This document shows, in pieces, positions 1 to 64,000 of a stretch of 64,000 nucleotides of DNA. Within the stretch, counting starts at the first letter, position 1, and each line of letters begins with the position of its first letter. Source of the stretch: Lentisphaera marina (lineage in GTDB: Bacteria; Verrucomicrobiota; Lentisphaeria; Lentisphaerales; Lentisphaeraceae); the NCBI RefSeq assembly GCF_028745505.1, contig NZ_JAQZZL010000001.1, positions 930,001 through 994,000 on the forward strand, read 5' to 3'. The position numbers and the translations under genes are program-made. The notes beneath the pieces were generated by a model. That model was not told the DNA's origin and did no database searches. It saw only the letters and a program-made list of their open reading frames with translations.

Positions 1-852
1 GAAATCTTACCCGAGGTATTAGCTTCTAAAGATTGTTTTGGGTATGCGTGCACAGACGTTTTTGAGGAAGCCTCAGTTCCTATTCTTGGGGTAGCAGGTG
101 ATCAGCAAGCTGCTTTATATGGTCAAGCTTGTGATCATCCTGGTATGGTGAAAAATACCTACGGGACGGGCTGTTTCATGCTAATGAATACGGGCGCACA
201 GGCAATAGAGTCGCAGTCGGGACTATTAACAACTTTAGCATGTTCAAGTAAACAAGAACCACAATATGCGCTAGAAGGTTCTGTGTTTATTGCGGGGGCC
301 GCAGTGCAGTGGTTGCGAGATAATTTACAGATTATTGAGGAAGCAAAAGAGGTAGGTGATTTAGCAGAGCAAATCACCAGTAATGAAGGAGTTATTTTTG
401 TGCCCAGTTTTAGTGGTTTGGGCACACCTTATTGGAAGTCGCATGTCAAAGGTGCTTGCTTTGGTTTGACTCGATCAAGTGATAAACGTCATTTTGCGCG
501 CGGAGTTTTGGAAGCGGTAGCCTATCAGAGTCGAGATTTGTTGGAAGTTATGAAAAAAGATTGCGGAAGCCAAATTCATTCATTGCGGGTGGATGGAGGT
601 GCATGCGCGAGTCAGTTTTTGATGCAGTTTCAAGCGGATTTACTGGGGATGAATTTAGAATTGCCAAAATTCACTGAGAGTTCAGTTTTGGGTGCGGCAC
701 GTTTGGCTCTGGAAAGTTTAGAAAATAAAACTTTTGATTGTGAATCAAGGGATGAAAAGGTATTTACGCCCCATGCCTGCCCCTTGCAAATGAATGATAA
801 TTATAAATTGTGGCAGAAAGCCATAAATGCGGCTATCGCATTTAGCGAGTAA
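1..852 (+). CDS. glpK: Glycerol kinase, C-terminal part (cut by window edge)
   Basis: The frame is open from base 1 and encodes the C-terminal half of an FGGY-family sugar kinase. The window begins inside the gene. The first residues include a GDQQAALYGQ block, followed by KNTYGTGCF, both typical of glycerol kinase rather than xylulokinase or gluconokinase. Further on, FSGLGTPYW and a LRVDGGACAS block (adenosine and phosphate binding) fit the same family. The enzyme makes glycerol 3-phosphate from glycerol and ATP in the cytoplasm. The first internal ATG at 145 is not the true start, because homology runs upstream of it. The gene is followed by 117 bases without a clear terminator, so linkage to trhO is unresolved. 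Confidence 0.93.
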   Translation, partial: EILPEVLASKDCFGYACTDVFEEASVPILGVAGDQQAALYGQACDHPGMVKNTYGTGCFMLMNTGAQAIESQSGLLTTLACSSKQEPQYALEGSVFIAGAAVQWLRDNLQIIEEAKEVGDLAEQITSNEGVIFVPSFSGLGTPYWKSHVKGACFGLTRSSDKRHFARGVLEAVAYQSRDLLEVMKKDCGSQIHSLRVDGGACASQFLMQFQADLLGMNLELPKFTESSVLGAARLALESLENKTFDCESRDEKVFTPHACPLQMNDNYKLWQKAINAAIAFSE

Positions 853-969
853 TTAAGTCGGATTTGTCTATTTCATTTTTTAGTTTATAGTGCGAGCCTT
901 TTGACCAAGAGGTCTTTACATCACCAAAATGTCCCGAATTTACGATTCGGCTAACACAAGGAAATCAAC

Positions 970-1968
970 ATGTATACTGTATGTGCATTATATAAATTCG
1001 TGCGTCTAGAAAATTATCAAGAGATGCGTGAGCCACTCAACCAAGTTATGGAATCAAATGAAGTTCGTGGAACCCTACTTTTGGCTAATGAGGGCATAAA
1101 CGGAACAATTGCGGGCCCCGCAAAAGGTATTGAAGCCGTCTTAAACTATTTGAATAAAGATTGTGGCCTCGAGCCCATCGAATATAAGAATTCTTTTAGT
1201 GAGAAAGCTCCTTTTAAGCGCACCAAAGTAAAGCTAAAAAAAGAAATCGTCACTATGGGTGTTGAGGGTATTGATCCCTTGCAATCGGTAGGGACTTATG
1301 TTAAGCCAAGTGAGTGGAATGAATTAATTTCTGATCCAGAAGTCGTTCTAGTTGATACGCGCAATGATTATGAAGTTGGTATTGGGACCTTTCAAAATGC
1401 ACTTAATCCGAATACCGAGAGCTTTCGTGAGTTCCCCAAATATGTTAAAGAAAACTTAGACCCTGAGAAAAATAAGAAAGTCGCCATGTTTTGTACTGGT
1501 GGCATCCGCTGTGAAAAATCAACCGCGTACTTAAAAGAACAAGGTTTTGAAGAAGTGTATCACTTACAGGGCGGCATTCTTAAATATCTCGAAGAAGTGC
1601 CGAAAGAAGAAACTATGTGGGAAGGTGAATGCTTTGTATTTGATGACCGTGTTGCGGTTAATCACGATTTAGACAAAGGTCAATATGATATGTGTCATGC
1701 CTGTCGTTTCCCGATTACTAAAGAAGATCAAGAACATGCACTTTTTGAAATTGGGGTGAGTTGTCCTCATTGTCACGCTAAGACTTCCGAGGCGGAGAAA
1801 TCTCGTTTCCGCGAACGTCAACATCAGATGCAACTTGCTGAGAAACGTGGGGAAGATCATATTGGTTCCGATGCCATTCGTTCTGCACAAGCACGACAAC
1901 AAGCTAAGGCGGAAAAAAAGCGATATGACCGAGAACAAAAGTTGCGTCAAGCGCAAAAGAAGTCCTAA
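970..1968 (+). CDS. trhO: tRNA uridine(34) hydroxylase, rhodanese type (TrhO/YceA)
   Basis: This 332-residue protein has the layout of TrhO (YceA): an acylphosphatase-like N-terminal domain (about 1-95), a rhodanese domain (about 110-215), and a Cys-rich C-terminal tail. The putative catalytic cysteine is C175 in [10 protein letters not shown], followed by the family's second conserved cysteine C181. The tail carries CHAC and CPHC pairs and a charged helix. TrhO makes 5-hydroxyuridine at wobble position 34 of some tRNAs in an oxygen-dependent reaction. The start has an AAGGA site 8 bases upstream. The gene ends on the base where the next gene (TrhP-like) begins, so the two are probably translationally coupled; TrhP is the alternative enzyme for the same modification. 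Confidence 0.9.
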
Positions 1969-3224
1969 TGAAATTTCATAATGTCGAGCTCTTAGCTCCT
2001 GCGGGTTGTTACGCTTCCTTAAATGCGGCAGTTCAAAATGGTGCAGATGCGGTATATTTTGGTTTAGCACAACTCAATATGCGAGCACGTGCAAGACGCT
2101 CCTTTCATACAGAAGATTTACCTGAGATCATTCGCATTTGTCAAGAAGCTGGAGTTAAATCCTATTTAACGCTTAATACATTGCTCTATGAGCATGATTT
2201 AAAACTCTGTCGCAAAATGTTAGAGACTGCGAAAGCTGAAGGTGTGAGTGGGGTTATTTTATCCGATATGGCAGCGGTGCAAATGGCCAATGAATTAGAT
2301 ATAGAAGTTCACTTATCAACGCAGTTATCTATCTCGAATTATGAATCACTTAAGTTTTACGCACCCTATTGTGATCGAGTTGTTTTAGCCCGCGAGCTAA
2401 ATTTAACGATGATTTCTAGCATATATGAAAAGATTCAACGAGAAACTTTACTCGGACGCAATGGCAAAGAAATGGAAATAGAAGCTTTCGCTCATGGAGC
2501 TTTATGCATTGCGGTTTCAGGTCGTTGCGGCATGTCACTCTACACGTCAAATGCATCAGCTAATCGTGGTGCCTGTGAGCAGAATTGTCGCAAAGAATAC
2601 ACTGTCACGGATTCTGAGGGGAAACAACTTAAAGTTGATAATAATTTTATTATGTCGCCGAACGATATTAATACGATCGATTTTGTGGATCAGTTGCTTG
2701 AGAGTGGCGTTCGCGTCTTTAAAATTGAAGGTCGCGGTCGTTCTCCAGAGTACGTGGCGACAGTTATTAAAGCCTATCGTGCAGCAATTGACGCAGTTCA
2801 AGATGGGACTTATGGAGCAGAATTTGTCAAAAATCTGATGCCTGAATTAGAGAAAGTTTATAACCGTGGTTTTTCATCGGGCTATTACTTAGGTCGTGAA
2901 CAGGGGTGGGCGGAAGCTGATGGTAATAAGTCTCCCTATCGTAAAGTTTATATAGGACCAATAAAGCATTACTTTTCAAAGGCAGGAATTGCTGAAGTGG
3001 AGAGCTGTGCAGGAAGCTTAAGAGTGGGCGACGAATATGTAGTTGTCGGTAAAACCACGGGAGCGGTTCAGGGCGTGATTAGTGAAATGCGTTCTTCGCA
3101 AAATGGTGAGATGGTGGCTACTGAAAGTGTTGTGAAAGGTGAGCTTTTTACTTTCCCTAACACAGAAAAGATTCGCCCGAGCGATAAACTTTATAAACTG
3201 GAAAAAATTGATGCCAAAGCTTAA
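1968..3224 (+). CDS. trhP: Peptidase U32-family protein, probable TrhP (tRNA hydroxylation)
   Basis: The 418-residue protein starts with the [11 protein letters not shown] motif of the U32 family and contains the family signature around residues 172-190 (EAFAHGALC, then SGRCGMS). Cysteines C180, C187, C203 and C207 are the likely iron-sulfur ligands. The length is near E. coli YegQ (TrhP) and well below RlhA, the rRNA-modifying paralogue of about 650 residues. TrhP makes 5-hydroxyuridine at tRNA position 34 using prephenate, independently of oxygen. It directly follows trhO and overlaps a small ferredoxin gene, which supports a role in redox RNA modification rather than proteolysis. A bona fide collagenase-like protease remains possible but less likely. 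Confidence 0.8.
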
Positions 3225-3429
3225 GCATAAACGTCAAGAGTGTATTGGTTGCTGTCTCTGTGCGGAGACCGCCCCCACTTATTTTTATATGGATGATGAA
3301 GGTTTAGCTCAGTTACATGACTTTCGTCAAGAGGGTGTTTTTCAGGTAGTTGAAGCTTTTGAAATGGACAGGTCTGAGCTCGAAGAAGCTGTTCGAGGGT
3401 GTCCCGTCAATATTATTTCTCTTACCTAA
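3211..3429 (+). CDS. Small single-cluster ferredoxin
   Basis: This 72-residue protein has C11-x2-C14-x2-C17 and a distant C64 followed by proline, the ligand set of one [4Fe-4S] cluster. An extra C15 lies inside the first group. The [11 protein letters not shown] segment after the third cysteine is typical of bacterial mono-cluster ferredoxins. I chose the ATG at 3211, just before the family-like sequence; a longer frame from 3139 would overlap the upstream gene more and adds no recognisable sequence. It overlaps the TrhP-like gene by 14 bases, so coexpression is very likely. I infer that it may supply electrons to the iron-sulfur hydroxylation enzyme. Confidence 0.85.
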
Positions 3430-4217
3430 ATCGCAAGATTGATAAAAACTTTGTAGAGGTCGAAGCCATCACCAAATTGGTAGCCAAAGCCAACACGACC
3501 TACTTCAAGAAATTTGAACTTCCATTTTTCTTTGAGTTTAAACGATAGGCCTCCTTCATAGGTTTGTCGCACATCTACATCTTTTTCCGGATCGTCTGCT
3601 TCTAGGGAGAAATTGTCAAAGTAAACACGAGTCATAGCATAGGTGGCTAAGTTGAAGTCATAGTCAAAGAAGCTGCCTTCAAGGGGAGTTTCAAGGTCAA
3701 TACCAGTTTGCCAAAAAGTAAGTGTGGACTCGGCGTTATCATCCTCCGAACGGGCTTTCGCGTAAGTAAGACGATTAACCCACCAATGCTGTAGTTGATC
3801 ACCAAATTGATATTTAAATGCTGAACCAATAGCCGTTACAAGCGTATTTTCACTATTATCAAAATCATGGGCATAACCTAAGTCGAAGAAGGGTTCGACG
3901 CTAAAGCGTTCATTGACTCGGTGACGGTATTCAATACCAGGTATAAAACTACCTACATTAATTGAATCGGGAGCCTCCCCATCGGTGGCACTCCAATTGT
4001 AAATACCAATGTTTACTGGCAGTCTTAAACGCAAGCCTTCTCCATCTTCTTGAAATTTATATGCAAAAGGGAGCCGCATAAGAAAAGCTTGCTCTCCAGA
4101 GACTTCATAAACACCGCTACCTAAGTAATTGCCAAAGGCATAGTGAACTGCAGGTGGGAAGTCAGCAGAAAGTGAGTTCGAAAAAAACAGAAAAATGATT
4201 ACGAGAATTTTTTTCAT
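3426..4217 (-). CDS. Probable outer-membrane beta-barrel protein
   Basis: The 263-residue product begins with a clear signal peptide (MKKILVIIFLFF, cleavage likely after SLSA). The rest is a series of short amphipathic strands with alternating aromatic residues and polar turns (for example EPFFDLGYAHDF, FDYDFNLATYAMTRVYF), as in an outer-membrane barrel of about 10-12 strands. The last strand ends FINLAI, hydrophobic but without a terminal phenylalanine. The start has AAAGGA 5 bases upstream. Its 3' end overlaps the 3' end of the ferredoxin gene by 4 bases in a convergent arrangement. No specific substrate can be named. Confidence 0.75.
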   Translation of the reverse strand: MKKILVIIFLFFSNSLSADFPPAVHYAFGNYLGSGVYEVSGEQAFLMRLPFAYKFQEDGEGLRLRLPVNIGIYNWSATDGEAPDSINVGSFIPGIEYRHRVNERFSVEPFFDLGYAHDFDNSENTLVTAIGSAFKYQFGDQLQHWWVNRLTYAKARSEDDNAESTLTFWQTGIDLETPLEGSFFDYDFNLATYAMTRVYFDNFSLEADDPEKDVDVRQTYEGGLSFKLKEKWKFKFLEVGRVGFGYQFGDGFDLYKVFINLAI

Positions 4218-4322
4218 GTTTTCCTTTCGATTTATTCAACTTAAGTCAATCTTATGACTAAGAAAAACTATGCAAGATGAAAGCTCAGAAGTACAGGGGT
4301 ATTATTTTAATAAAGTGTGTTT

Positions 4323-4790
4323 TTAAGCTATGATTTTATCGCAAGCTTTACCTTCTATAAACAAAGTTGAATAATTACAGAAGGCGTAAGTTTCGCTTAA
4401 AACACAGCGCTCGGGATCATTTTCATCCAAAAGGTAGATGCCACTAAGCCACTCTTTATCTTGACGAAAATCATGTATTTCTTCAATTCCTGCATAGAAA
4501 CTATAGAGTTTAATGTTGTTCACCCATTGAATATCAAAAATACAGCTCTCTTCAATATAATCCTTGATTTGTTTTTTGATTTCTAGTGCTTTGAGTAACA
4601 GTGTTTGATTGGGGGCTTGCGCATCTCCTGCAATCCAGATATCCATGATTTTACTTAATTTTGAATTTTCTAAACTGTGAGTATGAAGTCGACAGTGCCA
4701 GGCATTCTTTGGTTGATTGGGGAAATAATCAGGAAAAGCTTTGCAGGGTTCATAAGTAAAATGGAAGTTTTGGATACTGTAGTGATGCAT
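4323..4790 (-). CDS. Hypothetical protein, 155 aa
   Basis: I do not recognise this protein. It is soluble, with no signal peptide or membrane segment, and rich in aromatic residues and histidine (MHHYSIQNFHF, WHCRLHTHSLE). It could be a small globular enzyme or a binding protein. I chose the ATG at 4790 because GGAG lies 6 bases upstream of it; the alternative ATG at 4817 has a poorer site. It stands alone between a barrel-protein gene and the large cytochrome gene, all on the minus strand, with 105 and 176 bases of spacing. Confidence 0.6.
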   Translation of the reverse strand: MHHYSIQNFHFTYEPCKAFPDYFPNQPKNAWHCRLHTHSLENSKLSKIMDIWIAGDAQAPNQTLLLKALEIKKQIKDYIEESCIFDIQWVNNIKLYSFYAGIEEIHDFRQDKEWLSGIYLLDENDPERCVLSETYAFCNYSTLFIEGKACDKIIA

Positions 4791-4918
4791 AAAAGGCTCC
4801 GATAAGTTAATTGGCATGCCTTAATTTTATGGCTCCGCATCTATTAGTTCTAAAGATAAAATAGATCTCATTCATTGATTTTATCAATAGTCTTATTTGA
4901 ATAGTTTATCTTATGATC

Positions 4919-4951
4919 AAATGCTTAGCTTTAGTTATAGACTAAGCATTT
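4919..4951 (-). terminator. Weak stem-loop after the cytochrome gene
   Basis: Ten-base arms (AAATGCTTAG and CTAAGCATTT) flank a 13-base loop just past the stop of the 1092-aa gene. There is no U-tract on the minus transcript, so this may be a 3'-end stabilising hairpin rather than an intrinsic terminator. Confidence 0.4.
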
Positions 4952-4966
4952 AGTTTCACACAGGGA

Positions 4967-7900
4967 TTAATGTCCAGATTTCTTTCTTGCTTTTTTGTCT
5001 TTTAGAGATTCGAGATAAGCAATTAAGTCACGAAGGTCATGCAGTTGTAAAGCCCGGGCAATGGGTGGCATTCCAGAACTGGGACCTTGCTTGCTTACGA
5101 CATTAGTCTTCAATATTTTAACAGTTTTTGTAGCTGTTTTGATTTCATAGTGATCTACTGTCTCTTTTTGAAGTATGCCTGCGGTTGATTTGCCATCTTT
5201 AGTTGAGACGATGAAAGTACCAAAGCCCGGAGCAATTAATTTATTGGGGTGAATGAGTGATTCCATGATGGTGTGTGGATTTTGACGAGTTCCGATACCG
5301 TCAAGTGCAGGTCCTTGAACGCCTCCTTTTCTATCGATTTGATGGCATTGTAGGCATGCTCCTTGACCTTCAAATATGATTTTGCCAGCTTCAATATCTC
5401 CTCCTGTAGTGGTGAATTGATATGAATTGTCAGGCTTAGAATCAAACTGGGCGATAATGCTGCTAGCTTTAGGGGTGTTGAGTGATTTTAAAGCTAGATA
5501 GAGTTCAAGTTGAGCTTCTTTGGGTATGAGTGCATCTTTTTGGTTCCATAGCTTAATTAAGCGTATTTGTAGGCCTGTGTTGCCTTTGAGACCCTTGATG
5601 ATGGCTCGTGCTTGGGGGACCTGTTTTAGATTTAAATATTTTGATTCGAGCTGTGCGTAGTTGGCTAATTTATATTCATAGGTCAGTTCGATGAGCCTTG
5701 CTTGCACGAGATCATCTTTTTCTGATAAAATCATAGCTGGGATCTCTTTAAGGTAGTTGGAGTCCTGAGCGATAAGTGTATTTAAAGATGAAATACGTAT
5801 GTTTGCAGGAGCTTTTGAATTTTTGATTTGAGCTAAGAGTGTTTTGCTTGAAAGAGGTAATTTGATATCTTCAGCTAGTTTCAGTCCCATTTCCAATAGA
5901 TGTCCATTAGCACTTTCTAGGAGCTGTGTCAGACCTGGACTAATGGCAGAGTTTATATCAATCACACGATTTTTAGTTGGACGGTATGTAGAGAATACTG
6001 GGTCATTTTCAGGTGGTTTAGACCACCTCTTAAGTGAGCGTAAGGCAAATTCTCGCACTTGTTTTTCAGCATGAGTATTATTAGCGATGTTGATGGTGTT
6101 TACGGCATTTTGTTTTTCTCCAATCCACATATTTGAAAGTAAAATTCGTCTTTGTAGTGGAAGTGAGTAGTTAGATATCTGGGAGCTTTCGGCAGCTATA
6201 GAAGGCATTGCAGCCATAATTTGTTTATCGTATATGGCGCGAATTGCTTCTTCTTTGACGAGCTGATTTTTATCCTGAACAAAACTTTGTAGGTGAGTAG
6301 ATTCTAGTTCTCGTAAAATAAGTACAGCAATTAGTCGCAGTTCATTTTTTTCGGATTTCACCTGCTTAATAGCACCGGCTTCATCATTCAGTCTTGCTAA
6401 GGCTCGTACACCCACATGACGAATTATGTGCTCTTTTCCATTATTCATTTCTAAACATTTCCACAGAGCATTAATTGCTTGTGATGAGCCCACTTTTCCA
6501 AGCGCAATGATTGCGGTTAGCTGAACGCGAGGAGATTTATCTTGGAGTGCATTAATGAGGATATTTTCATTCTCTGAAGAAGGCTTGAAGTCACCTAAGC
6601 TGCGACAGACATGTTGGCGAATAATATAGTCGGAGTCATTAGCGAAGCTAGAAATGAATTTTGCGGTGTTCGCAATTTGATTACGTTGAAGCTGACTTAA
6701 ACCCCATAGAGCATGAAGGCGTTCAACAGTACTTGTGCCTTTGGCTAGAGCGTTTTCTAAAGTAGAAACATTTTTTCTTTTAACCAGTTCGAATTGTGCA
6801 TATTTACGTACGCGCATGTCGGGGTGATTGAGAAGTTTTTCTGGTTTGTCGACTTTATCGAATCCTTCTGCAAATAATTGTTGAGTTTGTTTAACCGAGG
6901 CTTTAGAACTACCCTCAGGATGTTCAATATACTGGATACTACCACGATCATTAACGGACCACCCACCACCGAAATCAGCTATATAAATTTTTCCATTGAA
7001 GCCTAAATTCACATCTGATGCCACGACTTGTGATACGGCGGGATCAGAGGATAGGGTTTTGAATGAAGCTCCGTTTTCCGCAAATTGAAAGCGCAAGATG
7101 TTTGAACGCGACGTACTAGCACGGAAGTTAGAAACGAGGAAACTATTTCTCCATTCTTCCGGGATTGCTTCGCCAGTTAAGTAGGTGATTCCAGAAGGGC
7201 CACTGCTAAAGTTGCTAATGGGTGGAAGGTACCATAGGGGTTGTTTGGCTTGTTGGGGTTTAAACATTTGATCTTCGATCCATGGGGAGCGGCCATTGAA
7301 TTCAGCATGATCCAGGCGAGCGCGATATTGATGGAGGCCTTGGTGTTCCATATACCAGCCAGAATCTCCACTTTCCACTGCATAGACGGCGCGTGCACTA
7401 TCGCCAATATCGCCAGTATTATCAAAAGTAAAAAGGTTGCCATGTTCATCAAAAGCTATCTCTTGCGGATTTCTGAGGCCGTAGTGAAAAACTTCTAATT
7501 GGGTGCCATCAGTATTGCAACGAAAAATAGCGCCACGACCAGGAGCAGCAAAATTAACACCTTCCTTTGAGGTGACGTTGTAGCCACGGTCGCCAATCGA
7601 CCAGTACAATCGACCATCGGGCCCCATGATGACACCATGCATGTCGTGACCCATCATACTGAGACGCGGACCAAAGCCAGTTAGTAAGATCTCAGATTTG
7701 TCAGCAATTCCATCACCATTAGTGTCGGTAAATTTCCATAGGTTGGGGATGCAAGTTAAGTAGATAGATTTATCATGTTCAATCGCAGTAAAAGCAACTC
7801 CGTCTGCAGTGTTGCCCATCATTCCATCTGCAAATAGTTTGCGAGTATCAAAAACTCCATCACCATTGCTATCTGTGATCTTTGCGATCCGTTCACTATT

Positions 7901-8245
7901 GCGAGTAAAGTAAGCCTTTCCAGTTTTCGGATCTTGCTCTTGCATTTTGATACGTTCTTCAACAGTCTGGTTTTTGAAATCTTGTTGAGTAAATTGTTTC
8001 GCACCACGTATATCGAGGATTTGACCATGTTTTTGACGGGGGGACTCGACAATGTAAAGGCTGCCATCGTGACCAATGCCAAAGCTAGTCATGTATTCAA
8101 TGCTTGGGTATTGAGCAATTTTCCCCGAGTTTGAGAATTTAGGGTTGTGAATTTTTCCAGTGAAATCTTGAACTTGAGGATTAGCGTAAAGTGGTGACAG
8201 CGCGGTGATTGAGCCAAAAACGACAAGTGCGAATGCTTTGATCAT
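4967..8245 (-). CDS. PVC-type heme-binding CxxCH protein with beta-propeller and HEAT repeats
   Basis: The 1092-residue exported protein has a signal peptide (MIKAFALVVFGSITALSPLYA). An N-terminal propeller-like dehydrogenase domain (about 30-440) resembles the 'membrane-bound dehydrogenase' domain abundant in Planctomycetes, Verrucomicrobia and Lentisphaerae. It contains two DxNGDGxxD calcium-loop motifs. Helical HEAT-like repeats fill about 460-930. A C-terminal cytochrome c domain carries CLQCH near residue 963, with a distal GMPP that could supply the methionine ligand. Such proteins are periplasmic and thought to oxidise sugars or related substrates, but the substrate is unknown. AAGGA lies 8 bases before the start. 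No partner gene is adjacent, so it is probably transcribed alone. Confidence 0.88.
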   Translation of the reverse strand: MIKAFALVVFGSITALSPLYANPQVQDFTGKIHNPKFSNSGKIAQYPSIEYMTSFGIGHDGSLYIVESPRQKHGQILDIRGAKQFTQQDFKNQTVEERIKMQEQDPKTGKAYFTRNSERIAKITDSNGDGVFDTRKLFADGMMGNTADGVAFTAIEHDKSIYLTCIPNLWKFTDTNGDGIADKSEILLTGFGPRLSMMGHDMHGVIMGPDGRLYWSIGDRGYNVTSKEGVNFAAPGRGAIFRCNTDGTQLEVFHYGLRNPQEIAFDEHGNLFTFDNTGDIGDSARAVYAVESGDSGWYMEHQGLHQYRARLDHAEFNGRSPWIEDQMFKPQQAKQPLWYLPPISNFSSGPSGITYLTGEAIPEEWRNSFLVSNFRASTSRSNILRFQFAENGASFKTLSSDPAVSQVVASDVNLGFNGKIYIADFGGGWSVNDRGSIQYIEHPEGSSKASVKQTQQLFAEGFDKVDKPEKLLNHPDMRVRKYAQFELVKRKNVSTLENALAKGTSTVERLHALWGLSQLQRNQIANTAKFISSFANDSDYIIRQHVCRSLGDFKPSSENENILINALQDKSPRVQLTAIIALGKVGSSQAINALWKCLEMNNGKEHIIRHVGVRALARLNDEAGAIKQVKSEKNELRLIAVLILRELESTHLQSFVQDKNQLVKEEAIRAIYDKQIMAAMPSIAAESSQISNYSLPLQRRILLSNMWIGEKQNAVNTINIANNTHAEKQVREFALRSLKRWSKPPENDPVFSTYRPTKNRVIDINSAISPGLTQLLESANGHLLEMGLKLAEDIKLPLSSKTLLAQIKNSKAPANIRISSLNTLIAQDSNYLKEIPAMILSEKDDLVQARLIELTYEYKLANYAQLESKYLNLKQVPQARAIIKGLKGNTGLQIRLIKLWNQKDALIPKEAQLELYLALKSLNTPKASSIIAQFDSKPDNSYQFTTTGGDIEAGKIIFEGQGACLQCHQIDRKGGVQGPALDGIGTRQNPHTIMESLIHPNKLIAPGFGTFIVSTKDGKSTAGILQKETVDHYEIKTATKTVKILKTNVVSKQGPSSGMPPIARALQLHDLRDLIAYLESLKDKKARKKSGH

Positions 8246-8401
8246 AGTTGTTATCCTTTGTGTGATTGTTGTCTAAACTACAAAGGTATACGTAAAAGCG
8301 AGTATGTTTTTTGACAATCTTTTCATTTTTCAACAAGGGGAATACAAGTATTTGTCGCTTTGATACAAATCGAAATTTATTTAAGTGAGTTTATAGACAT
8401 A

Positions 8402-8430
8402 AAAAATGCGAGAACAAGTCTCGCATTTTT
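8402..8430 (-). terminator. Intrinsic terminator after hslO
   Basis: A perfect 12-base stem (AAAAATGCGAGA with TCTCGCATTTTT, loop ACAAG) lies just past the hslO stop, with a T-run on the minus transcript. Confidence 0.85.
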
Positions 8431-8448
8431 AAAGAACTGAAATGGATG

Positions 8449-9339
8449 TCAGGCTTTTTCGTCAATAAGTCTTTGCAGGTCATTATGATCAAAGGTGTAG
8501 CGACTTGAACAGAAGTGGCAGCTTACGGCTATTTCTTCTTTCTTATCTCTAGACTCAATGAGCTCATCCTTATTTAAAGTACGCAAAGCAGAAAAAGTCT
8601 TTTCTTTACTGCAGTTACACTGAAAAATAGGGTTTGGGCAAGAATGTATGGAATACTCTTGTTGCTCTTCACCTTCGTCAAAGAGTAATTGAATAAGTTT
8701 TTCAACATGGTTATCCAGTTCGGGGGCCGTGTCGAGTAAGGCTCTAAATTCTGGTGAGCGCATGCGTTGGCGCGCGCGATCGAGTTTTTCTAGATCACAA
8801 CCAGGAAGAGCCTGAATCATGAAGCCTTGGCATAAACTTACAGGATTTTCTGGGTTAGGACGAAAATTCGTAGCGATAACGAGCTCAGTTTCAACTTGTT
8901 CAGAAGTGGAAAAGAAAAAGCCGAGATCATCACTTAGTTCTAGTAATTGTGCTTCAGTAGTTGAGGAACTGATGAGCATTTTTTCTGATGAACGAACTAC
9001 GGAAATTTGACCATTTTCACCATAGGACTCACCCATACTTGTGGTGTGTACAGCTAGGTTGGTGTCACTGATTAGGCCACGTACGTCTGAGTTTGCTCCT
9101 ACATCAACAACAACTTTACCTATGGGGCCATCGTACTGCCAACTTATGGTAAAGCGATGGTCATCTTGAAGTAGAGGGGATATGAGTAGTCCAGTGCCGA
9201 GGGCACGGCACAACAATAAGCCGGAAACAGGATCACAGTTATGTTTAATGATTCCTGTTTCTACAGCTTCGGAGGCATGAACGACACTGAATCGTGCGTT
9301 CAAGCCCTCAATAATGCCTCTGTAGAGGAAGTCGTTCAT
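8449..9339 (-). CDS. hslO: Redox-regulated chaperone Hsp33
   Basis: The 296-residue protein matches Hsp33 across its length (FLYRGIIEGLNARFSVVHASEAV at the start exceeds no usual family boundary). The zinc redox switch is complete: C241-x-C243 and C274-x2-C277, with 30 residues between the pairs. Oxidation of these cysteines releases zinc and activates holdase activity in the cytoplasm. Its ATG directly abuts the stop codon of the upstream aminotransferase and has no strong ribosome site of its own, so translational coupling is likely. A clear terminator follows. Confidence 0.95.
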   Translation of the reverse strand: MNDFLYRGIIEGLNARFSVVHASEAVETGIIKHNCDPVSGLLLCRALGTGLLISPLLQDDHRFTISWQYDGPIGKVVVDVGANSDVRGLISDTNLAVHTTSMGESYGENGQISVVRSSEKMLISSSTTEAQLLELSDDLGFFFSTSEQVETELVIATNFRPNPENPVSLCQGFMIQALPGCDLEKLDRARQRMRSPEFRALLDTAPELDNHVEKLIQLLFDEGEEQQEYSIHSCPNPIFQCNCSKEKTFSALRTLNKDELIESRDKKEEIAVSCHFCSSRYTFDHNDLQRLIDEKA

Positions 9340-10656
9340 TTACTTGGCAGCAACCATTTCGCTAGCCGCTTCATACATTTTGTCGAAGAGGTCTGCTAAG
9401 TGAGATTCTTCGGTACATGAGAATGCTACGCGAATATTTGAAGCGCCAATAGAAATGGTGCCAATACCTTTGTTTTTGAGTAAGTATTGACGGTACTCAT
9501 TGGCATCTAAACCTTGCTCAAGTTTCATAGTCATGAAATAACCTGAGTTGTAGGGGTAAGGGCTGAAATATTCTGCAAAGCGACTATCAGTAAGAACTTC
9601 TTTTACTTTTTCATAGCGCGCTTTCATGATGTCGAATTTCTCTTGCTTTTGTGATGCGTAATCGCCATTGCTGAAAGCTTTGAGGACGATGCGCTGTGAA
9701 AGATGAGAAATATTAGAAACAGTGGCACGAATAGCTCCGCCAGTTTTTTGTTCGAGAGCTTTTAAACCTTCAGACGCTAAACCTTTAGCAGCGTAAGTAA
9801 TAAAGCCGCAACGGAGGCCCCATACGTAATCTTCTTTAGTTGCACCATCAACTTTTACAGCGAGGACACGCTCGTGAAGGTCAGCGAAGTAGCCAAAGAG
9901 AGATTCTTTAAGTACGTCTTCTTCAAAGAAAAGGCCAAAGTAAGCATCATCGCAAATAACTACGACGTTTGTGCCTGTGTCAGCTACAGCTTTCACGGCA
10001 TCGAGAATACCATCAACATCCTGTTTAAGAACGGAGTAACCAGTGGGGTTATTAGGGAAGTTGAGGATGGTGGTGATTTGATCTTTGCCTTCAGCAGCCT
10101 TTAGAAGAGTTTCTTTGTAGCTAGCGCTGTTGAAAGTGCCATCTTCATTGAAGAGAGTGAAAAACTCCATATTAACGCCGAGTGTAGCGTTAAAGTAAAG
10201 GTTGTAGTTACCCCAGAAATGGTCAGAAAGAACAAGAGTTTCACCTGGATTCATGAAGAGTGAACCAGTGAGAGAAATACCATGAGTTAAGGCATTTGTT
10301 ACAACGGGAGAAGAAACATCTTTTCCAGCCATAGAGGGGTTCTTTTCTAGTTGTAGCTCTTGCCATTTTGTACGTAGAGCTGGAAGTCCTGGTGAAGGTG
10401 CATAAGGAAGGTATTCAGCATTCTCGAGATCGTTGACTTGTTCGGTGATTGAATCAAGGCCCATGGCTTTGCCTCCTTCAGTCGCGATACCAATGGTAGC
10501 ATTGTAGAGGTGAGCATCAGCTTTTGCTTCAGCACTTTGTGCTAAGATACCAGCAGATGGGAAAAAGATACGCTTACCGTAGTCGGATAACATTTCGAGT
10601 ACGTGTGGGTTAGATGTAGAGATTTGCTCATTGAGTTTTTCAGCGAGATGGTTCAT
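9340..10656 (-). CDS. PLP-dependent aminotransferase, class I/II fold
   Basis: The 438-residue protein has the fold-type I aminotransferase plan: an N-terminal substrate-binding segment, a NFPNNPTGY motif near the middle, a CDDAYFGLF block that supplies the aspartate pairing with the pyridine nitrogen, and the Schiff-base lysine in the VDGATKEDYVWGLR region. A C-terminal arginine (IRVAFSC) should bind the carboxylate. The NATIGIATEGGKAM segment is unusual and points to a less common subgroup, so I give no substrate. AAGGA precedes the ATG. It is the first gene of a two-gene unit with hslO. Confidence 0.85.
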   Translation of the reverse strand: MNHLAEKLNEQISTSNPHVLEMLSDYGKRIFFPSAGILAQSAEAKADAHLYNATIGIATEGGKAMGLDSITEQVNDLENAEYLPYAPSPGLPALRTKWQELQLEKNPSMAGKDVSSPVVTNALTHGISLTGSLFMNPGETLVLSDHFWGNYNLYFNATLGVNMEFFTLFNEDGTFNSASYKETLLKAAEGKDQITTILNFPNNPTGYSVLKQDVDGILDAVKAVADTGTNVVVICDDAYFGLFFEEDVLKESLFGYFADLHERVLAVKVDGATKEDYVWGLRCGFITYAAKGLASEGLKALEQKTGGAIRATVSNISHLSQRIVLKAFSNGDYASQKQEKFDIMKARYEKVKEVLTDSRFAEYFSPYPYNSGYFMTMKLEQGLDANEYRQYLLKNKGIGTISIGASNIRVAFSCTEESHLADLFDKMYEAASEMVAAK

Positions 10657-10898
10657 GCTTAAATCCTTCTTTTAGCTATGATTATAAAAATTCGCGCGCT
10701 AATCTAATACCATTTTTCAGATTTATAAGTAAAATTGAATAGCTTTTAATGCAAAGTATTCATTATTATTTTCAAAAAATTACAGCTTTGCACGTTTTTT
10801 TGTTAAATAATTGATATTCATGTGTTTGCGAGGGCTTGTATCGTTGGAGTGGAGTTTTATTTTATAAGCCCAATTGTTAATAATCTAGCAGGCTAAGC

Positions 10899-11090
10899 AT
10901 GAGTGTAAAAACAGGAAATCATTCGGTGATAAAAGATTTTATTCGGCATCAAGTGGAAGAGATGCAGAAGCACAAATGGCTTGAATCTGAGAAAGCGGGT
11001 GCGGATTTAGGGGAAATAGCTTTTTTGGATTGGGTAGATAAATATTATGATAAGTTTTCTAAAGCATACTTTTCTGGTAAAGTGCTTTAA
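10899..11090 (+). CDS. Small conserved-looking protein, 63 aa
   Basis: This short soluble protein has a HKWLESEKAGADLG core followed by FLDWVDKYY. I recall similar cores in small uncharacterised proteins of Proteobacteria and PVC bacteria, but cannot verify this here. It ends one base before the 3' end of the convergent YkgJ-like gene. The upstream site is weak (AGCAGG about 9 bases from the ATG). Function unknown. Confidence 0.6.
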   Translation: MSVKTGNHSVIKDFIRHQVEEMQKHKWLESEKAGADLGEIAFLDWVDKYYDKFSKAYFSGKVL

Positions 11091-11417
11091 TTATTCACTA
11101 TTCTCATCGCGGTAGACAGCATCGCAATTGTCTTCAGGTTTGGGAAACCATTTCACTAAAAAATCGGAGCATTGCTGAGGCTTGACTTCTTGAATCGTAC
11201 AATGATTCTTTCCCTCTAAAAAGATACATGAATGATCTTCCCTAGAAATAAGGGTAAGGCCTTTGCGATCAGGTCGAAGTTCAGTGTATTGATCTAAGAA
11301 TTCCGTTTCACTTATTTCAAGGTATTTTGCGATTTCCGCAATCTCCGCATCGTTAAGTTTAACGATGCCCGGCCAACGGCAACAGTTGCCACAGCGTTGA
11401 CAGTCCCAGCTTCCCAT
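11091..11417 (-). CDS. YkgJ-family cysteine cluster protein
   Basis: The 108-residue protein starts with DCQRCGNCCRWPG, the N-terminal cysteine cluster of the YkgJ family (zinc- or iron-chelating domain). Additional cysteines follow in CIFLEGKNHC and PQQCSDFLVKWFP, also at family positions. Its biochemical role is not established. It is convergent with the 63-aa gene, with no bases between them, and has no clear operon partner. Confidence 0.85.
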   Translation of the reverse strand: MGSWDCQRCGNCCRWPGIVKLNDAEIAEIAKYLEISETEFLDQYTELRPDRKGLTLISREDHSCIFLEGKNHCTIQEVKPQQCSDFLVKWFPKPEDNCDAVYRDENSE

Positions 11418-11520
11418 ACATTCTCGTTTTTAGTAAATTGTTCTATAAAAGGCGAATCGGTTTATTTAGTGATTTTCTTTTAGCATAAAAATGCACTGAC
11501 TGCAAATTCCAGCCAAAAAA

Positions 11521-11549
11521 AATCCCACAACTCAAAGAGTTGCGGGATT
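11521..11549 (-). terminator. Intrinsic terminator after sucD
   Basis: A 13-base stem (AATCCCACAACTC with GAGTTGCGGGATT, one G-U pair in the minus RNA, loop AAA) is followed by eight T on the minus strand. It ends the sucC-sucD transcript. Confidence 0.85.
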
Positions 11550-11571
11550 AAGAACTAGTCTTAAGGGGTGC

Positions 11572-12444
11572 TTAGCTGAAGAAAGATTTCATTGCTTCGC
11601 CGATATCAGATGGAGATTGAACCATCTTGATACCACAGTCCTTGAGGTACTGAACTTTTTCTGCACCAGTGCGGTCACCACCACCAACGATTGCGCCAGC
11701 GTGGCCCATGCGTTTACCGGGAGGCGCTGTCAAACCGGCGATGAAACCGACGACAGGCTTGTTGTAGTTTTCTTTGATCCAAAGAGCAGCTTGTTCTTCT
11801 GCGTCACCACCGATTTCACCGATAAGTACGATACCCTCAGTTTGTGGATCTTCAGCGAACATTTTAACAACGTCAAGGTGCTGAGTGCCGTTGATTGGGT
11901 CACCACCAATACCAACGCAAGTTGATTCGCCGAGGCCAGCTTTTGTGATTTGGTCAACAGCTTCGTAAGTAAGTGTACCAGAGCGTGAAATGATACCGAT
12001 TTTACCTGGCATGTGAATGTCAGCAGGCATGATACCAATTTTGCCGATACCAGGAGTGATTACACCTGGGCAGTTAGGGCCGATGAGACGAGTCTTGCTG
12101 TCTTTCATCGCGTGCTTAACTTTCATCATATCGAGGACTGGAATACCTTCCGTAATACAAATAACGAGGTCGAGTTCTGCATCGACAGCTTCGAGGATTG
12201 CATCCGCAGCGAAGGGAGGGGGTACGAAGATAACAGAAGTGTTAACTTGCTGCTCTTTTACAGCTTCAGCAACACTGTTATAAACAGGAGTGCCGTCGAG
12301 ATCTTGACCGCCTTTACCAGGAGTTACACCAGCGACAACAAAGTTGTCCATATATTCTTTCATGAGACCAGTGTGGAAAGCGCCTTGTGAGCCAGTAATA
12401 CCCTGAACAACGACGCGAGTTTTTTCTGTAACTAAAATAGCCAT
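11572..12444 (-). CDS. sucD: Succinyl-CoA ligase, alpha subunit
   Basis: The 290-residue protein matches the usual alpha-subunit length. It shows the CoA-binding Rossmann start ([16 protein letters not shown]), an [12 protein letters not shown] block, and the phosphohistidine region [13 protein letters not shown], where the histidine carries phosphate during catalysis. With SucC it interconverts succinyl-CoA and succinate, coupled to nucleotide phosphorylation, in the TCA cycle. It lies 16 bases after sucC and ends in a strong terminator. Confidence 0.97.
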
Positions 12445-12460
12445 TATATAATTTCCGCGA

Positions 12461-13621
12461 TTATTTTTTTACTGCAGCAACAATTTTTGCAGCAGCTTCG
12501 TTGAGTGAGTCAGCAGTTTCGAAAGTCATACCAGACTCAGCGAGGAGTTTTTTACCTTCAGCAGAGTTTGTACCACTTAGGCGAATCACAATTGGTTGTT
12601 CGATATTGCCGATATTCTTAACGGCTTCGATAACACCTTCTGCAACGAGGTCACAACGAACGATACCGCCGAATACGTTGATAAGAATACCTTCAACGTT
12701 GGGGTCTTTAAGGAGGATGCGGAAAGCTTGCTCAACGCGTGCAGGAGTAGCTGTACCACCGACGTCGAGGAAGTTAGCTGGTGAACCACCAGAGATTTGG
12801 ATCATGTCCATTGTTGCCATTGCAAGACCAGCACCATTTACCATACAAGCGACGTTACCGTCGAGCTTGATGTAAGCAAGGTCATGCTCAGAAGCTTCAA
12901 CTTCTAGAGGCTCTTCTTCGAGTGGGTCGCGGAGTTCTACGATGTCTTTTTGACGGTAGAGAGAGTTTGAGTCGAAGTTAACTTTACCATCGATAGCGTA
13001 GATTTGGTCATCTTCAGTTACCACGAGCGGGTTGATCTCAACGATAGAGCAATCTTTTTCCATGAACATTTTGTAGAGGTTCTGAGCGATGTTAGCAACA
13101 ATACGTGCTTGCTTGCCTTCGAAACCAAGTGCATCAGCTACTTTACGTCCGTGGTAAGCCCAGCAGCCAGCTGATGGGTCAACTTTGATCTTAGCGATTT
13201 TTTCAGGAGTGCTTTCAGCTACTTCTTCAATATCCATACCACCTTCAGTAGAGGCGATGATGAATGGGCATTGAGTTGCACGGTCGATAGTAAGAGCTAA
13301 GTAGTATTCTTTAGCAATATCCAAACCAGGAACAAGCATGATTTTGTTAACTTTGCAGCCTTCAGCTGTAGTTTGGTGTGTGATAAGTTGCATACCTAAA
13401 ATGTTGGTAGCGTGCTCGATGGCTTTTTCTACTGTGGGGGCAAATTTAACACCGCCACCTTTACCGCGTCCACCAGCGTGAACCTGAGCTTTAACAACGC
13501 ACTGACCTAATTCAGTTGCGTATTCTTCAACGCCTTCTAATGACTCGAAGACTTTTCCTTCTGTAACTGGGATTCCATATTCTCTGAATAAGTCCCTAGC
13601 TTGGTATTCGTGAATAAGCAC
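12461..13621 (-). CDS. sucC: Succinyl-CoA ligase, beta subunit
   Basis: An ATP-grasp beta subunit begins with [18 protein letters not shown] and contains [14 protein letters not shown] near the nucleotide site and [11 protein letters not shown] toward the C-terminus. I chose a GTG start at 13621 because AGGAG lies 7 bases upstream and it gives 386 residues, close to the E. coli protein (388). A longer frame to an ATG at 13669 would add 16 unrelated basic residues. It pairs with sucD immediately downstream. Confidence 0.95.
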
Positions 13622-13676
13622 AGTTTTTCTCCTGATTGCTTTATATTTGTAAAGTCGCAGGTGCAACATAAAGCAA

Positions 13677-13703
13677 TGCGCTCACCTTACTAATAGGAGC
13701 GCA
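13677..13703 (-). other. GC-rich hairpin between the repeat-protein gene and sucC
   Basis: TGCGCTC and GAGCGCA form a 7-base stem with a 13-base loop. It lies 56 bases upstream of the sucC GTG. It could be the weak terminator of the 13737 gene or a leader structure of sucC. No U-tract follows on the minus strand. Confidence 0.4.
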
Positions 13704-13736
13704 CAAAAATTAAGTAAAATTTATGTCAGAGTTTTA

Positions 13737-15422
13737 TTATTTTTTTAATTGAAGCTTTGGTTTTGGTTTCAAGCTTGGGTCAGTGATGAGACTCGAGCTT
13801 GAGTCGTCTGCTTCTTCTTGGGCTGGGGGAGGAGTTAAGCCGCCACCAGGAGGAGTGAGTCCACCGCCGGGAGGAGTAAGTCCACCACCGGGAGGAGTTA
13901 ATCCGCCACCGGGAGGAGTGATAGGCGATTTTGATGAGTTGCCAGGGCGTGCACTGCTCATTGAAATAGCTTGGCTTCTGCCCACTGATGCCGTATCTGT
14001 AGAGACCTCTTCAGACTGTTCAATTTCTTCGGGGCTAAAAAAGTTGGAAGAATTACCAGGTTTACTTTTTGAGAAGCTGATTTTTTTCTTTTGGATTTTT
14101 GAGCCATCACCAGCATCTCGACTCGCTTCGGCTTGTTCAGTAAGACTAGGGCCTTTAGTTCCTGTACCAGCTTCTTCTTCAGGCATTTTTGTTGAGGGGG
14201 CAGGAGCGGCTTCGCCAGATATTTGATCAAGAGTGATTTTGTTACGTTTGAACTTTTTATTGATTTTGTCTTTAAAAACGACGAATGCTACGACTGCTAA
14301 GCCTAAGATAACGATGAGTGCAATTGCAATGACTTGGAAGCCAGCCATAGGACCATCTTCGTCTGAGTCTCCGCTGTCAGCTAGAGCTCTTTTTTTAGCA
14401 GCTTTAGCCGCTCGTTTAGCTGCGGCTACTTTAGCTGCTTCTGCTTCTTCCTCTTCTAGTTTTTTGAGCATTTCTGCTTGTTCTTTGAGTTTATCTTCTT
14501 CTGTGAGAAGGTCGCCTTGGAGTTCTGCAATTCGCTTAGCGTTTTCGGCTTCTGCTTTTTCTTTATCTAAACGTGCCTGTTCAAGTTTCTGAGCCTCTAG
14601 GAGCTTGGCATTATTAACGCGGTCTTCTTCAGCTTTTCTAGCGGCTTCAGCGGCATCTAGTTTTTCTTGTTCGACTTGAAGTTTTTTAGTGATGAGTTTG
14701 TTTTTGTCGTTTACTCTAGAATTGATGAGATCGCTGATGAGATGCCAAGTGCTATTGACGTAAATGAAACCATTCTTTTCATTCTGGAGGATGAGTTTGT
14801 CGGCGATCGGTTGCACGTTTTTGTTGAGTGTGACGTTGAATTGGTAGCGCTGTTTAGCGATGAGTGTATCTATGTATTTTTGACGATTAGTCTTAACTTT
14901 GTCAGGAAAGAAACTATCTCTTAGGGCGGGGTCCAGGATGTTTTTAATAGCATACTGTCCACTAAAGCCCACAAAAAGGAATTCATTACTGATTCGTTTG
15001 ATTTTACCTTTGACAGCTATTTTTCTAAAAGGGTCATAAACGAATTCGACATAATCGCCTTCTTTATATATAGGGAAAGTCTCTTCGGCATTCTCTACAA
15101 GTTTCTTTTTGTCGAGAGTGGGATGCAACTTTTCAGCATTAGCACGAGCTTGCTTGTTAGCTTCTGCAGTGATGTCGGAGATTAATAGAGTTTTGTCACC
15201 GATAACAATGTCAGTATTATCAGCTAAAACGGCGTCTAAGATCTTATCACTAATAACTTTAGGGTTTTCAACATATAGCTCATTAGGAAACTTGGTTAAT
15301 TGCAGAAAAATGGACTGATTGACATCGGCACTTTTTTCGGAATTAATAATGACTTCTAGTGAGAGAGCTGAATTGATGGATACAGAAATGAATAAAAGAG
15401 CTAAATAAAAACGTGTTGTCAT
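13737..15422 (-). CDS. Single-pass membrane protein with coiled coil and TPPGGGL repeats
   Basis: I do not recognise this 561-residue protein. It has a signal peptide (LALLFISVSINSALS), then an extracytoplasmic domain (about 22-225). A long Glu/Lys/Ala-rich coiled coil runs from about 235 to 345. One membrane helix follows (about 358-382, IALIVILGLAVVAFVVF), then a basic stop-transfer stretch. The cytoplasmic tail is disordered and contains four TPPGGGL repeats before a Lys/Pro-rich end. GGGA precedes the ATG. The repeats have sequence drift at third codon positions, so selection on the protein seems likely. Possible roles are envelope scaffolding or secretion, but this is a guess. Confidence 0.75.
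   Translation of the reverse strand: MTTRFYLALLFISVSINSALSLEVIINSEKSADVNQSIFLQLTKFPNELYVENPKVISDKILDAVLADNTDIVIGDKTLLISDITAEANKQARANAEKLHPTLDKKKLVENAEETFPIYKEGDYVEFVYDPFRKIAVKGKIKRISNEFLFVGFSGQYAIKNILDPALRDSFFPDKVKTNRQKYIDTLIAKQRYQFNVTLNKNVQPIADKLILQNEKNGFIYVNSTWHLISDLINSRVNDKNKLITKKLQVEQEKLDAAEAARKAEEDRVNNAKLLEAQKLEQARLDKEKAEAENAKRIAELQGDLLTEEDKLKEQAEMLKKLEEEEAEAAKVAAAKRAAKAAKKRALADSGDSDEDGPMAGFQVIAIALIVILGLAVVAFVVFKDKINKKFKRNKITLDQISGEAAPAPSTKMPEEEAGTGTKGPSLTEQAEASRDAGDGSKIQKKKISFSKSKPGNSSNFFSPEEIEQSEEVSTDTASVGRSQAISMSSARPGNSSKSPITPPGGGLTPPGGGLTPPGGGLTPPGGGLTPPPAQEEADDSSSSLITDPSLKPKPKLQLKK
13828..13921 (-). repeat. 21-bp in-frame tandem repeat (TPPGGGL)
   Basis: Four full 21-bp units begin at 13828, 13849, 13870 and 13891, followed by a partial unit. 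Each encodes TPPGGGL in the 13737-15422 gene. Units differ mainly at silent positions. Confidence 0.9.
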
Positions 15423-15475
15423 GTAGTTCCCAGAGTATTAGAAATGTAAATAAAGTTCATAAGTATAATTTAAAA

Positions 15476-15677
15476 TTAATCGCTTTGCCAGTCGAAAAGG
15501 CTTGGAGAGTTGTCAGTATGTGATTCCGAATTGCTTTTTTTCTTGTTTTTGACGTAATTATTCCCGTTGATATCCTCTAAATCTTGGAGGATGTTGTCGG
15601 CTCGTTTAATTACAGATTTAGGTATGCCTGCTAATTTCGCAACATATATTCCGTAACTTCTGTCGGCAGCACCTGCT
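15476..15677 (-). pseudogene. mutS: mutS, separated 3' fragment
   Basis: This fragment encodes the C-terminal end of Mut[17 protein letters not shown], then a [17 protein letters not shown] helix, and a variable tail ending LFDWQSD. It is the region after FLHKI in other MutS proteins and carries the helix-turn-helix dimerisation segment. The frame is open further upstream, but residues before GAADRSYG come from the inserted element. Joining this fragment (202 bases) to 17176-19478 (2303 bases) gives exactly 835 codons, so it is the lost end of the neighbouring mutS. It has no own start or ribosome site. Confidence 0.93.
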
Positions 15678-15680
15678 TCC

Positions 15681-15691
15681 ATGAGAAGGCA
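15681..15691. repeat. Right subterminal inverted repeat of the IS
   Basis: ATGAGAAGGCA on the plus strand is the perfect inverse of 17158-17168. It lies 3 bases from the inferred right end. Confidence 0.88.
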
Positions 15692-15999
15692 TTTGCAAGT
15701 TACGGTTTGCATTAAAGTTATATTTTTCTGAGAATTGAGAAAACCAGTTTTCAAATGCCATCAAATTGTCTTGCTTCCATTCGCATTCTTTTATGGACTG
15801 CCTAGTCCGATGCATGATTGTATCCTATTTGATGCTGCAATCTTGGCAACGAACTTTCAACAAGGTCTGGCAAACCTATCATTCTGCTGGTGCTCCGCAG
15901 TCATCGCATAAGACATTTGATAAACTCTTTTCTTTTTAAATTTCTTCCTTAATTGTGATTATAAGAAATATTGGGGAGGTTGGCTGGATTGGTGGATAA
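15692..15999 (-). ncRNA. Candidate bridge/seeker RNA region of the IS
   Basis: These 308 bases between the transposase stop and the right inverted repeat have no convincing ORF but can fold. On the minus strand, GATGACTGC (15897-15905) pairs with GCAGCATC (15831-15838) with one bulged A. Inside, GCAG and TTGC can form a second short stem above an internal loop. The loop's 5' side holds AGCACC (15889-15894), complementary to the right half of the mutS target. Its 3' side holds CAAGAT (15840-15845), identical to the left half. A further hairpin GGTTT-GCC-AGACC tops the structure. Two more hairpins follow, including GGACT-AGGC-AGTCC (15795-15808). IS1111-group elements are known to encode a target-choosing RNA here; transcription of this one is inferred. 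Confidence 0.6.
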
Positions 16000-17079
16000 T
16001 CATGATGCTTTTTTTAAAGCCTGTTTGTGGAGTGGTTCATAATTATCGCCACTGACCCAAAGTCGATGCATTAAAACAGCTAGCTTCCTAGCTATGGCTA
16101 CTTTTGCTTTTTTTCTCCCCGCGCCACCACCTCGTGAGGCAATTCGATGTCCGTACCTCTTCAAATCAGAATCCGGGGATCTATCGCTAAAAATATGTTG
16201 AGCACAAATAACCAGTAATGATCTCAAGTACCTATCTCCATGCTTTGTTATTCTTAGTTGTTTATCTTTTTCTCCCGATTGGTCCCGCTTTGGAGTTAGG
16301 CCTAAAAAAGCACCTATATCACGACTCTTATTAAAACGGCTTGGATCATCAATAGTTAAAACAAATGCCAAGGCAGTAACTGGTCCCACTCCAGGAATCT
16401 GCCGCAGGTGCTGAGCCTCGGGACAAGACTCTTCACTAATCAGTTCAATTCGATCATCCAACCTCTCTATTCGATCAGTCAGTTCTTGACATTCGTATAG
16501 CATCTCACCTAAAGTTGGCAATAAATCATCACTTACATATTCATACATCTTTTCACTGAAACGATTAGCTTCGCACTTAGGGAGATCACTAACTCCTAAA
16601 CTCTTTAGTATACCCCTTAATGAATTCATCGTTTGGGTTCGCATCTTCACAAAATGCTCACGAGCACGCAACACTGTAAGCATTTGCTGGGAGTCCATAC
16701 TTCGGTGTTGAATGCCGTACAAAAGTGATGGATCCATTCGGGCTACCCGTGCTATTTTTTCAGCGTCTTTTTCATCGCACTTATTCGTGCTGTCCCATAT
16801 CATTCGGAGCTTACGAGCATTTGCTACAATTACATTGAAGCCCATACTTTTGAGTTTGCTCGATATCCATAAAGAGTTACTTCCTACTTCTAGAGCTACT
16901 CGGATTTTATGAGGGCGTTCATAATTCGAAAAATATACACTTAACGATTCCAGATTATTTTCAATTTTTGCTTGTTCGACGATTTTACCTTCAGAATTTA
17001 AAACACAAATATCGTGTTTTTGATTTCCAAGATCCATTCCAATTGTTATTTCAGGTACAGTGATAGTAGTTTTAGACAT
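16000..17079 (-). CDS. IS110-family transposase (IS1111 group)
   Basis: The 359-residue protein has the two IS110 domains. The N-terminal RuvC-like DEDD domain has D16 (GMDLGNQKHD), E64 (ALEVGSNSLW), and D102/D105 (CDEKDAEKIA). The C-terminal Tnp domain starts QIPGVGPVTAL and includes GAFLGLTPKRDQSGE, where S268 is the expected catalytic serine. A coiled-coil-like segment (about 190-215) links them. The enzyme performs RNA-guided recombination of a circular intermediate. GGAG lies 8 bases before the ATG. All family motifs are intact, so the enzyme is probably active. Confidence 0.95.
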   Translation of the reverse strand: MSKTTITVPEITIGMDLGNQKHDICVLNSEGKIVEQAKIENNLESLSVYFSNYERPHKIRVALEVGSNSLWISSKLKSMGFNVIVANARKLRMIWDSTNKCDEKDAEKIARVARMDPSLLYGIQHRSMDSQQMLTVLRAREHFVKMRTQTMNSLRGILKSLGVSDLPKCEANRFSEKMYEYVSDDLLPTLGEMLYECQELTDRIERLDDRIELISEESCPEAQHLRQIPGVGPVTALAFVLTIDDPSRFNKSRDIGAFLGLTPKRDQSGEKDKQLRITKHGDRYLRSLLVICAQHIFSDRSPDSDLKRYGHRIASRGGGAGRKKAKVAIARKLAVLMHRLWVSGDNYEPLHKQALKKAS

Positions 17080-17132
17080 GGCAGTTCTCCGTTAATTTTG
17101 GTCGTAACTTAATTAATGTCAGGCAAGGTCTG

Positions 17133-19478
17133 CTAGCAAGTGGACTTTGCCGAGGGCTGCCTTCTCATACTATCTTGGATCTTGTGTAAAAAAATAATCT
17201 TGCCTTTGTTTTCATGAACAGCGACGCACCAATTCTTAACTTTTGGTAAGCTAGCGCCAAGTTTGGTTAGTTCGTGATAATGTGTGGCAAATAGAGTTAG
17301 GCAACCTGCTTCGTGTAGGTGCTCGGCAATGGCCCAAGCTAAACTGAGCCCATCGTAAGTGGAGGTTCCTCGGCCAATCTCATCTAAGATAACTAGGCTA
17401 CGTGGGCCAGCGTTGTTGAGGATGTTAGCAGTTTCCACCATTTCTACCATAAAAGTACTTTGCCCTCGACTTAAATCATCGGCTGCGCCTATTCGTGTGT
17501 AAATGCTGTCAGTGATGCCAATTTCAGCACTGCTACATGGGATGAATGAGCCCATTTGAGCCATGATTGTAAGTAGGGCTACTTGGCGAATGTAGGTTGA
17601 TTTACCTGCCATGTTGGGGCCAGTTACTAAGTTGATGGATGCTTGATGATCATTCATTTCAGTGTCGTTTGGAACAAATATGCCAGCATCCATTGCTGCT
17701 TCAACTACGGGGTGTCTACCATCAGAAATGTTGATTTTCTTTTCTTCACAAAGTTGAGGGCATGTGTATGAGCGTTTTAGGGCTACGTACGCCAAATTTG
17801 CTAAGCAGTCCAGTTCTGCTAAGGCAATAGCAGTGCTTTGGATGGCTTTCGTTTTTTCAGTTACTTGTAAGCGTAAATCCTGAAAGAGTTCGTATTCGAG
17901 TGCTTTAGCTTTTTCTTCTGCACCTAAAACTGAGTCTTCGATCTCTTTAAGTTCGGGAGTGATATAACGTTCGGCATTAGCTAAGGTTTGCTTACGAATA
18001 TAGTCCTCAGGAGCTTGAGCTGAATTGATTTTTGAGAGTTCAATAAAATAGCCAAAGACGCGATTGTAACCAATTTTCAGTTTCTTTATCCCCGTGCGTT
18101 CTTTTTCTTGAGCTTCAAAGCGGGCGAGCCAGGCTTTGCCTTCACGACTTCCTTTGCGGAAATGATCAAGTTGCTCGTTGTAGCCGTCGCTAATGATTCC
18201 GCCATCTTTTAAAGTGACAGGAGGTTCATCTGAGAGAGCGTCAATAAGAGTGTCAGTTAATTCTGGGAAGCTATAGAGGCGGGCTTTAATATCTGATAAT
18301 AAATCTGAATCCACGTAAGAAATAATGCTTTCAATATCTGGAATAGCTTTGAGTGCATAGGCAATTGTCTGTAGTTCTCGAGCATTAGCAGTTCCGAGAT
18401 TAAGACGAGTTAAAATACGTTCGATATCTCGGACTGTGCGGAAACTTTCTCGTAGTTCTTCAAGGAGCATCTGGTCGGAACAGAAGGATTTTAGTGTATC
18501 TTGGCGTTGATTTATAGCTTTAATATTAGTTAGTGGACGAAGTAGCCATTCACGCAAAAGTCGACTTCCCATAGGAGTGGAGCATTCATCTAGTACAGAG
18601 ATGAGTGTTGAGTTTTTTGAGTCGCGGAAAATGGGGTCTACTAATTCAAGCGTTCTCTGAGAAACGCGGTCAATAATCATACAATCAGTATTTTGGATGA
18701 GCCCAAGGCTAGTAATGTGGTTTGCAGATCGTTTAAGATTAGTTAAGACATAGTCTAAAAGAGCGCCAGCGGCAGTGATGGCCTCAGTTTGGTTGCGGCA
18801 ACCAAAGCCCTCTAGTGTTTTTACGGCAAAGTGTTTCAGGAGGCTTTGTTCAGTTAAGTCGGAGTCGAATTGCCACGCGGGGATTGGGCTGATGCTGGTG
18901 TTGTCGGGTAGCGAAAAGGGGAGAGTTTGAATGTCTAGATCATCTGCAATGATGAGTTCGGACGGTGAAGCACGATGGATTTCCGCTTCGAGGCTGTGTG
19001 GATCGCAGTGCTCGATAATTCTAAAATTACCAGTAGATAGATCGAGGTAGGCAAGACCAGTTTTCTTTTTTCCTACATGCAAAGAAGCGAGGAAGTTAGC
19101 CTTTGAAGATCGTAAAACGTTATCTTCGGTGACAGTACCTGGTGTGATGACGCGTGTGACGGCGCGTTTTACAATGCCTTTAGTTGTGGCGGGATCTTCC
19201 ATTTGCTCGGCTATGGCGACTTTGAGTCCATGCTCAAGTATTCTAGGTAAATAATTGTCTAAAGCATGGTAGGGTACGCCTGCCATGGGGATCGAGTTTC
19301 TGCGAGTTAGGGTGATGCCCATAATTTCAGCACCACGTTCAGCATCTTCGAAAAATATTTCGTAGAAATCACCTAAGCGGAAGAGTAGGATGGTATCATC
19401 AGTTAGCCCCTCTTTAGCGTCAAGATATTGACGCATCATGGGGGTTAACTTAACGTTTTGTGCCGAAGCTTTAGGCAT
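17133..19478 (-). pseudogene. mutS: DNA mismatch repair protein MutS, truncated by the IS
   Basis: The 781-residue product contains the MutS mismatch-recognition domain (early LFRLGDFYEIFFEDA, the GxFYE-like block), connector, lever and clamp domains, and the ATPase with Walker A GPNMAGKST near residue 617, a ILDEIGRGTSTYDG Walker B region, and the FATHYHEL motif. It stops abnormally: residues 769-781 (DSMRRQPSAKSTC) are encoded by the IS end. About 66 native residues, including the helix-turn-helix needed for dimerisation and ATPase activity in characterised MutS, are missing. It begins on the last base of the hisG stop codon. A stable but defective protein is likely; precise IS excision would restore an 834-residue MutS. 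Confidence 0.93.
17158..17168. repeat. Left subterminal inverted repeat of the IS
   Basis: TGCCTTCTCAT on the plus strand is the perfect inverse of 15681-15691. It lies 7 bases from the inferred left end at 17175. Confidence 0.88.
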
Positions 19479-20332
19479 TAAAGACGGCAGGTTCTTATGT
19501 CAGTTGCAATGATACCTTTGGCGCCAAGGGTCTCTAGTTGGTCCATGCTGGAGTTTATGTCTCCACTCGGGATCATGGCTTTTACACCTTTCCATTCGGG
19601 ATCGTGAAGAGCTGAAATTGTAGGAGATTCTAAGCCTGGAACAATTTTGCATGCGGCTTCAACTTTTTCAGTTGGGATATCATACTCGAGCATAACATAT
19701 TTACGTGCAACAATTATGCCACTTAAGCGTTTGATGAAAGCTTTGGCATCTTCATTAGCGTCTAAATTTTTGTCTGCAGAAATGAGTGTGGCTTCTGATT
19801 GAAGTATGACATCTCCAACTGTTTTGAGTCCAGCTTGTTTGATGGTTGTGCCTGTTTCTACAACGTCAGCAGCTGCGTCTGCAATGCCAAGTTGGATGGA
19901 GATTTCTACTGCACCATCAAGTTTTACGATGTCAGCGTTGATATTGTTAGCTTCTAGGTGTTTTTTGACTAAGATGGGGTATGAGCAGGCGATTTTTTTG
20001 CCTTCAAACATCTCTAGGCCAGGAAATTCATCTTGTCCCGGAATGATGTAGCGCATTTTTGATTTGCCGAAACCTAATGCTAGGCATTCGTCAATATTAT
20101 CGTAATTTGTGTCTTGAACAATGTCTCTACCTGTGATGCCGAAAGTGAAAACGCCGCTTGAGACGTAAGCTGTTATATCTTTTGGTCTTAGGAAATAGAA
20201 CTCTACATTATTTGTATTGTCAGTGCAGACAAGAGCTTTCGTTCCTCGTCGGATTTTATATCCAGCATTTTTGACTAAGGCAATGGCACCTTCAGAAAGT
20301 GCACCCTTGTTTGGGAGGGCTATTTTGAGCAT
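19478..20332 (-). CDS. hisG: ATP phosphoribosyltransferase (HisG, long form)
   Basis: The 284-residue length is that of the long HisG form with a C-terminal ACT-like regulatory domain. The start LKIALPNKGALSEGA is family-like, and the phosphate-binding segment DVVETGTTIKQAGL follows near residue 165. It catalyses the first step of histidine biosynthesis, condensing ATP and PRPP, and long forms are inhibited by histidine. AGGA precedes the ATG by 8 bases. Its stop overlaps the mutS start by one base, so hisG and mutS were probably cotranscribed. No other his gene is nearby. Confidence 0.93.
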   Translation of the reverse strand: MLKIALPNKGALSEGAIALVKNAGYKIRRGTKALVCTDNTNNVEFYFLRPKDITAYVSSGVFTFGITGRDIVQDTNYDNIDECLALGFGKSKMRYIIPGQDEFPGLEMFEGKKIACSYPILVKKHLEANNINADIVKLDGAVEISIQLGIADAAADVVETGTTIKQAGLKTVGDVILQSEATLISADKNLDANEDAKAFIKRLSGIIVARKYVMLEYDIPTEKVEAACKIVPGLESPTISALHDPEWKGVKAMIPSGDINSSMDQLETLGAKGIIATDIRTCRL

Positions 20333-20457
20333 GTTTTATCCTAAAAAATTTTGTTGAACATCATAATCCCGAAGAACATAAGTCTATTCATCAAAGTTTC
20401 TAGCAGATCTATTAAATTAGCTAAGCACTAGCTTGTGTTATTGTGGCTTTAAAATAA

Positions 20458-20486
20458 AAGAGCACATCTTTTTGAGATGTGCTCTT
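20458..20486 (-). terminator. Intrinsic terminator after recA
   Basis: A perfect 12-base stem (AAGAGCACATCT with AGATGTGCTCTT, loop of 5) lies 26 bases past the recA stop and is followed by TTTTATTTT on the minus strand. Confidence 0.85.
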
Positions 20487-20511
20487 AAATCATTTTACGA
20501 CTTGCTGAATA

Positions 20512-21555
20512 TTAATCTTCGATAGAGACTTCTTCTTCAGGGGCACCGTCATTTTTGAGGATGACTTTCACTCGGTCGAGAATTGTGTTTTCGAGGCTTT
20601 CATCTGCTTTGATGGCGTCTTTTGCCTGTTCGCGACCTTGGCCAAGTTGGCGTCCTTCAAAGGAGAACCATGATCCTTTTTTATTAATTATGTCAAGTTC
20701 AACGGCGACGTCGAGGATCGATCCAGCGCGACTGATGCCTTCGTTGTACATGATATCGAATTCAGCTTTTCTGAATGGAGGTGCAATTTTGTTTTTCACG
20801 ATTTTAACTTTTACGCGATTACCAAGTACGTCACCAGCGGGGTTTTGGATCGCTGCAGCACGACGGATTTCCATGCGGATAGATGCATAGAATTTAAGTG
20901 CTTTACCACCTGGAGTTACTTCGGGGTTGCCATACATGACGCCAATTTTTTCGCGGAGCTGGTTGGTAAATATGAGGCAAGTGCGAGTTTTGTTGATTGC
21001 ACCTGTGAGTGAGCGTAGTGCTGATGACATGAGGCGAGCTTGTAGGCCGACGTGACTATCGCCAATTTGGCCATCAAGTTCTGCGCGAGGTGTGAGGGCC
21101 GCGACCGAGTCAATGACAAGTACGTCGATAGCGTTGCTCGAAATAAGTGTTTGGGCAATATTCAATGCATCTTCACCACAGTCAGGCTGTGAGACTAAGA
21201 GGTCTTGAGTGTTGACGCCAATCATACGAGCATACTGTGGATCGAGGGCATGTTCAGTATCGATGAATGCGCATGTCCCGCCACTTTTTTGGGCGTTTGC
21301 CACAGTGTGTAAACATACAGATGTTTTACCTGATGATTCTGGCCCGTAGATTTCTACAACTCGTCCACGTGGCATGCCGTATACGCCAAGAGCCATATCT
21401 AAAGATAGAGCGCCTGTTGAAATTACCGAGACGTCTGAGTGAGGTTTGTCGCCAAGTTTCATGATGGCGCCGTTACCGAATTCTTTGTTGATTTGACTAA
21501 TCGCAAGATTTAAGTTGCGATCACGATCTGTTTTTTCTGCATCTTTCTTAGCCAT
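20512..21555 (-). CDS. recA: Recombinase RecA
   Basis: The 347-residue protein is a full RecA: Walker [11 protein letters not shown], the MAW-like and L2 regions ([19 protein letters not shown]), and the acidic C-terminal tail (EEEVSIED). It coats single-stranded DNA, drives strand exchange and stimulates LexA cleavage. I chose the ATG at 21555, with GGAG 8 bases upstream; a TTG 15 bases further up lies inside that ribosome site. It follows cinA on the same strand, the order seen in many bacteria, but has its own strong promoter overlapped by a dyad. Confidence 0.98.
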
Positions 21556-21590
21556 GGTCTTTCTCCTCAATAAGGCTTGATTAATTACTA

Positions 21591-21626
21591 ACTAATAAAA
21601 TATAGGCATATATTTATTAGTGTCAA
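21591..21626 (-). promoter_or_regulatory. recA promoter overlapped by a long dyad (candidate SOS operator)
   Basis: On the minus strand TTGACA (21621-21626) and TATATT (21599-21604) are separated by 16 bases. Both the spacer and the -10 lie inside a near-perfect dyad with arms at 21591-21604 and 21609-21621 around GGCA. The ATG is 44 bases past the -10. An operator covering the core promoter is the usual SOS arrangement; the LexA assignment is inference. Confidence 0.65.
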
Positions 21627-21641
21627 TTATTATCTATGAAT

Positions 21642-22850
21642 TTATTTGTTATTAATTTGAAGTCGGAGCTGATTGAGGGCATGGCTCAAGCTATGTTGCC
21701 TTATCATATCGCGATTGCCGCGAAAAATACATTTTTCTACTAAGATTTCGCTTGGTGTAAAGGTGGCAATATAGACGAGTCCCACGGGTTTGTCTTCAGA
21801 TCCGCCGCCTGGGCCAGCGATGCCAGTGATAGCGACTCCACAGTCGACTTTGAACTTTTCTCGTAGACCATTAGCCATTTCGTGGGCACATTCATGGCTA
21901 ACGGCTCCATGTTTATTAAGAGTGCTTTTTTTGACTTTTAGGTGTTTGTTTTTCCAATCACATGAATAGGATACAAGAGCTCCTGTTAAAACATCTGAGC
22001 TTCCGGGTATGGCTGTTAATGCTGCACTAACGAGTCCTCCTGTACATGATTCGGCTGAGGCGAAGGTCCAGTTTTTGCTGCGTGCAATATTTAAAATCTC
22101 TTCTGGTAGGCTGCCGCTTTTGAGTATTTCAATGGGAAAGCTTTCACGGCATAAGTTGTCGGCTGCTTTTGCATCAGTGTTTTGCGGAATTCGCAAAGAG
22201 AGTTTTACAATGCCGGGTTGTGCGCAGAAGCCATAGTCTATCTGCGGGAAGTTCTCCTTGAGTTCTTTGCAGCGTCGTTCAACAGATGATTCTGTTTCGC
22301 CTGCAACTATATAGTTGAGTTGGGTGAAGTTTTTCTTGCTGTTAAGTAAAGGTACTAATTCTTGTTCTAGCATGGGTTTAAATTCTGAGGGTGGCCCAGG
22401 AAGCAAGGCGATCAGTTTTGATCCATATTTAATCAATTGTCCATAGGCTAAACCGGTACTGTTGTCGAGTAGTTTGGCGGATTCGATGTGTTCAGACTGG
22501 TTTTTTAGCCACTGTTCCTGTGGTGTTCTTTGGCGTTGGGCCATAAACTCTTCGAGTTCAGATCTGATTTTATCTGAATGGTTAATTTTCAATTTGAGCG
22601 TTTCGGCAACTGCTCGCCTGGTGATGTCGTCGCTGGTAGCACCTAGGCCTCCACAAATAATTGTGAGCTCGTGGTTTTCTAGGGAGAATAATAAGGATTT
22701 CTTGATGAGTTGTGCTTCGTCGGGAATGGTGCTACTAGACTCGAGTTTCCAACCCATCTCTGTCCATTTTTGTCCGAGAGTTAAGATGTTGGAATTGAGA
22801 GTTTGGCCAGATAGTAGTTCACTACCGGTAAAAATGGCGTGGGTTTTCAA
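21642..22850 (-). CDS. cinA: CinA family protein (competence/damage-inducible)
   Basis: The 402-residue protein has the CinA two-domain plan. An N-terminal MoaB/MogA-like domain (AIFTGSELLSGQTLN, then IICGGLGATSDDITR) spans about 1-170. A C-terminal nicotinamide-nucleotide amidase domain (ASAESCTGGLVSAALTAIPGSSDV, then AGPGGG) spans about 245-400. Characterised relatives deamidate NMN in pyridine nucleotide recycling. The start is TTG at 22850 with AAGGA 8 bases upstream; no better ATG is in frame. recA follows 86 bases downstream. Confidence 0.92.
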   Translation of the reverse strand: MKTHAIFTGSELLSGQTLNSNILTLGQKWTEMGWKLESSSTIPDEAQLIKKSLLFSLENHELTIICGGLGATSDDITRRAVAETLKLKINHSDKIRSELEEFMAQRQRTPQEQWLKNQSEHIESAKLLDNSTGLAYGQLIKYGSKLIALLPGPPSEFKPMLEQELVPLLNSKKNFTQLNYIVAGETESSVERRCKELKENFPQIDYGFCAQPGIVKLSLRIPQNTDAKAADNLCRESFPIEILKSGSLPEEILNIARSKNWTFASAESCTGGLVSAALTAIPGSSDVLTGALVSYSCDWKNKHLKVKKSTLNKHGAVSHECAHEMANGLREKFKVDCGVAITGIAGPGGGSEDKPVGLVYIATFTPSEILVEKCIFRGNRDMIRQHSLSHALNQLRLQINNK

Positions 22851-23034
22851 GATTGTTTCCTTATATTGTGGGGCCTTATTTAAAGGCTAAAAAAGACTTT
22901 GATCAATGATACACCCACGCTAGGCAAAGAACAATCAAAAGGAATTTCATTTAGCCTAAAAAATTACTTGAAAGAAGCCTGTAACTCCTGTACTTTGGGC
23001 GCATAATTTTTAGATTAAATCTTAAGGTAAATTA

Positions 23035-24123
23035 ATGAAGTTCACTATTGAAAGAGATCGTTTAAACAACGCCGTTAAAAAAGCAGGTAGCGTAATTTCT
23101 TCCCGTCCAACAGTGTCTATTATGGGCCACTTTCTTTTGGATGTGCAAGCCAACCATTTAGTTATTACGGCTACAGGCCTAGATCAAATGATCACTTTAA
23201 CTCTAGAAGCAAATGTAGAGCAAGAAGGTAAAGCAACTGTATCCGCAAAAATTCTCTCTCAGTTAGTGCAGCGTTTGCCGAATGGTGATGTGTCAGTGAG
23301 TTTAGATGAGCGCGGTATGGTTAATGTTGTTTGTGCTCGTAACTCTTTTAGTCTTCAGAGCCTTGATCCCTTGCAGTTCCCAATTGAGGGTCGCGAAGAG
23401 AGTCGTCGTGAATTTATGATCAGTACCTCACAGTTGTGTGGTAATATTGCTAAGTGTTCTTATGCGGTGTCAACTGAAGAAGCGAAAGCTCCCATGACAG
23501 GTCTATTGCTTACGATTACAGATGGTACTTTCACAACTGTCGCCACAGATGGTCGTCGTATGGCTTTAGTAGAGACGGTTATTGGTTCAGATAGTTCATT
23601 AGATAGTGATTCTATTTTACCTCTCAAGGCAGCTCAAGAGCTTCCAAAAGTTTTAGAAGGTAGCAGTGATGTTAAAGTTTCTTTGGGGGATACACACGCA
23701 GTGTTCAGTACTGATGATGTTGTTTTTCAGACGAAATTACTTGAAGGTAATTTCCCTAACTACCGCATGGTGATGCCTCCTGGCTTTGAGAACCATGTCA
23801 CAATGCCGCGTGATGATTTTTACTCAGCACTTGACCGCGTTTCACAGATTCTCGATAAGAATCCAGCAGTGAAATTGAGTCTTACGCCTACAGAAGTTTT
23901 GATTTCTGCTATGAATAATGCGGAAGTCGCAGAAAGCCCGATCCCAGCTTCATATGAAGGTGAAAACTTAGATCTTTCTTTTAATGCATCATTCTTAATT
24001 GATCCATTAAGACATCTGGAGTGCAATAAGCTAACTTTACGTTTCAATGATCGCTTAAGTCCTACGGGTCTATATGGTGATGAGGGCTTCCTCTACGTCA
24101 TTATGCCTTTGCGCCACAACTAA
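23035..24123 (+). CDS. dnaN: DNA polymerase III sliding clamp, beta subunit
   Basis: The 362-residue protein shows the three-fold beta-clamp repeat and family blocks such as MTGLLLTITDGTFTTVATDGRR at the end of domain 1-2 and a YVIMPLR C-terminus, which forms part of the partner-binding pocket. It forms the dimeric ring holding polymerase and repair factors on DNA. AAGG lies before the ATG. recF follows after 3 bases. dnaA is not upstream; cinA is, on the opposite strand. Confidence 0.96.
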   Translation: MKFTIERDRLNNAVKKAGSVISSRPTVSIMGHFLLDVQANHLVITATGLDQMITLTLEANVEQEGKATVSAKILSQLVQRLPNGDVSVSLDERGMVNVVCARNSFSLQSLDPLQFPIEGREESRREFMISTSQLCGNIAKCSYAVSTEEAKAPMTGLLLTITDGTFTTVATDGRRMALVETVIGSDSSLDSDSILPLKAAQELPKVLEGSSDVKVSLGDTHAVFSTDDVVFQTKLLEGNFPNYRMVMPPGFENHVTMPRDDFYSALDRVSQILDKNPAVKLSLTPTEVLISAMNNAEVAESPIPASYEGENLDLSFNASFLIDPLRHLECNKLTLRFNDRLSPTGLYGDEGFLYVIMPLRHN

Positions 24124-24126
24124 TTC

Positions 24127-25221
24127 ATGGGATTTATTTCCCGAATTCAGCTAAAAAATTTTCGTAACTATCCCGAGCTCGAGTTAGATCTTGAGCCCGG
24201 GATTAGTGTGTTTAGGGGGCGGAATGGCCAAGGGAAGACAGCTTTCTTAGAAGGTTTGGGTTTTTTATCATTGTTGAGGTCTATCCGTAGTTCGCATACT
24301 CGTCATCTGAAAAATTGGCAGAGTGACCATTTTGGTATTCGCGCTTGTCTTGATCGCGTCACGCGGCCTGAGTTGGATTTAAACGTGTATTATGGAGAGA
24401 AGCGTCAGCTTAGTCTAGATGGAAATAGGGTTGCGACCACCAGTGATTTTATAGGTGTGATTAAGAGTGTGGCTTTTATGCCGGAAGATATAGAAATTGT
24501 TAAAGGAAGCGCATCTTGGCGCCGACAGTATCTAGATATACTCCTGTCGCAATTATCTCCAGGGTATTTACAGTCTTTGAAACATTATCAAAAAGCTCTG
24601 AAGAGTCGAAATCAAATTTTAAAGCGCGGTGTAAATGTTGACTTAGAGCTTGATGTTTGGGATGACATTTTGATACAGCATGGTTGTGAGGTCCTTCAGG
24701 CTAGGATTGATCTTCTTCCTCGTTTATCACAGGCAGTTAGTCAATTAGTTTCTAAAATGTTGAAAGAAGATTTTGTTTTAGATCTACGCTATAATAATTC
24801 TGTTGCGAAAAATGCCGAGAGTCTCGTGAGCTCGTATCGTGAGAAATTATATGAGAATCGCGAGCGAGATAAGTTGTATAAAGTGACTCATCAGGGGCCG
24901 CACCGTGATGATTTACAGATAAATTTAAATGGTCGATCATTATCGCATTTTGGCTCAGAAGGTCAGTGTCGCTTGAGTTCGTTAATTTTGAAAGCTGCCG
25001 CGGTTGAATTGCTGTTGCCTGTTGAGAAGCCGGATTGCCTAATTTTATTGATTGATGATGTTTTGGGTGAGCTGGATGAGTTTAGTCGCCGGGCTTTTTT
25101 GAAATGTGTCAGTCGTGGAGATCAAGTTTTCATTGCTTGTACCGAGATTCCAGTAGGTTTAGAGGCCTATGATTACAAGGTCTACGAAGTGGATGAAGGT
25201 CGAGTTAGTACGGCGGTATAA
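24127..25221 (+). CDS. recF: DNA replication and repair protein RecF
   Basis: The 364-residue SMC-like ATPase has IQLKNFRNY at its start, Walker A GRNGQGKTAFLE, the signature-like SEGQCRLSSLILKAA, and Walker B LILLIDDVLGELDE. RecF helps load RecA at gapped DNA with RecO and RecR. It is coupled to dnaN with 3 bases between stop and start, and the pair ends in a bidirectional terminator. gyrB does not follow; rpmE is convergent instead. Confidence 0.96.
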   Translation: MGFISRIQLKNFRNYPELELDLEPGISVFRGRNGQGKTAFLEGLGFLSLLRSIRSSHTRHLKNWQSDHFGIRACLDRVTRPELDLNVYYGEKRQLSLDGNRVATTSDFIGVIKSVAFMPEDIEIVKGSASWRRQYLDILLSQLSPGYLQSLKHYQKALKSRNQILKRGVNVDLELDVWDDILIQHGCEVLQARIDLLPRLSQAVSQLVSKMLKEDFVLDLRYNNSVAKNAESLVSSYREKLYENRERDKLYKVTHQGPHRDDLQINLNGRSLSHFGSEGQCRLSSLILKAAAVELLLPVEKPDCLILLIDDVLGELDEFSRRAFLKCVSRGDQVFIACTEIPVGLEAYDYKVYEVDEGRVSTAV

Positions 25222-25232
25222 TTTTTAGGCAC

Positions 25233-25262
25233 AAAAAAAGCCGCTCCTGAGAGCGGCCTTTT
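25233..25262. terminator. Bidirectional terminator between recF and rpmE
   Basis: GCCGCTC-CTGA-GAGCGGC (25240-25257) is flanked by seven A on the left and a T-run on the right, so it can end both convergent transcripts. Confidence 0.88.
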
Positions 25263-25280
25263 GAAATGCTTAAGAAAAAA

Positions 25281-25484
25281 TTATTTCTTATTACCGAAAC
25301 GGCGGTTGAAGGCATCAATACGACCTTCCACGTCGGCATTACGAGCTGTACCAGTGTAGAACGGGTGGCAGTTCGAGCAGATACCAACTTTAACTTCTTT
25401 ACGAGTAGACTTGATGTTCCAAGTCGTACCGCAAGCACAGCTTACAGTTGCATCTGTATACTCGGGATGTATATCAGTTTTCAT
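25281..25484 (-). CDS. rpmE: 50S ribosomal protein L31 (zinc type)
   Basis: The 67-residue protein starts MKTDIHPEY and has the zinc-binding cysteines of type-A L31: a CAC group near residue 16 and CSNC near 36, followed by HPFYTGTAR. It sits at the central protuberance of the large subunit, and zinc-type L31 is usual when zinc is available. It has its own promoter and is convergent with recF. Confidence 0.96.
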   Translation of the reverse strand: MKTDIHPEYTDATVSCACGTTWNIKSTRKEVKVGICSNCHPFYTGTARNADVEGRIDAFNRRFGNKK

Positions 25485-25530
25485 GTTTATAACCTTTAGA
25501 TAGATTTAAAAGTGTAAAATTCAGACGCGT

Positions 25531-25558
25531 ATAATAGCGCTGATTTTTTTCTTGACAA
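25531..25558 (-). promoter_or_regulatory. Probable rpmE promoter
   Basis: TTGTCA (25553-25558) and TATTAT (25531-25536) are 16 bases apart on the minus strand, 47 bases before the rpmE ATG. Confidence 0.6.
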
Positions 25559-25593
25559 GAGGGGATAGTGAAAAAATCCGCCTCTTGCTCAAG
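25551..25593 (-). other. Stem-loop at the 3' end of pnp
   Basis: Arms CTTGACAAGAGG (25551-25562) and CCTCTTGCTCAAG (25581-25593) pair with one bulge. It lies just past the pnp stop. No U-tract follows on the minus strand, so it may stabilise or process the pnp mRNA end. It overlaps the rpmE -35. Confidence 0.45.
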
Positions 25594-25600
25594 ATAGATT

Positions 25601-27691
25601 CTAGTCTGCCATTTCTTCGAGAGCAGCTTTGCGACTTAGGCGCATGCGGCCACGGTCGTCGATCTCGAGGATTTTAACAGAAACTTTGTCGCCTTCGTTA
25701 ACTACGTCAGTTACTTTTTCAACGCGGTAGTCTGCGAGCTCAGAGATGTGAAGGAGGCCTTGGTTGCCACCGGCGATCTCAACGAAAGCACCGAACTCTT
25801 TAACAGATACAACTACACCACGGTAGATTTTACCTGCTTCTGGCTCGAAGCAATAAGATTCAACTTGTTCAATAGCTGCTTTAAGAGCTGCTTTGTCAGC
25901 AGTGAATACTTTAACTGTGCCATCGTCTTCAACGTTGATTTCAGCACCAGTTTCTTCACAGATAGCTTTAATGTGCTTGCCACCAGGTCCGATAAGAGCA
26001 CCAATTTTTTCAGGATTGATTTTCATTGCGTGAACTTGTGGAGCGTGGTCAGAAATTTCTTCTTGGGCTTTAGCGAGGCAGCCGTCCATGACATCGAGGA
26101 TGTCCATTCTAGCTGTTTTGTCGCGGAGCATTGCTTCGTACATCATGTCGAGGCTGATACCAGCAATTTTAAGGTCGAGTTGGAAACCAGTGATACCATC
26201 ACGAGTACCAGCTACTTTAAAGTCCATGTCACCGTAGTGGTCTTCAGAACCTAAGATGTCTGTGATCATAACGTATTTATCACCTTCTTGAACGAGACCA
26301 ACAGAAATGCCTGCAACGGCTTTCTTGAGTGGTACGCCAGCATCCATAAGTGCAAGTGAACCACCGCAGATTGAAGCCATTGAAGTAGAACCATTAGAAC
26401 CCATAACTTCAGAGATGACACGTACAGTGTAAGGGTAATCTGCAGGCATCATTTTTGCGAGGCAGCGCTCAGCAAGATTACCGTGACCAATTTCACGGTT
26501 GCCCGCAGACATGATACGACCACATTCACCAACTGAAAAGTTAGGGAAGTTGTAGTGGAGGTAGAAAGTTTTGTCGTAACGACCGCGGATAGTTTCAGCG
26601 CTTTGAGCTGCTTTGGCATCGCCGAGAGTTACTGTAACGAGTGCTTGAGTCTCGCCGCGTGCGAAGAGTGCAGAACCATGAGTTCTTGGCATAGTGCCAT
26701 GCTCAGCACTTAGTGGACGAAGATCTTCGGCACCACGACCGTCTGCACGCTTACCTTCTTCAATGATGAGGCGACGGATGTTCATTTCAATGAGGTGGCT
26801 ATAAGCTTCTTTGAGTTCGCCGTGACGCTCTTCAGCAAATTGTGCTTTGAGGCCTTCTTCAACTGTTGCGTATACTGCATTGAGTGCATCGCCACGCTCA
26901 GTTCTATCGATTACGAGACATGCGTCGTCAATTTTACCTGAGATAGCAGTTGCAACAGCAGCTTTAACATCTTCAGCGATCTTATCAACTGCGTAATCTT
27001 TTTTAGCTTTACCGAATTTTTCTTGAAGTTCGAGTTGAGCTTTAGCCATGATTTCTACTTTGCTATCAGCATACTTGAGTGCTTCGAAGAGGCGCTCTTC
27101 TGAAAGCTCGTCACAGTCACCTTCAATCATGATCGTTTTACCTGGAGTACCAGAGTAGATCAATTCGAGTGAGCTATTTTCCATTTGCTCAGCAGTTGGG
27201 TTAACAACGAATTCGCCGTCAACTTGACCAACGCGCATAGCACCTAGTGGACCTTGGAAAGGAAGATCAGAAAGCATAAGAGCTGCAGATGAACCGAGCA
27301 TAGCAAGTGTATCTGGGTCGTTTACTTTATCGTAAGAAAGTACGATAGCTTGAATTTGAACTTCGTTGTAAAAACCTTTAGGGAAAAGAGGGCGAAGTGG
27401 ACGGTCAGTCATACGTGAAGTAAGTACTTCATGCTCAGAAGGACGGCCTTCGCGCTTCATGAAACCGCCGAGGAATTTACCTGCAGCAGAGTATTTTTCA
27501 CGGTAAGCCACCATGAGTGGGAAGAAGTCGATGCCTTCGCGAGGAGCAGAAGAACATGCAGTAACGAGAACAACTGTCTCGCCTTGTGTTACAGTTACGG
27601 CAGCATTAGCTAAAAGAGCCATTTTACCAGTTTCGATTGTGATAGGGCGATTGTCGCCAAGATCAACAGTTACAGATCCAATATTAGACAT
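25601..27691 (-). CDS. pnp: Polyribonucleotide nucleotidyltransferase (PNPase)
   Basis: The 696-residue protein has two RNase PH domains separated by a helical domain, then a KH domain (about 555-615, IGALIGPGGKHIKAICEETGAEI) and an S1 domain (about 620-690, GKIYRGVVVSVKEFGAFVEI). The active-site block of the second PH domain (SNGSTSMASICGG, then DILGSEDHYGDMDFKVAGT) is intact. It degrades RNA 3' to 5' using phosphate and is a core part of RNA turnover. AAGGA precedes the ATG. It follows rpsO, as in many bacteria, with a terminator and a structured leader in between. Confidence 0.97.
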   Translation of the reverse strand: MSNIGSVTVDLGDNRPITIETGKMALLANAAVTVTQGETVVLVTACSSAPREGIDFFPLMVAYREKYSAAGKFLGGFMKREGRPSEHEVLTSRMTDRPLRPLFPKGFYNEVQIQAIVLSYDKVNDPDTLAMLGSSAALMLSDLPFQGPLGAMRVGQVDGEFVVNPTAEQMENSSLELIYSGTPGKTIMIEGDCDELSEERLFEALKYADSKVEIMAKAQLELQEKFGKAKKDYAVDKIAEDVKAAVATAISGKIDDACLVIDRTERGDALNAVYATVEEGLKAQFAEERHGELKEAYSHLIEMNIRRLIIEEGKRADGRGAEDLRPLSAEHGTMPRTHGSALFARGETQALVTVTLGDAKAAQSAETIRGRYDKTFYLHYNFPNFSVGECGRIMSAGNREIGHGNLAERCLAKMMPADYPYTVRVISEVMGSNGSTSMASICGGSLALMDAGVPLKKAVAGISVGLVQEGDKYVMITDILGSEDHYGDMDFKVAGTRDGITGFQLDLKIAGISLDMMYEAMLRDKTARMDILDVMDGCLAKAQEEISDHAPQVHAMKINPEKIGALIGPGGKHIKAICEETGAEINVEDDGTVKVFTADKAALKAAIEQVESYCFEPEAGKIYRGVVVSVKEFGAFVEIAGGNQGLLHISELADYRVEKVTDVVNEGDKVSVKILEIDDRGRMRLSRKAALEEMAD

Positions 27692-27742
27692 GTAAATATC
27701 CTTATATAATTTATGCTCAATTGAGCGTGTTTGTTTTTTCTT

Positions 27743-27841
27743 AACTGGACTGTTGAACCTCTTGAAGAAGATTCCCTGTGGGAATACTCTGCAAGAGACT
27801 CAAAACATCAAGGCTTGATGTTTCTAGGGTCAGTTCCAGTT
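27743..27841 (-). promoter_or_regulatory. Structured pnp leader (possible RNase III/PNPase control site)
   Basis: The rpsO-pnp gap contains a long imperfect outer stem (AACTGGACTG at 27743-27752 with CAGTTCCAGTT at 27831-27841). It encloses a perfect 9-base hairpin AAACATCAA-GGC-TTGATGTTT (27803-27823) and a short TTCCC-TGT-GGGAA hairpin. A double-stranded leader cut by RNase III and then used for autoregulation is known for E. coli pnp; the equivalence is inference. Confidence 0.5.
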
Positions 27842-27870
27842 TTCGAGGCTAAAGGTAGTGCGAAAGGCGC

Positions 27871-27900
27871 AAAAAAAAAGGCCTGAATAATCAGGCCTTT
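27871..27900 (-). terminator. Terminator/attenuator between rpsO and pnp
   Basis: GGCCTGA-ATAA-TCAGGCC (27880-27897) is followed by a nine-T tract on the minus strand, 9 bases past the rpsO stop. It is an intrinsic terminator, perhaps with partial read-through into pnp. Confidence 0.85.
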
Positions 27901-27908
27901 GAGAAAAA

Positions 27909-28172
27909 CTAGCGACGAATCTTCAATTTATCAGTAATTTCGATGTAGCCAGCGTGGTTTTCACTGTTTAGGTAACGAAGAAGTTTCTTTCTGTTGTTAA
28001 CCATAGCGATTAAACCGCGGCTTGTGCTGTAATCTTTTTTATTCTGTTTCATGTGCTCAGTGAGCTCAATGATGCGACCAGTAAGGAGTGCGATTTGTAC
28101 TTCAGGTGAACCTACGTCGCCTTCTTTACGCTGAAATGCAGCGATGATTTCTTGTCTTTTTTCTTTAGTCAT
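27909..28172 (-). CDS. rpsO: 30S ribosomal protein S15
   Basis: The 87-residue protein has the S15 hallmarks: DVGSPEVQIALLTGRIIELTEH near the start and DYSTSRGLIAMVNNRKKLLRYL in the centre. It binds 16S rRNA early in small-subunit assembly. The start has AGGGA upstream. A TATAAT lies 22 bases before the ATG (minus strand), which would give a very short leader if used as the -10. Confidence 0.97.
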   Translation of the reverse strand: MTKEKRQEIIAAFQRKEGDVGSPEVQIALLTGRIIELTEHMKQNKKDYSTSRGLIAMVNNRKKLLRYLNSENHAGYIEITDKLKIRR

Positions 28173-28335
28173 TTTTTTATCCCTATATTATACAGGCTTT
28201 CACCCATTAGTAATAAGTTCTTGTTGTTTGTGAGGCGCATAGAATATTGCGAGCTAAATGTTTTTCAAGTCCAGTTGTCTTTTAACTATTAAGACTATCT
28301 CCCAAAGGGAAGCTTATAGAAAACGGCTGATATTT

Positions 28336-28357
28336 AACTTATTTATTTAAATAAGTT
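28336..28357. repeat. AT-rich dyad upstream of the transporter gene
   Basis: AACTTATTT-ATTT-AAATAAGTT is a perfect 9-base dyad 78 bases before the GTG of the 28435 transporter. It may be an operator, but no promoter is clear around it. Confidence 0.35.
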
Positions 28358-28434
28358 GCGAAATAGTCAAGCTAGGTATTAAATTACAGGGTTTTTGGGA
28401 ATGTTTATTAAAGTGTCAATTTAAGGGTGATACC

Positions 28435-30549
28435 GTGAAAGAGTTATCAAAAGATGATCGCTTAAAAAAGAACTTGGGTTTATTTGATGTATATGCGATC
28501 TGCACAGGAGCTATGTTCTCCTCAGGTTTTTTTCTACTGCCAGGTTTAGCAGCAGCTAAAACGGGCTCTTCCGTTGCCTTAGCTTATTTAGTGGCGGGTT
28601 TTTTAATTCTGCCAGCAATGTTTAGTAAGGCAGAGCTAAGTACGGCATTGCCACGAGCGGGTGGGACCTATTATTTTTTAGATCGTAGTTTAGGCCCTAT
28701 GTTTGGTACGGTAGGTGGCTTGGGTACGTATTTGTCGCTGTCCTTAAAAACAGCTTTTGCTTTGATCGGTATTGGAGCCTATGCGTCGTTCTTTGTAGCT
28801 CTTCCCATTAAACCAGTTGCCATTGCTTTGACTGTCGGCTTTGTTTTTATTAATATTACTGGAGCTAAAGAAACCGCGAGTTTACAGCGTTTTTTAGTTG
28901 TTACCTTAGTTACGATTCTTACATATTTTATAGCTCAAGGTGCTTACGAGGCTATCGCCGTGCAACCTGACGAATTAGTCGATCAACGTTACGAAGATTT
29001 CTTAACCGATGGAATGGGAGGCTTTTTTGCGACTGTAGGCTTTGTCTTTGTTTCTTATGCGGGTCTTACAAAAGTTTCTAGTGTTGCGGAAGAAGTAAAA
29101 AATCCTGAAAGAAATATTCCTTTGGGGATGATTCTCTCTTTGGTTTCAACCACTTTGTTCTATGTGCTTGGAGTCATGGTCATGGTAGCATTAATTGACC
29201 CTGCGGAGTTTCATAAAGATTTAACTCCTGTGGCAACGGCGGTGAGTAAGTTCGATACGTTCATTCCTCAAAATATTTTAGTTGGCTTTGTGGTGATAGC
29301 GGCACTATCCGCATTCTTTTCGACAGGTAATGCCGGCGTAATGGCGGCTTCGCGTTACCCCATGGCAATGGCACGAGATAAGCTGTTACCAGATGGATTA
29401 GCGAAGTTAGGAAAATTCAAAACGCCAACAATGGCGGTTGTTTTGACCGGTGTCATTATGATTTGCTTTATCCTTTTACTGGATGCTACGGGTATAGCGA
29501 AACTAGCGAGTGCTTTTCAGTTGTTGATTTTTATGTTGGTTAACTTATCCGTTATTGTTATGAGAGAAAGCCGTATCGAGTCTTATGACCCGGGATATAA
29601 ATCCCCTCTTTATCCATGGATGCAAATAGGGGGTATGATTGTTTCAGTCGTCCTTATTATATATATGGGTTGGATGGCGATACTTTTTACAATTGGAATG
29701 ATTGCCGTTTGTTTAACTTGGTATTTTCGCTATGCTCGTAAACGAGTGTCTCGCACTGGAGCGATATGTCATTGGTTTCAACGCTTGGGGAAAAATCAAT
29801 ATGATGAATTGGATCAGGAGTTTAGGGGGATACTAAAAGAAAAAGGCCTTCGTCAAGACGACCCCTTTAATGAAGTAGTGGCACGCGCGCAATTTTTGGA
29901 GATCGACAAGAGTGAAAAGTTTGAAGATCTTATCAAAGAAGCTTCAATAATGTTGGCGGAACGGTTGAAAGTTGATGCAACAAAATTAGAGGCAAGTTTC
30001 CTTGAAGGTACTCGTACAGGCAGAACTCCTGTAACAGGTGGGGTAGCATTGCCCCATATGCATTTAATGGGGATCGATAAACCAGAAATGGTGATAGCAC
30101 GCTCTAAATCTGGGATGCAAGTTGATGTTTTTGATGTCATGGGCGATGAAATGGAGCAGCAAACGTTCGCTATTTTTCTCTTGGTAAGTCCAGAAGGCAA
30201 TCCGGGCTTGCATTTACGAATGCTTGCGGAACTCGCAAATCGAATTGATCAAGATGAATTCCTAAGCCGTTGGAATGAAGAGCCCAACTCAGCTCACCTT
30301 AAACAGTTGTTGTTAAATGATGGGCACTACATGACTTTAACTCTAAAGACCAATAATGGCTCGCAGAAGTTTATTGGCAAAGCGATCAAAGAATTAGGCT
30401 TGCCTGAAGGTAGTCTAGTGGCGATGATTCAGCGTGGTAGTCAGCGAGTTGTACCGAGTGGTAGTACTATATTGGAGGAGGCAGATCGTCTTATTATCAT
30501 AGGTGAACCCAAAATACTTACAAAACTTAGGGTACTTATTGAGTCTTAG
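28435..30549 (+). CDS. APC-family amino acid permease with EIIA-like and TrkA-C domains
   Basis: The 704-residue protein begins with an APC-superfamily permease of about 12 helices (roughly 1-435; AICTGAMFSSGFFLLPGLAA near the start is the typical unwound helix 1). A cytoplasmic PTS EIIA type-2-like domain follows (about 480-620), with ALPHMHL at the position of the phosphorylated histidine. A TrkA-C-like domain ends the protein (about 635-704). The translation start is GTG with AAGGG upstream. Such fusions are known among putative regulated amino acid transporters. The histidine suggests control by phosphorylation, but no PTS genes are in the window, so this is inference. Confidence 0.85.
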   Translation: MKELSKDDRLKKNLGLFDVYAICTGAMFSSGFFLLPGLAAAKTGSSVALAYLVAGFLILPAMFSKAELSTALPRAGGTYYFLDRSLGPMFGTVGGLGTYLSLSLKTAFALIGIGAYASFFVALPIKPVAIALTVGFVFINITGAKETASLQRFLVVTLVTILTYFIAQGAYEAIAVQPDELVDQRYEDFLTDGMGGFFATVGFVFVSYAGLTKVSSVAEEVKNPERNIPLGMILSLVSTTLFYVLGVMVMVALIDPAEFHKDLTPVATAVSKFDTFIPQNILVGFVVIAALSAFFSTGNAGVMAASRYPMAMARDKLLPDGLAKLGKFKTPTMAVVLTGVIMICFILLLDATGIAKLASAFQLLIFMLVNLSVIVMRESRIESYDPGYKSPLYPWMQIGGMIVSVVLIIYMGWMAILFTIGMIAVCLTWYFRYARKRVSRTGAICHWFQRLGKNQYDELDQEFRGILKEKGLRQDDPFNEVVARAQFLEIDKSEKFEDLIKEASIMLAERLKVDATKLEASFLEGTRTGRTPVTGGVALPHMHLMGIDKPEMVIARSKSGMQVDVFDVMGDEMEQQTFAIFLLVSPEGNPGLHLRMLAELANRIDQDEFLSRWNEEPNSAHLKQLLLNDGHYMTLTLKTNNGSQKFIGKAIKELGLPEGSLVAMIQRGSQRVVPSGSTILEEADRLIIIGEPKILTKLRVLIES

Positions 30550-30652
30550 GTGACGTAATAAAACACATATAAGCTTATTGATCAATTATAATAAAGTATT
30601 ATCCTGTTTTATCATAAGCCGATTTAATGCTACTAACAAAAAAGAGACATAC

Positions 30653-31108
30653 ATGAAAAAATTTCTATTCGCCCTAATTTTTATATCCTTGAGCTCATCG
30701 TTATCAGCGAAAGACCTAGAGTGGACTATTCCCAATACATGGGAACGTTCCTCGGAGAAAAAAGCCATGAGATTAGCGACCTTATTAGTTAAAGCTGATA
30801 ATTCCTTAGCTATTGCAGTGTCGCGCTTCCCAGGCGATGTGGGTGGCGAATTGGCCAACGTTAATAGATGGAGACGACAAATTGGTTTAGCTCCAGTCAA
30901 CGCGGCGAATTTACAAGAAGGTTTAGAAGTGATTGAGAGCGCAGCAGGGAAAGCCAAACTTTTAGATATCTCAAATGGTGATAAGCAAATGTTGGCCGTT
31001 ATGTTTCCTCACCAAGGATCGACTTATTTCTTTAAGCTTACAGGATCTAAGGATAAAGTTTCCAAGGAAAAAGAGAGTCTGATCAAACTCGTTAAAAGTT
31101 TTAAATAA
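30653..31108 (+). CDS. Secreted hypothetical protein, 151 aa
   Basis: The protein has a signal peptide (MKKFLFALIFISLSSSLSA) and a small soluble domain beginning LEWTIPNTWE and containing IAVSRFPGDVGGELANVNRWRRQ. The latter resembles domains in periplasmic proteins of Planctomycetes, but I cannot name a family. I chose the ATG at 30653 because the signal peptide starts there; a frame from 30578 adds unlikely residues. It lies 103 bases after the permease gene and ends in a bidirectional terminator. Confidence 0.7.
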   Translation: MKKFLFALIFISLSSSLSAKDLEWTIPNTWERSSEKKAMRLATLLVKADNSLAIAVSRFPGDVGGELANVNRWRRQIGLAPVNAANLQEGLEVIESAAGKAKLLDISNGDKQMLAVMFPHQGSTYFFKLTGSKDKVSKEKESLIKLVKSFK

Positions 31109-31125
31109 ATTACAGAAATTTTAAA

Positions 31126-31151
31126 AACGCCTCGATGTGGAGCGAGGCGTT
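31126..31151. terminator. Bidirectional terminator
   Basis: AACGCCTCG and CGAGGCGTT form a perfect 9-base stem with an 8-base loop between two convergent genes. Confidence 0.75.
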
Positions 31152-31178
31152 AATTATAGAAATAATTATAACTTAAAG

Positions 31179-31637
31179 TTATTCCTTAATTGTACCTGTA
31201 TAGAATTCTACACCTCTATAGCTGACGACGTAAGTCATGTCAGTTCTGTGTATATCAAAAGTAATTTCATCGCCATTATCAAAATCAAGATGCATTTTTG
31301 CTTCTGTTGAACTTATTTTTTCAATTTGGGCTTTGTTGATGTTAGTAAAGCCCATTTTTTCAACATGTGCGATGGGGATGTCAACTAAGGGGCTTTTACC
31401 ATTGATGGGGTTTTCTCCCGACCAAAATTCTACCGAGTTGAAGATTAAAAGGTCTAGGATCATTGATATGGGGTAAATAAGTGTGATCCAGAGGCCGAGG
31501 AACCAGCCTTCGCGTCCCCAGCGATCTTCTGTTACTTCTAGGTTGAATCTAGCGACTTTTCCTGATAAGCCATTGTGGCCCATACAACCACAAAAAGTGA
31601 GTGCAGCTAGGAGTGAGTAGGTGAATTTTTTAATCAT
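31179..31637 (-). CDS. DUF3332-family lipoprotein, copy 2
   Basis: The 152-residue protein has a lipoprotein signal (LLAALTFCGC lipobox) and the core NLEVTEDRWGREGWFLGL, followed by one hydrophobic segment and LIFNSVEFWSGENPI, typical of DUF3332 as I remember it. It is clearly homologous to the next gene upstream, with which it overlaps by 4 bases (ATGA). AGGAG precedes its ATG. Function unknown; the family is envelope-associated. Confidence 0.8.
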   Translation of the reverse strand: MIKKFTYSLLAALTFCGCMGHNGLSGKVARFNLEVTEDRWGREGWFLGLWITLIYPISMILDLLIFNSVEFWSGENPINGKSPLVDIPIAHVEKMGFTNINKAQIEKISSTEAKMHLDFDNGDEITFDIHRTDMTYVVSYRGVEFYTGTIKE

Positions 31638-32125
31638 TTTACGACTCCTGCATATTGTGCTTCTTGGACATTTTGACCAATTTGGCCCTCGAAAAATTGT
31701 TTCCCCATTAAGCTTATGGTGTATTTGTCACCAGTACGAATGACATCGAAAGTAACATGGTCACCATTTGAGAAGTCAATAAAAAGCTTAGCTTCATTAG
31801 AACTGATTTTTTTGATCTGAGCGCCGTCAATATCGTTAAAACCCATTTTTTTGACTTGTTCTAAAGGGACGTCTACTAGAGGACTCTTGCCGTTGAGTGG
31901 ATTGGTGCCAGACCAAAATTCAACGGAGTTGAAAATCAATAGGTCCAGTACGGCACAGATTCTATATACCCAAATTAGATGTAAGCCCAAGAACCAGCCT
32001 TCACGTCCCCAGCGGTTTTCTGTTACTTCTAAGTTAAACCTTTTTACTTTGCCGCTTAGGCCCATGGTCCCCATGCAACTCGTCAGCATCATGGATATAC
32101 CAAACAAACAGAAATATTTTTTCAA
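31634..32125 (-). CDS. DUF3332-family lipoprotein, copy 1
   Basis: The 163-residue paralogue of the 31179-31637 product shares the NLEVTENRWGREGWFLGL core and LIFNSVEFWSGTNPL. Its lipobox is LTSC. Translation starts at TTG (32125) with AAAGGAG 7 bases upstream. The pair is a tandem duplication; divergence is strongest in the C-terminal half, so the copies may have separate roles. Function unknown. Confidence 0.8.
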   Translation of the reverse strand: MKKYFCLFGISMMLTSCMGTMGLSGKVKRFNLEVTENRWGREGWFLGLHLIWVYRICAVLDLLIFNSVEFWSGTNPLNGKSPLVDVPLEQVKKMGFNDIDGAQIKKISSNEAKLFIDFSNGDHVTFDVIRTGDKYTISLMGKQFFEGQIGQNVQEAQYAGVVK

Positions 32126-32215
32126 AGTATAGCTCCTTTATAATTATCTAAAGATAAATTGTCAGGAGTGAAAACAGGCAGGCCAAAAGTTAATTTACAG
32201 TTAAACCAGCGCTTT

Positions 32216-34777
32216 TTAATCTCGCAATATTTCCAGAGAGGGTGAGCTGAAAATTTTCTTTGAGTTGATGAGTCCAATAATTAAAGTGATGATAATCAAG
32301 GCTACATTAGAAATGAGTAAGATTGACAGTTGAATTGGAGGCGAATTTTCGAATATGAATGTTCCAATTAAATGATTGATAATGTAGGCGATTAGGCAAC
32401 CGACATTGGTACTGATGATCGCAAGGAAAGTAAATTCTGATAAAAGAATTAATTGCGTTTGTTTTTTACTCGCACCAAGGATTTTTAAAAGAATAGATTC
32501 CTTTTGTCGTTGATCTTGGCTAAGTTTTAAGGTAGAGATTAAGATGACAAAGCCAGTGAGAATGCTGAAGCCAGCCATAAAGCGTATGGCGATGCTCAGT
32601 TTGTCCAGTAAAGAAGTAAGAGTTTGTATGACAAGAGTTAAGTCTAGGAAAGAGATGTTAGGAAATTGGTTGTTGATCTCTGTTTGAAGTTTATTGGTGC
32701 TTTTAGGATCTTCTGATCGTGAGACAATGACTTGCATTTGAGGGGCTTCATTTAATGGCCCACTTGGAAAAACAAAGAAGAAGTTGGGTCTCATTTGCAT
32801 CCACTCTACCTCGCGAACAGATGTAATAACACAAGGCAGTTCTATGCCTGACAATTCAAAATCCACGGTATCACCAATTTTCACTTTGAGTTTTTCCATC
32901 ATTCCACTTTCAATAGAAACTGGGATACGTTCTTGCTCAAAATCTCCATCAAAAGACCCAATAAAATCACCTAGGATTAACTTCTCACTGTCTAGGATTT
33001 GTTCTTGATAGGTGCAGCGATAAGTTCGGCTTAGAGTCCAATGAGGAATACGTTCTTCCTTGGGTAGGGAGGAGTTGTTTTGAATGATTTTCTTAATCTC
33101 AAGTCCATTGACTTTGCGTAATCGCAAATCGATGATCGGGACCTCTTGGAGGATGGGGACTTGAGCTTTTTTGAGTAGTGCTTTTAAATCTTGGCTTTGA
33201 TCATGTTGAATGTCAAAGAGGACAAAGTTTGGGTTGGTGTCCTGTGTTGTTTTACGAACTTGGTAAAGAAGGTTTTCTCTAAGTAAAAAGAGAAGAGCGA
33301 TAACGAAGACGCCTGTGCCCAAAGAAATGATGAGTGTGTGAGTCTGGTTGTTTGGACGGAATAGGTTTTTTAAGCCTTGTCGAAACGTGAAAGGCATAAA
33401 GGAAATAGGTGTTTTCCTGATTATGCTAAGGAAGACTTTGGCGCAAACAGCTAGACAGAAAATAATAATGATTAAAGTGATTCCGCTATATATCCCCGTT
33501 TTCGTATTGTGAGAAGAAAGTGTGGTGAGTAATAAGGTCGAAATTATGCAGATAGGATAAAAAATAAAGTTAAACCCCCTGCTGCTATTTTGCTGGATGG
33601 TTTCAGGTCGTAAACCTTGTAGGGGGTTGAGTAAAGTTATTTTTTTGAGTGAGGGAAGAGATGAGAGGAGTGTGATGAGTGTTCCCGCAAGTAAGCCTAG
33701 AATAATACTAGAAGCATTGACTTGGCTTTGTATTTCAAAAGGGATGAAGGCTTGGATGGCTTGTGGAAGTATCAGTTGAATAGCGATACCTAGACAAACA
33801 CCTAAAGAGGATCCGATAATACCTAAGAGAAAAATTTGCAGGATATAGACGGCAAATATTTGGCTCTTTTTCGCACCCATACACTTTAAAATAGCAGCAC
33901 TTTTGAGTTGCTTGTTAATGTAGACATGTATGGCGCTGCCAACGCCAATAGCTCCTAAAGTGAGTGCGAGGATTGCACTAAAGTTAAGGAATGAGAAGAG
34001 GTTGGTACTCAATCGACGCACGCGTTCTTGTCGACTCATGGAGGTTTCGACGCGTATTGATTTCATTTCTGCTTGAGCTTTGATCTCTCCAATGAGTTCT
34101 TGTTGCTTAATATCTTCTGGAAAAGCGTAGTGCTCTAGGTATTGAACTCGACTTCCGAAGGAGATGAGCCCAGTGCTTTCTATATCTTGAAAAGGTATGA
34201 GAATTCGTGGGGCCAGTTCAGATAAGACACCACTTTCCCCAGGGAGTGATTCAATTTGTGCGGCAATCGTAAAGGTGCTTTGGCCGAGTTGAATTTTGTC
34301 GCCAACCTTAGCTTTGTATTGCATGAGCAGAGAGCTTTCGACTAAGCAGTGCTTACCTTGCAGTAATTCTGAGCCACCCAGTGGTGTGGTTTTGATCTCG
34401 CCATAAATTGGGTAGCCTTGGGAGATGGCTCGAACTTGTACTAAACGGGGAGCTTGTTTGGAGTTTAAGAATTTTGCCATGCCCGCAAAACGGCGTTCCG
34501 CTAAAGATGGACCCATTTTTTTTTCGATTTCGAGGAGCCATGCTTCATCCATTTTGAAGCGTGATTTTAAGCTGAGATCAGAGCCGAGTAAACTACGTGA
34601 TTGTAAGTCAATGGAGCTGCGGACAGAAGACGCTAGTGAGTGAATGGATACCAGTGCGGCAATCCCTATTGAGATACAAAGTAGGTAGAGCTTTAGGTGT
34701 TTTTTTTGACTATGCCATTCGCGCTTGGCCATAATCCAAGTCCAAGGATTAAAGAGATTTGAAATGAACTGAATCAT
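32216..34777 (-). CDS. FtsX-type ABC transporter permease (YbbP-like)
   Basis: The 853-residue membrane protein has an N-terminal anchor, a periplasmic domain, then two FtsX-like permease units (about 265-390 and 725-850), with a second large periplasmic region and extra central helices between. This long double layout is that of YbbP/LolE-related permeases, not of cell-division FtsX. It starts on the last base of the stop codon of the ATPase gene (34777). The complex is likely a mechanotransmission-type exporter acting on envelope lipids or lipoproteins; the substrate is not known. Confidence 0.85.
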   Translation of the reverse strand: MIQFISNLFNPWTWIMAKREWHSQKKHLKLYLLCISIGIAALVSIHSLASSVRSSIDLQSRSLLGSDLSLKSRFKMDEAWLLEIEKKMGPSLAERRFAGMAKFLNSKQAPRLVQVRAISQGYPIYGEIKTTPLGGSELLQGKHCLVESSLLMQYKAKVGDKIQLGQSTFTIAAQIESLPGESGVLSELAPRILIPFQDIESTGLISFGSRVQYLEHYAFPEDIKQQELIGEIKAQAEMKSIRVETSMSRQERVRRLSTNLFSFLNFSAILALTLGAIGVGSAIHVYINKQLKSAAILKCMGAKKSQIFAVYILQIFLLGIIGSSLGVCLGIAIQLILPQAIQAFIPFEIQSQVNASSIILGLLAGTLITLLSSLPSLKKITLLNPLQGLRPETIQQNSSRGFNFIFYPICIISTLLLTTLSSHNTKTGIYSGITLIIIIFCLAVCAKVFLSIIRKTPISFMPFTFRQGLKNLFRPNNQTHTLIISLGTGVFVIALLFLLRENLLYQVRKTTQDTNPNFVLFDIQHDQSQDLKALLKKAQVPILQEVPIIDLRLRKVNGLEIKKIIQNNSSLPKEERIPHWTLSRTYRCTYQEQILDSEKLILGDFIGSFDGDFEQERIPVSIESGMMEKLKVKIGDTVDFELSGIELPCVITSVREVEWMQMRPNFFFVFPSGPLNEAPQMQVIVSRSEDPKSTNKLQTEINNQFPNISFLDLTLVIQTLTSLLDKLSIAIRFMAGFSILTGFVILISTLKLSQDQRQKESILLKILGASKKQTQLILLSEFTFLAIISTNVGCLIAYIINHLIGTFIFENSPPIQLSILLISNVALIIITLIIGLINSKKIFSSPSLEILRD

Positions 34778-35454
34778 TACTCGGAAATTTGTCCGGCTTT
34801 CATTTTTAAGGTGCGATTAGCTTTGGCTGCTAAATCATTGTCATGGGTGACGATGATAAGGCTAGTAGATAATTGTTGATTGAGCTCAAATAGTAGATCT
34901 TGAATTTTGGACGCAGTATGGCTATCGAGATTTCCTGTGGGCTCGTCGGCAAATAAAATTTTTGGTTGGTTAATAAAGGCGCGTGCTATAGCGACACGCT
35001 GTTGTTCTCCACCGGATAATTGCGAGGGGAAGTGATGTTGGCGTTCTTTTAAGCCGACCTTAGAGAGTAGCTCGAGGGCGCGTTCTTTGGTTTCTTTATT
35101 GGCATTGTTTTGCAATTCTAAAGGAACCATGACGTTTTCGAGGGCAGTTAAGGTGGGCATCAGGTGGAAGGATTGAAAAATGAACGAGGTTTGTGAAAGG
35201 CGCAAAAGAGCTCGCTCATCTTCATTCATGGAGTTTATGTCTTGGTCGCAAAGAATGATTTCGCCTGAATCGGGGTTGTCCAAGCCTGCGCATAATCCCA
35301 TGAGGGTTGATTTTCCACTACCAGAAGGACCAGTGATCGCAATAGATTCCGCTTTTTCTAATGAGAAACTTACAGAATCCAAGACTTTTAATTCTGTTTT
35401 ATTCATGAAATAACTTTTACATAGGTTGTTGACCTTGAGTATCGTTTGCTTCAT
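34777..35454 (-). CDS. ABC transporter ATP-binding protein (LolD/YbbA type)
   Basis: The 225-residue ATPase has Walker [10 protein letters not shown] (about 41-49), signature [15 protein letters not shown], Walker [14 protein letters not shown], and the switch histidine in [10 protein letters not shown]. The GNLD ending of Walker B is typical of the MacB/LolD group. It is the partner of the FtsX-type permease, overlapping it by one base. AAAGGA precedes its ATG. Confidence 0.93.
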
Positions 35455-35544
35455 GATTATGGATCCTTTGAATTAATGATAAGCTATTATATTCGAACTT
35501 GATGGAAAAGCACAATAAAATAATGAAAAAGAGCTATCAATAAA

Positions 35545-35570
35545 AAATGCTAGCGCGAAGGCTAGCATTT
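35545..35570 (-). terminator. Terminator after der
   Basis: AAATGCTAGC-GCGAAG-GCTAGCATTT is a perfect 10-base stem 6 bases past the der stop, followed by T residues on the minus strand. Confidence 0.75.
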
Positions 35571-35576
35571 GATTGT

Positions 35577-37040
35577 TTAACTGCGGTATTTTTTGGATCT
35601 TCGCCAAGCTTTTTTACGGTCTTTGGCCATTTTTTCTTTGACTTCCCCAGGCAGTGAATCGTTTTCACGAAACTTTTCTTGGAGGTGTGTGCGTTCACGG
35701 TATTCGATTTCAATTGGGATGCCTGAGAGACCAAAGGCATTACGAATAGTTTTTTCTATGAAACGTTTGTAGTGATCCTGGCAATAATTTTTCTTATTAC
35801 AGAAAATGATAAAGTGCGCGGGAGGGTTCTTGACCATAGTGGCGTAATAGATTTTGAAAAAGCCTTTACCAGTTGATGGTGGGGGAGTTCGCAAAACCAT
35901 ATCGTGTAAAACTTGGTTGAGAAGTGCCGTAGGAATATCGATGAGTGATTGCTCAAAAATACGAAGCGTGGCAGGCAGTAGGTCACGGAAGCCATTACCG
36001 TCCACTGATGAAGTGAAGATGATAGGGCAGTAACGCATGAAGGGGAGATCGTGCTCTAAGTCATCTAAAAATTTCTGCTTAGGTGCTTCGGCTTTGACCA
36101 AATCCCATTTATTGGCAATAACGACACAAGGTTTCCCTTCTGCTTTGATAGTATTGGCGATTTTTTTATCGCCATTAGTAACGCCTTGAGACATGTCAAT
36201 GACAAATAAAATAACAGTCGAACGTTTGATCGCTTCTTCTGTTCTCATCATAGAAAACTTTTCGACGAGATTATCGATCTTTCCAGCTTTCTTTACGCCA
36301 GCTGTATCGACGAGTAATCCATTGCGACTTTCGCCTTCATCGTCAAAGGCAAATGGGATGTCGACGGCATCTCTAGTTGTTCCTGCAATGTCAGAAACGA
36401 TCACTCGCTCTTCGCCAAGGAGGCGGTTAGCGATAGAAGATTTACCTACATTCGGGCGACCAGCTAAAGTAATTCGCAAATCTGGACTAGTTTCATCTTC
36501 TTCTTCGCTAGGAGGGAAATAAGTGCAAATATCTTCGCGTAGCGCATCTAAGTTAGACTTATGATTACAGGAGATAGCGTGAGTTTTTTCGAAGCCTAAA
36601 GCTGAAAAAACACTAGCTTCGTCTTCTAATTCAAAATTATCACATTTGTTTACGGCAAGAATGATGGGCTTGTCGTGTTTACGTAAATAGGCGCATACTT
36701 CGCGGTCGAGTTCAGTGATTCCATCTTTCACATCAGTAAGCATAATCATGATGTCGGAGCTCTCAACCGCAACTTTTAGTTGCATACGGATTTGATCGTC
36801 CATGAATTCGACATTTTTTTCGTCGCTGAGAACGCCAAGTCCACCCGTATCAACTAATTGATAGCGGTAGCCATTCCAGCTTACGGGCTGAGCGACGCGG
36901 TCACGCGTTACACCACATTGTTCGTGAACAATAGCAATGCGCTTTCTGAGTAGTGTGTTAAAGAGGGATGATTTGCCCACGTTGGGGCGTCCCACGATAG
37001 TGACCACGGGAAGTTTACTGGCTTGAGTTTGCATTCTCAT
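35577..37040 (-). CDS. der: Ribosome biogenesis GTPase Der (EngA)
   Basis: The 487-residue protein has two consecutive Era-like GTPase domains, each with a GRPNVGKSS G1 motif, DTGG/DTAG G3 and NKCD/NKWD G4 motifs, and then a C-terminal KH-like domain. Two tandem G domains are unique to Der, which acts in 50S subunit maturation. The C-terminus is strongly basic. The ATG at 37040 has AAAGGAG 8 bases upstream. It lies 12 bases after gltX, so the two form a unit. Confidence 0.97.
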   Translation of the reverse strand: MRMQTQASKLPVVTIVGRPNVGKSSLFNTLLRKRIAIVHEQCGVTRDRVAQPVSWNGYRYQLVDTGGLGVLSDEKNVEFMDDQIRMQLKVAVESSDIMIMLTDVKDGITELDREVCAYLRKHDKPIILAVNKCDNFELEDEASVFSALGFEKTHAISCNHKSNLDALREDICTYFPPSEEEDETSPDLRITLAGRPNVGKSSIANRLLGEERVIVSDIAGTTRDAVDIPFAFDDEGESRNGLLVDTAGVKKAGKIDNLVEKFSMMRTEEAIKRSTVILFVIDMSQGVTNGDKKIANTIKAEGKPCVVIANKWDLVKAEAPKQKFLDDLEHDLPFMRYCPIIFTSSVDGNGFRDLLPATLRIFEQSLIDIPTALLNQVLHDMVLRTPPPSTGKGFFKIYYATMVKNPPAHFIIFCNKKNYCQDHYKRFIEKTIRNAFGLSGIPIEIEYRERTHLQEKFRENDSLPGEVKEKMAKDRKKAWRRSKKYRS

Positions 37041-37052
37041 TGTAGGGCTCCT

Positions 37053-38636
37053 TTAAGCGAGGCAGAATTTCTCTGCGTTGTGCTTTAAACGTTTTATGCT
37101 TTCTTCTTTGCCAATGAGTGCGAGTGTGTCCATTAAATCAGCTCCGCCATTGGCAGAAGTAACGCAAAAGCGTACGGGCTGGTTGAGTTTTCCTGGGTTG
37201 AGACCGGCGTTTTCAGCAGAAGTCTTTAGGGCTTGTTCGAGTTCACTAGAATTATTGAAATCAATAGTAGCGAGAGTTTCGGCACATCCCAAAAGTGCTT
37301 CTTTCATGCCTTCTTTGCCGAGTATTTTTTTGATTAGTTTTTCATCGCTTGGCTCAACTAATTGGAAATAGTACTCCCAAGTTTCAGATTGAGTAACAAG
37401 TTTAGTTCGACTCTTCATTAGTGAGGAGACAGTTTTTAATAGTTTTTCATCGCCATTATACCAAGAGTATTCTTTAACAAAAGGGCTGACGAGTGAAAGG
37501 AATTCTTCGTCGTTTAATTCGTCTAAGTACTGGCCGTTGAGGTTGAAGAGTTTGTCCATGTCCATTTGTGCTGCAGTGCTTTTGACTTTTTCTAATTGAA
37601 AGAGTTTAATCGCATCTTCACGACTACATTTTTCTTCATCTCCAGGAGACCAACCCAATAATAAGAGGTAGTTAAATAGACATTCGGCTGTGTAGCCTTT
37701 AGTGCGGAAGTCACCGACAAAAGCATCGCCATCACGCTTAGAGTAAGGTTTGCCTTGCTTGTTGACGATCATTGGTAAGTGAGCGTATTGCGGAGTTTTT
37801 TCACCTAAGGCAGCGTAGATCAAGACATGGCGATAAGTGTTCTCTACATGGTCGTCGCCACGGATGATGTGGCTCATGTTTTGTGTGATGTCATCGCAGA
37901 TATTAGCTAAGTGAAAGAGTGGAGAGCCATTGGATTTAACAATGACTAAATCTTTCATACTGTCTAAAGGTTTGCTGAGCTCGCCTTTAATGATGTCATT
38001 AAAGAAAACGCTATGGCGAGTCCAGGTGATTTTTGAGCCATCAGTAATATTAACATTTTGCTCGTCATTGATGATGGACTCATAGTTAGAGTTTAAGTCA
38101 AAAATTTCTTTGCCGTCGGCGTCGAATACTTTTAAATCTTTGTAACCAGCGTGGCAGGCTTCCATTGGGACGGCTTTGCCTTTGCGAGAAATTGTAGCAA
38201 AGCGTACCCCTCCAGCATCGACTTCAAGTGCTACGTCAGCATGAAGAGCTAACTCTTGTTGATCGATTTTGCGAATGCAGCTATAGTTCTCTAAGTCCCA
38301 TGGCATGCGGAAGAGTGTCACTTCGTTTTCGCCTTTAACGAAACGGTATGCATGACCTTTATCTTGGAGTGATTTTGCAATATCGAGGTGATGCTGTTCT
38401 TGTGTGCTTTGATATAGGGGCGTTTCATCGTAATCAAGGCCGAGCCACTCCATGCATTCGAGTAGTGCGTCTACGGCTTCTTGTGTACTTCTTTCCTTGT
38501 CGGTGTCTTCAACACGCAGGAGAAATTTGCCGCCCATATTTCTTGCAAATAGGTAATTGAAAATTGCGGCACGGATGTTGCCAATGTGTACATTGCCCGT
38601 TGGTGATGGGGCAAATCGAACTCTAACTTCGCTCAT
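37053..38636 (-). CDS. gltX: Glutamyl-tRNA synthetase
   Basis: The 527-residue class I synthetase has the HIGH-type motif in FAPSPTGNVHIGN and a KMSKS equivalent in GKPYSKRDGDAF, which reads SKRD. Its LGWSPGDEEKC block and C-terminal helical anticodon domain fit bacterial GluRS. It charges tRNA-Glu and possibly tRNA-Gln. No alternative function as a queuosine-type truncated paralogue is possible because the anticodon domain is complete. der follows 12 bases downstream. Confidence 0.95.
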   Translation of the reverse strand: MSEVRVRFAPSPTGNVHIGNIRAAIFNYLFARNMGGKFLLRVEDTDKERSTQEAVDALLECMEWLGLDYDETPLYQSTQEQHHLDIAKSLQDKGHAYRFVKGENEVTLFRMPWDLENYSCIRKIDQQELALHADVALEVDAGGVRFATISRKGKAVPMEACHAGYKDLKVFDADGKEIFDLNSNYESIINDEQNVNITDGSKITWTRHSVFFNDIIKGELSKPLDSMKDLVIVKSNGSPLFHLANICDDITQNMSHIIRGDDHVENTYRHVLIYAALGEKTPQYAHLPMIVNKQGKPYSKRDGDAFVGDFRTKGYTAECLFNYLLLLGWSPGDEEKCSREDAIKLFQLEKVKSTAAQMDMDKLFNLNGQYLDELNDEEFLSLVSPFVKEYSWYNGDEKLLKTVSSLMKSRTKLVTQSETWEYYFQLVEPSDEKLIKKILGKEGMKEALLGCAETLATIDFNNSSELEQALKTSAENAGLNPGKLNQPVRFCVTSANGGADLMDTLALIGKEESIKRLKHNAEKFCLA

Positions 38637-38846
38637 TTTTAGTTCTCGTAATTCAGTTTTGAGTTGAAAATTGAAAGGGATTAAGCCCTTATTAAAATAA
38701 TAATGTGCGCATACATATCACAAGAATGTTTTTTTACCACAGAAAGTAGCTTTGAAAATATTCTTAAGTTCTGCTCCCTAAGGTGATTAGTGATTTTAAA
38801 ATCTACTTATCGAGAGGGAGTTTGTGAGTTAATGGGCAATAAAAAA

Positions 38847-38863
38847 GCCGAGATAAACTCGGC
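38847..38863. terminator. Bidirectional-type terminator
   Basis: GCCGAG-ATAAA-CTCGGC is flanked by six A on the left and five T on the right, just past the 38889 lipoprotein gene. Confidence 0.8.
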
Positions 38864-38888
38864 TTTTTAAAAAATATTTACACAGATT

Positions 38889-39179
38889 TTAGTCACAGTG
38901 TGTTAAGTCTGACATTTTCTGACTCTCACGCGATATGAAGTTGCTTAGGCGAGCCATGAACTTCTTGCTGCGATCTCTTCCGTGTTCGTTGACTCTTACA
39001 GTCCAGTCGCGAATTTTTTTGTCACATTCTTGTGTTTCATTCTCAATGTAGATTGGTGTTTTAGCAGAGATTTTTTTGTAGTTTTCGTTAGATTCTGCGA
39101 TCTCAGAATTAACAAATTCATTTGTCGCGCAGCAGCTAGATAGTAAAATCACTCCAATAGTTAGTATGAATTTTTTCAT
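38889..39179 (-). CDS. Small lipoprotein, 96 aa
   Basis: The protein has a lipoprotein signal (TIGVILLSSC lipobox) and a short, highly charged helical domain with single cysteines near the middle (ECDKK) and the end (THCD), which could pair. GAGGAG precedes the ATG by 9 bases. I do not recognise a family. It is the last gene of a probable unit with 39214 and 39329, ending in a strong terminator. Confidence 0.65.
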   Translation of the reverse strand: MKKFILTIGVILLSSCCATNEFVNSEIAESNENYKKISAKTPIYIENETQECDKKIRDWTVRVNEHGRDRSKKFMARLSNFISRESQKMSDLTHCD

Positions 39180-39213
39180 TATTGTTGACTCCTCAAAAAT
39201 TAATTACTAAAAG

Positions 39214-39315
39214 CTAGCGCTTAAGATCTTGTAATTCAAATATAAATGAAGAGTTCATGGCTTCTGAATTGGCCTTTTTCTTGAAAAAACTTTTACTAGA
39301 GGTGTTTTTGATCAT
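39214..39315 (-). CDS. Possible 33-aa small protein
   Basis: A short frame (MIKNTSSKSFFKKKANSEA at its start, ending ELQDLKR) begins 13 bases past the stop of the 39329 gene. GAGG lies 8 bases before the ATG. It is basic in its first half. Support is only position and ribosome site; it may be chance. Confidence 0.3.
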   Translation of the reverse strand: MIKNTSSKSFFKKKANSEAMNSSFIFELQDLKR

Positions 39316-39328
39316 TGAATGGCCTCGC

Positions 39329-39931
39329 CTAATTCAGATGAAGGATTTCATCATCTGAATGGCAATGTGCTTCTTCTGTGGTGCATTTAAGCCAAGTCAT
39401 GAACCACTCAAAACGTTTTTGCCCAGAGCTAGCGATGTACCAATTGTCTCCAGTGTACACGGGAGAAATCATAAAAGGGAATAGTTTGTTGCCATTTTTG
39501 TCGAGACAGTTAATACTGCAGAATAGCTCGTTTTGACTTAGATTTTCAAAACTGGTTTGTTCAATAGGGAACTGTGTTTTGTTTTGGTTTGAAGTGATTA
39601 TGTAGTAGTTTTCACCTTCTTTGGTGATTAAAGCAATGTCATCTGGCACTAATTTTATTTTATCCGAAGTTTTTGAGTCTTCTAGGAAAAGTCCCATCCA
39701 GTTGTCGTCCTGGAGTTCGCAGAGGTGTTTTTGGAAAATACTGTACATGACGAGGGTATTGATGCGTGTGACTGGGAATTTTAATCCTGCTACAATTAGG
39801 GCTACGCCTATGGCATAATACCAGCTCATTCCTGCAAGAGTAAGAACTAGAACACCAGCACCGATTAGTATGAACGGGGCACATGAAATCATCAACAAAA
39901 AATGCTTTGGGTATTTCTTTAATAAAAGCAT
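39329..39931 (-). CDS. Hypothetical membrane protein, 200 aa
   Basis: Two hydrophobic helices near the N-terminus (about 12-33 and 36-52) are followed by a soluble domain of about 140 residues without recognisable motifs. It ends in an acidic, His/Cys-containing tail. AGGAG lies 6 bases before the ATG. I do not recognise the family. It may be cotranscribed with two small genes downstream. Confidence 0.65.
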   Translation of the reverse strand: MLLLKKYPKHFLLMISCAPFILIGAGVLVLTLAGMSWYYAIGVALIVAGLKFPVTRINTLVMYSIFQKHLCELQDDNWMGLFLEDSKTSDKIKLVPDDIALITKEGENYYIITSNQNKTQFPIEQTSFENLSQNELFCSINCLDKNGNKLFPFMISPVYTGDNWYIASSGQKRFEWFMTWLKCTTEEAHCHSDDEILHLN

Positions 39932-40063
39932 AGTAATCTCCTATCTTTACCTATATTATCCTTTCCTATTCTTATTATATACCGATTTAGTGCTCGTGAT
40001 CAAGGCTTGAAGTGCTTAAATTTGTGTTTTTGCTATTTTTTCTTAATAGAATTTTGAGGGATA

Positions 40064-40513
40064 ATGAAGATTTATATTGATGCAGATGCTTGTCCGCATT
40101 TGGTAAAAAAGCACCTTTTGCGTACAGCGGATCGTAAAAAAATTCAGGTAATTCAAGTGGCGAATCAATACATTAAGCCTGTTAATTCTCAGTATGTTTC
40201 ATCTATTTTAGTGGGGCAAGGTGCGGATGTGGCTGATATGAAAATCGTTGAGTTGCTCGAAGAGGGCGATTTAGTGATTACGGCAGATATCCCCTTAGCG
40301 GATCTATGCGTTAAAAAAAGTGCTTACGCCTTGAATCCACGAGGTGAACTTTATACGGAAGCTAATATAAGGCAACGTCTTTCGGTAAGGGACTTTATGG
40401 CTGACTTAAGACAGATGGGGGTTGAAACCGGTGGTCCACCACCTTTTTCTCAAAGAGATGCAGAGCTGTTTGCTAATGCATTGGATCGTTTTCTAACTAA
40501 ACACGCTAAATGA
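40064..40513 (+). CDS. YaiI/YqxD family protein (DUF188)
   Basis: The 149-residue protein begins KIYIDADACP and includes GADVADMKIVE, DLVITADIPLA and the LNPRGELYT block, all hallmarks of the YaiI/YqxD family. The fold is related to PIN-like domains and conserved aspartates suggest a metal-dependent nuclease, although the activity is not established. GAGGG lies 4 bases before the ATG. It stands alone. Confidence 0.9.
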   Translation: MKIYIDADACPHLVKKHLLRTADRKKIQVIQVANQYIKPVNSQYVSSILVGQGADVADMKIVELLEEGDLVITADIPLADLCVKKSAYALNPRGELYTEANIRQRLSVRDFMADLRQMGVETGGPPPFSQRDAELFANALDRFLTKHAK

Positions 40514-40690
40514 AGCTCTAAGTGAGCTTAGTATAAGTTGTATTTTTTGTAAGAGAAAAAATTAAATAAAAAGAGAAGTTCTTGAAAACGAGACCTTTTT
40601 TAACTTATTTAATAAAAAACACATGACTTTAAATATATATCGCTAAGATAGGGGTTTGTTAAAATGCTCATCTATGGCAAATTTCATAGC

Positions 40691-40699
40691 TGATATAAT
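40691..40699 (+). promoter_or_regulatory. Extended -10 promoter for fmt-rng-def
   Basis: TGATATAAT (40691-40699) is a perfect extended -10 (TGnTATAAT). It lies 27 bases before the fmt ATG and has no good -35, as expected for this promoter class. Confidence 0.6.
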
Positions 40700-40725
40700 T
40701 TGTATTACAAAGGAAACAATTTTTG

Positions 40726-41700
40726 ATGAAACAAGCACCAATAAAAGTATTTTTCATGGGTTCGGGCTCAATAGGTATTCCAGCAGTGGCTGCCTTGCAC
40801 GAATCTTCTGAGATTGAATTACTTGGTGTGGCTTCGCAACCTGATCGACCCGCGGGACGTAAAAAGCGGCTCACCCCCTCACCCCTAGCTGCTTGGGCTG
40901 AATCTGAGGGCTTTTCCGTACACAAGCCGGAAAAGGTAAGTTCCCAAGAATTTGTCGATTATGTTGCTTCACTAAAGCCCGATATTGTTGTAGTCATCGC
41001 ATATGGTCAGCTATTACGCGAAAACTTGTTGCATTTAGCTCCCTTCGGGTGTTTGAATGTGCATGCTTCAATTTTGCCATCCTACAGAGGAGCATCACCT
41101 ATATTTTCCGCCGTCTTAAACGGTGAAAAAGAAAGTGGTGTTTCAATGATGCAAATGGCAAAAGGTATGGATACGGGAGCAGTTTACCGAACTCATAAAG
41201 TGAACCTAGATAAAAATGAAACGACAGGTTCACTGGAGCAGAAGCTCGCAGAAATAGCGGCAAAACAACTTGTAAATGATATTCAGGACGTGGTTTATAA
41301 TGGTTTAAAAGCCATTGAGCAAAATCATGATACAGCTACAAGTTGTTCAAAAATTGACAAAAGTTTTGGTCTCATCGATTGGGATCAGACTGTTGAGTCA
41401 AATATTAGAAAAATCTATGCCTGCCAACCTTGGCCAGGAACTTGGACTTATTACCAAGTTGGAGACAAACTGAAGCGACTTGCGATATGTGAAGCAAGTG
41501 CTTGTGAGTCTAGCTCTTCGAATCGAACTTCAGGTGAGGTCGTTTTAGAAGAATCCTGTTTAAAGGTGGCCTGTTCTTCCTCAGACTTATTACAAGTTCA
41601 CCGGGTGAAACCGGAAGGGAAACGTGAGATGGATGTAAAAGATTTTTTGCTTGGAGCTGGGCTAAAAAATGGAGATAGCCTGACTTCGGGGAATAGTTAA
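40726..41700 (+). CDS. fmt: Methionyl-tRNA formyltransferase
   Basis: The protein has the formyltransferase Rossmann start (FMGSGSIGIPAVAAL) and the folate-site block NVHASILPSYRGASPI with the catalytic histidine, followed by a C-terminal OB-like domain. It formylates initiator Met-tRNA. I chose the ATG at 40726; a TTG one codon upstream is closer to the AGGA site (40711-40714) and could be used too. rng follows after 15 bases and def after that, so the deformylase is in the same operon. Confidence 0.95.
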   Translation: MKQAPIKVFFMGSGSIGIPAVAALHESSEIELLGVASQPDRPAGRKKRLTPSPLAAWAESEGFSVHKPEKVSSQEFVDYVASLKPDIVVVIAYGQLLRENLLHLAPFGCLNVHASILPSYRGASPIFSAVLNGEKESGVSMMQMAKGMDTGAVYRTHKVNLDKNETTGSLEQKLAEIAAKQLVNDIQDVVYNGLKAIEQNHDTATSCSKIDKSFGLIDWDQTVESNIRKIYACQPWPGTWTYYQVGDKLKRLAICEASACESSSSNRTSGEVVLEESCLKVACSSSDLLQVHRVKPEGKREMDVKDFLLGAGLKNGDSLTSGNS

Positions 41701-41715
41701 ATTTTAGGAAAAATA

Positions 41716-43320
41716 ATGAAACAAATTTTTATTAATAAAGAACAGCTAGAAACACGCGTAGCTATGGTTGAGAATAACACTCTCACAGAATATGAAGTAG
41801 AGCGTTATGATCAAGAGCGTCTAGTTGGTTCAATTTTCAAAGGCCGTATTAAAAACTTAGAAAACTCACTACAAGCAGCGTTTGTTGATATTGGTTTTCA
41901 GAAAAACGCCTTTTTACACTATTGGGATATGATCCCAGCAGCCTACAATGATGGTCTTTTTGAGCAAGATGCTATGTCTAAAGACACTGTGGCGGCTATG
42001 GATGCTAATATTGGTGATTCGTTCCGTAGCACCATCAAGAAGTCGATGAAATCCAAAGACAATGATGAGCAAGAGCGTATGCGTCAAGAAATTGAGCGTA
42101 TACCCGAGATTTTCCCTGTTGGATCAGAAGTTATTGTTCAGGTAACTAAAGGTCCAATTGGTACTAAGGGGCCTCGTGTCACTACCAATTTGAGTATTCC
42201 GGGTCGCTACTTAGTTCTGCTTCCTCATACGAGTCACATTGGGGTGTCCAAGCGCATTCAGAATCATAAAGAGCGAGATCGTCTACGCAATATTTTACGC
42301 AAGATGAGCCTTCCAGAGAGAATGGGTTGTATTTGTCGTACCTTAGGTGATGGTAAGCCAGAAGAATATTTCCATAATGATATCGAAATGTTGTTGGATA
42401 TTTGGGATACAATGGAGCGTAATCGCCAGACTCAGCGTGCTCCTTATTGTCTTTATAGAGAGCCAGATCTTATGTCGCGCTCAACGCGTTATTTTTTGAC
42501 TGATTCTGTGGATGAAGTTTGGATTGATAACCATGATGCGTACTCAAAATTCAGGAAGACAATTGTCAAGATTTCTGATGTTAATATAGATAAGTTAAAG
42601 CATCATAATCAGCATAAACCTTTGTTTCAGCACTTTGGAATTGCTAAGCAGATTGACTCTATTTTTGAGCGTCAAGTAAGTCTCCCATCGGGCGGTTATA
42701 TCTGTATCGATGAGACTGAAGCTTTGATTGCAATTGATATTAACTCAGGTAAAGCACGTCAGGGTAAGGACCACCCAGAAACAATTTTGATGACAAACCT
42801 TGAAGCGGCTGAAGCGATTGCACGTCAGTTGCGTTTACGTGATATTGGCGGCTTAGTCGTGATTGACTTTATTGATATGCGTTCGAAAAAGGATCAAATG
42901 CAAGTTTATCGTGCTCTTAAGAAAGCTGTGCAGCACGATAAGGCAAAGACTAAGATCTCTCCTATTTCACAATTAGGCCTTTTAGAAATGACCCGTCAGC
43001 GTGAGCACCAATCACTTAAAGACTCCTTGTATACACCTTGTTCAAACTGTGAAGGTAAGGGTGTAGTTAAATCAATGGTCTCAGTGTCAGTTGAAATTCA
43101 AAGAAAGCTTCAAGCCTTGTTGAAAAGGTCGAAAGATAAGATTGAAGTTCGCGTGATTTGTCACCCTGATATTTTACATCGCTTGCGTGATGAAGATGCA
43201 CGTATTTTACGAAATATGGAGAAGTCACTTGGTGGGAATTTATCTTTCCGCTCGGATGATAGTTTGCATGTAGAAGACTTTAAAGTAGTTAACCCTAACT
43301 CTATGAAGGAGTATCGTTAA
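41716..43320 (+). CDS. rng: Ribonuclease G/E family protein
   Basis: The 534-residue protein has the RNase G layout: an S1 domain (about 35-130), a catalytic DNase I-like region with ALIAIDINSGK and GGLVVIDFIDMRSKKDQ supplying the metal-binding aspartates, and a CSNCEGKG zinc-link motif near residue 437. It lacks the long disordered degradosome scaffold of RNase E, so RNase G is the better name. It cleaves single-stranded RNA in rRNA maturation and mRNA decay. AGGA precedes the ATG. It is sandwiched between fmt and def. Confidence 0.93.
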   Translation: MKQIFINKEQLETRVAMVENNTLTEYEVERYDQERLVGSIFKGRIKNLENSLQAAFVDIGFQKNAFLHYWDMIPAAYNDGLFEQDAMSKDTVAAMDANIGDSFRSTIKKSMKSKDNDEQERMRQEIERIPEIFPVGSEVIVQVTKGPIGTKGPRVTTNLSIPGRYLVLLPHTSHIGVSKRIQNHKERDRLRNILRKMSLPERMGCICRTLGDGKPEEYFHNDIEMLLDIWDTMERNRQTQRAPYCLYREPDLMSRSTRYFLTDSVDEVWIDNHDAYSKFRKTIVKISDVNIDKLKHHNQHKPLFQHFGIAKQIDSIFERQVSLPSGGYICIDETEALIAIDINSGKARQGKDHPETILMTNLEAAEAIARQLRLRDIGGLVVIDFIDMRSKKDQMQVYRALKKAVQHDKAKTKISPISQLGLLEMTRQREHQSLKDSLYTPCSNCEGKGVVKSMVSVSVEIQRKLQALLKRSKDKIEVRVICHPDILHRLRDEDARILRNMEKSLGGNLSFRSDDSLHVEDFKVVNPNSMKEYR

Positions 43321-43322
43321 TC

Positions 43323-43916
43323 ATGCCTTCGGGAAGTCATGTTCTTGATGTTAAGAAATTTGGTAACCCTGTCCTTAGGCAAGTAGCTGAGCCAATTGCT
43401 GAAATTGATGACAGTATTCGTGAGCTTGTCGAGGAAATGGTTGATACTATGTACGAAGAGAACGGCATTGGTTTAGCTGCCCCGCAGGTCGGTCGAAGCC
43501 TTCGTGTCTTCGTCATAGACACCCATTTTGAGGGAGATACATATGGTAGTGATGGAGAAAAAGCTCTTTGTCCAAAGATGCCTGTGGCTTTAATTAATCC
43601 TGAAATCCTATCTACATCAGGTGAAGATATTTCCTTTGAAGAGGGCTGTTTGTCAATACCTCAGATCAATGCTTCTGTTGTCCGTCCGAGCAACATAGTG
43701 CTTCGCGCACAGACTTTGGATGGTGAAATAATTGAAGCGGATTTTGGTGGCTTAACGGCTCGCTGTATGCAGCATGAGATCGATCATTTAGATGGAGTGC
43801 TCTTCACTGATAGGGCAGAAAAGGATGATCTTAAACTCGTAGCTAAGAAATTAGAACAGTTGCGGATGAAGACAGAGAAAGCCTTAAAGAAGCGTAAATC
43901 AAAAAAACGTAAATAA
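43323..43916 (+). CDS. def: Peptide deformylase
   Basis: All three PDF motifs are present: GIGLAAPQ (48-55), EEGCLS with metal ligand C109, and QHEIDH with H151, E152 and H155. The enzyme removes the N-formyl group added through Fmt. Its ATG lies 2 bases past the rng stop, and the AAGGAG site is inside the end of rng. The C-terminal tail is Lys-rich (KALKKRKSKKRK), longer and more basic than usual. Confidence 0.96.
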   Translation: MPSGSHVLDVKKFGNPVLRQVAEPIAEIDDSIRELVEEMVDTMYEENGIGLAAPQVGRSLRVFVIDTHFEGDTYGSDGEKALCPKMPVALINPEILSTSGEDISFEEGCLSIPQINASVVRPSNIVLRAQTLDGEIIEADFGGLTARCMQHEIDHLDGVLFTDRAEKDDLKLVAKKLEQLRMKTEKALKKRKSKKRK

Positions 43917-43920
43917 GTTT

Positions 43921-43947
43921 AAAGCCTCGTTGTAATGACGGGGCTTT
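43921..43947. terminator. Bidirectional terminator after def
   Basis: AAAGCCTCGT and ACGGGGCTTT pair (one U-G) around a 7-base loop between convergent def and the DUF3859 gene. Confidence 0.75.
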
Positions 43948-44366
43948 TAAATGTTCCAATCGACAAATTGGCCATTATCTTCTTTTATGGTGAAACGTTT
44001 TTTAACTAAGACTTCACCGTCAAGCTTTGTGGTTAAGGTCCAAGTACCAACCTTGTCTTCTATCGGAGACCACAGTGTGTCTCCAAGAAAGAAATCCCAA
44101 TCATTAGATCTGACGTACATTTCACCACAGAATGGAGCTGCAACTTCACCCGTTTTGTCATCGATAAAATCAGGGTGGTCAATAGTGAATTCAAGCTTTT
44201 TACCGCGAGCTTGTTTGATGTTGAGAACATAGCCAAATTCTATGTTTAATCTTGCGGGGATTTCCCAAGTGAATTTTTTTAGTTTTGGAAGTTCTTTACT
44301 GCTTTTGTCCCAGTGGCTATGAACGCCATAGCTAAGCATTTTCCAAGAGGGTTTTTTACGAGCCAT
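43947..44366 (-). CDS. DUF3859 domain protein
   Basis: The 139-residue protein contains EIPARLNIEFGYVLNIKQA, a DHPDF block, and SNDWDFFLGDTLWSPIEDKVGTW, all of which I recognise as the DUF3859 pattern. It is soluble, all-beta in appearance, with no signal peptide. Function unknown. It follows pssA on the same strand after 30 bases but lacks a clear ribosome site. Confidence 0.82.
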   Translation of the reverse strand: MARKKPSWKMLSYGVHSHWDKSSKELPKLKKFTWEIPARLNIEFGYVLNIKQARGKKLEFTIDHPDFIDDKTGEVAAPFCGEMYVRSNDWDFFLGDTLWSPIEDKVGTWTLTTKLDGEVLVKKRFTIKEDNGQFVDWNI

Positions 44367-44396
44367 AAGATATGTTAAGTGTTATTTCTGCTGTGC

Positions 44397-45332
44397 TTAT
44401 GAACTAATGAGATCTTCGTCTTCGGAGATGTTGTGGCCCTTGATTTTGCTTAAGATAAGCATGATAGGCCCAGAGAGGACGTAAAGGTTGATGAGTGCGG
44501 CTGCAGTCATTTTTGGTCCGCTACCGTAACGAATGACTTCGGCAGTGCCCACCACTATAATAAGTAGCAAGATGATAATTTTACGTGAACGATTTATTGG
44601 TGAGACTAGCCATTTTGCCATGTGGGGGTATGGGATGGGGCTAATCATTAATAAACCGAGGAATCCCGTGTAGATAGGGAGGAAGAAAGTCATTAGCCAT
44701 TCGGGTAGGTTTGCTTCAGTTGTACCCATGATGACAATGGAGCATACGGCTGAAGCTGCACCAGGCGATGGTATACCTCTAAAGTCGCTTGCTTTAGTTT
44801 CATCTTTTTTGGGATTGAATTTACTTTCCATTTCCATGGCGTTATAAAGGGCGAGTCTCAGGGCTGCACAACCCATGTACATAGCTCCGGCTAACCAGAA
44901 GAGTCTGTCTTGTCGGATAAAGCCAAGATCTTTGACTTCAGCAAAGCCAAGGAAGACTGTTACGTGAGCATATATATAGACTAGGACTGCAGGTGCGACT
45001 CCAAATGTGACCATGTCTGCTAGGGAGTCCATTTCAATACCGTGAAGTGAGGTGGCATTGAGTTTGCGAGCGCTCCAGCCATCTAAAGCATCAAATATCA
45101 TTGCGCCAATGATTACCCAAGCACAGGCAGCAAAAACATAGGGCATGATCGTGGTGTTTGCGTTGTGGGAAATGATTTCGAAGTGATCGTTAGAGTTTTT
45201 TGTGAGGATCTTTTCATAAGCTTGTAAGGCTAATAAAATAGCCGTAAATCCACATAAAGAGTTGCCCAAGGTTAATAGGGTAGGGATCTTTTTGTGAAGC
45301 TGGGTGTGCTTAATGGTGTGTTCTGTACTCAT
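44397..45332 (-). CDS. pssA: CDP-diacylglycerol-serine O-phosphatidyltransferase
   Basis: The 311-residue membrane protein has the complete CDP-alcohol phosphatidyltransferase signature: D84-G85, A88-R89, G98, D102, D106. With about eight helices it fits the membrane-type PssA of Gram-positive and many other bacteria, not the peripheral E. coli type. It makes phosphatidylserine, the precursor of phosphatidylethanolamine. PgsA is an alternative, but the early NSLCGF block and length favour PssA. No psd gene is nearby. Confidence 0.88.
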   Translation of the reverse strand: MSTEHTIKHTQLHKKIPTLLTLGNSLCGFTAILLALQAYEKILTKNSNDHFEIISHNANTTIMPYVFAACAWVIIGAMIFDALDGWSARKLNATSLHGIEMDSLADMVTFGVAPAVLVYIYAHVTVFLGFAEVKDLGFIRQDRLFWLAGAMYMGCAALRLALYNAMEMESKFNPKKDETKASDFRGIPSPGAASAVCSIVIMGTTEANLPEWLMTFFLPIYTGFLGLLMISPIPYPHMAKWLVSPINRSRKIIILLLIIVVGTAEVIRYGSGPKMTAAALINLYVLSGPIMLILSKIKGHNISEDEDLISS

Positions 45333-45350
45333 GGGAATCTCGCGAAAAAA

Positions 45351-45376
45351 AAAGACAGGTTAAAATACCTGTCTTT
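45351..45376 (-). terminator. Terminator after the small basic protein gene
   Basis: AAAGACAGGT-TAAAAT-ACCTGTCTTT is a 10-base perfect stem followed by nine T on the minus strand, lying between the small gene and pssA. Confidence 0.88.
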
Positions 45377-45398
45377 TTTGAAAAGTCTTTTTAAAGTC

Positions 45399-45554
45399 TT
45401 AGATATTAACTTTAGTTTTTGGGAGACCTAAAACTTGATCACCTGGCTTAAGACGACCTTCTTTGATGAGTTGGTCTACGCGTTCGAAACGCTTAAGTAC
45501 GTTCTTTTTACCGGCAATGTTGCCTTTTACTTTTAAACTTCTGTGAATAGACAT
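45399..45554 (-). CDS. PVC 'small basic protein', 51 aa
   Basis: The frame encodes MSIHRSLKVKG, then NVLKRFERVDQLIKEGR and GDQVLGLPKTKV. This matches my memory of the short, strongly basic protein family shared by Chlamydiae, Verrucomicrobia, Planctomycetes and Lentisphaerae and annotated only as 'small basic protein'. GGAG lies 8 bases before the ATG and a strong terminator follows, so the gene is a complete separate unit. A ribosome- or nucleic-acid-associated role is plausible from its charge but unproven. It is shorter than usual ORF cutoffs. Confidence 0.85.
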   Translation of the reverse strand: MSIHRSLKVKGNIAGKKNVLKRFERVDQLIKEGRLKPGDQVLGLPKTKVNI

Positions 45555-45666
45555 GTGTGTGTCTCCGTATTAAAATTTTTCATATTCAGGTACATCGAAA
45601 AGATATCCAAACCTGATGGGAAATTAGATGAGTGTTGAAAGTATCGTAGCTTGGTTTTTTGTCAAA

Positions 45667-46566
45667 CTAATTTTTTAAATTTAATTGCTGTTCTTCTAGT
45701 TTAGCTTTAATCAATTGACCAGCTTTATATGAGGACCTAACCATAGGGCCACTTGCGACGGCACTGAAACCTAGTTTTTCAGCGTATTCCTTCCACTCTT
45801 CAAATTGCTCTGGACGAACGTAGCGATCTAGTTTCCAATGTTTGCGTGAGGGGGGTAAGTATTGGCCGATAGTGAGGATGTCAACATTGGCAGCATACAG
45901 GTCGTTGATGCACTCAATGACTTCCTCGTCACTTTCGCCAAGTCCTACCATGATGCCAGATTTTGTGAGAACTTTGCCTTGGCTCCATTCTTTTGCATTT
46001 TTGAGGACTTCTAAGCTTCGGCGATATTTAGCACGTCCACGGATTGGCGGAGATAAACGCTCGCAAGTTTCTAGATTGTGATTAAAGACTGTGGGCATCG
46101 CGTCTAAAGTCATGCGAATGAGGTCTTCTTTTCCATTGAAATCTGGAGTGAGGACTTCAATGCCTGCAGTTGGGAGTTTTTCGCGAACGGCGCGAATAGT
46201 TTTTGCAAACTGATCCGAACCCTCATCTTCAAGATCATCACGAGCAACGGAAGTGATGACAACGTATTCAAGGTCCATTTTTTCTGCGGTTTCAGCAACA
46301 TTGCCAGGTTCATTGGGATCTGGAGGTTCAGGTTTGTCATAACCGATTGCGCAAAAGCGGCAGGCGCGGGTGCAGTTGACGCCAAGGAGCATGAATGTTG
46401 CGGTTCTTTCGTGCCAGCATTCAGCGAGATTGGGGCATTTAGCTTCTTCGCATACGGTATTTAATTTGCGATCTCGCAGTTCGTTACTTAGCTCGTCGCG
46501 ATTGCCACCCCGATTAACTTTTACGCGAATCCATTCTGGTAAGCGTTTCTGATTTTTATCAGCCAT
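45667..46566 (-). CDS. lipA: Lipoyl synthase
   Basis: The 299-residue radical SAM enzyme has both iron-sulfur motifs of LipA: C39-x4-C44-x5-C50 for the auxiliary cluster and C65-x3-C69-x2-C72 for the SAM cluster. The C-terminal RSSYKAG contributes the conserved serine ligand. It inserts two sulfur atoms into octanoyl groups on lipoyl domains. AGGA precedes the ATG. lipB is not nearby. Confidence 0.97.
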   Translation of the reverse strand: MADKNQKRLPEWIRVKVNRGGNRDELSNELRDRKLNTVCEEAKCPNLAECWHERTATFMLLGVNCTRACRFCAIGYDKPEPPDPNEPGNVAETAEKMDLEYVVITSVARDDLEDEGSDQFAKTIRAVREKLPTAGIEVLTPDFNGKEDLIRMTLDAMPTVFNHNLETCERLSPPIRGRAKYRRSLEVLKNAKEWSQGKVLTKSGIMVGLGESDEEVIECINDLYAANVDILTIGQYLPPSRKHWKLDRYVRPEQFEEWKEYAEKLGFSAVASGPMVRSSYKAGQLIKAKLEEQQLNLKN

Positions 46567-46675
46567 GATTTAATTCCTGAATTAATTTCACGTACTATGA
46601 ATCAGGTTTTAGAATTTTCACATTTTTAACGCCTTTTTTATAAGAGGAAATTTTGAGCTCAAAAAGTGACTTTCT

Positions 46676-46704
46676 TTGTAAAAAGCTTGATTATTTCTTA
46701 TCAT
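46676..46704 (+). promoter_or_regulatory. Promoter for the helicase-like gene
   Basis: TTGTAA (46676-46681) and TATCAT (46699-46704) are 17 bases apart, 86 bases before the chosen ATG. Confidence 0.5.
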
Positions 46705-46789
46705 ATCGCTTTTCTAGTTCTCTGAGAATCTTGCCAAGTTTTTTTTGCCAACGTATCTTATGAACAATAAATTTAATAGAGAGAGAAAA

Positions 46790-49525
46790 ATGTCTGATTT
46801 ATGGAATAACATAAATCCTAGCAAAGCAGACCATGTATTGGGAGTGGTAGGCGGTACCCTGGATGAAATTATGTCGACAAGCAAGCATCGCTTAGTCGTA
46901 ACCCCTATGCATGAAAAAATTATTAATGCGATTATAGAATTTTGTAGAAGTAAACATTTACGTCCTTTGATTCTCGTTACAGACTCAGTGGCGACAAGTT
47001 CTTGGGAGCGCGTCTTTCGCAAACGTCTTAAAGAAGGTGTGGATGAAAGAACAATTTTTGGTGAGCCATGTGAATTGGGTTTTCCACTCATGCCCTTAAT
47101 TCCCTATAATTATTTTGGTTCATGTTTTAAGATTACATCGAGTCAACAGGTTGAATCACGTCGCTTACACTTAAGAGAGATTTCGTCAATCAGTGCGTAC
47201 GCAGGGGATGAACTGAGTTCTGGTGATATTGATGCATCTTTAGAAATGGATAAAGTCCTTCGCAATCTAGAGCGCGTCAATTTTGATGAATATATTACTG
47301 GCTTGAGTCCCCTGATGGAAGGTGACGTACAGATTATTGAAGAAGAGCTCGGGCAAGCCTTAGATATTTTGTCAGAACAAAAGTTTGATTTAGTTATTGC
47401 CGATGGTGCGGCTCGTTTGGGTGGGGCTTGGATGACTTTACTCAGAGAAATGGATGAGAAAATGCCTTGCCCATTTATAGGCTTTAGTACATTTAAGCCT
47501 GAAGAGGCTTTTGGAACAAAGTTAGCTCATCAACAGAGACAAAATTTCTTTGGAACGCGATTTACCGAATTGAGTTTGACCAGCCTGTCCGTTGATGGCG
47601 CTTGTCGCCCATGGCGCGAATTAATTAGTTTTGTTGAACCTGATCGTCAGTCAGCAAAAGCGATTGAGGAAGTGATTGATAATTTACATGACCTAATTCA
47701 AGATATCAATTATGGTCATAGAACCAAATTGACCTTGAATCAGTATATAAAATCAGAGCTTGGACACTTAGCGAAGGATATGTTAGGTAACTGGGCACGT
47801 CGTCAAGAATGGACGAGTTCAGTATTGTATTACGGTAGAGAACATGACCTCATTGATGGGGCGGACTGGGAGGTTTATTTAAAGAAGGTTCCCACCGAAC
47901 AACCGCAAGGGAATTTATTAGTTTACCGCGAATACGTTTTTAATGTTTTACTTGAATCCGAAGATGAGCATGATCATAAGTATGCCGAGCAATTTATTTC
48001 ACGAGTTAAAAAAGTAGGTTACTTACTAACGGAACACGAAATTAGACCTTATTCATCTTTGAGTAATAATCTCTTAGGGCGAACTAGCGCTAAAGAAGAT
48101 CGTTTGCTGAGTTTGATGGAAAAAGAATGGGAAGCCACTGGAGATAAATTCAGAGGGCTCGTCATTGCCGACTTTACCGATAGTTCACAAGATGCTTTAG
48201 ATGCAGGTTTACCTAATGCAGATTCTTGTGGCTTGATGAGTGTTTTTTGGAAGTGCCAAGAAAATTTAGTTACAGTTCAGATGAATCCCGTCGTGGTTTG
48301 GGAAAATATGCTTTATTGCAATCCTCGCTTTGCTAGTCGAATGGAGAAGAGTATAGGGCATTATATCGACCTTTATGGTAAGCACCTTCAAATGACGAGA
48401 AATGATGATGGTGTTTATTGTTACTTTAAGATAAAGGGAGAGGGCTTCACTCAAGCGTTTTGGACTTGGTTAGTTAACAGTCTTTTGGCTGATGGAACGA
48501 CTTTGTGTATTTTGGCAAATCGAGAGGTCTTGCTAGATGAATGGAATGGACTCGGTGTTAACACAGTTTTCAATCTAACGGTAACAAACTCGGAGATCTT
48601 ACGAGCTCGTTTGGGGCATAGATTAGGCGATACAGAAGACATGGGACTGCCAGCAGCTCATTTGTGGGATATAATTGCCGTCATGCCTGATGTTCAGGGT
48701 GGTCTTAGTCCTTACTTTATTTATGAGGGTTTACGTGAATCTCGTTGGGCAATTTGTGATGATGGTAAATTTGAGCTGGGTTTAGGGGCTATTTCGCCTG
48801 ACCTAGGTGGAAGTGAACATAAATCCATGGATGTTTTTGAGAAGGTTAATACCCAGCAAGACTTACTTATTCCCAACCGGAAAGAAGTCTCTAATAGCTG
48901 GATCAAAATGGGAGATGGAGAAAAACATTTTCTCGCCTTAGAAGTTCACTTTGAGAATGATTTACATTTAAGCAAAAAAATTAGTCGCGAAGTATTGGTC
49001 AAGAAAAATGAATATAAGTATGAAACTGGAGATTTTGAAAAAGTTCTAGAATCAATTTATTTAGCTTTAGCACATAGTCTGTGTGAAAAGAAAGATAAAA
49101 AATACGATAAAGATATAGTTGACTTTAAGATTCTAAAGAGAAATAATTTAGCACATCGCTTGTTAGTTACTGGTGAATTAGCTGAAGATTTTATCACTAT
49201 GGTAGAGGAGTTATTTGCACCCTTTAAAATGCAATTTTATCTATTGACGATGATACTCTATTATGATCATCGAGAAAAGTCTTTATTCAAAAAAGCACAA
49301 GTTGGTGAAGCCTATGAATCGGCATTTGCGATTCCAGAACTCTTTAAAACAAAAGATGACTTGCTCATTATTAATAAGTATTGGCAGGAATTTGTAGGTA
49401 AAACAAAAGTTTACAGTATGCGTATTCCGCAAACGAAAGCTGTTATTCAAAAGCTCAAGGACAGTAAGTTTAATTTACGTCCGCAATGCTTTAGAACTGA
49501 AGTTAGAATGGAAGCTAAAAAGTAA
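46790..49525 (+). CDS. Superfamily II helicase-like protein with degraded motifs
   Basis: The 911-residue protein follows, block by block, a family of large DEAD/DEAH-type helicases as I remember them. A LVVTPMHEK segment stands at the P-loop position without glycines. FDLVIADGAARLGG (about 200-213) replaces DEAH with DGAA at residues 205-208. PFIGFSTF replaces the SAT motif. RARLGHRLGD then LWDIIAVMPDVQGG (about 605-635) replaces the usual GRxxRLDP then WDIVCV pattern. A C-terminal domain ending in a PRYL-like region is also kept. The frame is intact and the protein well composed, so it is probably expressed as a non-catalytic relative. I chose the ATG at 46790 (GAGAGAG upstream). The strand is divergent from lipA. 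Confidence 0.7.
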   Translation: MSDLWNNINPSKADHVLGVVGGTLDEIMSTSKHRLVVTPMHEKIINAIIEFCRSKHLRPLILVTDSVATSSWERVFRKRLKEGVDERTIFGEPCELGFPLMPLIPYNYFGSCFKITSSQQVESRRLHLREISSISAYAGDELSSGDIDASLEMDKVLRNLERVNFDEYITGLSPLMEGDVQIIEEELGQALDILSEQKFDLVIADGAARLGGAWMTLLREMDEKMPCPFIGFSTFKPEEAFGTKLAHQQRQNFFGTRFTELSLTSLSVDGACRPWRELISFVEPDRQSAKAIEEVIDNLHDLIQDINYGHRTKLTLNQYIKSELGHLAKDMLGNWARRQEWTSSVLYYGREHDLIDGADWEVYLKKVPTEQPQGNLLVYREYVFNVLLESEDEHDHKYAEQFISRVKKVGYLLTEHEIRPYSSLSNNLLGRTSAKEDRLLSLMEKEWEATGDKFRGLVIADFTDSSQDALDAGLPNADSCGLMSVFWKCQENLVTVQMNPVVVWENMLYCNPRFASRMEKSIGHYIDLYGKHLQMTRNDDGVYCYFKIKGEGFTQAFWTWLVNSLLADGTTLCILANREVLLDEWNGLGVNTVFNLTVTNSEILRARLGHRLGDTEDMGLPAAHLWDIIAVMPDVQGGLSPYFIYEGLRESRWAICDDGKFELGLGAISPDLGGSEHKSMDVFEKVNTQQDLLIPNRKEVSNSWIKMGDGEKHFLALEVHFENDLHLSKKISREVLVKKNEYKYETGDFEKVLESIYLALAHSLCEKKDKKYDKDIVDFKILKRNNLAHRLLVTGELAEDFITMVEELFAPFKMQFYLLTMILYYDHREKSLFKKAQVGEAYESAFAIPELFKTKDDLLIINKYWQEFVGKTKVYSMRIPQTKAVIQKLKDSKFNLRPQCFRTEVRMEAKK

Positions 49526-49526
49526 T

Positions 49527-50675
49527 TTAGTGACTAACTTTAAAAGCAATCATACCTAAGCCGAGACTCTGGAAAATAATGTTTGGTAGCCATACCAATA
49601 TTTCGGGGTGCATGGCTGTTTGTTTATCGAAGGCACCAGTAATTAGAATGGTTGCGTAGTAAGTCATCATAACCATTAAGCTAATGAAGAGACCAACACT
49701 TGTTTCTGAGCGACTTGAGCGTAGTCCAAATGGGAGTGCCATAAGTAAAAAGGCTAAGGGTGAAAAGGACAGGGCTAAGTTTTTATTTAAATTGTAGAGC
49801 AGGTCAGTGTGCTCACGGCGGACTGTTTTAGTCTGCTCTTTATTTTTTAAAACGGCTAAACGAGCAATCATCTCTTTAATATTAAGGTATTTAGCTCGTT
49901 TTCGTAAGTTACCACTGTTGAGTTCGTCATTGGTGTAAAATGTATATGTAGTATTGGCATTGGGTAAGCGAGTGACCTTTACTCCACTCAAATCTTTTTG
50001 CTTTTTGTCTTTAGTTTTGGTGAACTCCCAGTTGTTATCGAGAATGATCACATCAATAAATTCAATGGTAAAGGAGTTTTCGTCGGTATCAATAATGCGC
50101 CCCTCTTGTGCTAAAAGCTGATTAGAGACTACTCCATTGGCATGGTCGACTTCAATAACACGTAAATCTTTGAGTAGGCCATCTTCTTGTTTTTCTCCAA
50201 TATCTACAGACAATTTCCCTAAATCAATGGTAGTTCCACCACGTAAAAAAGTATTTGGATTTGATAGTAATTCACCTTTCATCATGGATTTTCGATTAGC
50301 CTCAAGATGAGGGACGGCAAACATATTTAAATAAAACAAGCAAGCGGATGATGCCAAAGCGAGTAAAATAGCGGGGTTGACAATTTGCCAAAGACTGATG
50401 CCCGATGCCCGCATGGCAGTAATTTCGTTTTCTGCAGACATTCGGCTAAAGACTAGAGTGACACTGACCAGGCTAGCAATGGGTATAGCGTAAGCAAGGA
50501 TTTTAGGTAGGAGCATGATAAACATCTTTAAGATGAAGAACTGTGAAACAGAGGTGTCTAAGCGACTGAGGATTTTGATCATTAAGCCCAGCACAAGTAT
50601 GAAGGTGAGGACGAGTAGAGAAGCTACGAAAATATATAGTAGGTTCTTTAAAATATGGCGATTAAGTATGTTCAT
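49527..50675 (-). CDS. LptF/LptG-family permease
   Basis: The 382-residue protein has the YjgP/YjgQ layout: three N-terminal helices (about 10-35, 55-80, 100-120), a periplasmic beta-jellyroll domain, and three C-terminal helices. The EITAMRASGISLWQIV block after helix 2 is the family hallmark at the coupling helix. It would form part of the LptBFG machine moving lipopolysaccharide. Only one of the two permeases is here, so LptF cannot be told from LptG. It converges with the helicase-like gene with one base between. Confidence 0.88.
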   Translation of the reverse strand: MNILNRHILKNLLYIFVASLLVLTFILVLGLMIKILSRLDTSVSQFFILKMFIMLLPKILAYAIPIASLVSVTLVFSRMSAENEITAMRASGISLWQIVNPAILLALASSACLFYLNMFAVPHLEANRKSMMKGELLSNPNTFLRGGTTIDLGKLSVDIGEKQEDGLLKDLRVIEVDHANGVVSNQLLAQEGRIIDTDENSFTIEFIDVIILDNNWEFTKTKDKKQKDLSGVKVTRLPNANTTYTFYTNDELNSGNLRKRAKYLNIKEMIARLAVLKNKEQTKTVRREHTDLLYNLNKNLALSFSPLAFLLMALPFGLRSSRSETSVGLFISLMVMMTYYATILITGAFDKQTAMHPEILVWLPNIIFQSLGLGMIAFKVSH

Positions 50676-50730
50676 AGTCCAAGCTTATTTTTGGGTCATT
50701 TTTCTGTTGCTGAGAAAAGTAATGTCAAAT

Positions 50731-51321
50731 TTAGTTTTTACGAAACCGAATGGCTTGCCACGTTTGTTCTTCCGGGGTGAAAAATATTGGTCGCCCTTGA
50801 GTGAGTTCAAGGGTCCAAGCAAAATTGTTGCAGAGCTTTAGCCAATTTTCAGTGAGACGAAGAGTACGTCCATCTAGGGATTGCTGCGTACCCGAACCTT
50901 TGGGGTAATGAGCATAAAAAATACCATTTTTGCGTAGAGAGTCAAAAATTTGATTGAGGAAATTGAGTCTATCCTGCGGCTCGACATGCATAAGTGTGGC
51001 ATTAGCGAAGACCCCATCATATTTATTAGGGCCGAGATCTAGTTGGCTAAATTTTTGGTGGAGAACTTCAGCTTTAATGAGTTTTTGAGCTGCATTACAC
51101 ATTTCCTTAGACCCATCGAGTCCCTCGACTGCGTGCCCTTTGTTTTTAAAGTAAAGTAAGTCTCGTCCGGAGCCGCAGCCTAGGTCGAGGATTTTTGCGG
51201 GATTTTCGGCTAGATGAGCCAAGAAATCGGCATAGGGCCAACTCATATCTTCGTGAATTGCCTTGTCGCAATAATCACTAGCGTGTTGATCGTACCAATT
51301 TATATTAGTTTCTTCAGTCAT
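50731..51321 (-). CDS. Class I SAM-dependent methyltransferase
   Basis: The 196-residue protein has motif I ILDLGCGSGRDLLYF, an acidic residue after strand 2 (VEGLDGS), and FANATLMHVE around motif IV. This is a small Methyltransf_11/25 type enzyme without a recognition domain, so the substrate is unknown. A terminator from the upstream ahpC gene separates it from that gene. Confidence 0.85.
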   Translation of the reverse strand: MTEETNINWYDQHASDYCDKAIHEDMSWPYADFLAHLAENPAKILDLGCGSGRDLLYFKNKGHAVEGLDGSKEMCNAAQKLIKAEVLHQKFSQLDLGPNKYDGVFANATLMHVEPQDRLNFLNQIFDSLRKNGIFYAHYPKGSGTQQSLDGRTLRLTENWLKLCNNFAWTLELTQGRPIFFTPEEQTWQAIRFRKN

Positions 51322-51331
51322 AGGAATAAAA

Positions 51332-51355
51332 AAAGCGGAGTATAGACTCCGCTTT
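51332..51355 (-). terminator. Terminator after ahpC
   Basis: AAAGCGGAGT-ATAG-ACTCCGCTTT is a perfect 10-base stem with A- and T-runs on either side, 20 bases past the ahpC stop. Confidence 0.85.
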
Positions 51356-51375
51356 TTAAAAAGAGAACTTAGTGC

Positions 51376-51957
51376 TTATTCAGCGAAGTATTCTTTAAGA
51401 CCTGCATCGTTAGGCTTCATTGCTTTGTCGCCTTCGTTCCAGTTTGCTGGGCAAACTTCGCCGTTAGTTTCGAAGAATTGAAGTGCATCAACCATGCGGA
51501 GAGCTTCATCAACGTTACGTCCTAGTGGGAGATTGTTAACAACTTGGTGTTGAACTACGCCTTCTTTGTCGATGAGGAAAAGACCACGGAGAGCCATGCC
51601 ACCACCGAGAAGTACGTCATAATCAGCAGAGATTGTTTTGTTGAAATCAGAAACGATTGGATAACCAACGCCTTCGATACCACCCTGATTTTTAGGAGTG
51701 TTGAGCCATGCGAGGTGAGAGAACCAAGAGTCAGTTGAAACACCAACAACTTCAACGCCTTTAGCTTCGAACTCAGCACGTTTTGCTTCGAAAGCGTGAA
51801 GCTCAGTAGGGCAAACGAAAGTGAAGTCTAATGGGTAGAAGAAAAGTACAACGTATTTTCCTTTGAATTGTGAGAGAGAGAAGTTTTCGATAACTTCTTG
51901 ACCTTTAACAGCTTTTTCGCTGAAGTCAGGAGCTTGCTTACCAACTAATACAGCCAT
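51376..51957 (-). CDS. ahpC: Peroxiredoxin, typical 2-Cys (AhpC/TSA)
   Basis: The 193-residue protein has the peroxidatic cysteine C49 in PLDFTFVCPTE and the resolving cysteine C169 in GEVCPANW. It reduces peroxides as a decameric enzyme. The reductase partner (AhpF or thioredoxin) is not adjacent. AAAGGA lies 8 bases before the ATG and the gene stands as its own unit with a strong terminator. Confidence 0.94.
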   Translation of the reverse strand: MAVLVGKQAPDFSEKAVKGQEVIENFSLSQFKGKYVVLFFYPLDFTFVCPTELHAFEAKRAEFEAKGVEVVGVSTDSWFSHLAWLNTPKNQGGIEGVGYPIVSDFNKTISADYDVLLGGGMALRGLFLIDKEGVVQHQVVNNLPLGRNVDEALRMVDALQFFETNGEVCPANWNEGDKAMKPNDAGLKEYFAE

Positions 51958-52154
51958 GGTATTTTCCTTTGAATTTCATACTTTATCAATGAGACGTGCC
52001 TCAATGGACACGATTGCAGAACAAAGGTAACACCAAAGCTGAGGAAAAAAAATTTTTTCCTTTAAAAATTGATTTAAATTAAGTTTTTTTTCAACTTATT
52101 TGAAAAATCAATAAATCTAAGGCTAGTTGAACTTGGCTCGAGAGAAAAAATAGG

Positions 52155-52175
52155 CTGAATCACAGAGTGATTCAG
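52155..52175 (-). terminator. Terminator of the galactose operon
   Basis: CTGAATCAC-AGA-GTGATTCAG is a perfect 9-base stem 10 bases past the last gene of the operon, followed by a six-T run on the minus strand. Confidence 0.8.
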
Positions 52176-52184
52176 TCCATTGAT

Positions 52185-54002
52185 TTATTCTTGTACCGTG
52201 TACTCTCCTGGTTCCTTAAACTCATAAACGGCAGCACCGCGGCTGATAAACTTATAAGCTCTGATTTTGAGGTACTCCGGAATAGAACTGCTGACAGAGC
52301 ATTCATCTTCACTGAGCTTTACCAGTTTATAACCATCATTATTGAAGGATCCTTTCACAGTGACCTTGGCTCCCGGGCAGGCTTTAATAACTAAGGCACT
52401 TGAACCTGAAAGTGCTACATTATCGAGTTTGATGTCTTGGCCGTCGAGTATTAGAGTTGATTCTCCTGAAAGTGAACCACCTTGGACTTTGTTTTTGACT
52501 TCTGCGACAGTCATGGCAAAAGAGGGGCGTAAAATGACTTTAGGGCCGAGGGTGAAAGGGACTCCAAGGATGAGCTCTTGGTCAGCGTCGGAAATCTTGA
52601 CACCAGCTTCTCTGAGGCGTTGACGCCCCACGAGATAGAAGTGGTCTTCAGCAGTAGCACTGGATTCGGGGGGGCTCCCAGCTGCGTACTTGGCTGCCGC
52701 ATCGATAATATTATTTTTATTGGCAGAGAAACACCATTCACGTGCAAAAATAGAAACACCAACTTTTTCATTTGGGCTAAAAAGTTTTGGTAGATCTTGC
52801 ATCATCGTTTCTAGGCGAGTGGGTTTCTTGAAAGTAGTTTTACTCTCATCGGCATATTTTGGATTAACAAATTCAGCAATGATGCCTTGAGAAGCCTCTA
52901 AGATACGGACATAAGAACTTAATTTGATACATAGGACATTGATGTTGCCCGGAAACATAGAAAAGCCTTGTTCGTTAGGGATATCCCCCTCTGGGCTTAC
53001 TGTGGCGCGAAGGAGTGGATCAAGCTGGTTATACTCCACGTTGAGAGTGAGGTCAGTATTTTCGCCAACAAGTCTAGCGAGACCACCTACAGCTTCACCG
53101 GGAACGCGGTTTACAGCGATTGAGTTAAAGTCATAGTCTTTTTCAGCTGATACGCCAAGGGCTGCAGCGGCTGCATTGAAGACTTGGCCATTGGTATCCT
53201 GAATAAAGAGGAAATGCTCAATTCCTTCACGGTGAAGTTTTTTAGCAAGCCCACTTGTGTAAAGCAACATATGAATGTCACCATGACCGTGAGGCTTTAA
53301 GATAAGTTCATATTTGTCTTTTAGAGCCATAGAACCTTCATTGTCGGCAATAGCAGGGACGAGTTCTTGACGGAGGATGTGTACTTGCTCTTTCTGAAGG
53401 CCAAAGTAATTGTTTTTCTCGAGAGTTTCCATCGTTTTTGGTCCAGTATCACGTGAGACCATGATGATGAAAGGAACTGAACGAGGTGTAGTCATGCGAG
53501 CTTCCATAGCCTTGATGCATTGCGCATAGTGAGAAATGTAAGCTGTGGATTCGAGGGTTTCTACTGCAATATCAATCTTGATTCCGTTGTATCCAAGGCG
53601 TTCACCTAGGCCACCAGCAACCATGACGATTCCCGTTTTTTCAAATTGTTTTACACCGAGTGCTTCGTAACGGTCGTATTCAGCACCAAATTCTGACAGG
53701 TCAACTTTACTAGGTTGCTCGGGTGTGAGACCTTCGAAAGGGTTTTTTCCTTCTTTTGCTTCTGCAAGAAGTTTTTGTGCGTTGGTGATATATGCAGTTA
53801 GGCCACCGGGATAATTGGTATTAGTTTTTTCAAGTGTCTCAGCAAAGTTTACTTTTGCATCATCATTCGTACCTGGAGCATCCCAATCAGCAAAAAGGTG
53901 AGACTGATTATTCTCGATTAGCTTCGTGAAGAGTTCTTGTTGAGAGTCAGTGAACAGAGTCCAGTTGGCCTTGAATTCTGTGAGTTCTGTTTGATCAAAC
54001 AT
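52185..54002 (-). CDS. UDP-sugar pyrophosphorylase, plant/Leishmania type
   Basis: The 605-residue protein has the length and many motifs I recall from UDP-sugar pyrophosphorylase: GGLGERLGYNGIKIDI at the nucleotide site, KPHGHGDIHMLLY, FLFIQDTNGQVFNA, then NVEYNQLDPLLRA and FPGNINVL, and a C-terminal beta-helix-like domain. These enzymes join UTP with galactose-1-P, glucose-1-P, glucuronate-1-P and others, releasing pyrophosphate. It is unlike GalU and the GalT histidine-triad protein. I chose the ATG at 54002 because AAGGA lies 8 bases upstream; a frame from 54062 would overlap galE by 50 bases. It is the last gene of the galactose operon, where it can fill the place of galT. Confidence 0.88.
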   Translation of the reverse strand: MFDQTELTEFKANWTLFTDSQQELFTKLIENNQSHLFADWDAPGTNDDAKVNFAETLEKTNTNYPGGLTAYITNAQKLLAEAKEGKNPFEGLTPEQPSKVDLSEFGAEYDRYEALGVKQFEKTGIVMVAGGLGERLGYNGIKIDIAVETLESTAYISHYAQCIKAMEARMTTPRSVPFIIMVSRDTGPKTMETLEKNNYFGLQKEQVHILRQELVPAIADNEGSMALKDKYELILKPHGHGDIHMLLYTSGLAKKLHREGIEHFLFIQDTNGQVFNAAAAALGVSAEKDYDFNSIAVNRVPGEAVGGLARLVGENTDLTLNVEYNQLDPLLRATVSPEGDIPNEQGFSMFPGNINVLCIKLSSYVRILEASQGIIAEFVNPKYADESKTTFKKPTRLETMMQDLPKLFSPNEKVGVSIFAREWCFSANKNNIIDAAAKYAAGSPPESSATAEDHFYLVGRQRLREAGVKISDADQELILGVPFTLGPKVILRPSFAMTVAEVKNKVQGGSLSGESTLILDGQDIKLDNVALSGSSALVIKACPGAKVTVKGSFNNDGYKLVKLSEDECSVSSSIPEYLKIRAYKFISRGAAVYEFKEPGEYTVQE

Positions 54003-54012
54003 GAGTGAATCC

Positions 54013-55029
54013 TTACTTATAGCCATTGGGGTTTTGTGATTGCCATTTCCATGCGGAGGCAATCATATCATCAAGGTCATACTTTGCATGCCAGCCAAGG
54101 TCATTATTGGCAAGACTAGCATCGGCAGTGCATTCGCCAATATCACCTTCTCTACGTGGAGCCACAACAGCTTTGATTTCTTTGCCTGAAATACGACGAA
54201 AAGCTTCGATCATTTCTTTGACAGAATAACCACGGCCAGTTCCAATATTATAAATCAGCGTACCTTTATCTTGGCTATCTAGTTTTTCGATAGATTTCAC
54301 ATGGGCTTGAGCAAGGTCAACGACGTGGATGTAATCGCGTACGCCAGTACCATCTGGAGTGTCGTAGTCATCGCCGAAAATGGCAACTTGTTCGCGAATA
54401 CCTGCAGCTACCTGGCTAACAAAGGGAAGAAGGTTATTGGGGTACTCTGGGTCTTCGCCAATAGTGCCAGATTCATGGGCACCTACTGGGTTGAAATAGC
54501 GCAAGAGTGCAACGCCCCAGTCAGTTGCTTTCCCGGTATCCATCAAAATTTGTTCCATCATCGCTTTTGTGTGCCCGTAGGGGTTGGTAGCGCCAATGCG
54601 AGCATCTTCTTTGATTGGGACTGTCTCAGGATCACCATAGACTGTGGCCGATGAGCTGAAGACGATTTTATCGACATTGTTTGCTTTCATAACTTCGAAA
54701 AGGTTAAGGGACCCAGTGATGTTATTGGAGTAGTAGTAGAGTGGTTTTTCAACCGATTCACCAACGGCTTTTTTTGCGGCGAAATGAATGACGGCATGAA
54801 CATTGGCTTCTTTTACAAAAACATCGTGTAAGGCTTCTTTGTTTAAGAGGTCGACTTGATAGAAAGATATTTTTTTGCCATTGGCGAGTTTCTCTACGCG
54901 ACTAAGAGATTCAGTTACCGAATTTGAGAGGTCATCAACAACGACGACTTCATAGCCCGAGTTGAGAAGTTCAAGACAAGTATGGGAGCCAATATATCCT
55001 GCACCACCTGTAACAAGTATTTTTTTCAT
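54013..55029 (-). CDS. galE: UDP-glucose 4-epimerase
   Basis: The 338-residue short-chain dehydrogenase relative has the NAD site GGAGYIGSHTCLELL, the SSSATVYG serine/threonine block, and the catalytic Y-x3-K in NPYGHTKAM. It interconverts UDP-galactose and UDP-glucose. Length and motifs match bacterial GalE closely. AGGA precedes the ATG. It lies 11 bases after galK and 10 before the pyrophosphorylase gene. Confidence 0.95.
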   Translation of the reverse strand: MKKILVTGGAGYIGSHTCLELLNSGYEVVVVDDLSNSVTESLSRVEKLANGKKISFYQVDLLNKEALHDVFVKEANVHAVIHFAAKKAVGESVEKPLYYYSNNITGSLNLFEVMKANNVDKIVFSSSATVYGDPETVPIKEDARIGATNPYGHTKAMMEQILMDTGKATDWGVALLRYFNPVGAHESGTIGEDPEYPNNLLPFVSQVAAGIREQVAIFGDDYDTPDGTGVRDYIHVVDLAQAHVKSIEKLDSQDKGTLIYNIGTGRGYSVKEMIEAFRRISGKEIKAVVAPRREGDIGECTADASLANNDLGWHAKYDLDDMIASAWKWQSQNPNGYK

Positions 55030-55040
55030 AAGATCGTTTC

Positions 55041-56198
55041 CTAGACTTTTTTTGTCAGTGCGCCTTGGGCAGCCTGACAGATAATTGTTTGAATTTCTTT
55101 ACCCGATTTATTTCTATATACAAGTGCGGCTTCATTCGCATATTGTTCGGCATCGCTACTTTTTACTAAATGAATGGAGATTCCACCAAAACCACCACCA
55201 CTGAGACGTGCACCTAGGCATAGGGGAGAGGCTTTAGCTATTTCAACGAGAGTATCAAGTTCTGGACAGGAATTCTCAAAGTTATCCATTGAACTTTGAT
55301 GTGAGTCAAATAGGAGTTGGCCAAAAGATGCGAAGTCCGCATTTTTTAAGAATTCCTGAGCTTGAGCAACGCGGGTGTTTTCACCAACTACATGGAGCGC
55401 ACGTTTAAAATCATTTTCAGCGAGATCATTTTTGTGACTAAGTAGAAGTTCGAGACTGACATCGCGTAGAGCTGTGATCTCTGGATGGAATTTTTGTAGT
55501 GTAGCTACGGCATTTTCACATTGCTCACGACGTTCGTTGTATTCGAGACTGAGGTCGTGGGCGACATGAGAGTTGAGTACAACTAATGCTAGTTCAGTGG
55601 GAAGAGGTGTATGATTGACGGTAATATCGCGATACTCGCTGATAACAAGTTGCCCTTCTTCGCCTGAGAGTGAGGTGAGCTGATCCATGAGTCCGGTATT
55701 GGCGCCGATATAATTATTTTCACACGCCTGACCAATAATCGCTTTCTCTTTGTTGGATAGACCGAGGCCATACAGCTCATCGAGTCCGGTGACAAGAGCC
55801 ATTTCTAGAGAAGCAGAACTGCTCATACCTGCTGATAGGGGGACGTCTGAAGTAACAAGAGCCTGAAACGCACCAAGTTCATGACCGCGCTTTTGGAGGG
55901 CGACAATTGTTCCACGAATGTAATTGGTCCAATCTTTACCTTCTGCAGGTTCCGCAATTCCACTGAGTTTAAATTCGCGAATACCGTCGTTCATGAAGGG
56001 GCTGGAAACTTGACAAGTTTCTCCTTCAATTTTACGGAAGCTAATTTGAGTTGTGCAGTTTACCGCAGTGGAGAGAACAAATCCCTCGTTATAGTCAGTG
56101 TGGTTTCCAAGAACTTCTAGACGGCCAGGGGCCTGAGCGAGAAGTTCGGGGGATGTGCCGAAAGCTTCGGAAAAGAGTTGTGTGTTGTTTTGGCTCAT
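55041..56198 (-). CDS. galK: Galactokinase
   Basis: The 385-residue GHMP kinase has the galactokinase signature GRLEVLGNHTDYNEG (usually GRVNLIGEHTDYN), the ATP loop PLSAGMSSSASLE, and GARLSGGGFGG near the C-terminus. It phosphorylates galactose at C1. The GNHTDY variant has asparagine where most enzymes have glutamate, as in some Lentisphaerae/Bacteroidetes homologues that I cannot verify. A hairpin without a U-tract lies just upstream, between it and the symporter gene. Confidence 0.92.
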   Translation of the reverse strand: MSQNNTQLFSEAFGTSPELLAQAPGRLEVLGNHTDYNEGFVLSTAVNCTTQISFRKIEGETCQVSSPFMNDGIREFKLSGIAEPAEGKDWTNYIRGTIVALQKRGHELGAFQALVTSDVPLSAGMSSSASLEMALVTGLDELYGLGLSNKEKAIIGQACENNYIGANTGLMDQLTSLSGEEGQLVISEYRDITVNHTPLPTELALVVLNSHVAHDLSLEYNERREQCENAVATLQKFHPEITALRDVSLELLLSHKNDLAENDFKRALHVVGENTRVAQAQEFLKNADFASFGQLLFDSHQSSMDNFENSCPELDTLVEIAKASPLCLGARLSGGGFGGISIHLVKSSDAEQYANEAALVYRNKSGKEIQTIICQAAQGALTKKV

Positions 56199-56210
56199 GG
56201 TCTACTTCTT

Positions 56211-56236
56211 ACAGGCCTTGATTTAGTAAGGCCTGT
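56211..56236 (-). other. Intercistronic hairpin between symporter and galK
   Basis: ACAGGCCTT and AAGGCCTGT form a perfect 9-base stem with an 8-base loop. The T-run lies only on the plus strand, so it is not a terminator for the operon. It may mark mRNA processing or stabilise the upstream message. Confidence 0.5.
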
Positions 56237-56259
56237 TTTTTTGTTTAGGGTTTAATGAA

Positions 56260-58131
56260 TTACTCAGCTAGGCTCGCATCAATTGGGGAATCTGATGGAA
56301 TCCCCGGCTTAACGGCTTTCTTAGTGTCCTGAGTAGAAGTTTTAAGTTCAGTCTGTTTTTCAGAGCTACTATCTTTCAAGTTTTGGCTCTCAGTATTTAT
56401 TTTGCTGTCCTCTTTACTTATGCGCTCCTGTGCAGCTTTTTGAGCAGCTTCAAGTTTTGCTTTGGAGCCAGGGTTATTATGATCTTTACTCACAGCAGAG
56501 AAATCGGCAAATGTTGCGTAGATGATGAAAACCATGATAACACATGCTGCCCCAGCGAGGTTGCGGTGCTTCCATGGAGTCATGTCGACAGCTTTCACAT
56601 CTTCTTGAACGAAGTCTGTGTCTCTTGGCTTAAGTTGACCAATGATGAGCATGGTAACGATGATGATAGCAAAAACTATTCCAAGGAAATGGAAGCCATT
56701 AATGTTTTCAATTAATTTAGCTCCAACAGGAACAAAGTAGCAGAAAGGAATAACAGTGAAACCAATCCCCATACCGACTTTTGCAGCTAAGGCAGGGACG
56801 CGCTTACTAAGCATACCGACAACGATGACAGCAAATAAAGGAATGAAGTAAATACCGTTCATTTTTTGGAGGTAACCAAAAATACTTTCTTGACCAGCGA
56901 GCATCGGAGCAATGAGCATAGAAACAATAGCAATACCGATACCGAATGTTTTACCCGATTTAACGACTTGAGCTTCATCAGCATCTTTATTGATAACTTC
57001 TTTATAAAGACCGAGTGAGAAAAGTGTACATGTCGCGTTGAGTGCTGAGTTAAAGGATGAGAGAATGGCACCAACCATAGCGGCGGCAAAGAAACCTGTA
57101 AGTGCGGGAGGAAGGGCAAATTGAACGAGTGCACCATAGGCTTTCACGTTTTGATTTTGACCGCCAGAAAGCCTTTCGAGAAGAGTCTGGAATTCGATAT
57201 TGTTTGTATAGAGATAAAAACCGATCATACCTGGGATGACTAGATAAACAGGACCGAGAAACTTGAGTGCACCAGTGAGAAGCACACCTTTTTGGCCTTC
57301 CGCAAGACTGGAAGCACCGAAAGTACGCTGGATGATCTGTTGGTTAGTACACCAGTAGAACATGTTAAGTAGGATAACACCAGAGAAGATGGTTGAAAAG
57401 GGAACGGCATCCTTCTTGCCACCAAGTGAATTGAAACGCTCAGGATCTGCTTTTTGCATGATTTCTAGCCCTTCAAACATACCTTGGCCACCACTAACAG
57501 CTTGAAGGCCGTAGTAAGCGATTAAGAAACCACCGGCGAGAAGACCAATACCGTTTAGAGTGTCGGACACAGCAACAGTACGAAGGCCGCCAAAAAGAGC
57601 GTAGATAGAACCAATAATACCAATGAAAATAACTGTAATCCATAATACAGTAGTATCGTTTTCAACTCCAATTAGTTCGCCGACATTCATCATGGACGAA
57701 AGACCTTGCGCACCTGTGTAGAGTACGAGGGGGAGGAGAATGATGGCATAAGCACTGAGGAAAATCATGTCAGCAGCCATACGTGTTTTGTGGTCATAGC
57801 GAACATCGAGGTACTGAGGTACTGTGGCGATACCTGAGCGGAGGAATTTTGGTAAGAAGAAAAGTGCCATGATAACGAGGGCAATAACAGCAACAACTTC
57901 CCAGACCATAACGTGTAAGCCGTGGTTGAAGGCATCACCATTGAGACCGACGAGTTGCTCGGTAGAAAGGTTAGTTAAAAGTAGAGAACCAGCAATTAAC
58001 GGGAAGCTTAGGCTTCGTCCGCCAAGAAAATAGCCTTCGCTACTACCGTGATCGTCTTTTCGTGTCCATAGCCATGTGATGAGGCCAACGAGTCCTGTAA
58101 AAAACAGGAATGATATGATGGTGCTGTTCAT
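56260..58131 (-). CDS. Sodium:solute symporter (SSS family), probable galactose transporter
   Basis: The 623-residue protein has about 14 membrane helices in the SSS arrangement, with GYFLGGRSLSFPLIAGSLLLTNLSTEQL near the start and FYWCTNQQIIQRTF in the middle, as in SGLT-type sugar symporters. Its operon with galK and galE supports galactose as substrate. A hydrophilic, Ser/Lys/Glu-rich tail of about 70 residues follows the last helix and is not part of the family core. AAGGAG lies 8 bases before the ATG. It follows the LacI-type regulator after 28 bases. Confidence 0.9.
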   Translation of the reverse strand: MNSTIISFLFFTGLVGLITWLWTRKDDHGSSEGYFLGGRSLSFPLIAGSLLLTNLSTEQLVGLNGDAFNHGLHVMVWEVVAVIALVIMALFFLPKFLRSGIATVPQYLDVRYDHKTRMAADMIFLSAYAIILLPLVLYTGAQGLSSMMNVGELIGVENDTTVLWITVIFIGIIGSIYALFGGLRTVAVSDTLNGIGLLAGGFLIAYYGLQAVSGGQGMFEGLEIMQKADPERFNSLGGKKDAVPFSTIFSGVILLNMFYWCTNQQIIQRTFGASSLAEGQKGVLLTGALKFLGPVYLVIPGMIGFYLYTNNIEFQTLLERLSGGQNQNVKAYGALVQFALPPALTGFFAAAMVGAILSSFNSALNATCTLFSLGLYKEVINKDADEAQVVKSGKTFGIGIAIVSMLIAPMLAGQESIFGYLQKMNGIYFIPLFAVIVVGMLSKRVPALAAKVGMGIGFTVIPFCYFVPVGAKLIENINGFHFLGIVFAIIIVTMLIIGQLKPRDTDFVQEDVKAVDMTPWKHRNLAGAACVIMVFIIYATFADFSAVSKDHNNPGSKAKLEAAQKAAQERISKEDSKINTESQNLKDSSSEKQTELKTSTQDTKKAVKPGIPSDSPIDASLAE

Positions 58132-58159
58132 TTTTGTGTTTCTCCTTGTTTTGTAAAAA

Positions 58160-59179
58160 TCATTTATTTAATTTGCAGACTGAGTCACGCTTGATTAGCT
58201 CAGGTTCGAAAATGTGATTTTTTGTTTGTGGCGCGTAGTCATCATTTTCGAGGAATTTGAGCATATTTTCGGCCGCGTCTGTAGCGACTTTATCAATATG
58301 TGTACTCACAGTTGTTAGTGGTGGTGATAAAAGTTTAGTAAGGTTGATGTTATCAAAGCCAATAATGGATAGATCTTGCGGTATTTGTAATTTGAGTTCT
58401 TGAGCAGCACGATAAACACCGATGGCGATATAATCATTAAAGCAAAATAAAGCACTAGGGCGATCGGCTGTTTTTAGTAGCGAAAGAGCTGCGGTGTACC
58501 CATCTTCAGCAGAGGATCCACAGGGGAATATGGTATTTGAGTTGATTTCTAAGTTATTATTTTGCATGCATTCAATGAAGCCCGCAGAGCGCTCACGATA
58601 AGAGAGTGAACTTTCGGGTCCAGCTAAGTAGGAGATTTCTGTGTGTCCAGATTTAATTAGGTATTGAGTCGCTTCATAGGCGCCATTACGGTTGTTGAAG
58701 CCAATTGACATAGATCCTATATCGCGACTTAGGTTGTCGAGCATTATAACTGGTTTTTTATACTGCTTAACAATGGTGCTAATGTTATCTTTTTCTGTGT
58801 CTTTAGCGAAGGGCGCAATGAATAGACCGTCAACATTATAGGAATAGAGTGTTTGTAGTGCTTTTCTTTCTCTGTCTAGGTCTGCCATTGAATTCAAAAC
58901 AATCAGACTGTAACCTTTTTGATGAAGGTGGTCATCGATGATTTTGATCATTTGAGTATAAAAAGGGTTGCTGAGATCGCGGATCAGCATTCCTATTAAA
59001 TAAGAGGGAAGGCCCTTGAGTGCGTGCGCCATTTTATTGGGGGTGTAATTATGTTCTTTGGCAATGCGTAAGATCTTTTCTCTGGCTTTATCGGAGATGC
59101 CACCTTTGCCATTGAGTGCTGCAGAAACGCTGACTCGTGAGTAGCCACAAATATCTGCGAGTTCCTGCATAGAGATCAT
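58160..59179 (-). CDS. LacI-family transcriptional regulator
   Basis: The 339-residue protein has a LacI helix-turn-helix (about 4-25, MQELADICGYSRVSVSAALNG), a hinge helix (KMAHALKG), and a periplasmic-binding-protein-like sensor (about 60-335). It most likely binds galactose or a related sugar and controls the downstream symporter-galK-galE-pyrophosphorylase operon, of which it is the first gene. A pair of LacI-type operator motifs lies 65-98 bases upstream, which suggests autoregulation. The ribosome site is weak (AGG), and a second ATG three codons on is possible. Confidence 0.9.
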   Translation of the reverse strand: MISMQELADICGYSRVSVSAALNGKGGISDKAREKILRIAKEHNYTPNKMAHALKGLPSYLIGMLIRDLSNPFYTQMIKIIDDHLHQKGYSLIVLNSMADLDRERKALQTLYSYNVDGLFIAPFAKDTEKDNISTIVKQYKKPVIMLDNLSRDIGSMSIGFNNRNGAYEATQYLIKSGHTEISYLAGPESSLSYRERSAGFIECMQNNNLEINSNTIFPCGSSAEDGYTAALSLLKTADRPSALFCFNDYIAIGVYRAAQELKLQIPQDLSIIGFDNINLTKLLSPPLTTVSTHIDKVATDAAENMLKFLENDDYAPQTKNHIFEPELIKRDSVCKLNK

Positions 59180-59205
59180 ACTTTACACCTGTTAAGTTGA
59201 GTTTT

Positions 59206-59233
59206 CAAAAAAGGCCCCTTGTATTCAAGGGGC
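59206..59233 (-). terminator. Terminator between sulfatase and regulator
   Basis: GCCCCTTG-TATT-CAAGGGGC (59214-59233) is a perfect 8-base stem followed by six T on the minus strand. It ends sulfatase transcripts and also lies downstream of the candidate operon promoter. Confidence 0.85.
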
Positions 59234-59243
59234 ACAAGAAAGT

Positions 59244-59282
59244 TTACACGAGTAAAGTAGCAGCCTTACTCGTGTAAGTCAA
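59244..59282 (-). promoter_or_regulatory. Candidate galactose-operon promoter with paired LacI-type operators
   Basis: TTACACGAGTAA (59244-59255) and TTACTCGTGTAA (59266-59277) are exact inverse copies. Each is itself a near-palindrome centred on CG, the LacI-family operator pattern, and the centres are 22 bases apart. On the minus strand TTGACT (59277-59282) lies 17 bases before a weak TACTTT, so the operators would cover the core promoter. Confidence 0.6.
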
Positions 59283-59340
59283 GTGCTTTCAATTATTTTT
59301 TTGAGTCGAAGCTGAATTACAAATCATATGGAATGATGAC

Positions 59341-60786
59341 TTATTTCTTCTTTTTCTTCTTCTTTTTAGGTTGTTTCAAACGTTCAAGTTCAGCAGGACT
59401 GCGCTCAGAAGCGAATTTAAAAGCGGGGTTTTCTGCTGGAGAATGAGCTTTGTCCATTAATTTTAATAAAGCAGATATTTTTTCTGGGAACTTGGATGAC
59501 AAGTCTTTTTGTTCAGAAACATCAGCATCCAAATCAAAGAGCTCCATTTTTGGGTTGAGTTCAGTATTAGTTTTATACAAAATTAATTTCCATTTTCCTT
59601 GACGGATGGCACGCTTACCTCCCATTTCAAAGAATTCCCAGTAGAGGTAGTCATGTTTGTCTTGTGAGCCTTCTCCTAGGAGCGTGGGGACCATAGAAAT
59701 GCCGTCAGTGTCTGCCTGCTTTTCAGCACCAGCGAGTTCGCGGACAGTAGGGGAAATATCCCAAAAGGCAGAGATGTGATCTGTCACTTGGCCAGCTTTG
59801 ATTTTTCCAGGCCAGTAAGCGATCATTGGAGTTCTGACACCACCTTCATACATGTCGCGTTTACCTCCACGGAGGATGCCGTTAGAATCGAAGCTATCGC
59901 GCTTATGTCCACCTTCTTGCATTGCGCCATTATCGCTCGCAAACATAATAAGTGTGTTTTCAGCAAGACCTAAGTCTTCGAGTTTTTTAACAAGTAAACC
60001 TACGTTATGATCCATATAGGAGATCATGGCAGCAAAAGTCGTTTTTGGCTCACGCTCGTAGGAATAGTGAGGATGTTTTTTTGCAGGGAGGAGTTCTTCT
60101 TTTAAGATAGGACGGTATTTAGCTTTCCACTCTTCTTTGGCACGTAAACTCGCGTGAGGTATTTGAAAAGCTAGGTGAAGGAAAAAAGGTCCGTCTTTTT
60201 GTCTTTCAACATAATCGAGGGCTTCGTTCATAACGACTTCAGAGCTGTAATTATCTCCTTCATGTAGAGTGTTGTTGGGGTATTCTACTTTAGTGACTTC
60301 GCCATTATTTCTCCATAAGTATGTGGGGAAATACCAATGGGCTTGAGTGTGCGAAGTGAATCCGAAAAAGTAATCAAAGCCTTTTTGATAGGGGAGTGCA
60401 GCATCGTCGGTATTACAGCCCATGCCAGATTTGCCTATCATCGCGGTGTGATATCCTGCTTTTTGGAGAGCTTTAGGAAAAATTAAGTCATGGGGATCTT
60501 GACGCATTTGTAAGTGACCGTTGCCGCGTACGTAGGTATTGCCTGAGTGCTTGCCCTCTAATAGGCAACTGCGAGAAGGGCCACAAACGGTGCTACCAGA
60601 ATAGTGTTGGGTAAAACGAAGGCCATTGGCAGCCATCTTATCTAAGTGGGGGGTTTGTATGACTTTTTGACCGTAGCACCCTAGATCGCCATAGCCGAGA
60701 TCATCAGCTAAAATATAAATGATGTTAGGTTTTTCTGCGGCAAAAATACTTAGAGTACAAAAGAGAGAAAATAAAATTGATTTCAT
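59341..60786 (-). CDS. Secreted sulfatase (S1 family)
   Basis: The 481-residue protein has a signal peptide (MKSILFSLFCTLSIFA), the metal ligands D28 and D29, and the formylglycine motif C68-G-P-S-R72, in which C68 is converted to formylglycine. Further family blocks (SDNGAMQEGGHKR, GGVRTPMIAYWPG) are complete. It removes sulfate esters outside the cytoplasm. Placement before the galactose operon suggests sulfated galactans as substrate. The C-terminus is an unusual run of eight lysines. The ATG has AAGGA 6 bases upstream. No maturase gene is nearby. Confidence 0.93.
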   Translation of the reverse strand: MKSILFSLFCTLSIFAAEKPNIIYILADDLGYGDLGCYGQKVIQTPHLDKMAANGLRFTQHYSGSTVCGPSRSCLLEGKHSGNTYVRGNGHLQMRQDPHDLIFPKALQKAGYHTAMIGKSGMGCNTDDAALPYQKGFDYFFGFTSHTQAHWYFPTYLWRNNGEVTKVEYPNNTLHEGDNYSSEVVMNEALDYVERQKDGPFFLHLAFQIPHASLRAKEEWKAKYRPILKEELLPAKKHPHYSYEREPKTTFAAMISYMDHNVGLLVKKLEDLGLAENTLIMFASDNGAMQEGGHKRDSFDSNGILRGGKRDMYEGGVRTPMIAYWPGKIKAGQVTDHISAFWDISPTVRELAGAEKQADTDGISMVPTLLGEGSQDKHDYLYWEFFEMGGKRAIRQGKWKLILYKTNTELNPKMELFDLDADVSEQKDLSSKFPEKISALLKLMDKAHSPAENPAFKFASERSPAELERLKQPKKKKKKKK

Positions 60787-60812
60787 GAAAGTCCTTAGCT
60801 TAATTGAGTTGT

Positions 60813-60842
60813 CTTATAAGTTGTTCACAAGATTGATGTAAA
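60813..60842 (-). promoter_or_regulatory. Probable sulfatase promoter
   Basis: TTTACA (60837-60842) and TATAAG (60813-60818) are 18 bases apart on the minus strand, 27 bases before the ATG. Confidence 0.55.
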
Positions 60843-60895
60843 TCTTTCATCGTTTTAGCAAAAATGTTTTAAAAAAGATATGGCTAGTCAGTACA

Positions 60896-62911
60896 CTAGA
60901 GCTTGCGATTGAGTTTCTCGATGATTTGAATCTTGTCCTGTTCAAATAACTCTTCATTGATTTCTCGGCGATAAGCGAAGGCTTTAGAGAGTTCTTTAGT
61001 CAGCCGCAGCGGTTGATTAAGAGCAAAACCCGAGGCTTCAATAATACTACTGAGGTTGCGCTTACTTAATTTTATCAAGCTTATGATAAAGGTAGGGATA
61101 AGAATAATGAGTAGGGCATTGAAAATACCATTGAAAACATCTGATACATTAAAGGAGGAGAGCTTGGCGATAATGTATGTGAAGGAGGAGCCCAAAGCCG
61201 CAAAGGTAAAAATAAGATCTCGAGAAGAGTTGGCGTTACTGTTTTTGCTAGTGGCTGTGGTGTTGAGCTCTTTTTGAATATTTGTCGTACCAGAATTGAC
61301 TTGCTTTTCTAAGTTTTTTTCTGAGCTGGAGCTGATTTTTTCGATAGCATTGACAATAAGTTCCGAGATTTTTCTAAAGGGATTTACCATGGAGTCGACA
61401 AGGCTTACGGGTGTGTCGATAATTTTACTGATTTGAGCATCTCGATGATCACCATTTAAGGTGATGAGAATACCACGCTTGCCAACAGTGTTGATTTTGT
61501 TGCGCAAAGCGCAAACGGGAGCGCAGATATATTGTGGTTCATCGTTATTCTTACGATTGACTTTGAGATAAATGCAGAACATTCCGGAACTTTTGGCAAC
61601 TTTGCTGTGTTCACTGATGTTATCTAGCGGAATGCATAGGTCAAAAACTTTCCCATCTAAGATCAGTGTGCCAGCTTCAAAGGCCGCCCGTTTTTTGGGA
61701 ATGTAAAAGTATTTATAATTGACGAAATTATTGCAAAAATCAATAAAATATTGCTGTAGGATGATGAGGTCTTTAAGTTGATTGCGAAGGCGAAGTTTAT
61801 CTCCTAAAATCAGATCATCATAGATGATTTGACTAAGGGTCTCGTAATGATCTTTGTCGAGGTAATCTCTAAGTAATTGCTCATCCAGATGGCTGATGTC
61901 TCCTTGAGGCCTTTTGCTCATCCATTTTGAGTAACTATCTAAGGCTTCTTTGGTCTCTTCCCAAGTGCTTTCATTGAGTTCTGTGAGTTGACGACCTAAA
62001 ATTTTATGGAGGTATTCATTAAAAAATTTCTTGAAAGTTTTTTCGTGGAGTGGGTTTAAAGGCTTGTCTGGACGAAGAGTTTTGAACTTCTTTATGGGGC
62101 TGAGTGGAAGTGTGGTAAGTTCTCCATCAACTTTGGCGCCATTTTCAAACTTATCACTGCTTATATTGCTTGTTGAGAGTTCTTTATCCATTGATTCACA
62201 GAACTCTAAAGCTTTTCGTGCCTGGAAAAAATGATCAATATGGTCGTGGAGTTGTGTGTATAAGTCCCAGATTTCATCAATGTGATCTTTGAAACTGAGT
62301 TCGTGTTTTTCGCCTTCGTCAATCCAGTTTAAATAATCGACAACTTGTTTATGAAAAATATCTAAAGCAGCTTGGTCAAAACCATTGCGTCCAGAGAGAT
62401 CTTGAGAGTTTTGGCAAGTTTTTACAATGAGTTCAGCAGTTTCACGTAATTCTTTGTCATCTAAATCTTCAGCGGGGACAATACCATCTCCATTGCGGAT
62501 TCCGCGAGAGAGAAGGAGTTTGTCATTCTCTAAATCTTTTAGTTTAATTAATTTAGGATCAGTGAGGTTCAGGTTTTTACAGACCTCTTCAGCACAATCA
62601 ACGAGGTCTTGTTGATCAGTTTTTAGGTGAGCAAAATTGAGCTGATCACTCTTATTATCAAAAGCTTCTAGTGAATCGTAATGAGCAAGGATATGTTTTG
62701 AAAAATGAATGATGTCTTCGGAAAAAATACGACCCGATTTATTGCGATCTAAGAGCTCTTTGATGGATTTAGGGAAATTCAAATGTTGGCATGGAGCACT
62801 GGTGCACATCCAAAAGGCTTCGTGAAGTTCAGGAAGAAGTGCAATGTCATCAGCGCACTCAATAACAAATTGACGACTTCCACCGAAATTTTTAAGTTTA
62901 GCTTTGACCAT
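60896..62911 (-). CDS. EF-hand-containing membrane protein, 671 aa
   Basis: The N-terminal half is soluble and helical. It contains one canonical EF-hand loop, D55-N57-S59-G60 to D66, and a degenerate one (NGDGIVPAED). The block KYFYIPKKRAAFEAGTLILDG then VFDLCIPLDN stands near the middle. Two hydrophobic segments lie near the C-terminus (TFAALGSSFTYIIAKL and NALLIILIPTFIISLI), so it is probably anchored with both main parts cytoplasmic. I remember similar proteins in Verrucomicrobia and some Proteobacteria without a known function. I chose the ATG at 62911 because AGGGAG lies upstream; a longer frame to 62992 would add a hydrophobic stretch that overlaps the divergent promoter region. Confidence 0.75.
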   Translation of the reverse strand: MVKAKLKNFGGSRQFVIECADDIALLPELHEAFWMCTSAPCQHLNFPKSIKELLDRNKSGRIFSEDIIHFSKHILAHYDSLEAFDNKSDQLNFAHLKTDQQDLVDCAEEVCKNLNLTDPKLIKLKDLENDKLLLSRGIRNGDGIVPAEDLDDKELRETAELIVKTCQNSQDLSGRNGFDQAALDIFHKQVVDYLNWIDEGEKHELSFKDHIDEIWDLYTQLHDHIDHFFQARKALEFCESMDKELSTSNISSDKFENGAKVDGELTTLPLSPIKKFKTLRPDKPLNPLHEKTFKKFFNEYLHKILGRQLTELNESTWEETKEALDSYSKWMSKRPQGDISHLDEQLLRDYLDKDHYETLSQIIYDDLILGDKLRLRNQLKDLIILQQYFIDFCNNFVNYKYFYIPKKRAAFEAGTLILDGKVFDLCIPLDNISEHSKVAKSSGMFCIYLKVNRKNNDEPQYICAPVCALRNKINTVGKRGILITLNGDHRDAQISKIIDTPVSLVDSMVNPFRKISELIVNAIEKISSSSEKNLEKQVNSGTTNIQKELNTTATSKNSNANSSRDLIFTFAALGSSFTYIIAKLSSFNVSDVFNGIFNALLIILIPTFIISLIKLSKRNLSSIIEASGFALNQPLRLTKELSKAFAYRREINEELFEQDKIQIIEKLNRKL

Positions 62912-62996
62912 GATGTGAAAAAACTCCCTAAGTAAGTAGTGTTGAAAAACAAGAGTCAATATAAACTGGCAACAGAGAATAAAAAAGGGCAAAGCA

Positions 62997-63584
62997 ATGA
63001 ATATTGAGATGTGTGAATTTACTGAAAGGCAATATAAAGCCGACTTTTATGGAACTCGTGTAAATCAAGAGATGGTCAATAAAATGATCGATTTAGCTAG
63101 AAATCCCTATGAGATTATTCCTGGTTACGCCGATTTTTGCTGTATTCTAGTTTTGAAAAACCGTGACGATTCAGGAAATTATATTTTTTCGGAATTGGAG
63201 AGTTTAACTATTGATCGTCAAGAAGCAAAAGCCTTAGGCGCGGAACTTCATTGTGCTTATGAGGCTCGAAATGATAAGGAATTAGCAGTTCTGGTTGATT
63301 GGGTCACTGGAATCAAGCCGAGTAAAGCCGAATGGATTCACCTGATTTTATATTCCCGTGAACAAATGGCAAAAGAAGGAGATGAAGTAGAAGCCGATTG
63401 GGCGATCGTGTCGATAAATGGAGCTGCGACAAAGGAAGTGGAACCCATGAGACCTATAACTTCGATGCGTAATGCATTAGGAGTAGAAGAGGGTGGCTCG
63501 GGTGTGCCGATGGATCGTAAGGCTTATCAAGAGAGCGTTGATTTTTGGTCTAAATACATCATGATTCGCCGAGACGAGGCTTAG
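62997..63584 (+). CDS. DUF3228-family protein
   Basis: The 195-residue soluble protein has a pattern that I associate with DUF3228: a central WIHLILYSREQMAKEGDE block, ADWAIVSINGAA, and an EPMRPITSMRNALGVEEGGSG stretch before a C-terminal helix containing FWSKYIM. Function unknown. AAGGG lies 5 bases before the ATG. It shares an 85-base upstream region with the divergent EF-hand gene and is followed with one base of spacing by a Ppx/GppA gene, so those two are coupled. Confidence 0.78.
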   Translation: MNIEMCEFTERQYKADFYGTRVNQEMVNKMIDLARNPYEIIPGYADFCCILVLKNRDDSGNYIFSELESLTIDRQEAKALGAELHCAYEARNDKELAVLVDWVTGIKPSKAEWIHLILYSREQMAKEGDEVEADWAIVSINGAATKEVEPMRPITSMRNALGVEEGGSGVPMDRKAYQESVDFWSKYIMIRRDEA

Positions 63585-63585
63585 T

Positions 63586-64000
63586 ATGAAAGTTGCGGTT
63601 GTCGATATAGGATCAAATGCCATAAGAAGTACATTTTATGGCATTGATCAGATTCATGGTGATGAATTGCTAATGAAAAAGCTATCTTATCTACGTTTGC
63701 CCATTCGTTTAGGCGAAGACGTTTTCAAAGATGGCAAAATTTCTTTGTCAAAAGTAAGTAAAGTTTTGAGTATGGCGCATGCCTTTAAACATTTATGTAT
63801 GATTCACGAGGTGACTGATTATCGCCTAGTTGCGACCTCCGCAATGCGAGAAGCTGAAAATGGGCATGAGTTGATAGAATTAGTGAAGTCTCAGAAAGAA
63901 GTTGAGATAGAACTTATTTCTGGTGATGAAGAAGCGGAGATGATTTTCGAAAGTATTTTTCTTTGTGAGCAAGTAAAAGCGAATACCTCTTACATGACGA
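63586..64000 (+). CDS. Ppx/GppA phosphatase, N-terminal part (cut by window edge)
   Basis: The frame from ATG 63586 is open to the window end (138 codons). It begins MKVAVVDIGSNAIRSTFY, the phosphate-1 motif of the ASKHA-fold Ppx/GppA family, and reaches LVATSAMREAENG and ELISGDEEAEMIF, which are further family blocks. Members hydrolyse polyphosphate or (p)ppGpp; the half seen cannot tell which. The start is one base past the DUF3228 stop. Confidence 0.9.
   Translation, partial: MKVAVVDIGSNAIRSTFYGIDQIHGDELLMKKLSYLRLPIRLGEDVFKDGKISLSKVSKVLSMAHAFKHLCMIHEVTDYRLVATSAMREAENGHELIELVKSQKEVEIELISGDEEAEMIFESIFLCEQVKANTSYMT

Follow-up and report, generated by a model that had tools for sequence, protein, structure and literature searches.

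The window, that is, the whole stretch of 64,000 nucleotides of Lentisphaera marina DNA that was analysed, contains a 1498-bp insertion sequence (IS) of the IS110 family, IS1111 group, inside the mismatch-repair gene mutS, which raises the question of what directed the element to that site. An answer had been put forward in a first-pass annotation, namely that the non-coding end of the IS encodes a guide RNA of the bridge or seeker kind known from IS110/IS1111 elements, in which a loop base-pairs with both target halves, on opposite strands. The present comparison points to the same answer: at a probability of about 0.93, as judged from sequence, the 3' non-coding region encodes a seekRNA/bridge RNA guiding the transposase to the AG of a REP-like target ("REP-like" being a label coined in this analysis). 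Such RNAs are already known as a kind, and the window element adds an IS1111 lineage to them.

The affiliation of the element rests on its protein, its ends and its layout (Table 1). The transposase gave matches to PF01548 (4e-22) and PF02371 (7.4e-25), its match to NF033542 exceeds the family cut-off, and its nearest solved structures among the PDB relatives are ISCro4 and IS621. It has the DEDD (RuvC-like) N-terminal domain, and the stretch GLTPKRDQSG in its translation corresponds to the G-L-x-P----SG motif of the Transposase_20 C-terminal domain, both as in the IS1111 group. In IS1111 elements, three bases extend outside the right subterminal inverted repeat (sTIR), and the flanks found here beyond the sTIRs, seven bases on the left and three on the right, follow this end rule; the IS ends were placed by the 7/3 extension and the boundary was taken from the intact mutS of relatives. 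The sTIR is perfect, and its length lies within the 7–17 bp given for the group (PMC11208160), while the seven-base extension outside the left sTIR is the one given for ISEc11 (PMC11187229), in both cases in the available parts of these papers. As expected of an IS1111 element, most non-coding DNA lies downstream of the transposase gene (tnp), 308 nt against 78 nt upstream (from sTIR to tnp start). Target duplication is absent by the IS1111 end convention, the empty allele being deduced from mutS of two genomes of the same genus, G001 and G002. Since the RNA region lies downstream of tnp and the guide order is reversed with respect to IS621, the window element belongs to the IS1111 group and not to the IS621 type.

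Table 1. Features of the element and of the interrupted mutS gene, in window positions
Feature	Position	Strand	Basis
Whole IS (left end AGATAGT, 17169-17175; right end GGA, 15678-15680)	15678..17175	-	Intact mutS of relatives; IS1111 end rule
Left sTIR ATGAGAAGGCA, 11 bp	17158..17168	-	Inverted-repeat pair
Right sTIR TGCCTTCTCAT, 11 bp	15681..15691	-	Inverted-repeat pair
IS110-family DEDD transposase, 359 aa	16000..17079	-	Pfam PF01548 and PF02371, NF033542, PDB relatives
Non-coding region downstream of tnp, proposed guide-RNA source, 308 nt	15692..15999	-	Sequence layout
Closing stem, 5' arm GATGACTGC, bulged A	15897..15905	-	Standard pairs in 116/120 (15 representatives), compensatory changes
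Closing stem, 3' arm GCAGCATC	15831..15838	-	Same stem covariation
Right target guide AGCACCAG, complementary to right target half	15887..15894	-	Flank comparison, permutations
Left target guide TTGCCA, copy of left target half	15844..15849	-	Flank comparison, permutations
Core AG within left target guide	15842..15843	-	Intact mutS of relatives, element comparison
AT after core, copy of first two IS left-end bases (handshake-like)	15840..15841	-	Covariation, weaker once related types are collapsed
Candidate right donor guide ACAATCA, towards complement of IS left end (ACTATCT)	15815..15821	-	Permutations; anchor partly picked by eye
Candidate left donor guide ATGGAAG, copy of IS right end and core	15774..15780	-	Element comparison, permutations
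5' part of split mutS	17176..19478	-	Reading frame continues into IS to 17133
3' mutS remnant, begins with right target half AGCAGGTGCT	15476..15677	-	Pfam, intact mutS of relatives

The interrupted gene fixes the insertion point. In G001 and G002, mutS is one open frame of 837 codons, compared with 788 codons here; the 5' part retains MutS domains I–V, the last of them as far as position 159 of its 188-position profile; the 3' remnant covers positions 153–188 of the same profile, so split a gene suggesting that a mismatch-repair defect is likely. At the insertion site, the uninterrupted gene reads ATCCAAGCAGG in G001 and ATCCAAGCTGG in G002, and the junctions of the IS are ...ATCCA/AG/ATAGT-ATGAGAAGGCA on the left and TGCCTTCTCAT-GGA/AG/CAGGTGCTGCC on the right. 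On account of these intact genes, the insertion point is the AG common to both junctions. A fixed core of seven bases, as first annotated, had to be rejected, since the intact genes give AG only. For the same reason, the 6-mer CAAGAT, equated in that annotation with the left target half, stands as such in its CAAG part, its AT being the start of the IS left end.

The five IS copies of the own genome (G000) were inspected for identical loops lying at unrelated targets. The left flank ends in TGCCAAG in four of them and in TCCAAG at the mutS copy; the right flanks match as well, the four copies that keep a right end being followed by AGC[A/T]GGTGCT (3/4) or by AGCTGCTGCT, with one base different (1/4). 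The right end of the fifth copy is lost. When the two target halves are joined, the predicted target is TGCCAAGC[A/T]GGTGCTTGGCG, a hairpin, which with up to three mismatches was found 8 times in the own genome, 75 times in G001 and 85 times in G002 (control 0 in each), near-palindromic sites possibly being counted on both strands. These repeats are partly clustered, about 37 bp apart, and the open frames over six sites examined measure 40–143 codons. The patterns GCCAAGAN{0,10}GGTGCTTGG and GCCAAGN{0,8}GGTGCTTGG gave 0 matches in the own genome, and the early placement of the insertion point behind the former was wrong.

On its minus strand, the non-coding region reads GATGACTGC-GG-AGCACCAG-C...TCG-TTGCCA-AG-AT-T-GCAGCATC. 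The two 6-mers on which the guide-RNA proposal had been built, AGCACC (15889-15894, minus strand) and CAAGAT (15840-15845, minus strand), do lie between the arms of the stem, and the former, described as complementary to the right target half, falls within the right guide; at REP-type copies the matches are longer, with TTGCCAAG (8 nt, identical) and AGCACCAGC (9 nt, complementary to GCTGGTGCT). As in IS1111 seekRNAs, two short guides address opposite strands and the top-strand match stands 5' of the bottom-strand match. This is the order, right-half complement 5' and left-half copy 3', that the available text of Siddiquee et al. (PMC11187229) gives for IS1111 RNAs, with which the guide order was to be compared.

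Nevertheless, as the first-pass annotation had allowed, two 6-base matches could be chance. Both 6-mers in exact order were met at 63 of 20,000 random window sites, and with six offsets allowed per side the pattern was met at 278 of 5000, a modest freedom which makes the single-copy match no more than suggestive. The 86-nt stretch folds with an ordinary energy (z -1.03; 31/200 shuffles at least as stable); its minimum free energy (MFE) structure contains the closing stem, which is absent from the MFE structure of the longer 184-nt window RNA. Internal promoter signals in the non-coding region number 5, against a shuffle mean of 5.3, and the scan found no terminator inside it. Rfam at gathering threshold, over the whole window, gave no family for the guide-RNA region, and at E<=1 over 15600-16100 one sub-threshold lncRNA match (E 0.87), taken as chance. 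In the joined IS ends of the window element a pair TTGCAA-18-TAGTAT can be read (8/12), and those of L106, L108, L109 and L118 reach 10–11/12 of the promoter match, all values from a best-fit scan without a null; such a pair would fit a circle-junction promoter as in ISEc11. Since neither the single-copy match nor the folding energy was convincing, a comparison across elements was undertaken, and, as far as sequence can speak, it is covariation and not the 6-mer match that decides the case.

The wider relatives comprised four loci (Granulicella, Acidobacterium) and 17 of 387 genomes, at 42–49% identity, and 16 representatives with transposases 42–100% identical were scored by guide-versus-flank permutations. 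Each guide matched the flanks of its own element far better than those of the others: the left guide 4.53/6 against 1.68 (n=15) and the right guide 6.60/8 against 3.31 (n=15), both with 0/200000 permutations as good. Several representatives have a common attC-like target, and when these were reduced to one in a repeat test the result was again 0/200000 for the left (n=11) and for the right guide (n=11). The poorest left-guide matches were those of L119 (2/6), L109 (3/6) and L115 (3/6), and the poorest right-guide matches those of L118 (4/8) and of type C, described below (5/8). In nearly every element the left and right core dinucleotides agree, being AG, or AA in Granulicella; the exception is L035 (CG on the left, versus AG). 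The closing stem also covaries, the 116 standard pairs out of 120 including double changes (e.g. A-T to G-C, T-A to C-G) at pairs 2, 3, 4, 6 and 7, and once at pair 1; for this count the stem arms were entered by hand, and the 3' arm of L118 fell outside the script check. Covariation in the 16 representatives thus supports the proposed IS110/IS1111-type guide RNA, with its opposite-strand pairing, and both the change of guides together with flanking targets and the covariation of the stem, named as checks in the first-pass annotation, were borne out.

Moreover, the spacing of the left guide is constant. In 14–15 of the 16 representatives CG stands before it (L118 and L119 have TG), and three bases separate its end from GCAG or an equivalent, so that guides can be read off a sequence by a simple rule: CG - six bases - core - three bases - GCAG.

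Some elements were left out before the counts, L102 (run of N after tnp), L105 (contig edge), L041 (contig end), L114 and L130 (no inverted repeat), L040 (tnp split) and L045 (right end lost). L107, with four flank bases, stood outside the left-guide test, L110, with no right flank, outside the right-guide test, and L118 and L119, with no anchor, outside the right-donor test; L116 was represented by its second copy, L121, because a repeated right end follows L116. Four further members of the lineage that were at first set aside, L111, L128, L129 and L131, show a left guide at the predicted spot (4, 3, 5 and 5 of 6 by eye, the scripted pick for L128 being a different spot), and the scripted best right guide lies beside CTGC in L111 (7/8), L128 (6/8) and L129 (7/8) and elsewhere in L131 (5/8). 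In the unbiased scan, null sites were as good for the joint guides in 28, 8, 11 and 102 of 200 cases, respectively, a moderate advantage over the null at best and none at worst, so these elements are consistent and carry modest weight. In addition, 12 distant plasmid elements (33–40% identity to the query) were added, of which four (L138, L139, L140, L142), without an inverted repeat of at least 9, remained unscored. For L133, L136 and L141 the joint match was 15–16 of 16, equalled by 0, 1 and 1 of 200 null sites; it was weak for L132, L135 and L143 (24, 25 and 45 of 200), and L134 and L137 had no joint guide match (193 and 140 of 200). A genome-contig scan with a single transposase returned 18 pattern matches and no relative, and the viral-contig scans returned no relatives.

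Natural retargeting was found within the genus itself. G002 harbours a type A transposase, a 98% relative, together with types B and C at 70–71%, and the three subtypes have scaffold and ends in common and guides that are different, each matching its own flanks. In type B, the guides ACCATAGG / TAACTC correspond to flanks CCTATGGT / TAACTC, and in type C the guides CCATGC / CCTAA correspond to GCATG[G/A] / CCTA[A/G]. The joined type B target occurs uninterrupted 19 times in G002, 5 times in G000 and once in G001 (control 0); the joined type C target occurs 32, 11 and 9 times in G002, G000 and G001 (controls 5, 5 and 6), a clear excess in G002 only. One IS1111 lineage, with the same scaffold and ends, therefore carries at least three guide pairs in one genus, beside intact targets.

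A second set of guides, directed to the IS ends, is indicated by the same permutations. The left donor guide matches its own end in 2.94/3 positions against 1.88 for others (n=16) and the right one in 3.86/5 against 2.06 (n=14), both 0/200000; with the attC-like group collapsed these become 9/200000 (n=11) and 20/200000 (n=9). A donor-binding loop with guides to both IS ends is thus found statistically, the right donor guide being the less certain, since its last core position is unmatched throughout and its anchor was in part a choice by eye, made where two were possible. This uncertainty, the invariance of the donor guides among subtypes A, B and C, and the short seekRNA of ISEc11 (82 nt), sufficient for transposition in the available part of Siddiquee et al. 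(PMC11187229), would suit a loop for the target that functions alone, the donor-guide segments being scaffold conserved for other reasons. That is unlikely, however, given that the left donor guide follows the IS right end through four forms (GGA, AAG, AGG, AGA), a relation that survives collapsing, and that donor-binding nucleotides are predicted in IS1111 by Durrant et al. (PMC11208160, in the text available).

It could also be held that the 6-mers are chance and that the site is chosen by protein–DNA recognition of the REP-like hairpin, as the frequency of the two-6-mer pattern under modest freedom, the hairpin form of the target and the ordinary folding energy might suggest. Such a view has very little probability left and, on the sequence evidence, is already contradicted by covariation: where the guides differ, the element lies in a different sequence, to which they correspond; among the G002 subtypes, guides and flanks vary in step on an unchanged scaffold with unchanged ends; and the mutS site offers only the 13-bp centre of the repeat, with no hairpin. 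Equally improbable is that the region is a 3' UTR of the transposase, decayed or regulatory, whose guide function was lost in this copy, as the missing promoter and terminator signals might indicate, for four of the five own-genome copies have a 100% identical non-coding region, the fifth agrees at 99% over 285 nt, the guides are intact, as is the stem, and recent copies lie at matching targets. One G002 copy of the 308-nt region also prints as 100% identical.

Returning to the seekRNA/bridge RNA, what was observed is the anatomy, the ends, the empty site of relatives, the covariation of guides with targets and ends, and that of the stem; its transcription, processing, assembly into an RNP and order of reaction are inferred. 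In the first loop, closed by GATGACTGC/GCAGCATC, two guides would pair with opposite strands of the target halves around the common AG core, and a second stretch about 60 nt further 3' would supply two weaker guides for the joined IS ends. The RNA-guided transposase would excise the element as a circle, to be inserted without target duplication at the AG of the REP-like hairpin TTGCCAAGC[A/T]GGTGCTTGGCG, and one copy would have used the 13-bp match to this repeat inside mutS.

The bases next to the core may add to this picture. The two that follow it in the left guide copy the IS left end, with 1.88/2 for the own element against 1.07 for others (n=16; 23/200000 permutations in one run, 6/100000 in another), and the same bases compared as a control with the right target half gave no signal (0.33 against 0.43); with related types reduced (n=11), the result weakens to 1812/200000. 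The first base alone agrees in 24/24 elements (0/200000) and in 11/11 chosen representatives (96/200000), counts entered by hand, with L132 and its weak guide spot among them. The equivalent comparison for the donor loop was marginal (0.87 against 0.68; 4012/100000). In IS621, handshake guides form part of the right target guide and take part in exchange of the top strand, according to the available part of PMC11208158. It is therefore tempting, at somewhat less than even odds, to see IS1111 RNAs as the mirror image of IS110 bridge RNAs, with loops running right-left twice and handshake bases after the core on the left guide, since left-guide handshake bases and reversed loops are what would be expected if IS1111 runs the same reaction on the opposite strand. 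If so, the mechanism would be that of IS621, except that the opposite (bottom) strand should be exchanged first, and the reversed guide order left open by Siddiquee et al. would be accounted for.

Among known systems, as described in the available text of the respective papers, the closest are the IS1111 seekRNAs of ISEc11, ISPa11, ISKpn4 and ISPst6 (Siddiquee et al. 2024, PMC11187229), which are alike in the non-coding region downstream of tnp, the sTIR with its 7-bp left extension, the opposite-strand guides overlapping at the insertion point, the right-half (top-strand) match 5' of the left-half match, and natural retargeting between relatives; the target of ISPa11 is a REP, to which the REP-like target is similar. 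The window element, whose RNA is predicted, differs in host lineage and target, and neither the fixed CG - 6 nt - core - 3 nt - GCAG spacing nor donor guides are described in that text. The IS621 bridge RNA (Durrant et al. 2024, PMC11208160; Hiraizumi et al. 2024, PMC11208158, in the parts available) likewise has target and donor loops, left and right guides in each, a common core dinucleotide, and two bases beside the core that match the non-cognate partner. In contrast to IS621, the RNA of the window element lies 3' of tnp and not upstream, its guides run right-left in both loops instead of left-right, and its handshake-like bases are on the left target guide. The attC-like relatives L107, L110, L112 and L115–L117 (compare ISKpn4), whose target sites are read as attC from their motif, have the same sTIR ATGAGAAGG and RNA frame, and differ in a left flank ending in AACA or AACC in most and in ATCC in L115. 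Beyond the available portions of PMC11187229, PMC11208160 and PMC11208158, the literature search, with preprints and most subscription journals outside its scope, gave no paper on donor or handshake covariation in IS1111. The covariation reported here supports donor guides for IS1111 which had been predicted in print and, in those portions, not shown by covariation for this group.

As to why mutS was hit, the site has in common with the REP-like repeat only the 13-bp centre CCAAGC[A/T]GGTGCT, and compared with the guides it gives 3/6 on the left, 2/2 in the core and 7/8 on the right. That exact 13-mer is occupied by three of the five IS copies, including the mutS copy, and the own genome, an assembly of 3 contigs that is 94.5% complete, has 0 intact copies of it; G001 has 49 and G002 has 25 (controls 0, 0 and 1, in the order own genome, G001, G002). 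The insertion may have occurred because preferred sites are scarce in this genome: with these few or exhausted, a coding sequence with the same 13 bp would have been used. This suggests a route by which a normally harmless site-specific element disrupts a housekeeping gene, namely the want of intact preferred sites. A possible alternative history is that REP sites were lost after the insertion in mutS.

Several minor observations were also made. The own genome has one other MutS-like match only, partial and at 33% identity (G000:C2:1980650). In its fifth IS copy (L045, G000:C2:1531000-1535500) the right end is replaced by other DNA, and a further insertion is likely since a 26-bp right-end fragment sits about 1.1 kb away; at G000:C2:460043-460090 there is a lone 50-bp right-end remnant (86%) with no transposase. 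The REP-like site L068 (G000:C2:1099795), TGCCAAGATAGTGCTTGGCG, has IS-left-end-like bases after the core and would be a scar or else a point variant of the repeat. In G002, another insertion divides the transposase gene of L040 (G002:C28), a type C-like copy. Behind L116 (G109:C1:329473), part of its RNA region and right end is repeated in a second tandem copy. In the Granulicella elements L100, L101 and L103 the target loop is very compact, 35 nt separating the stem arms in L103, and a short GC hairpin lies between the guides. Finally, the non-coding region of L107 (G345) carries the 5' stem arm and right guide twice, as GATGACTGCGGTGGTGCGTCAG and GATGACTGCGGTGAGCTGTCAG, a doubled guide arm that is possibly a step in retargeting.
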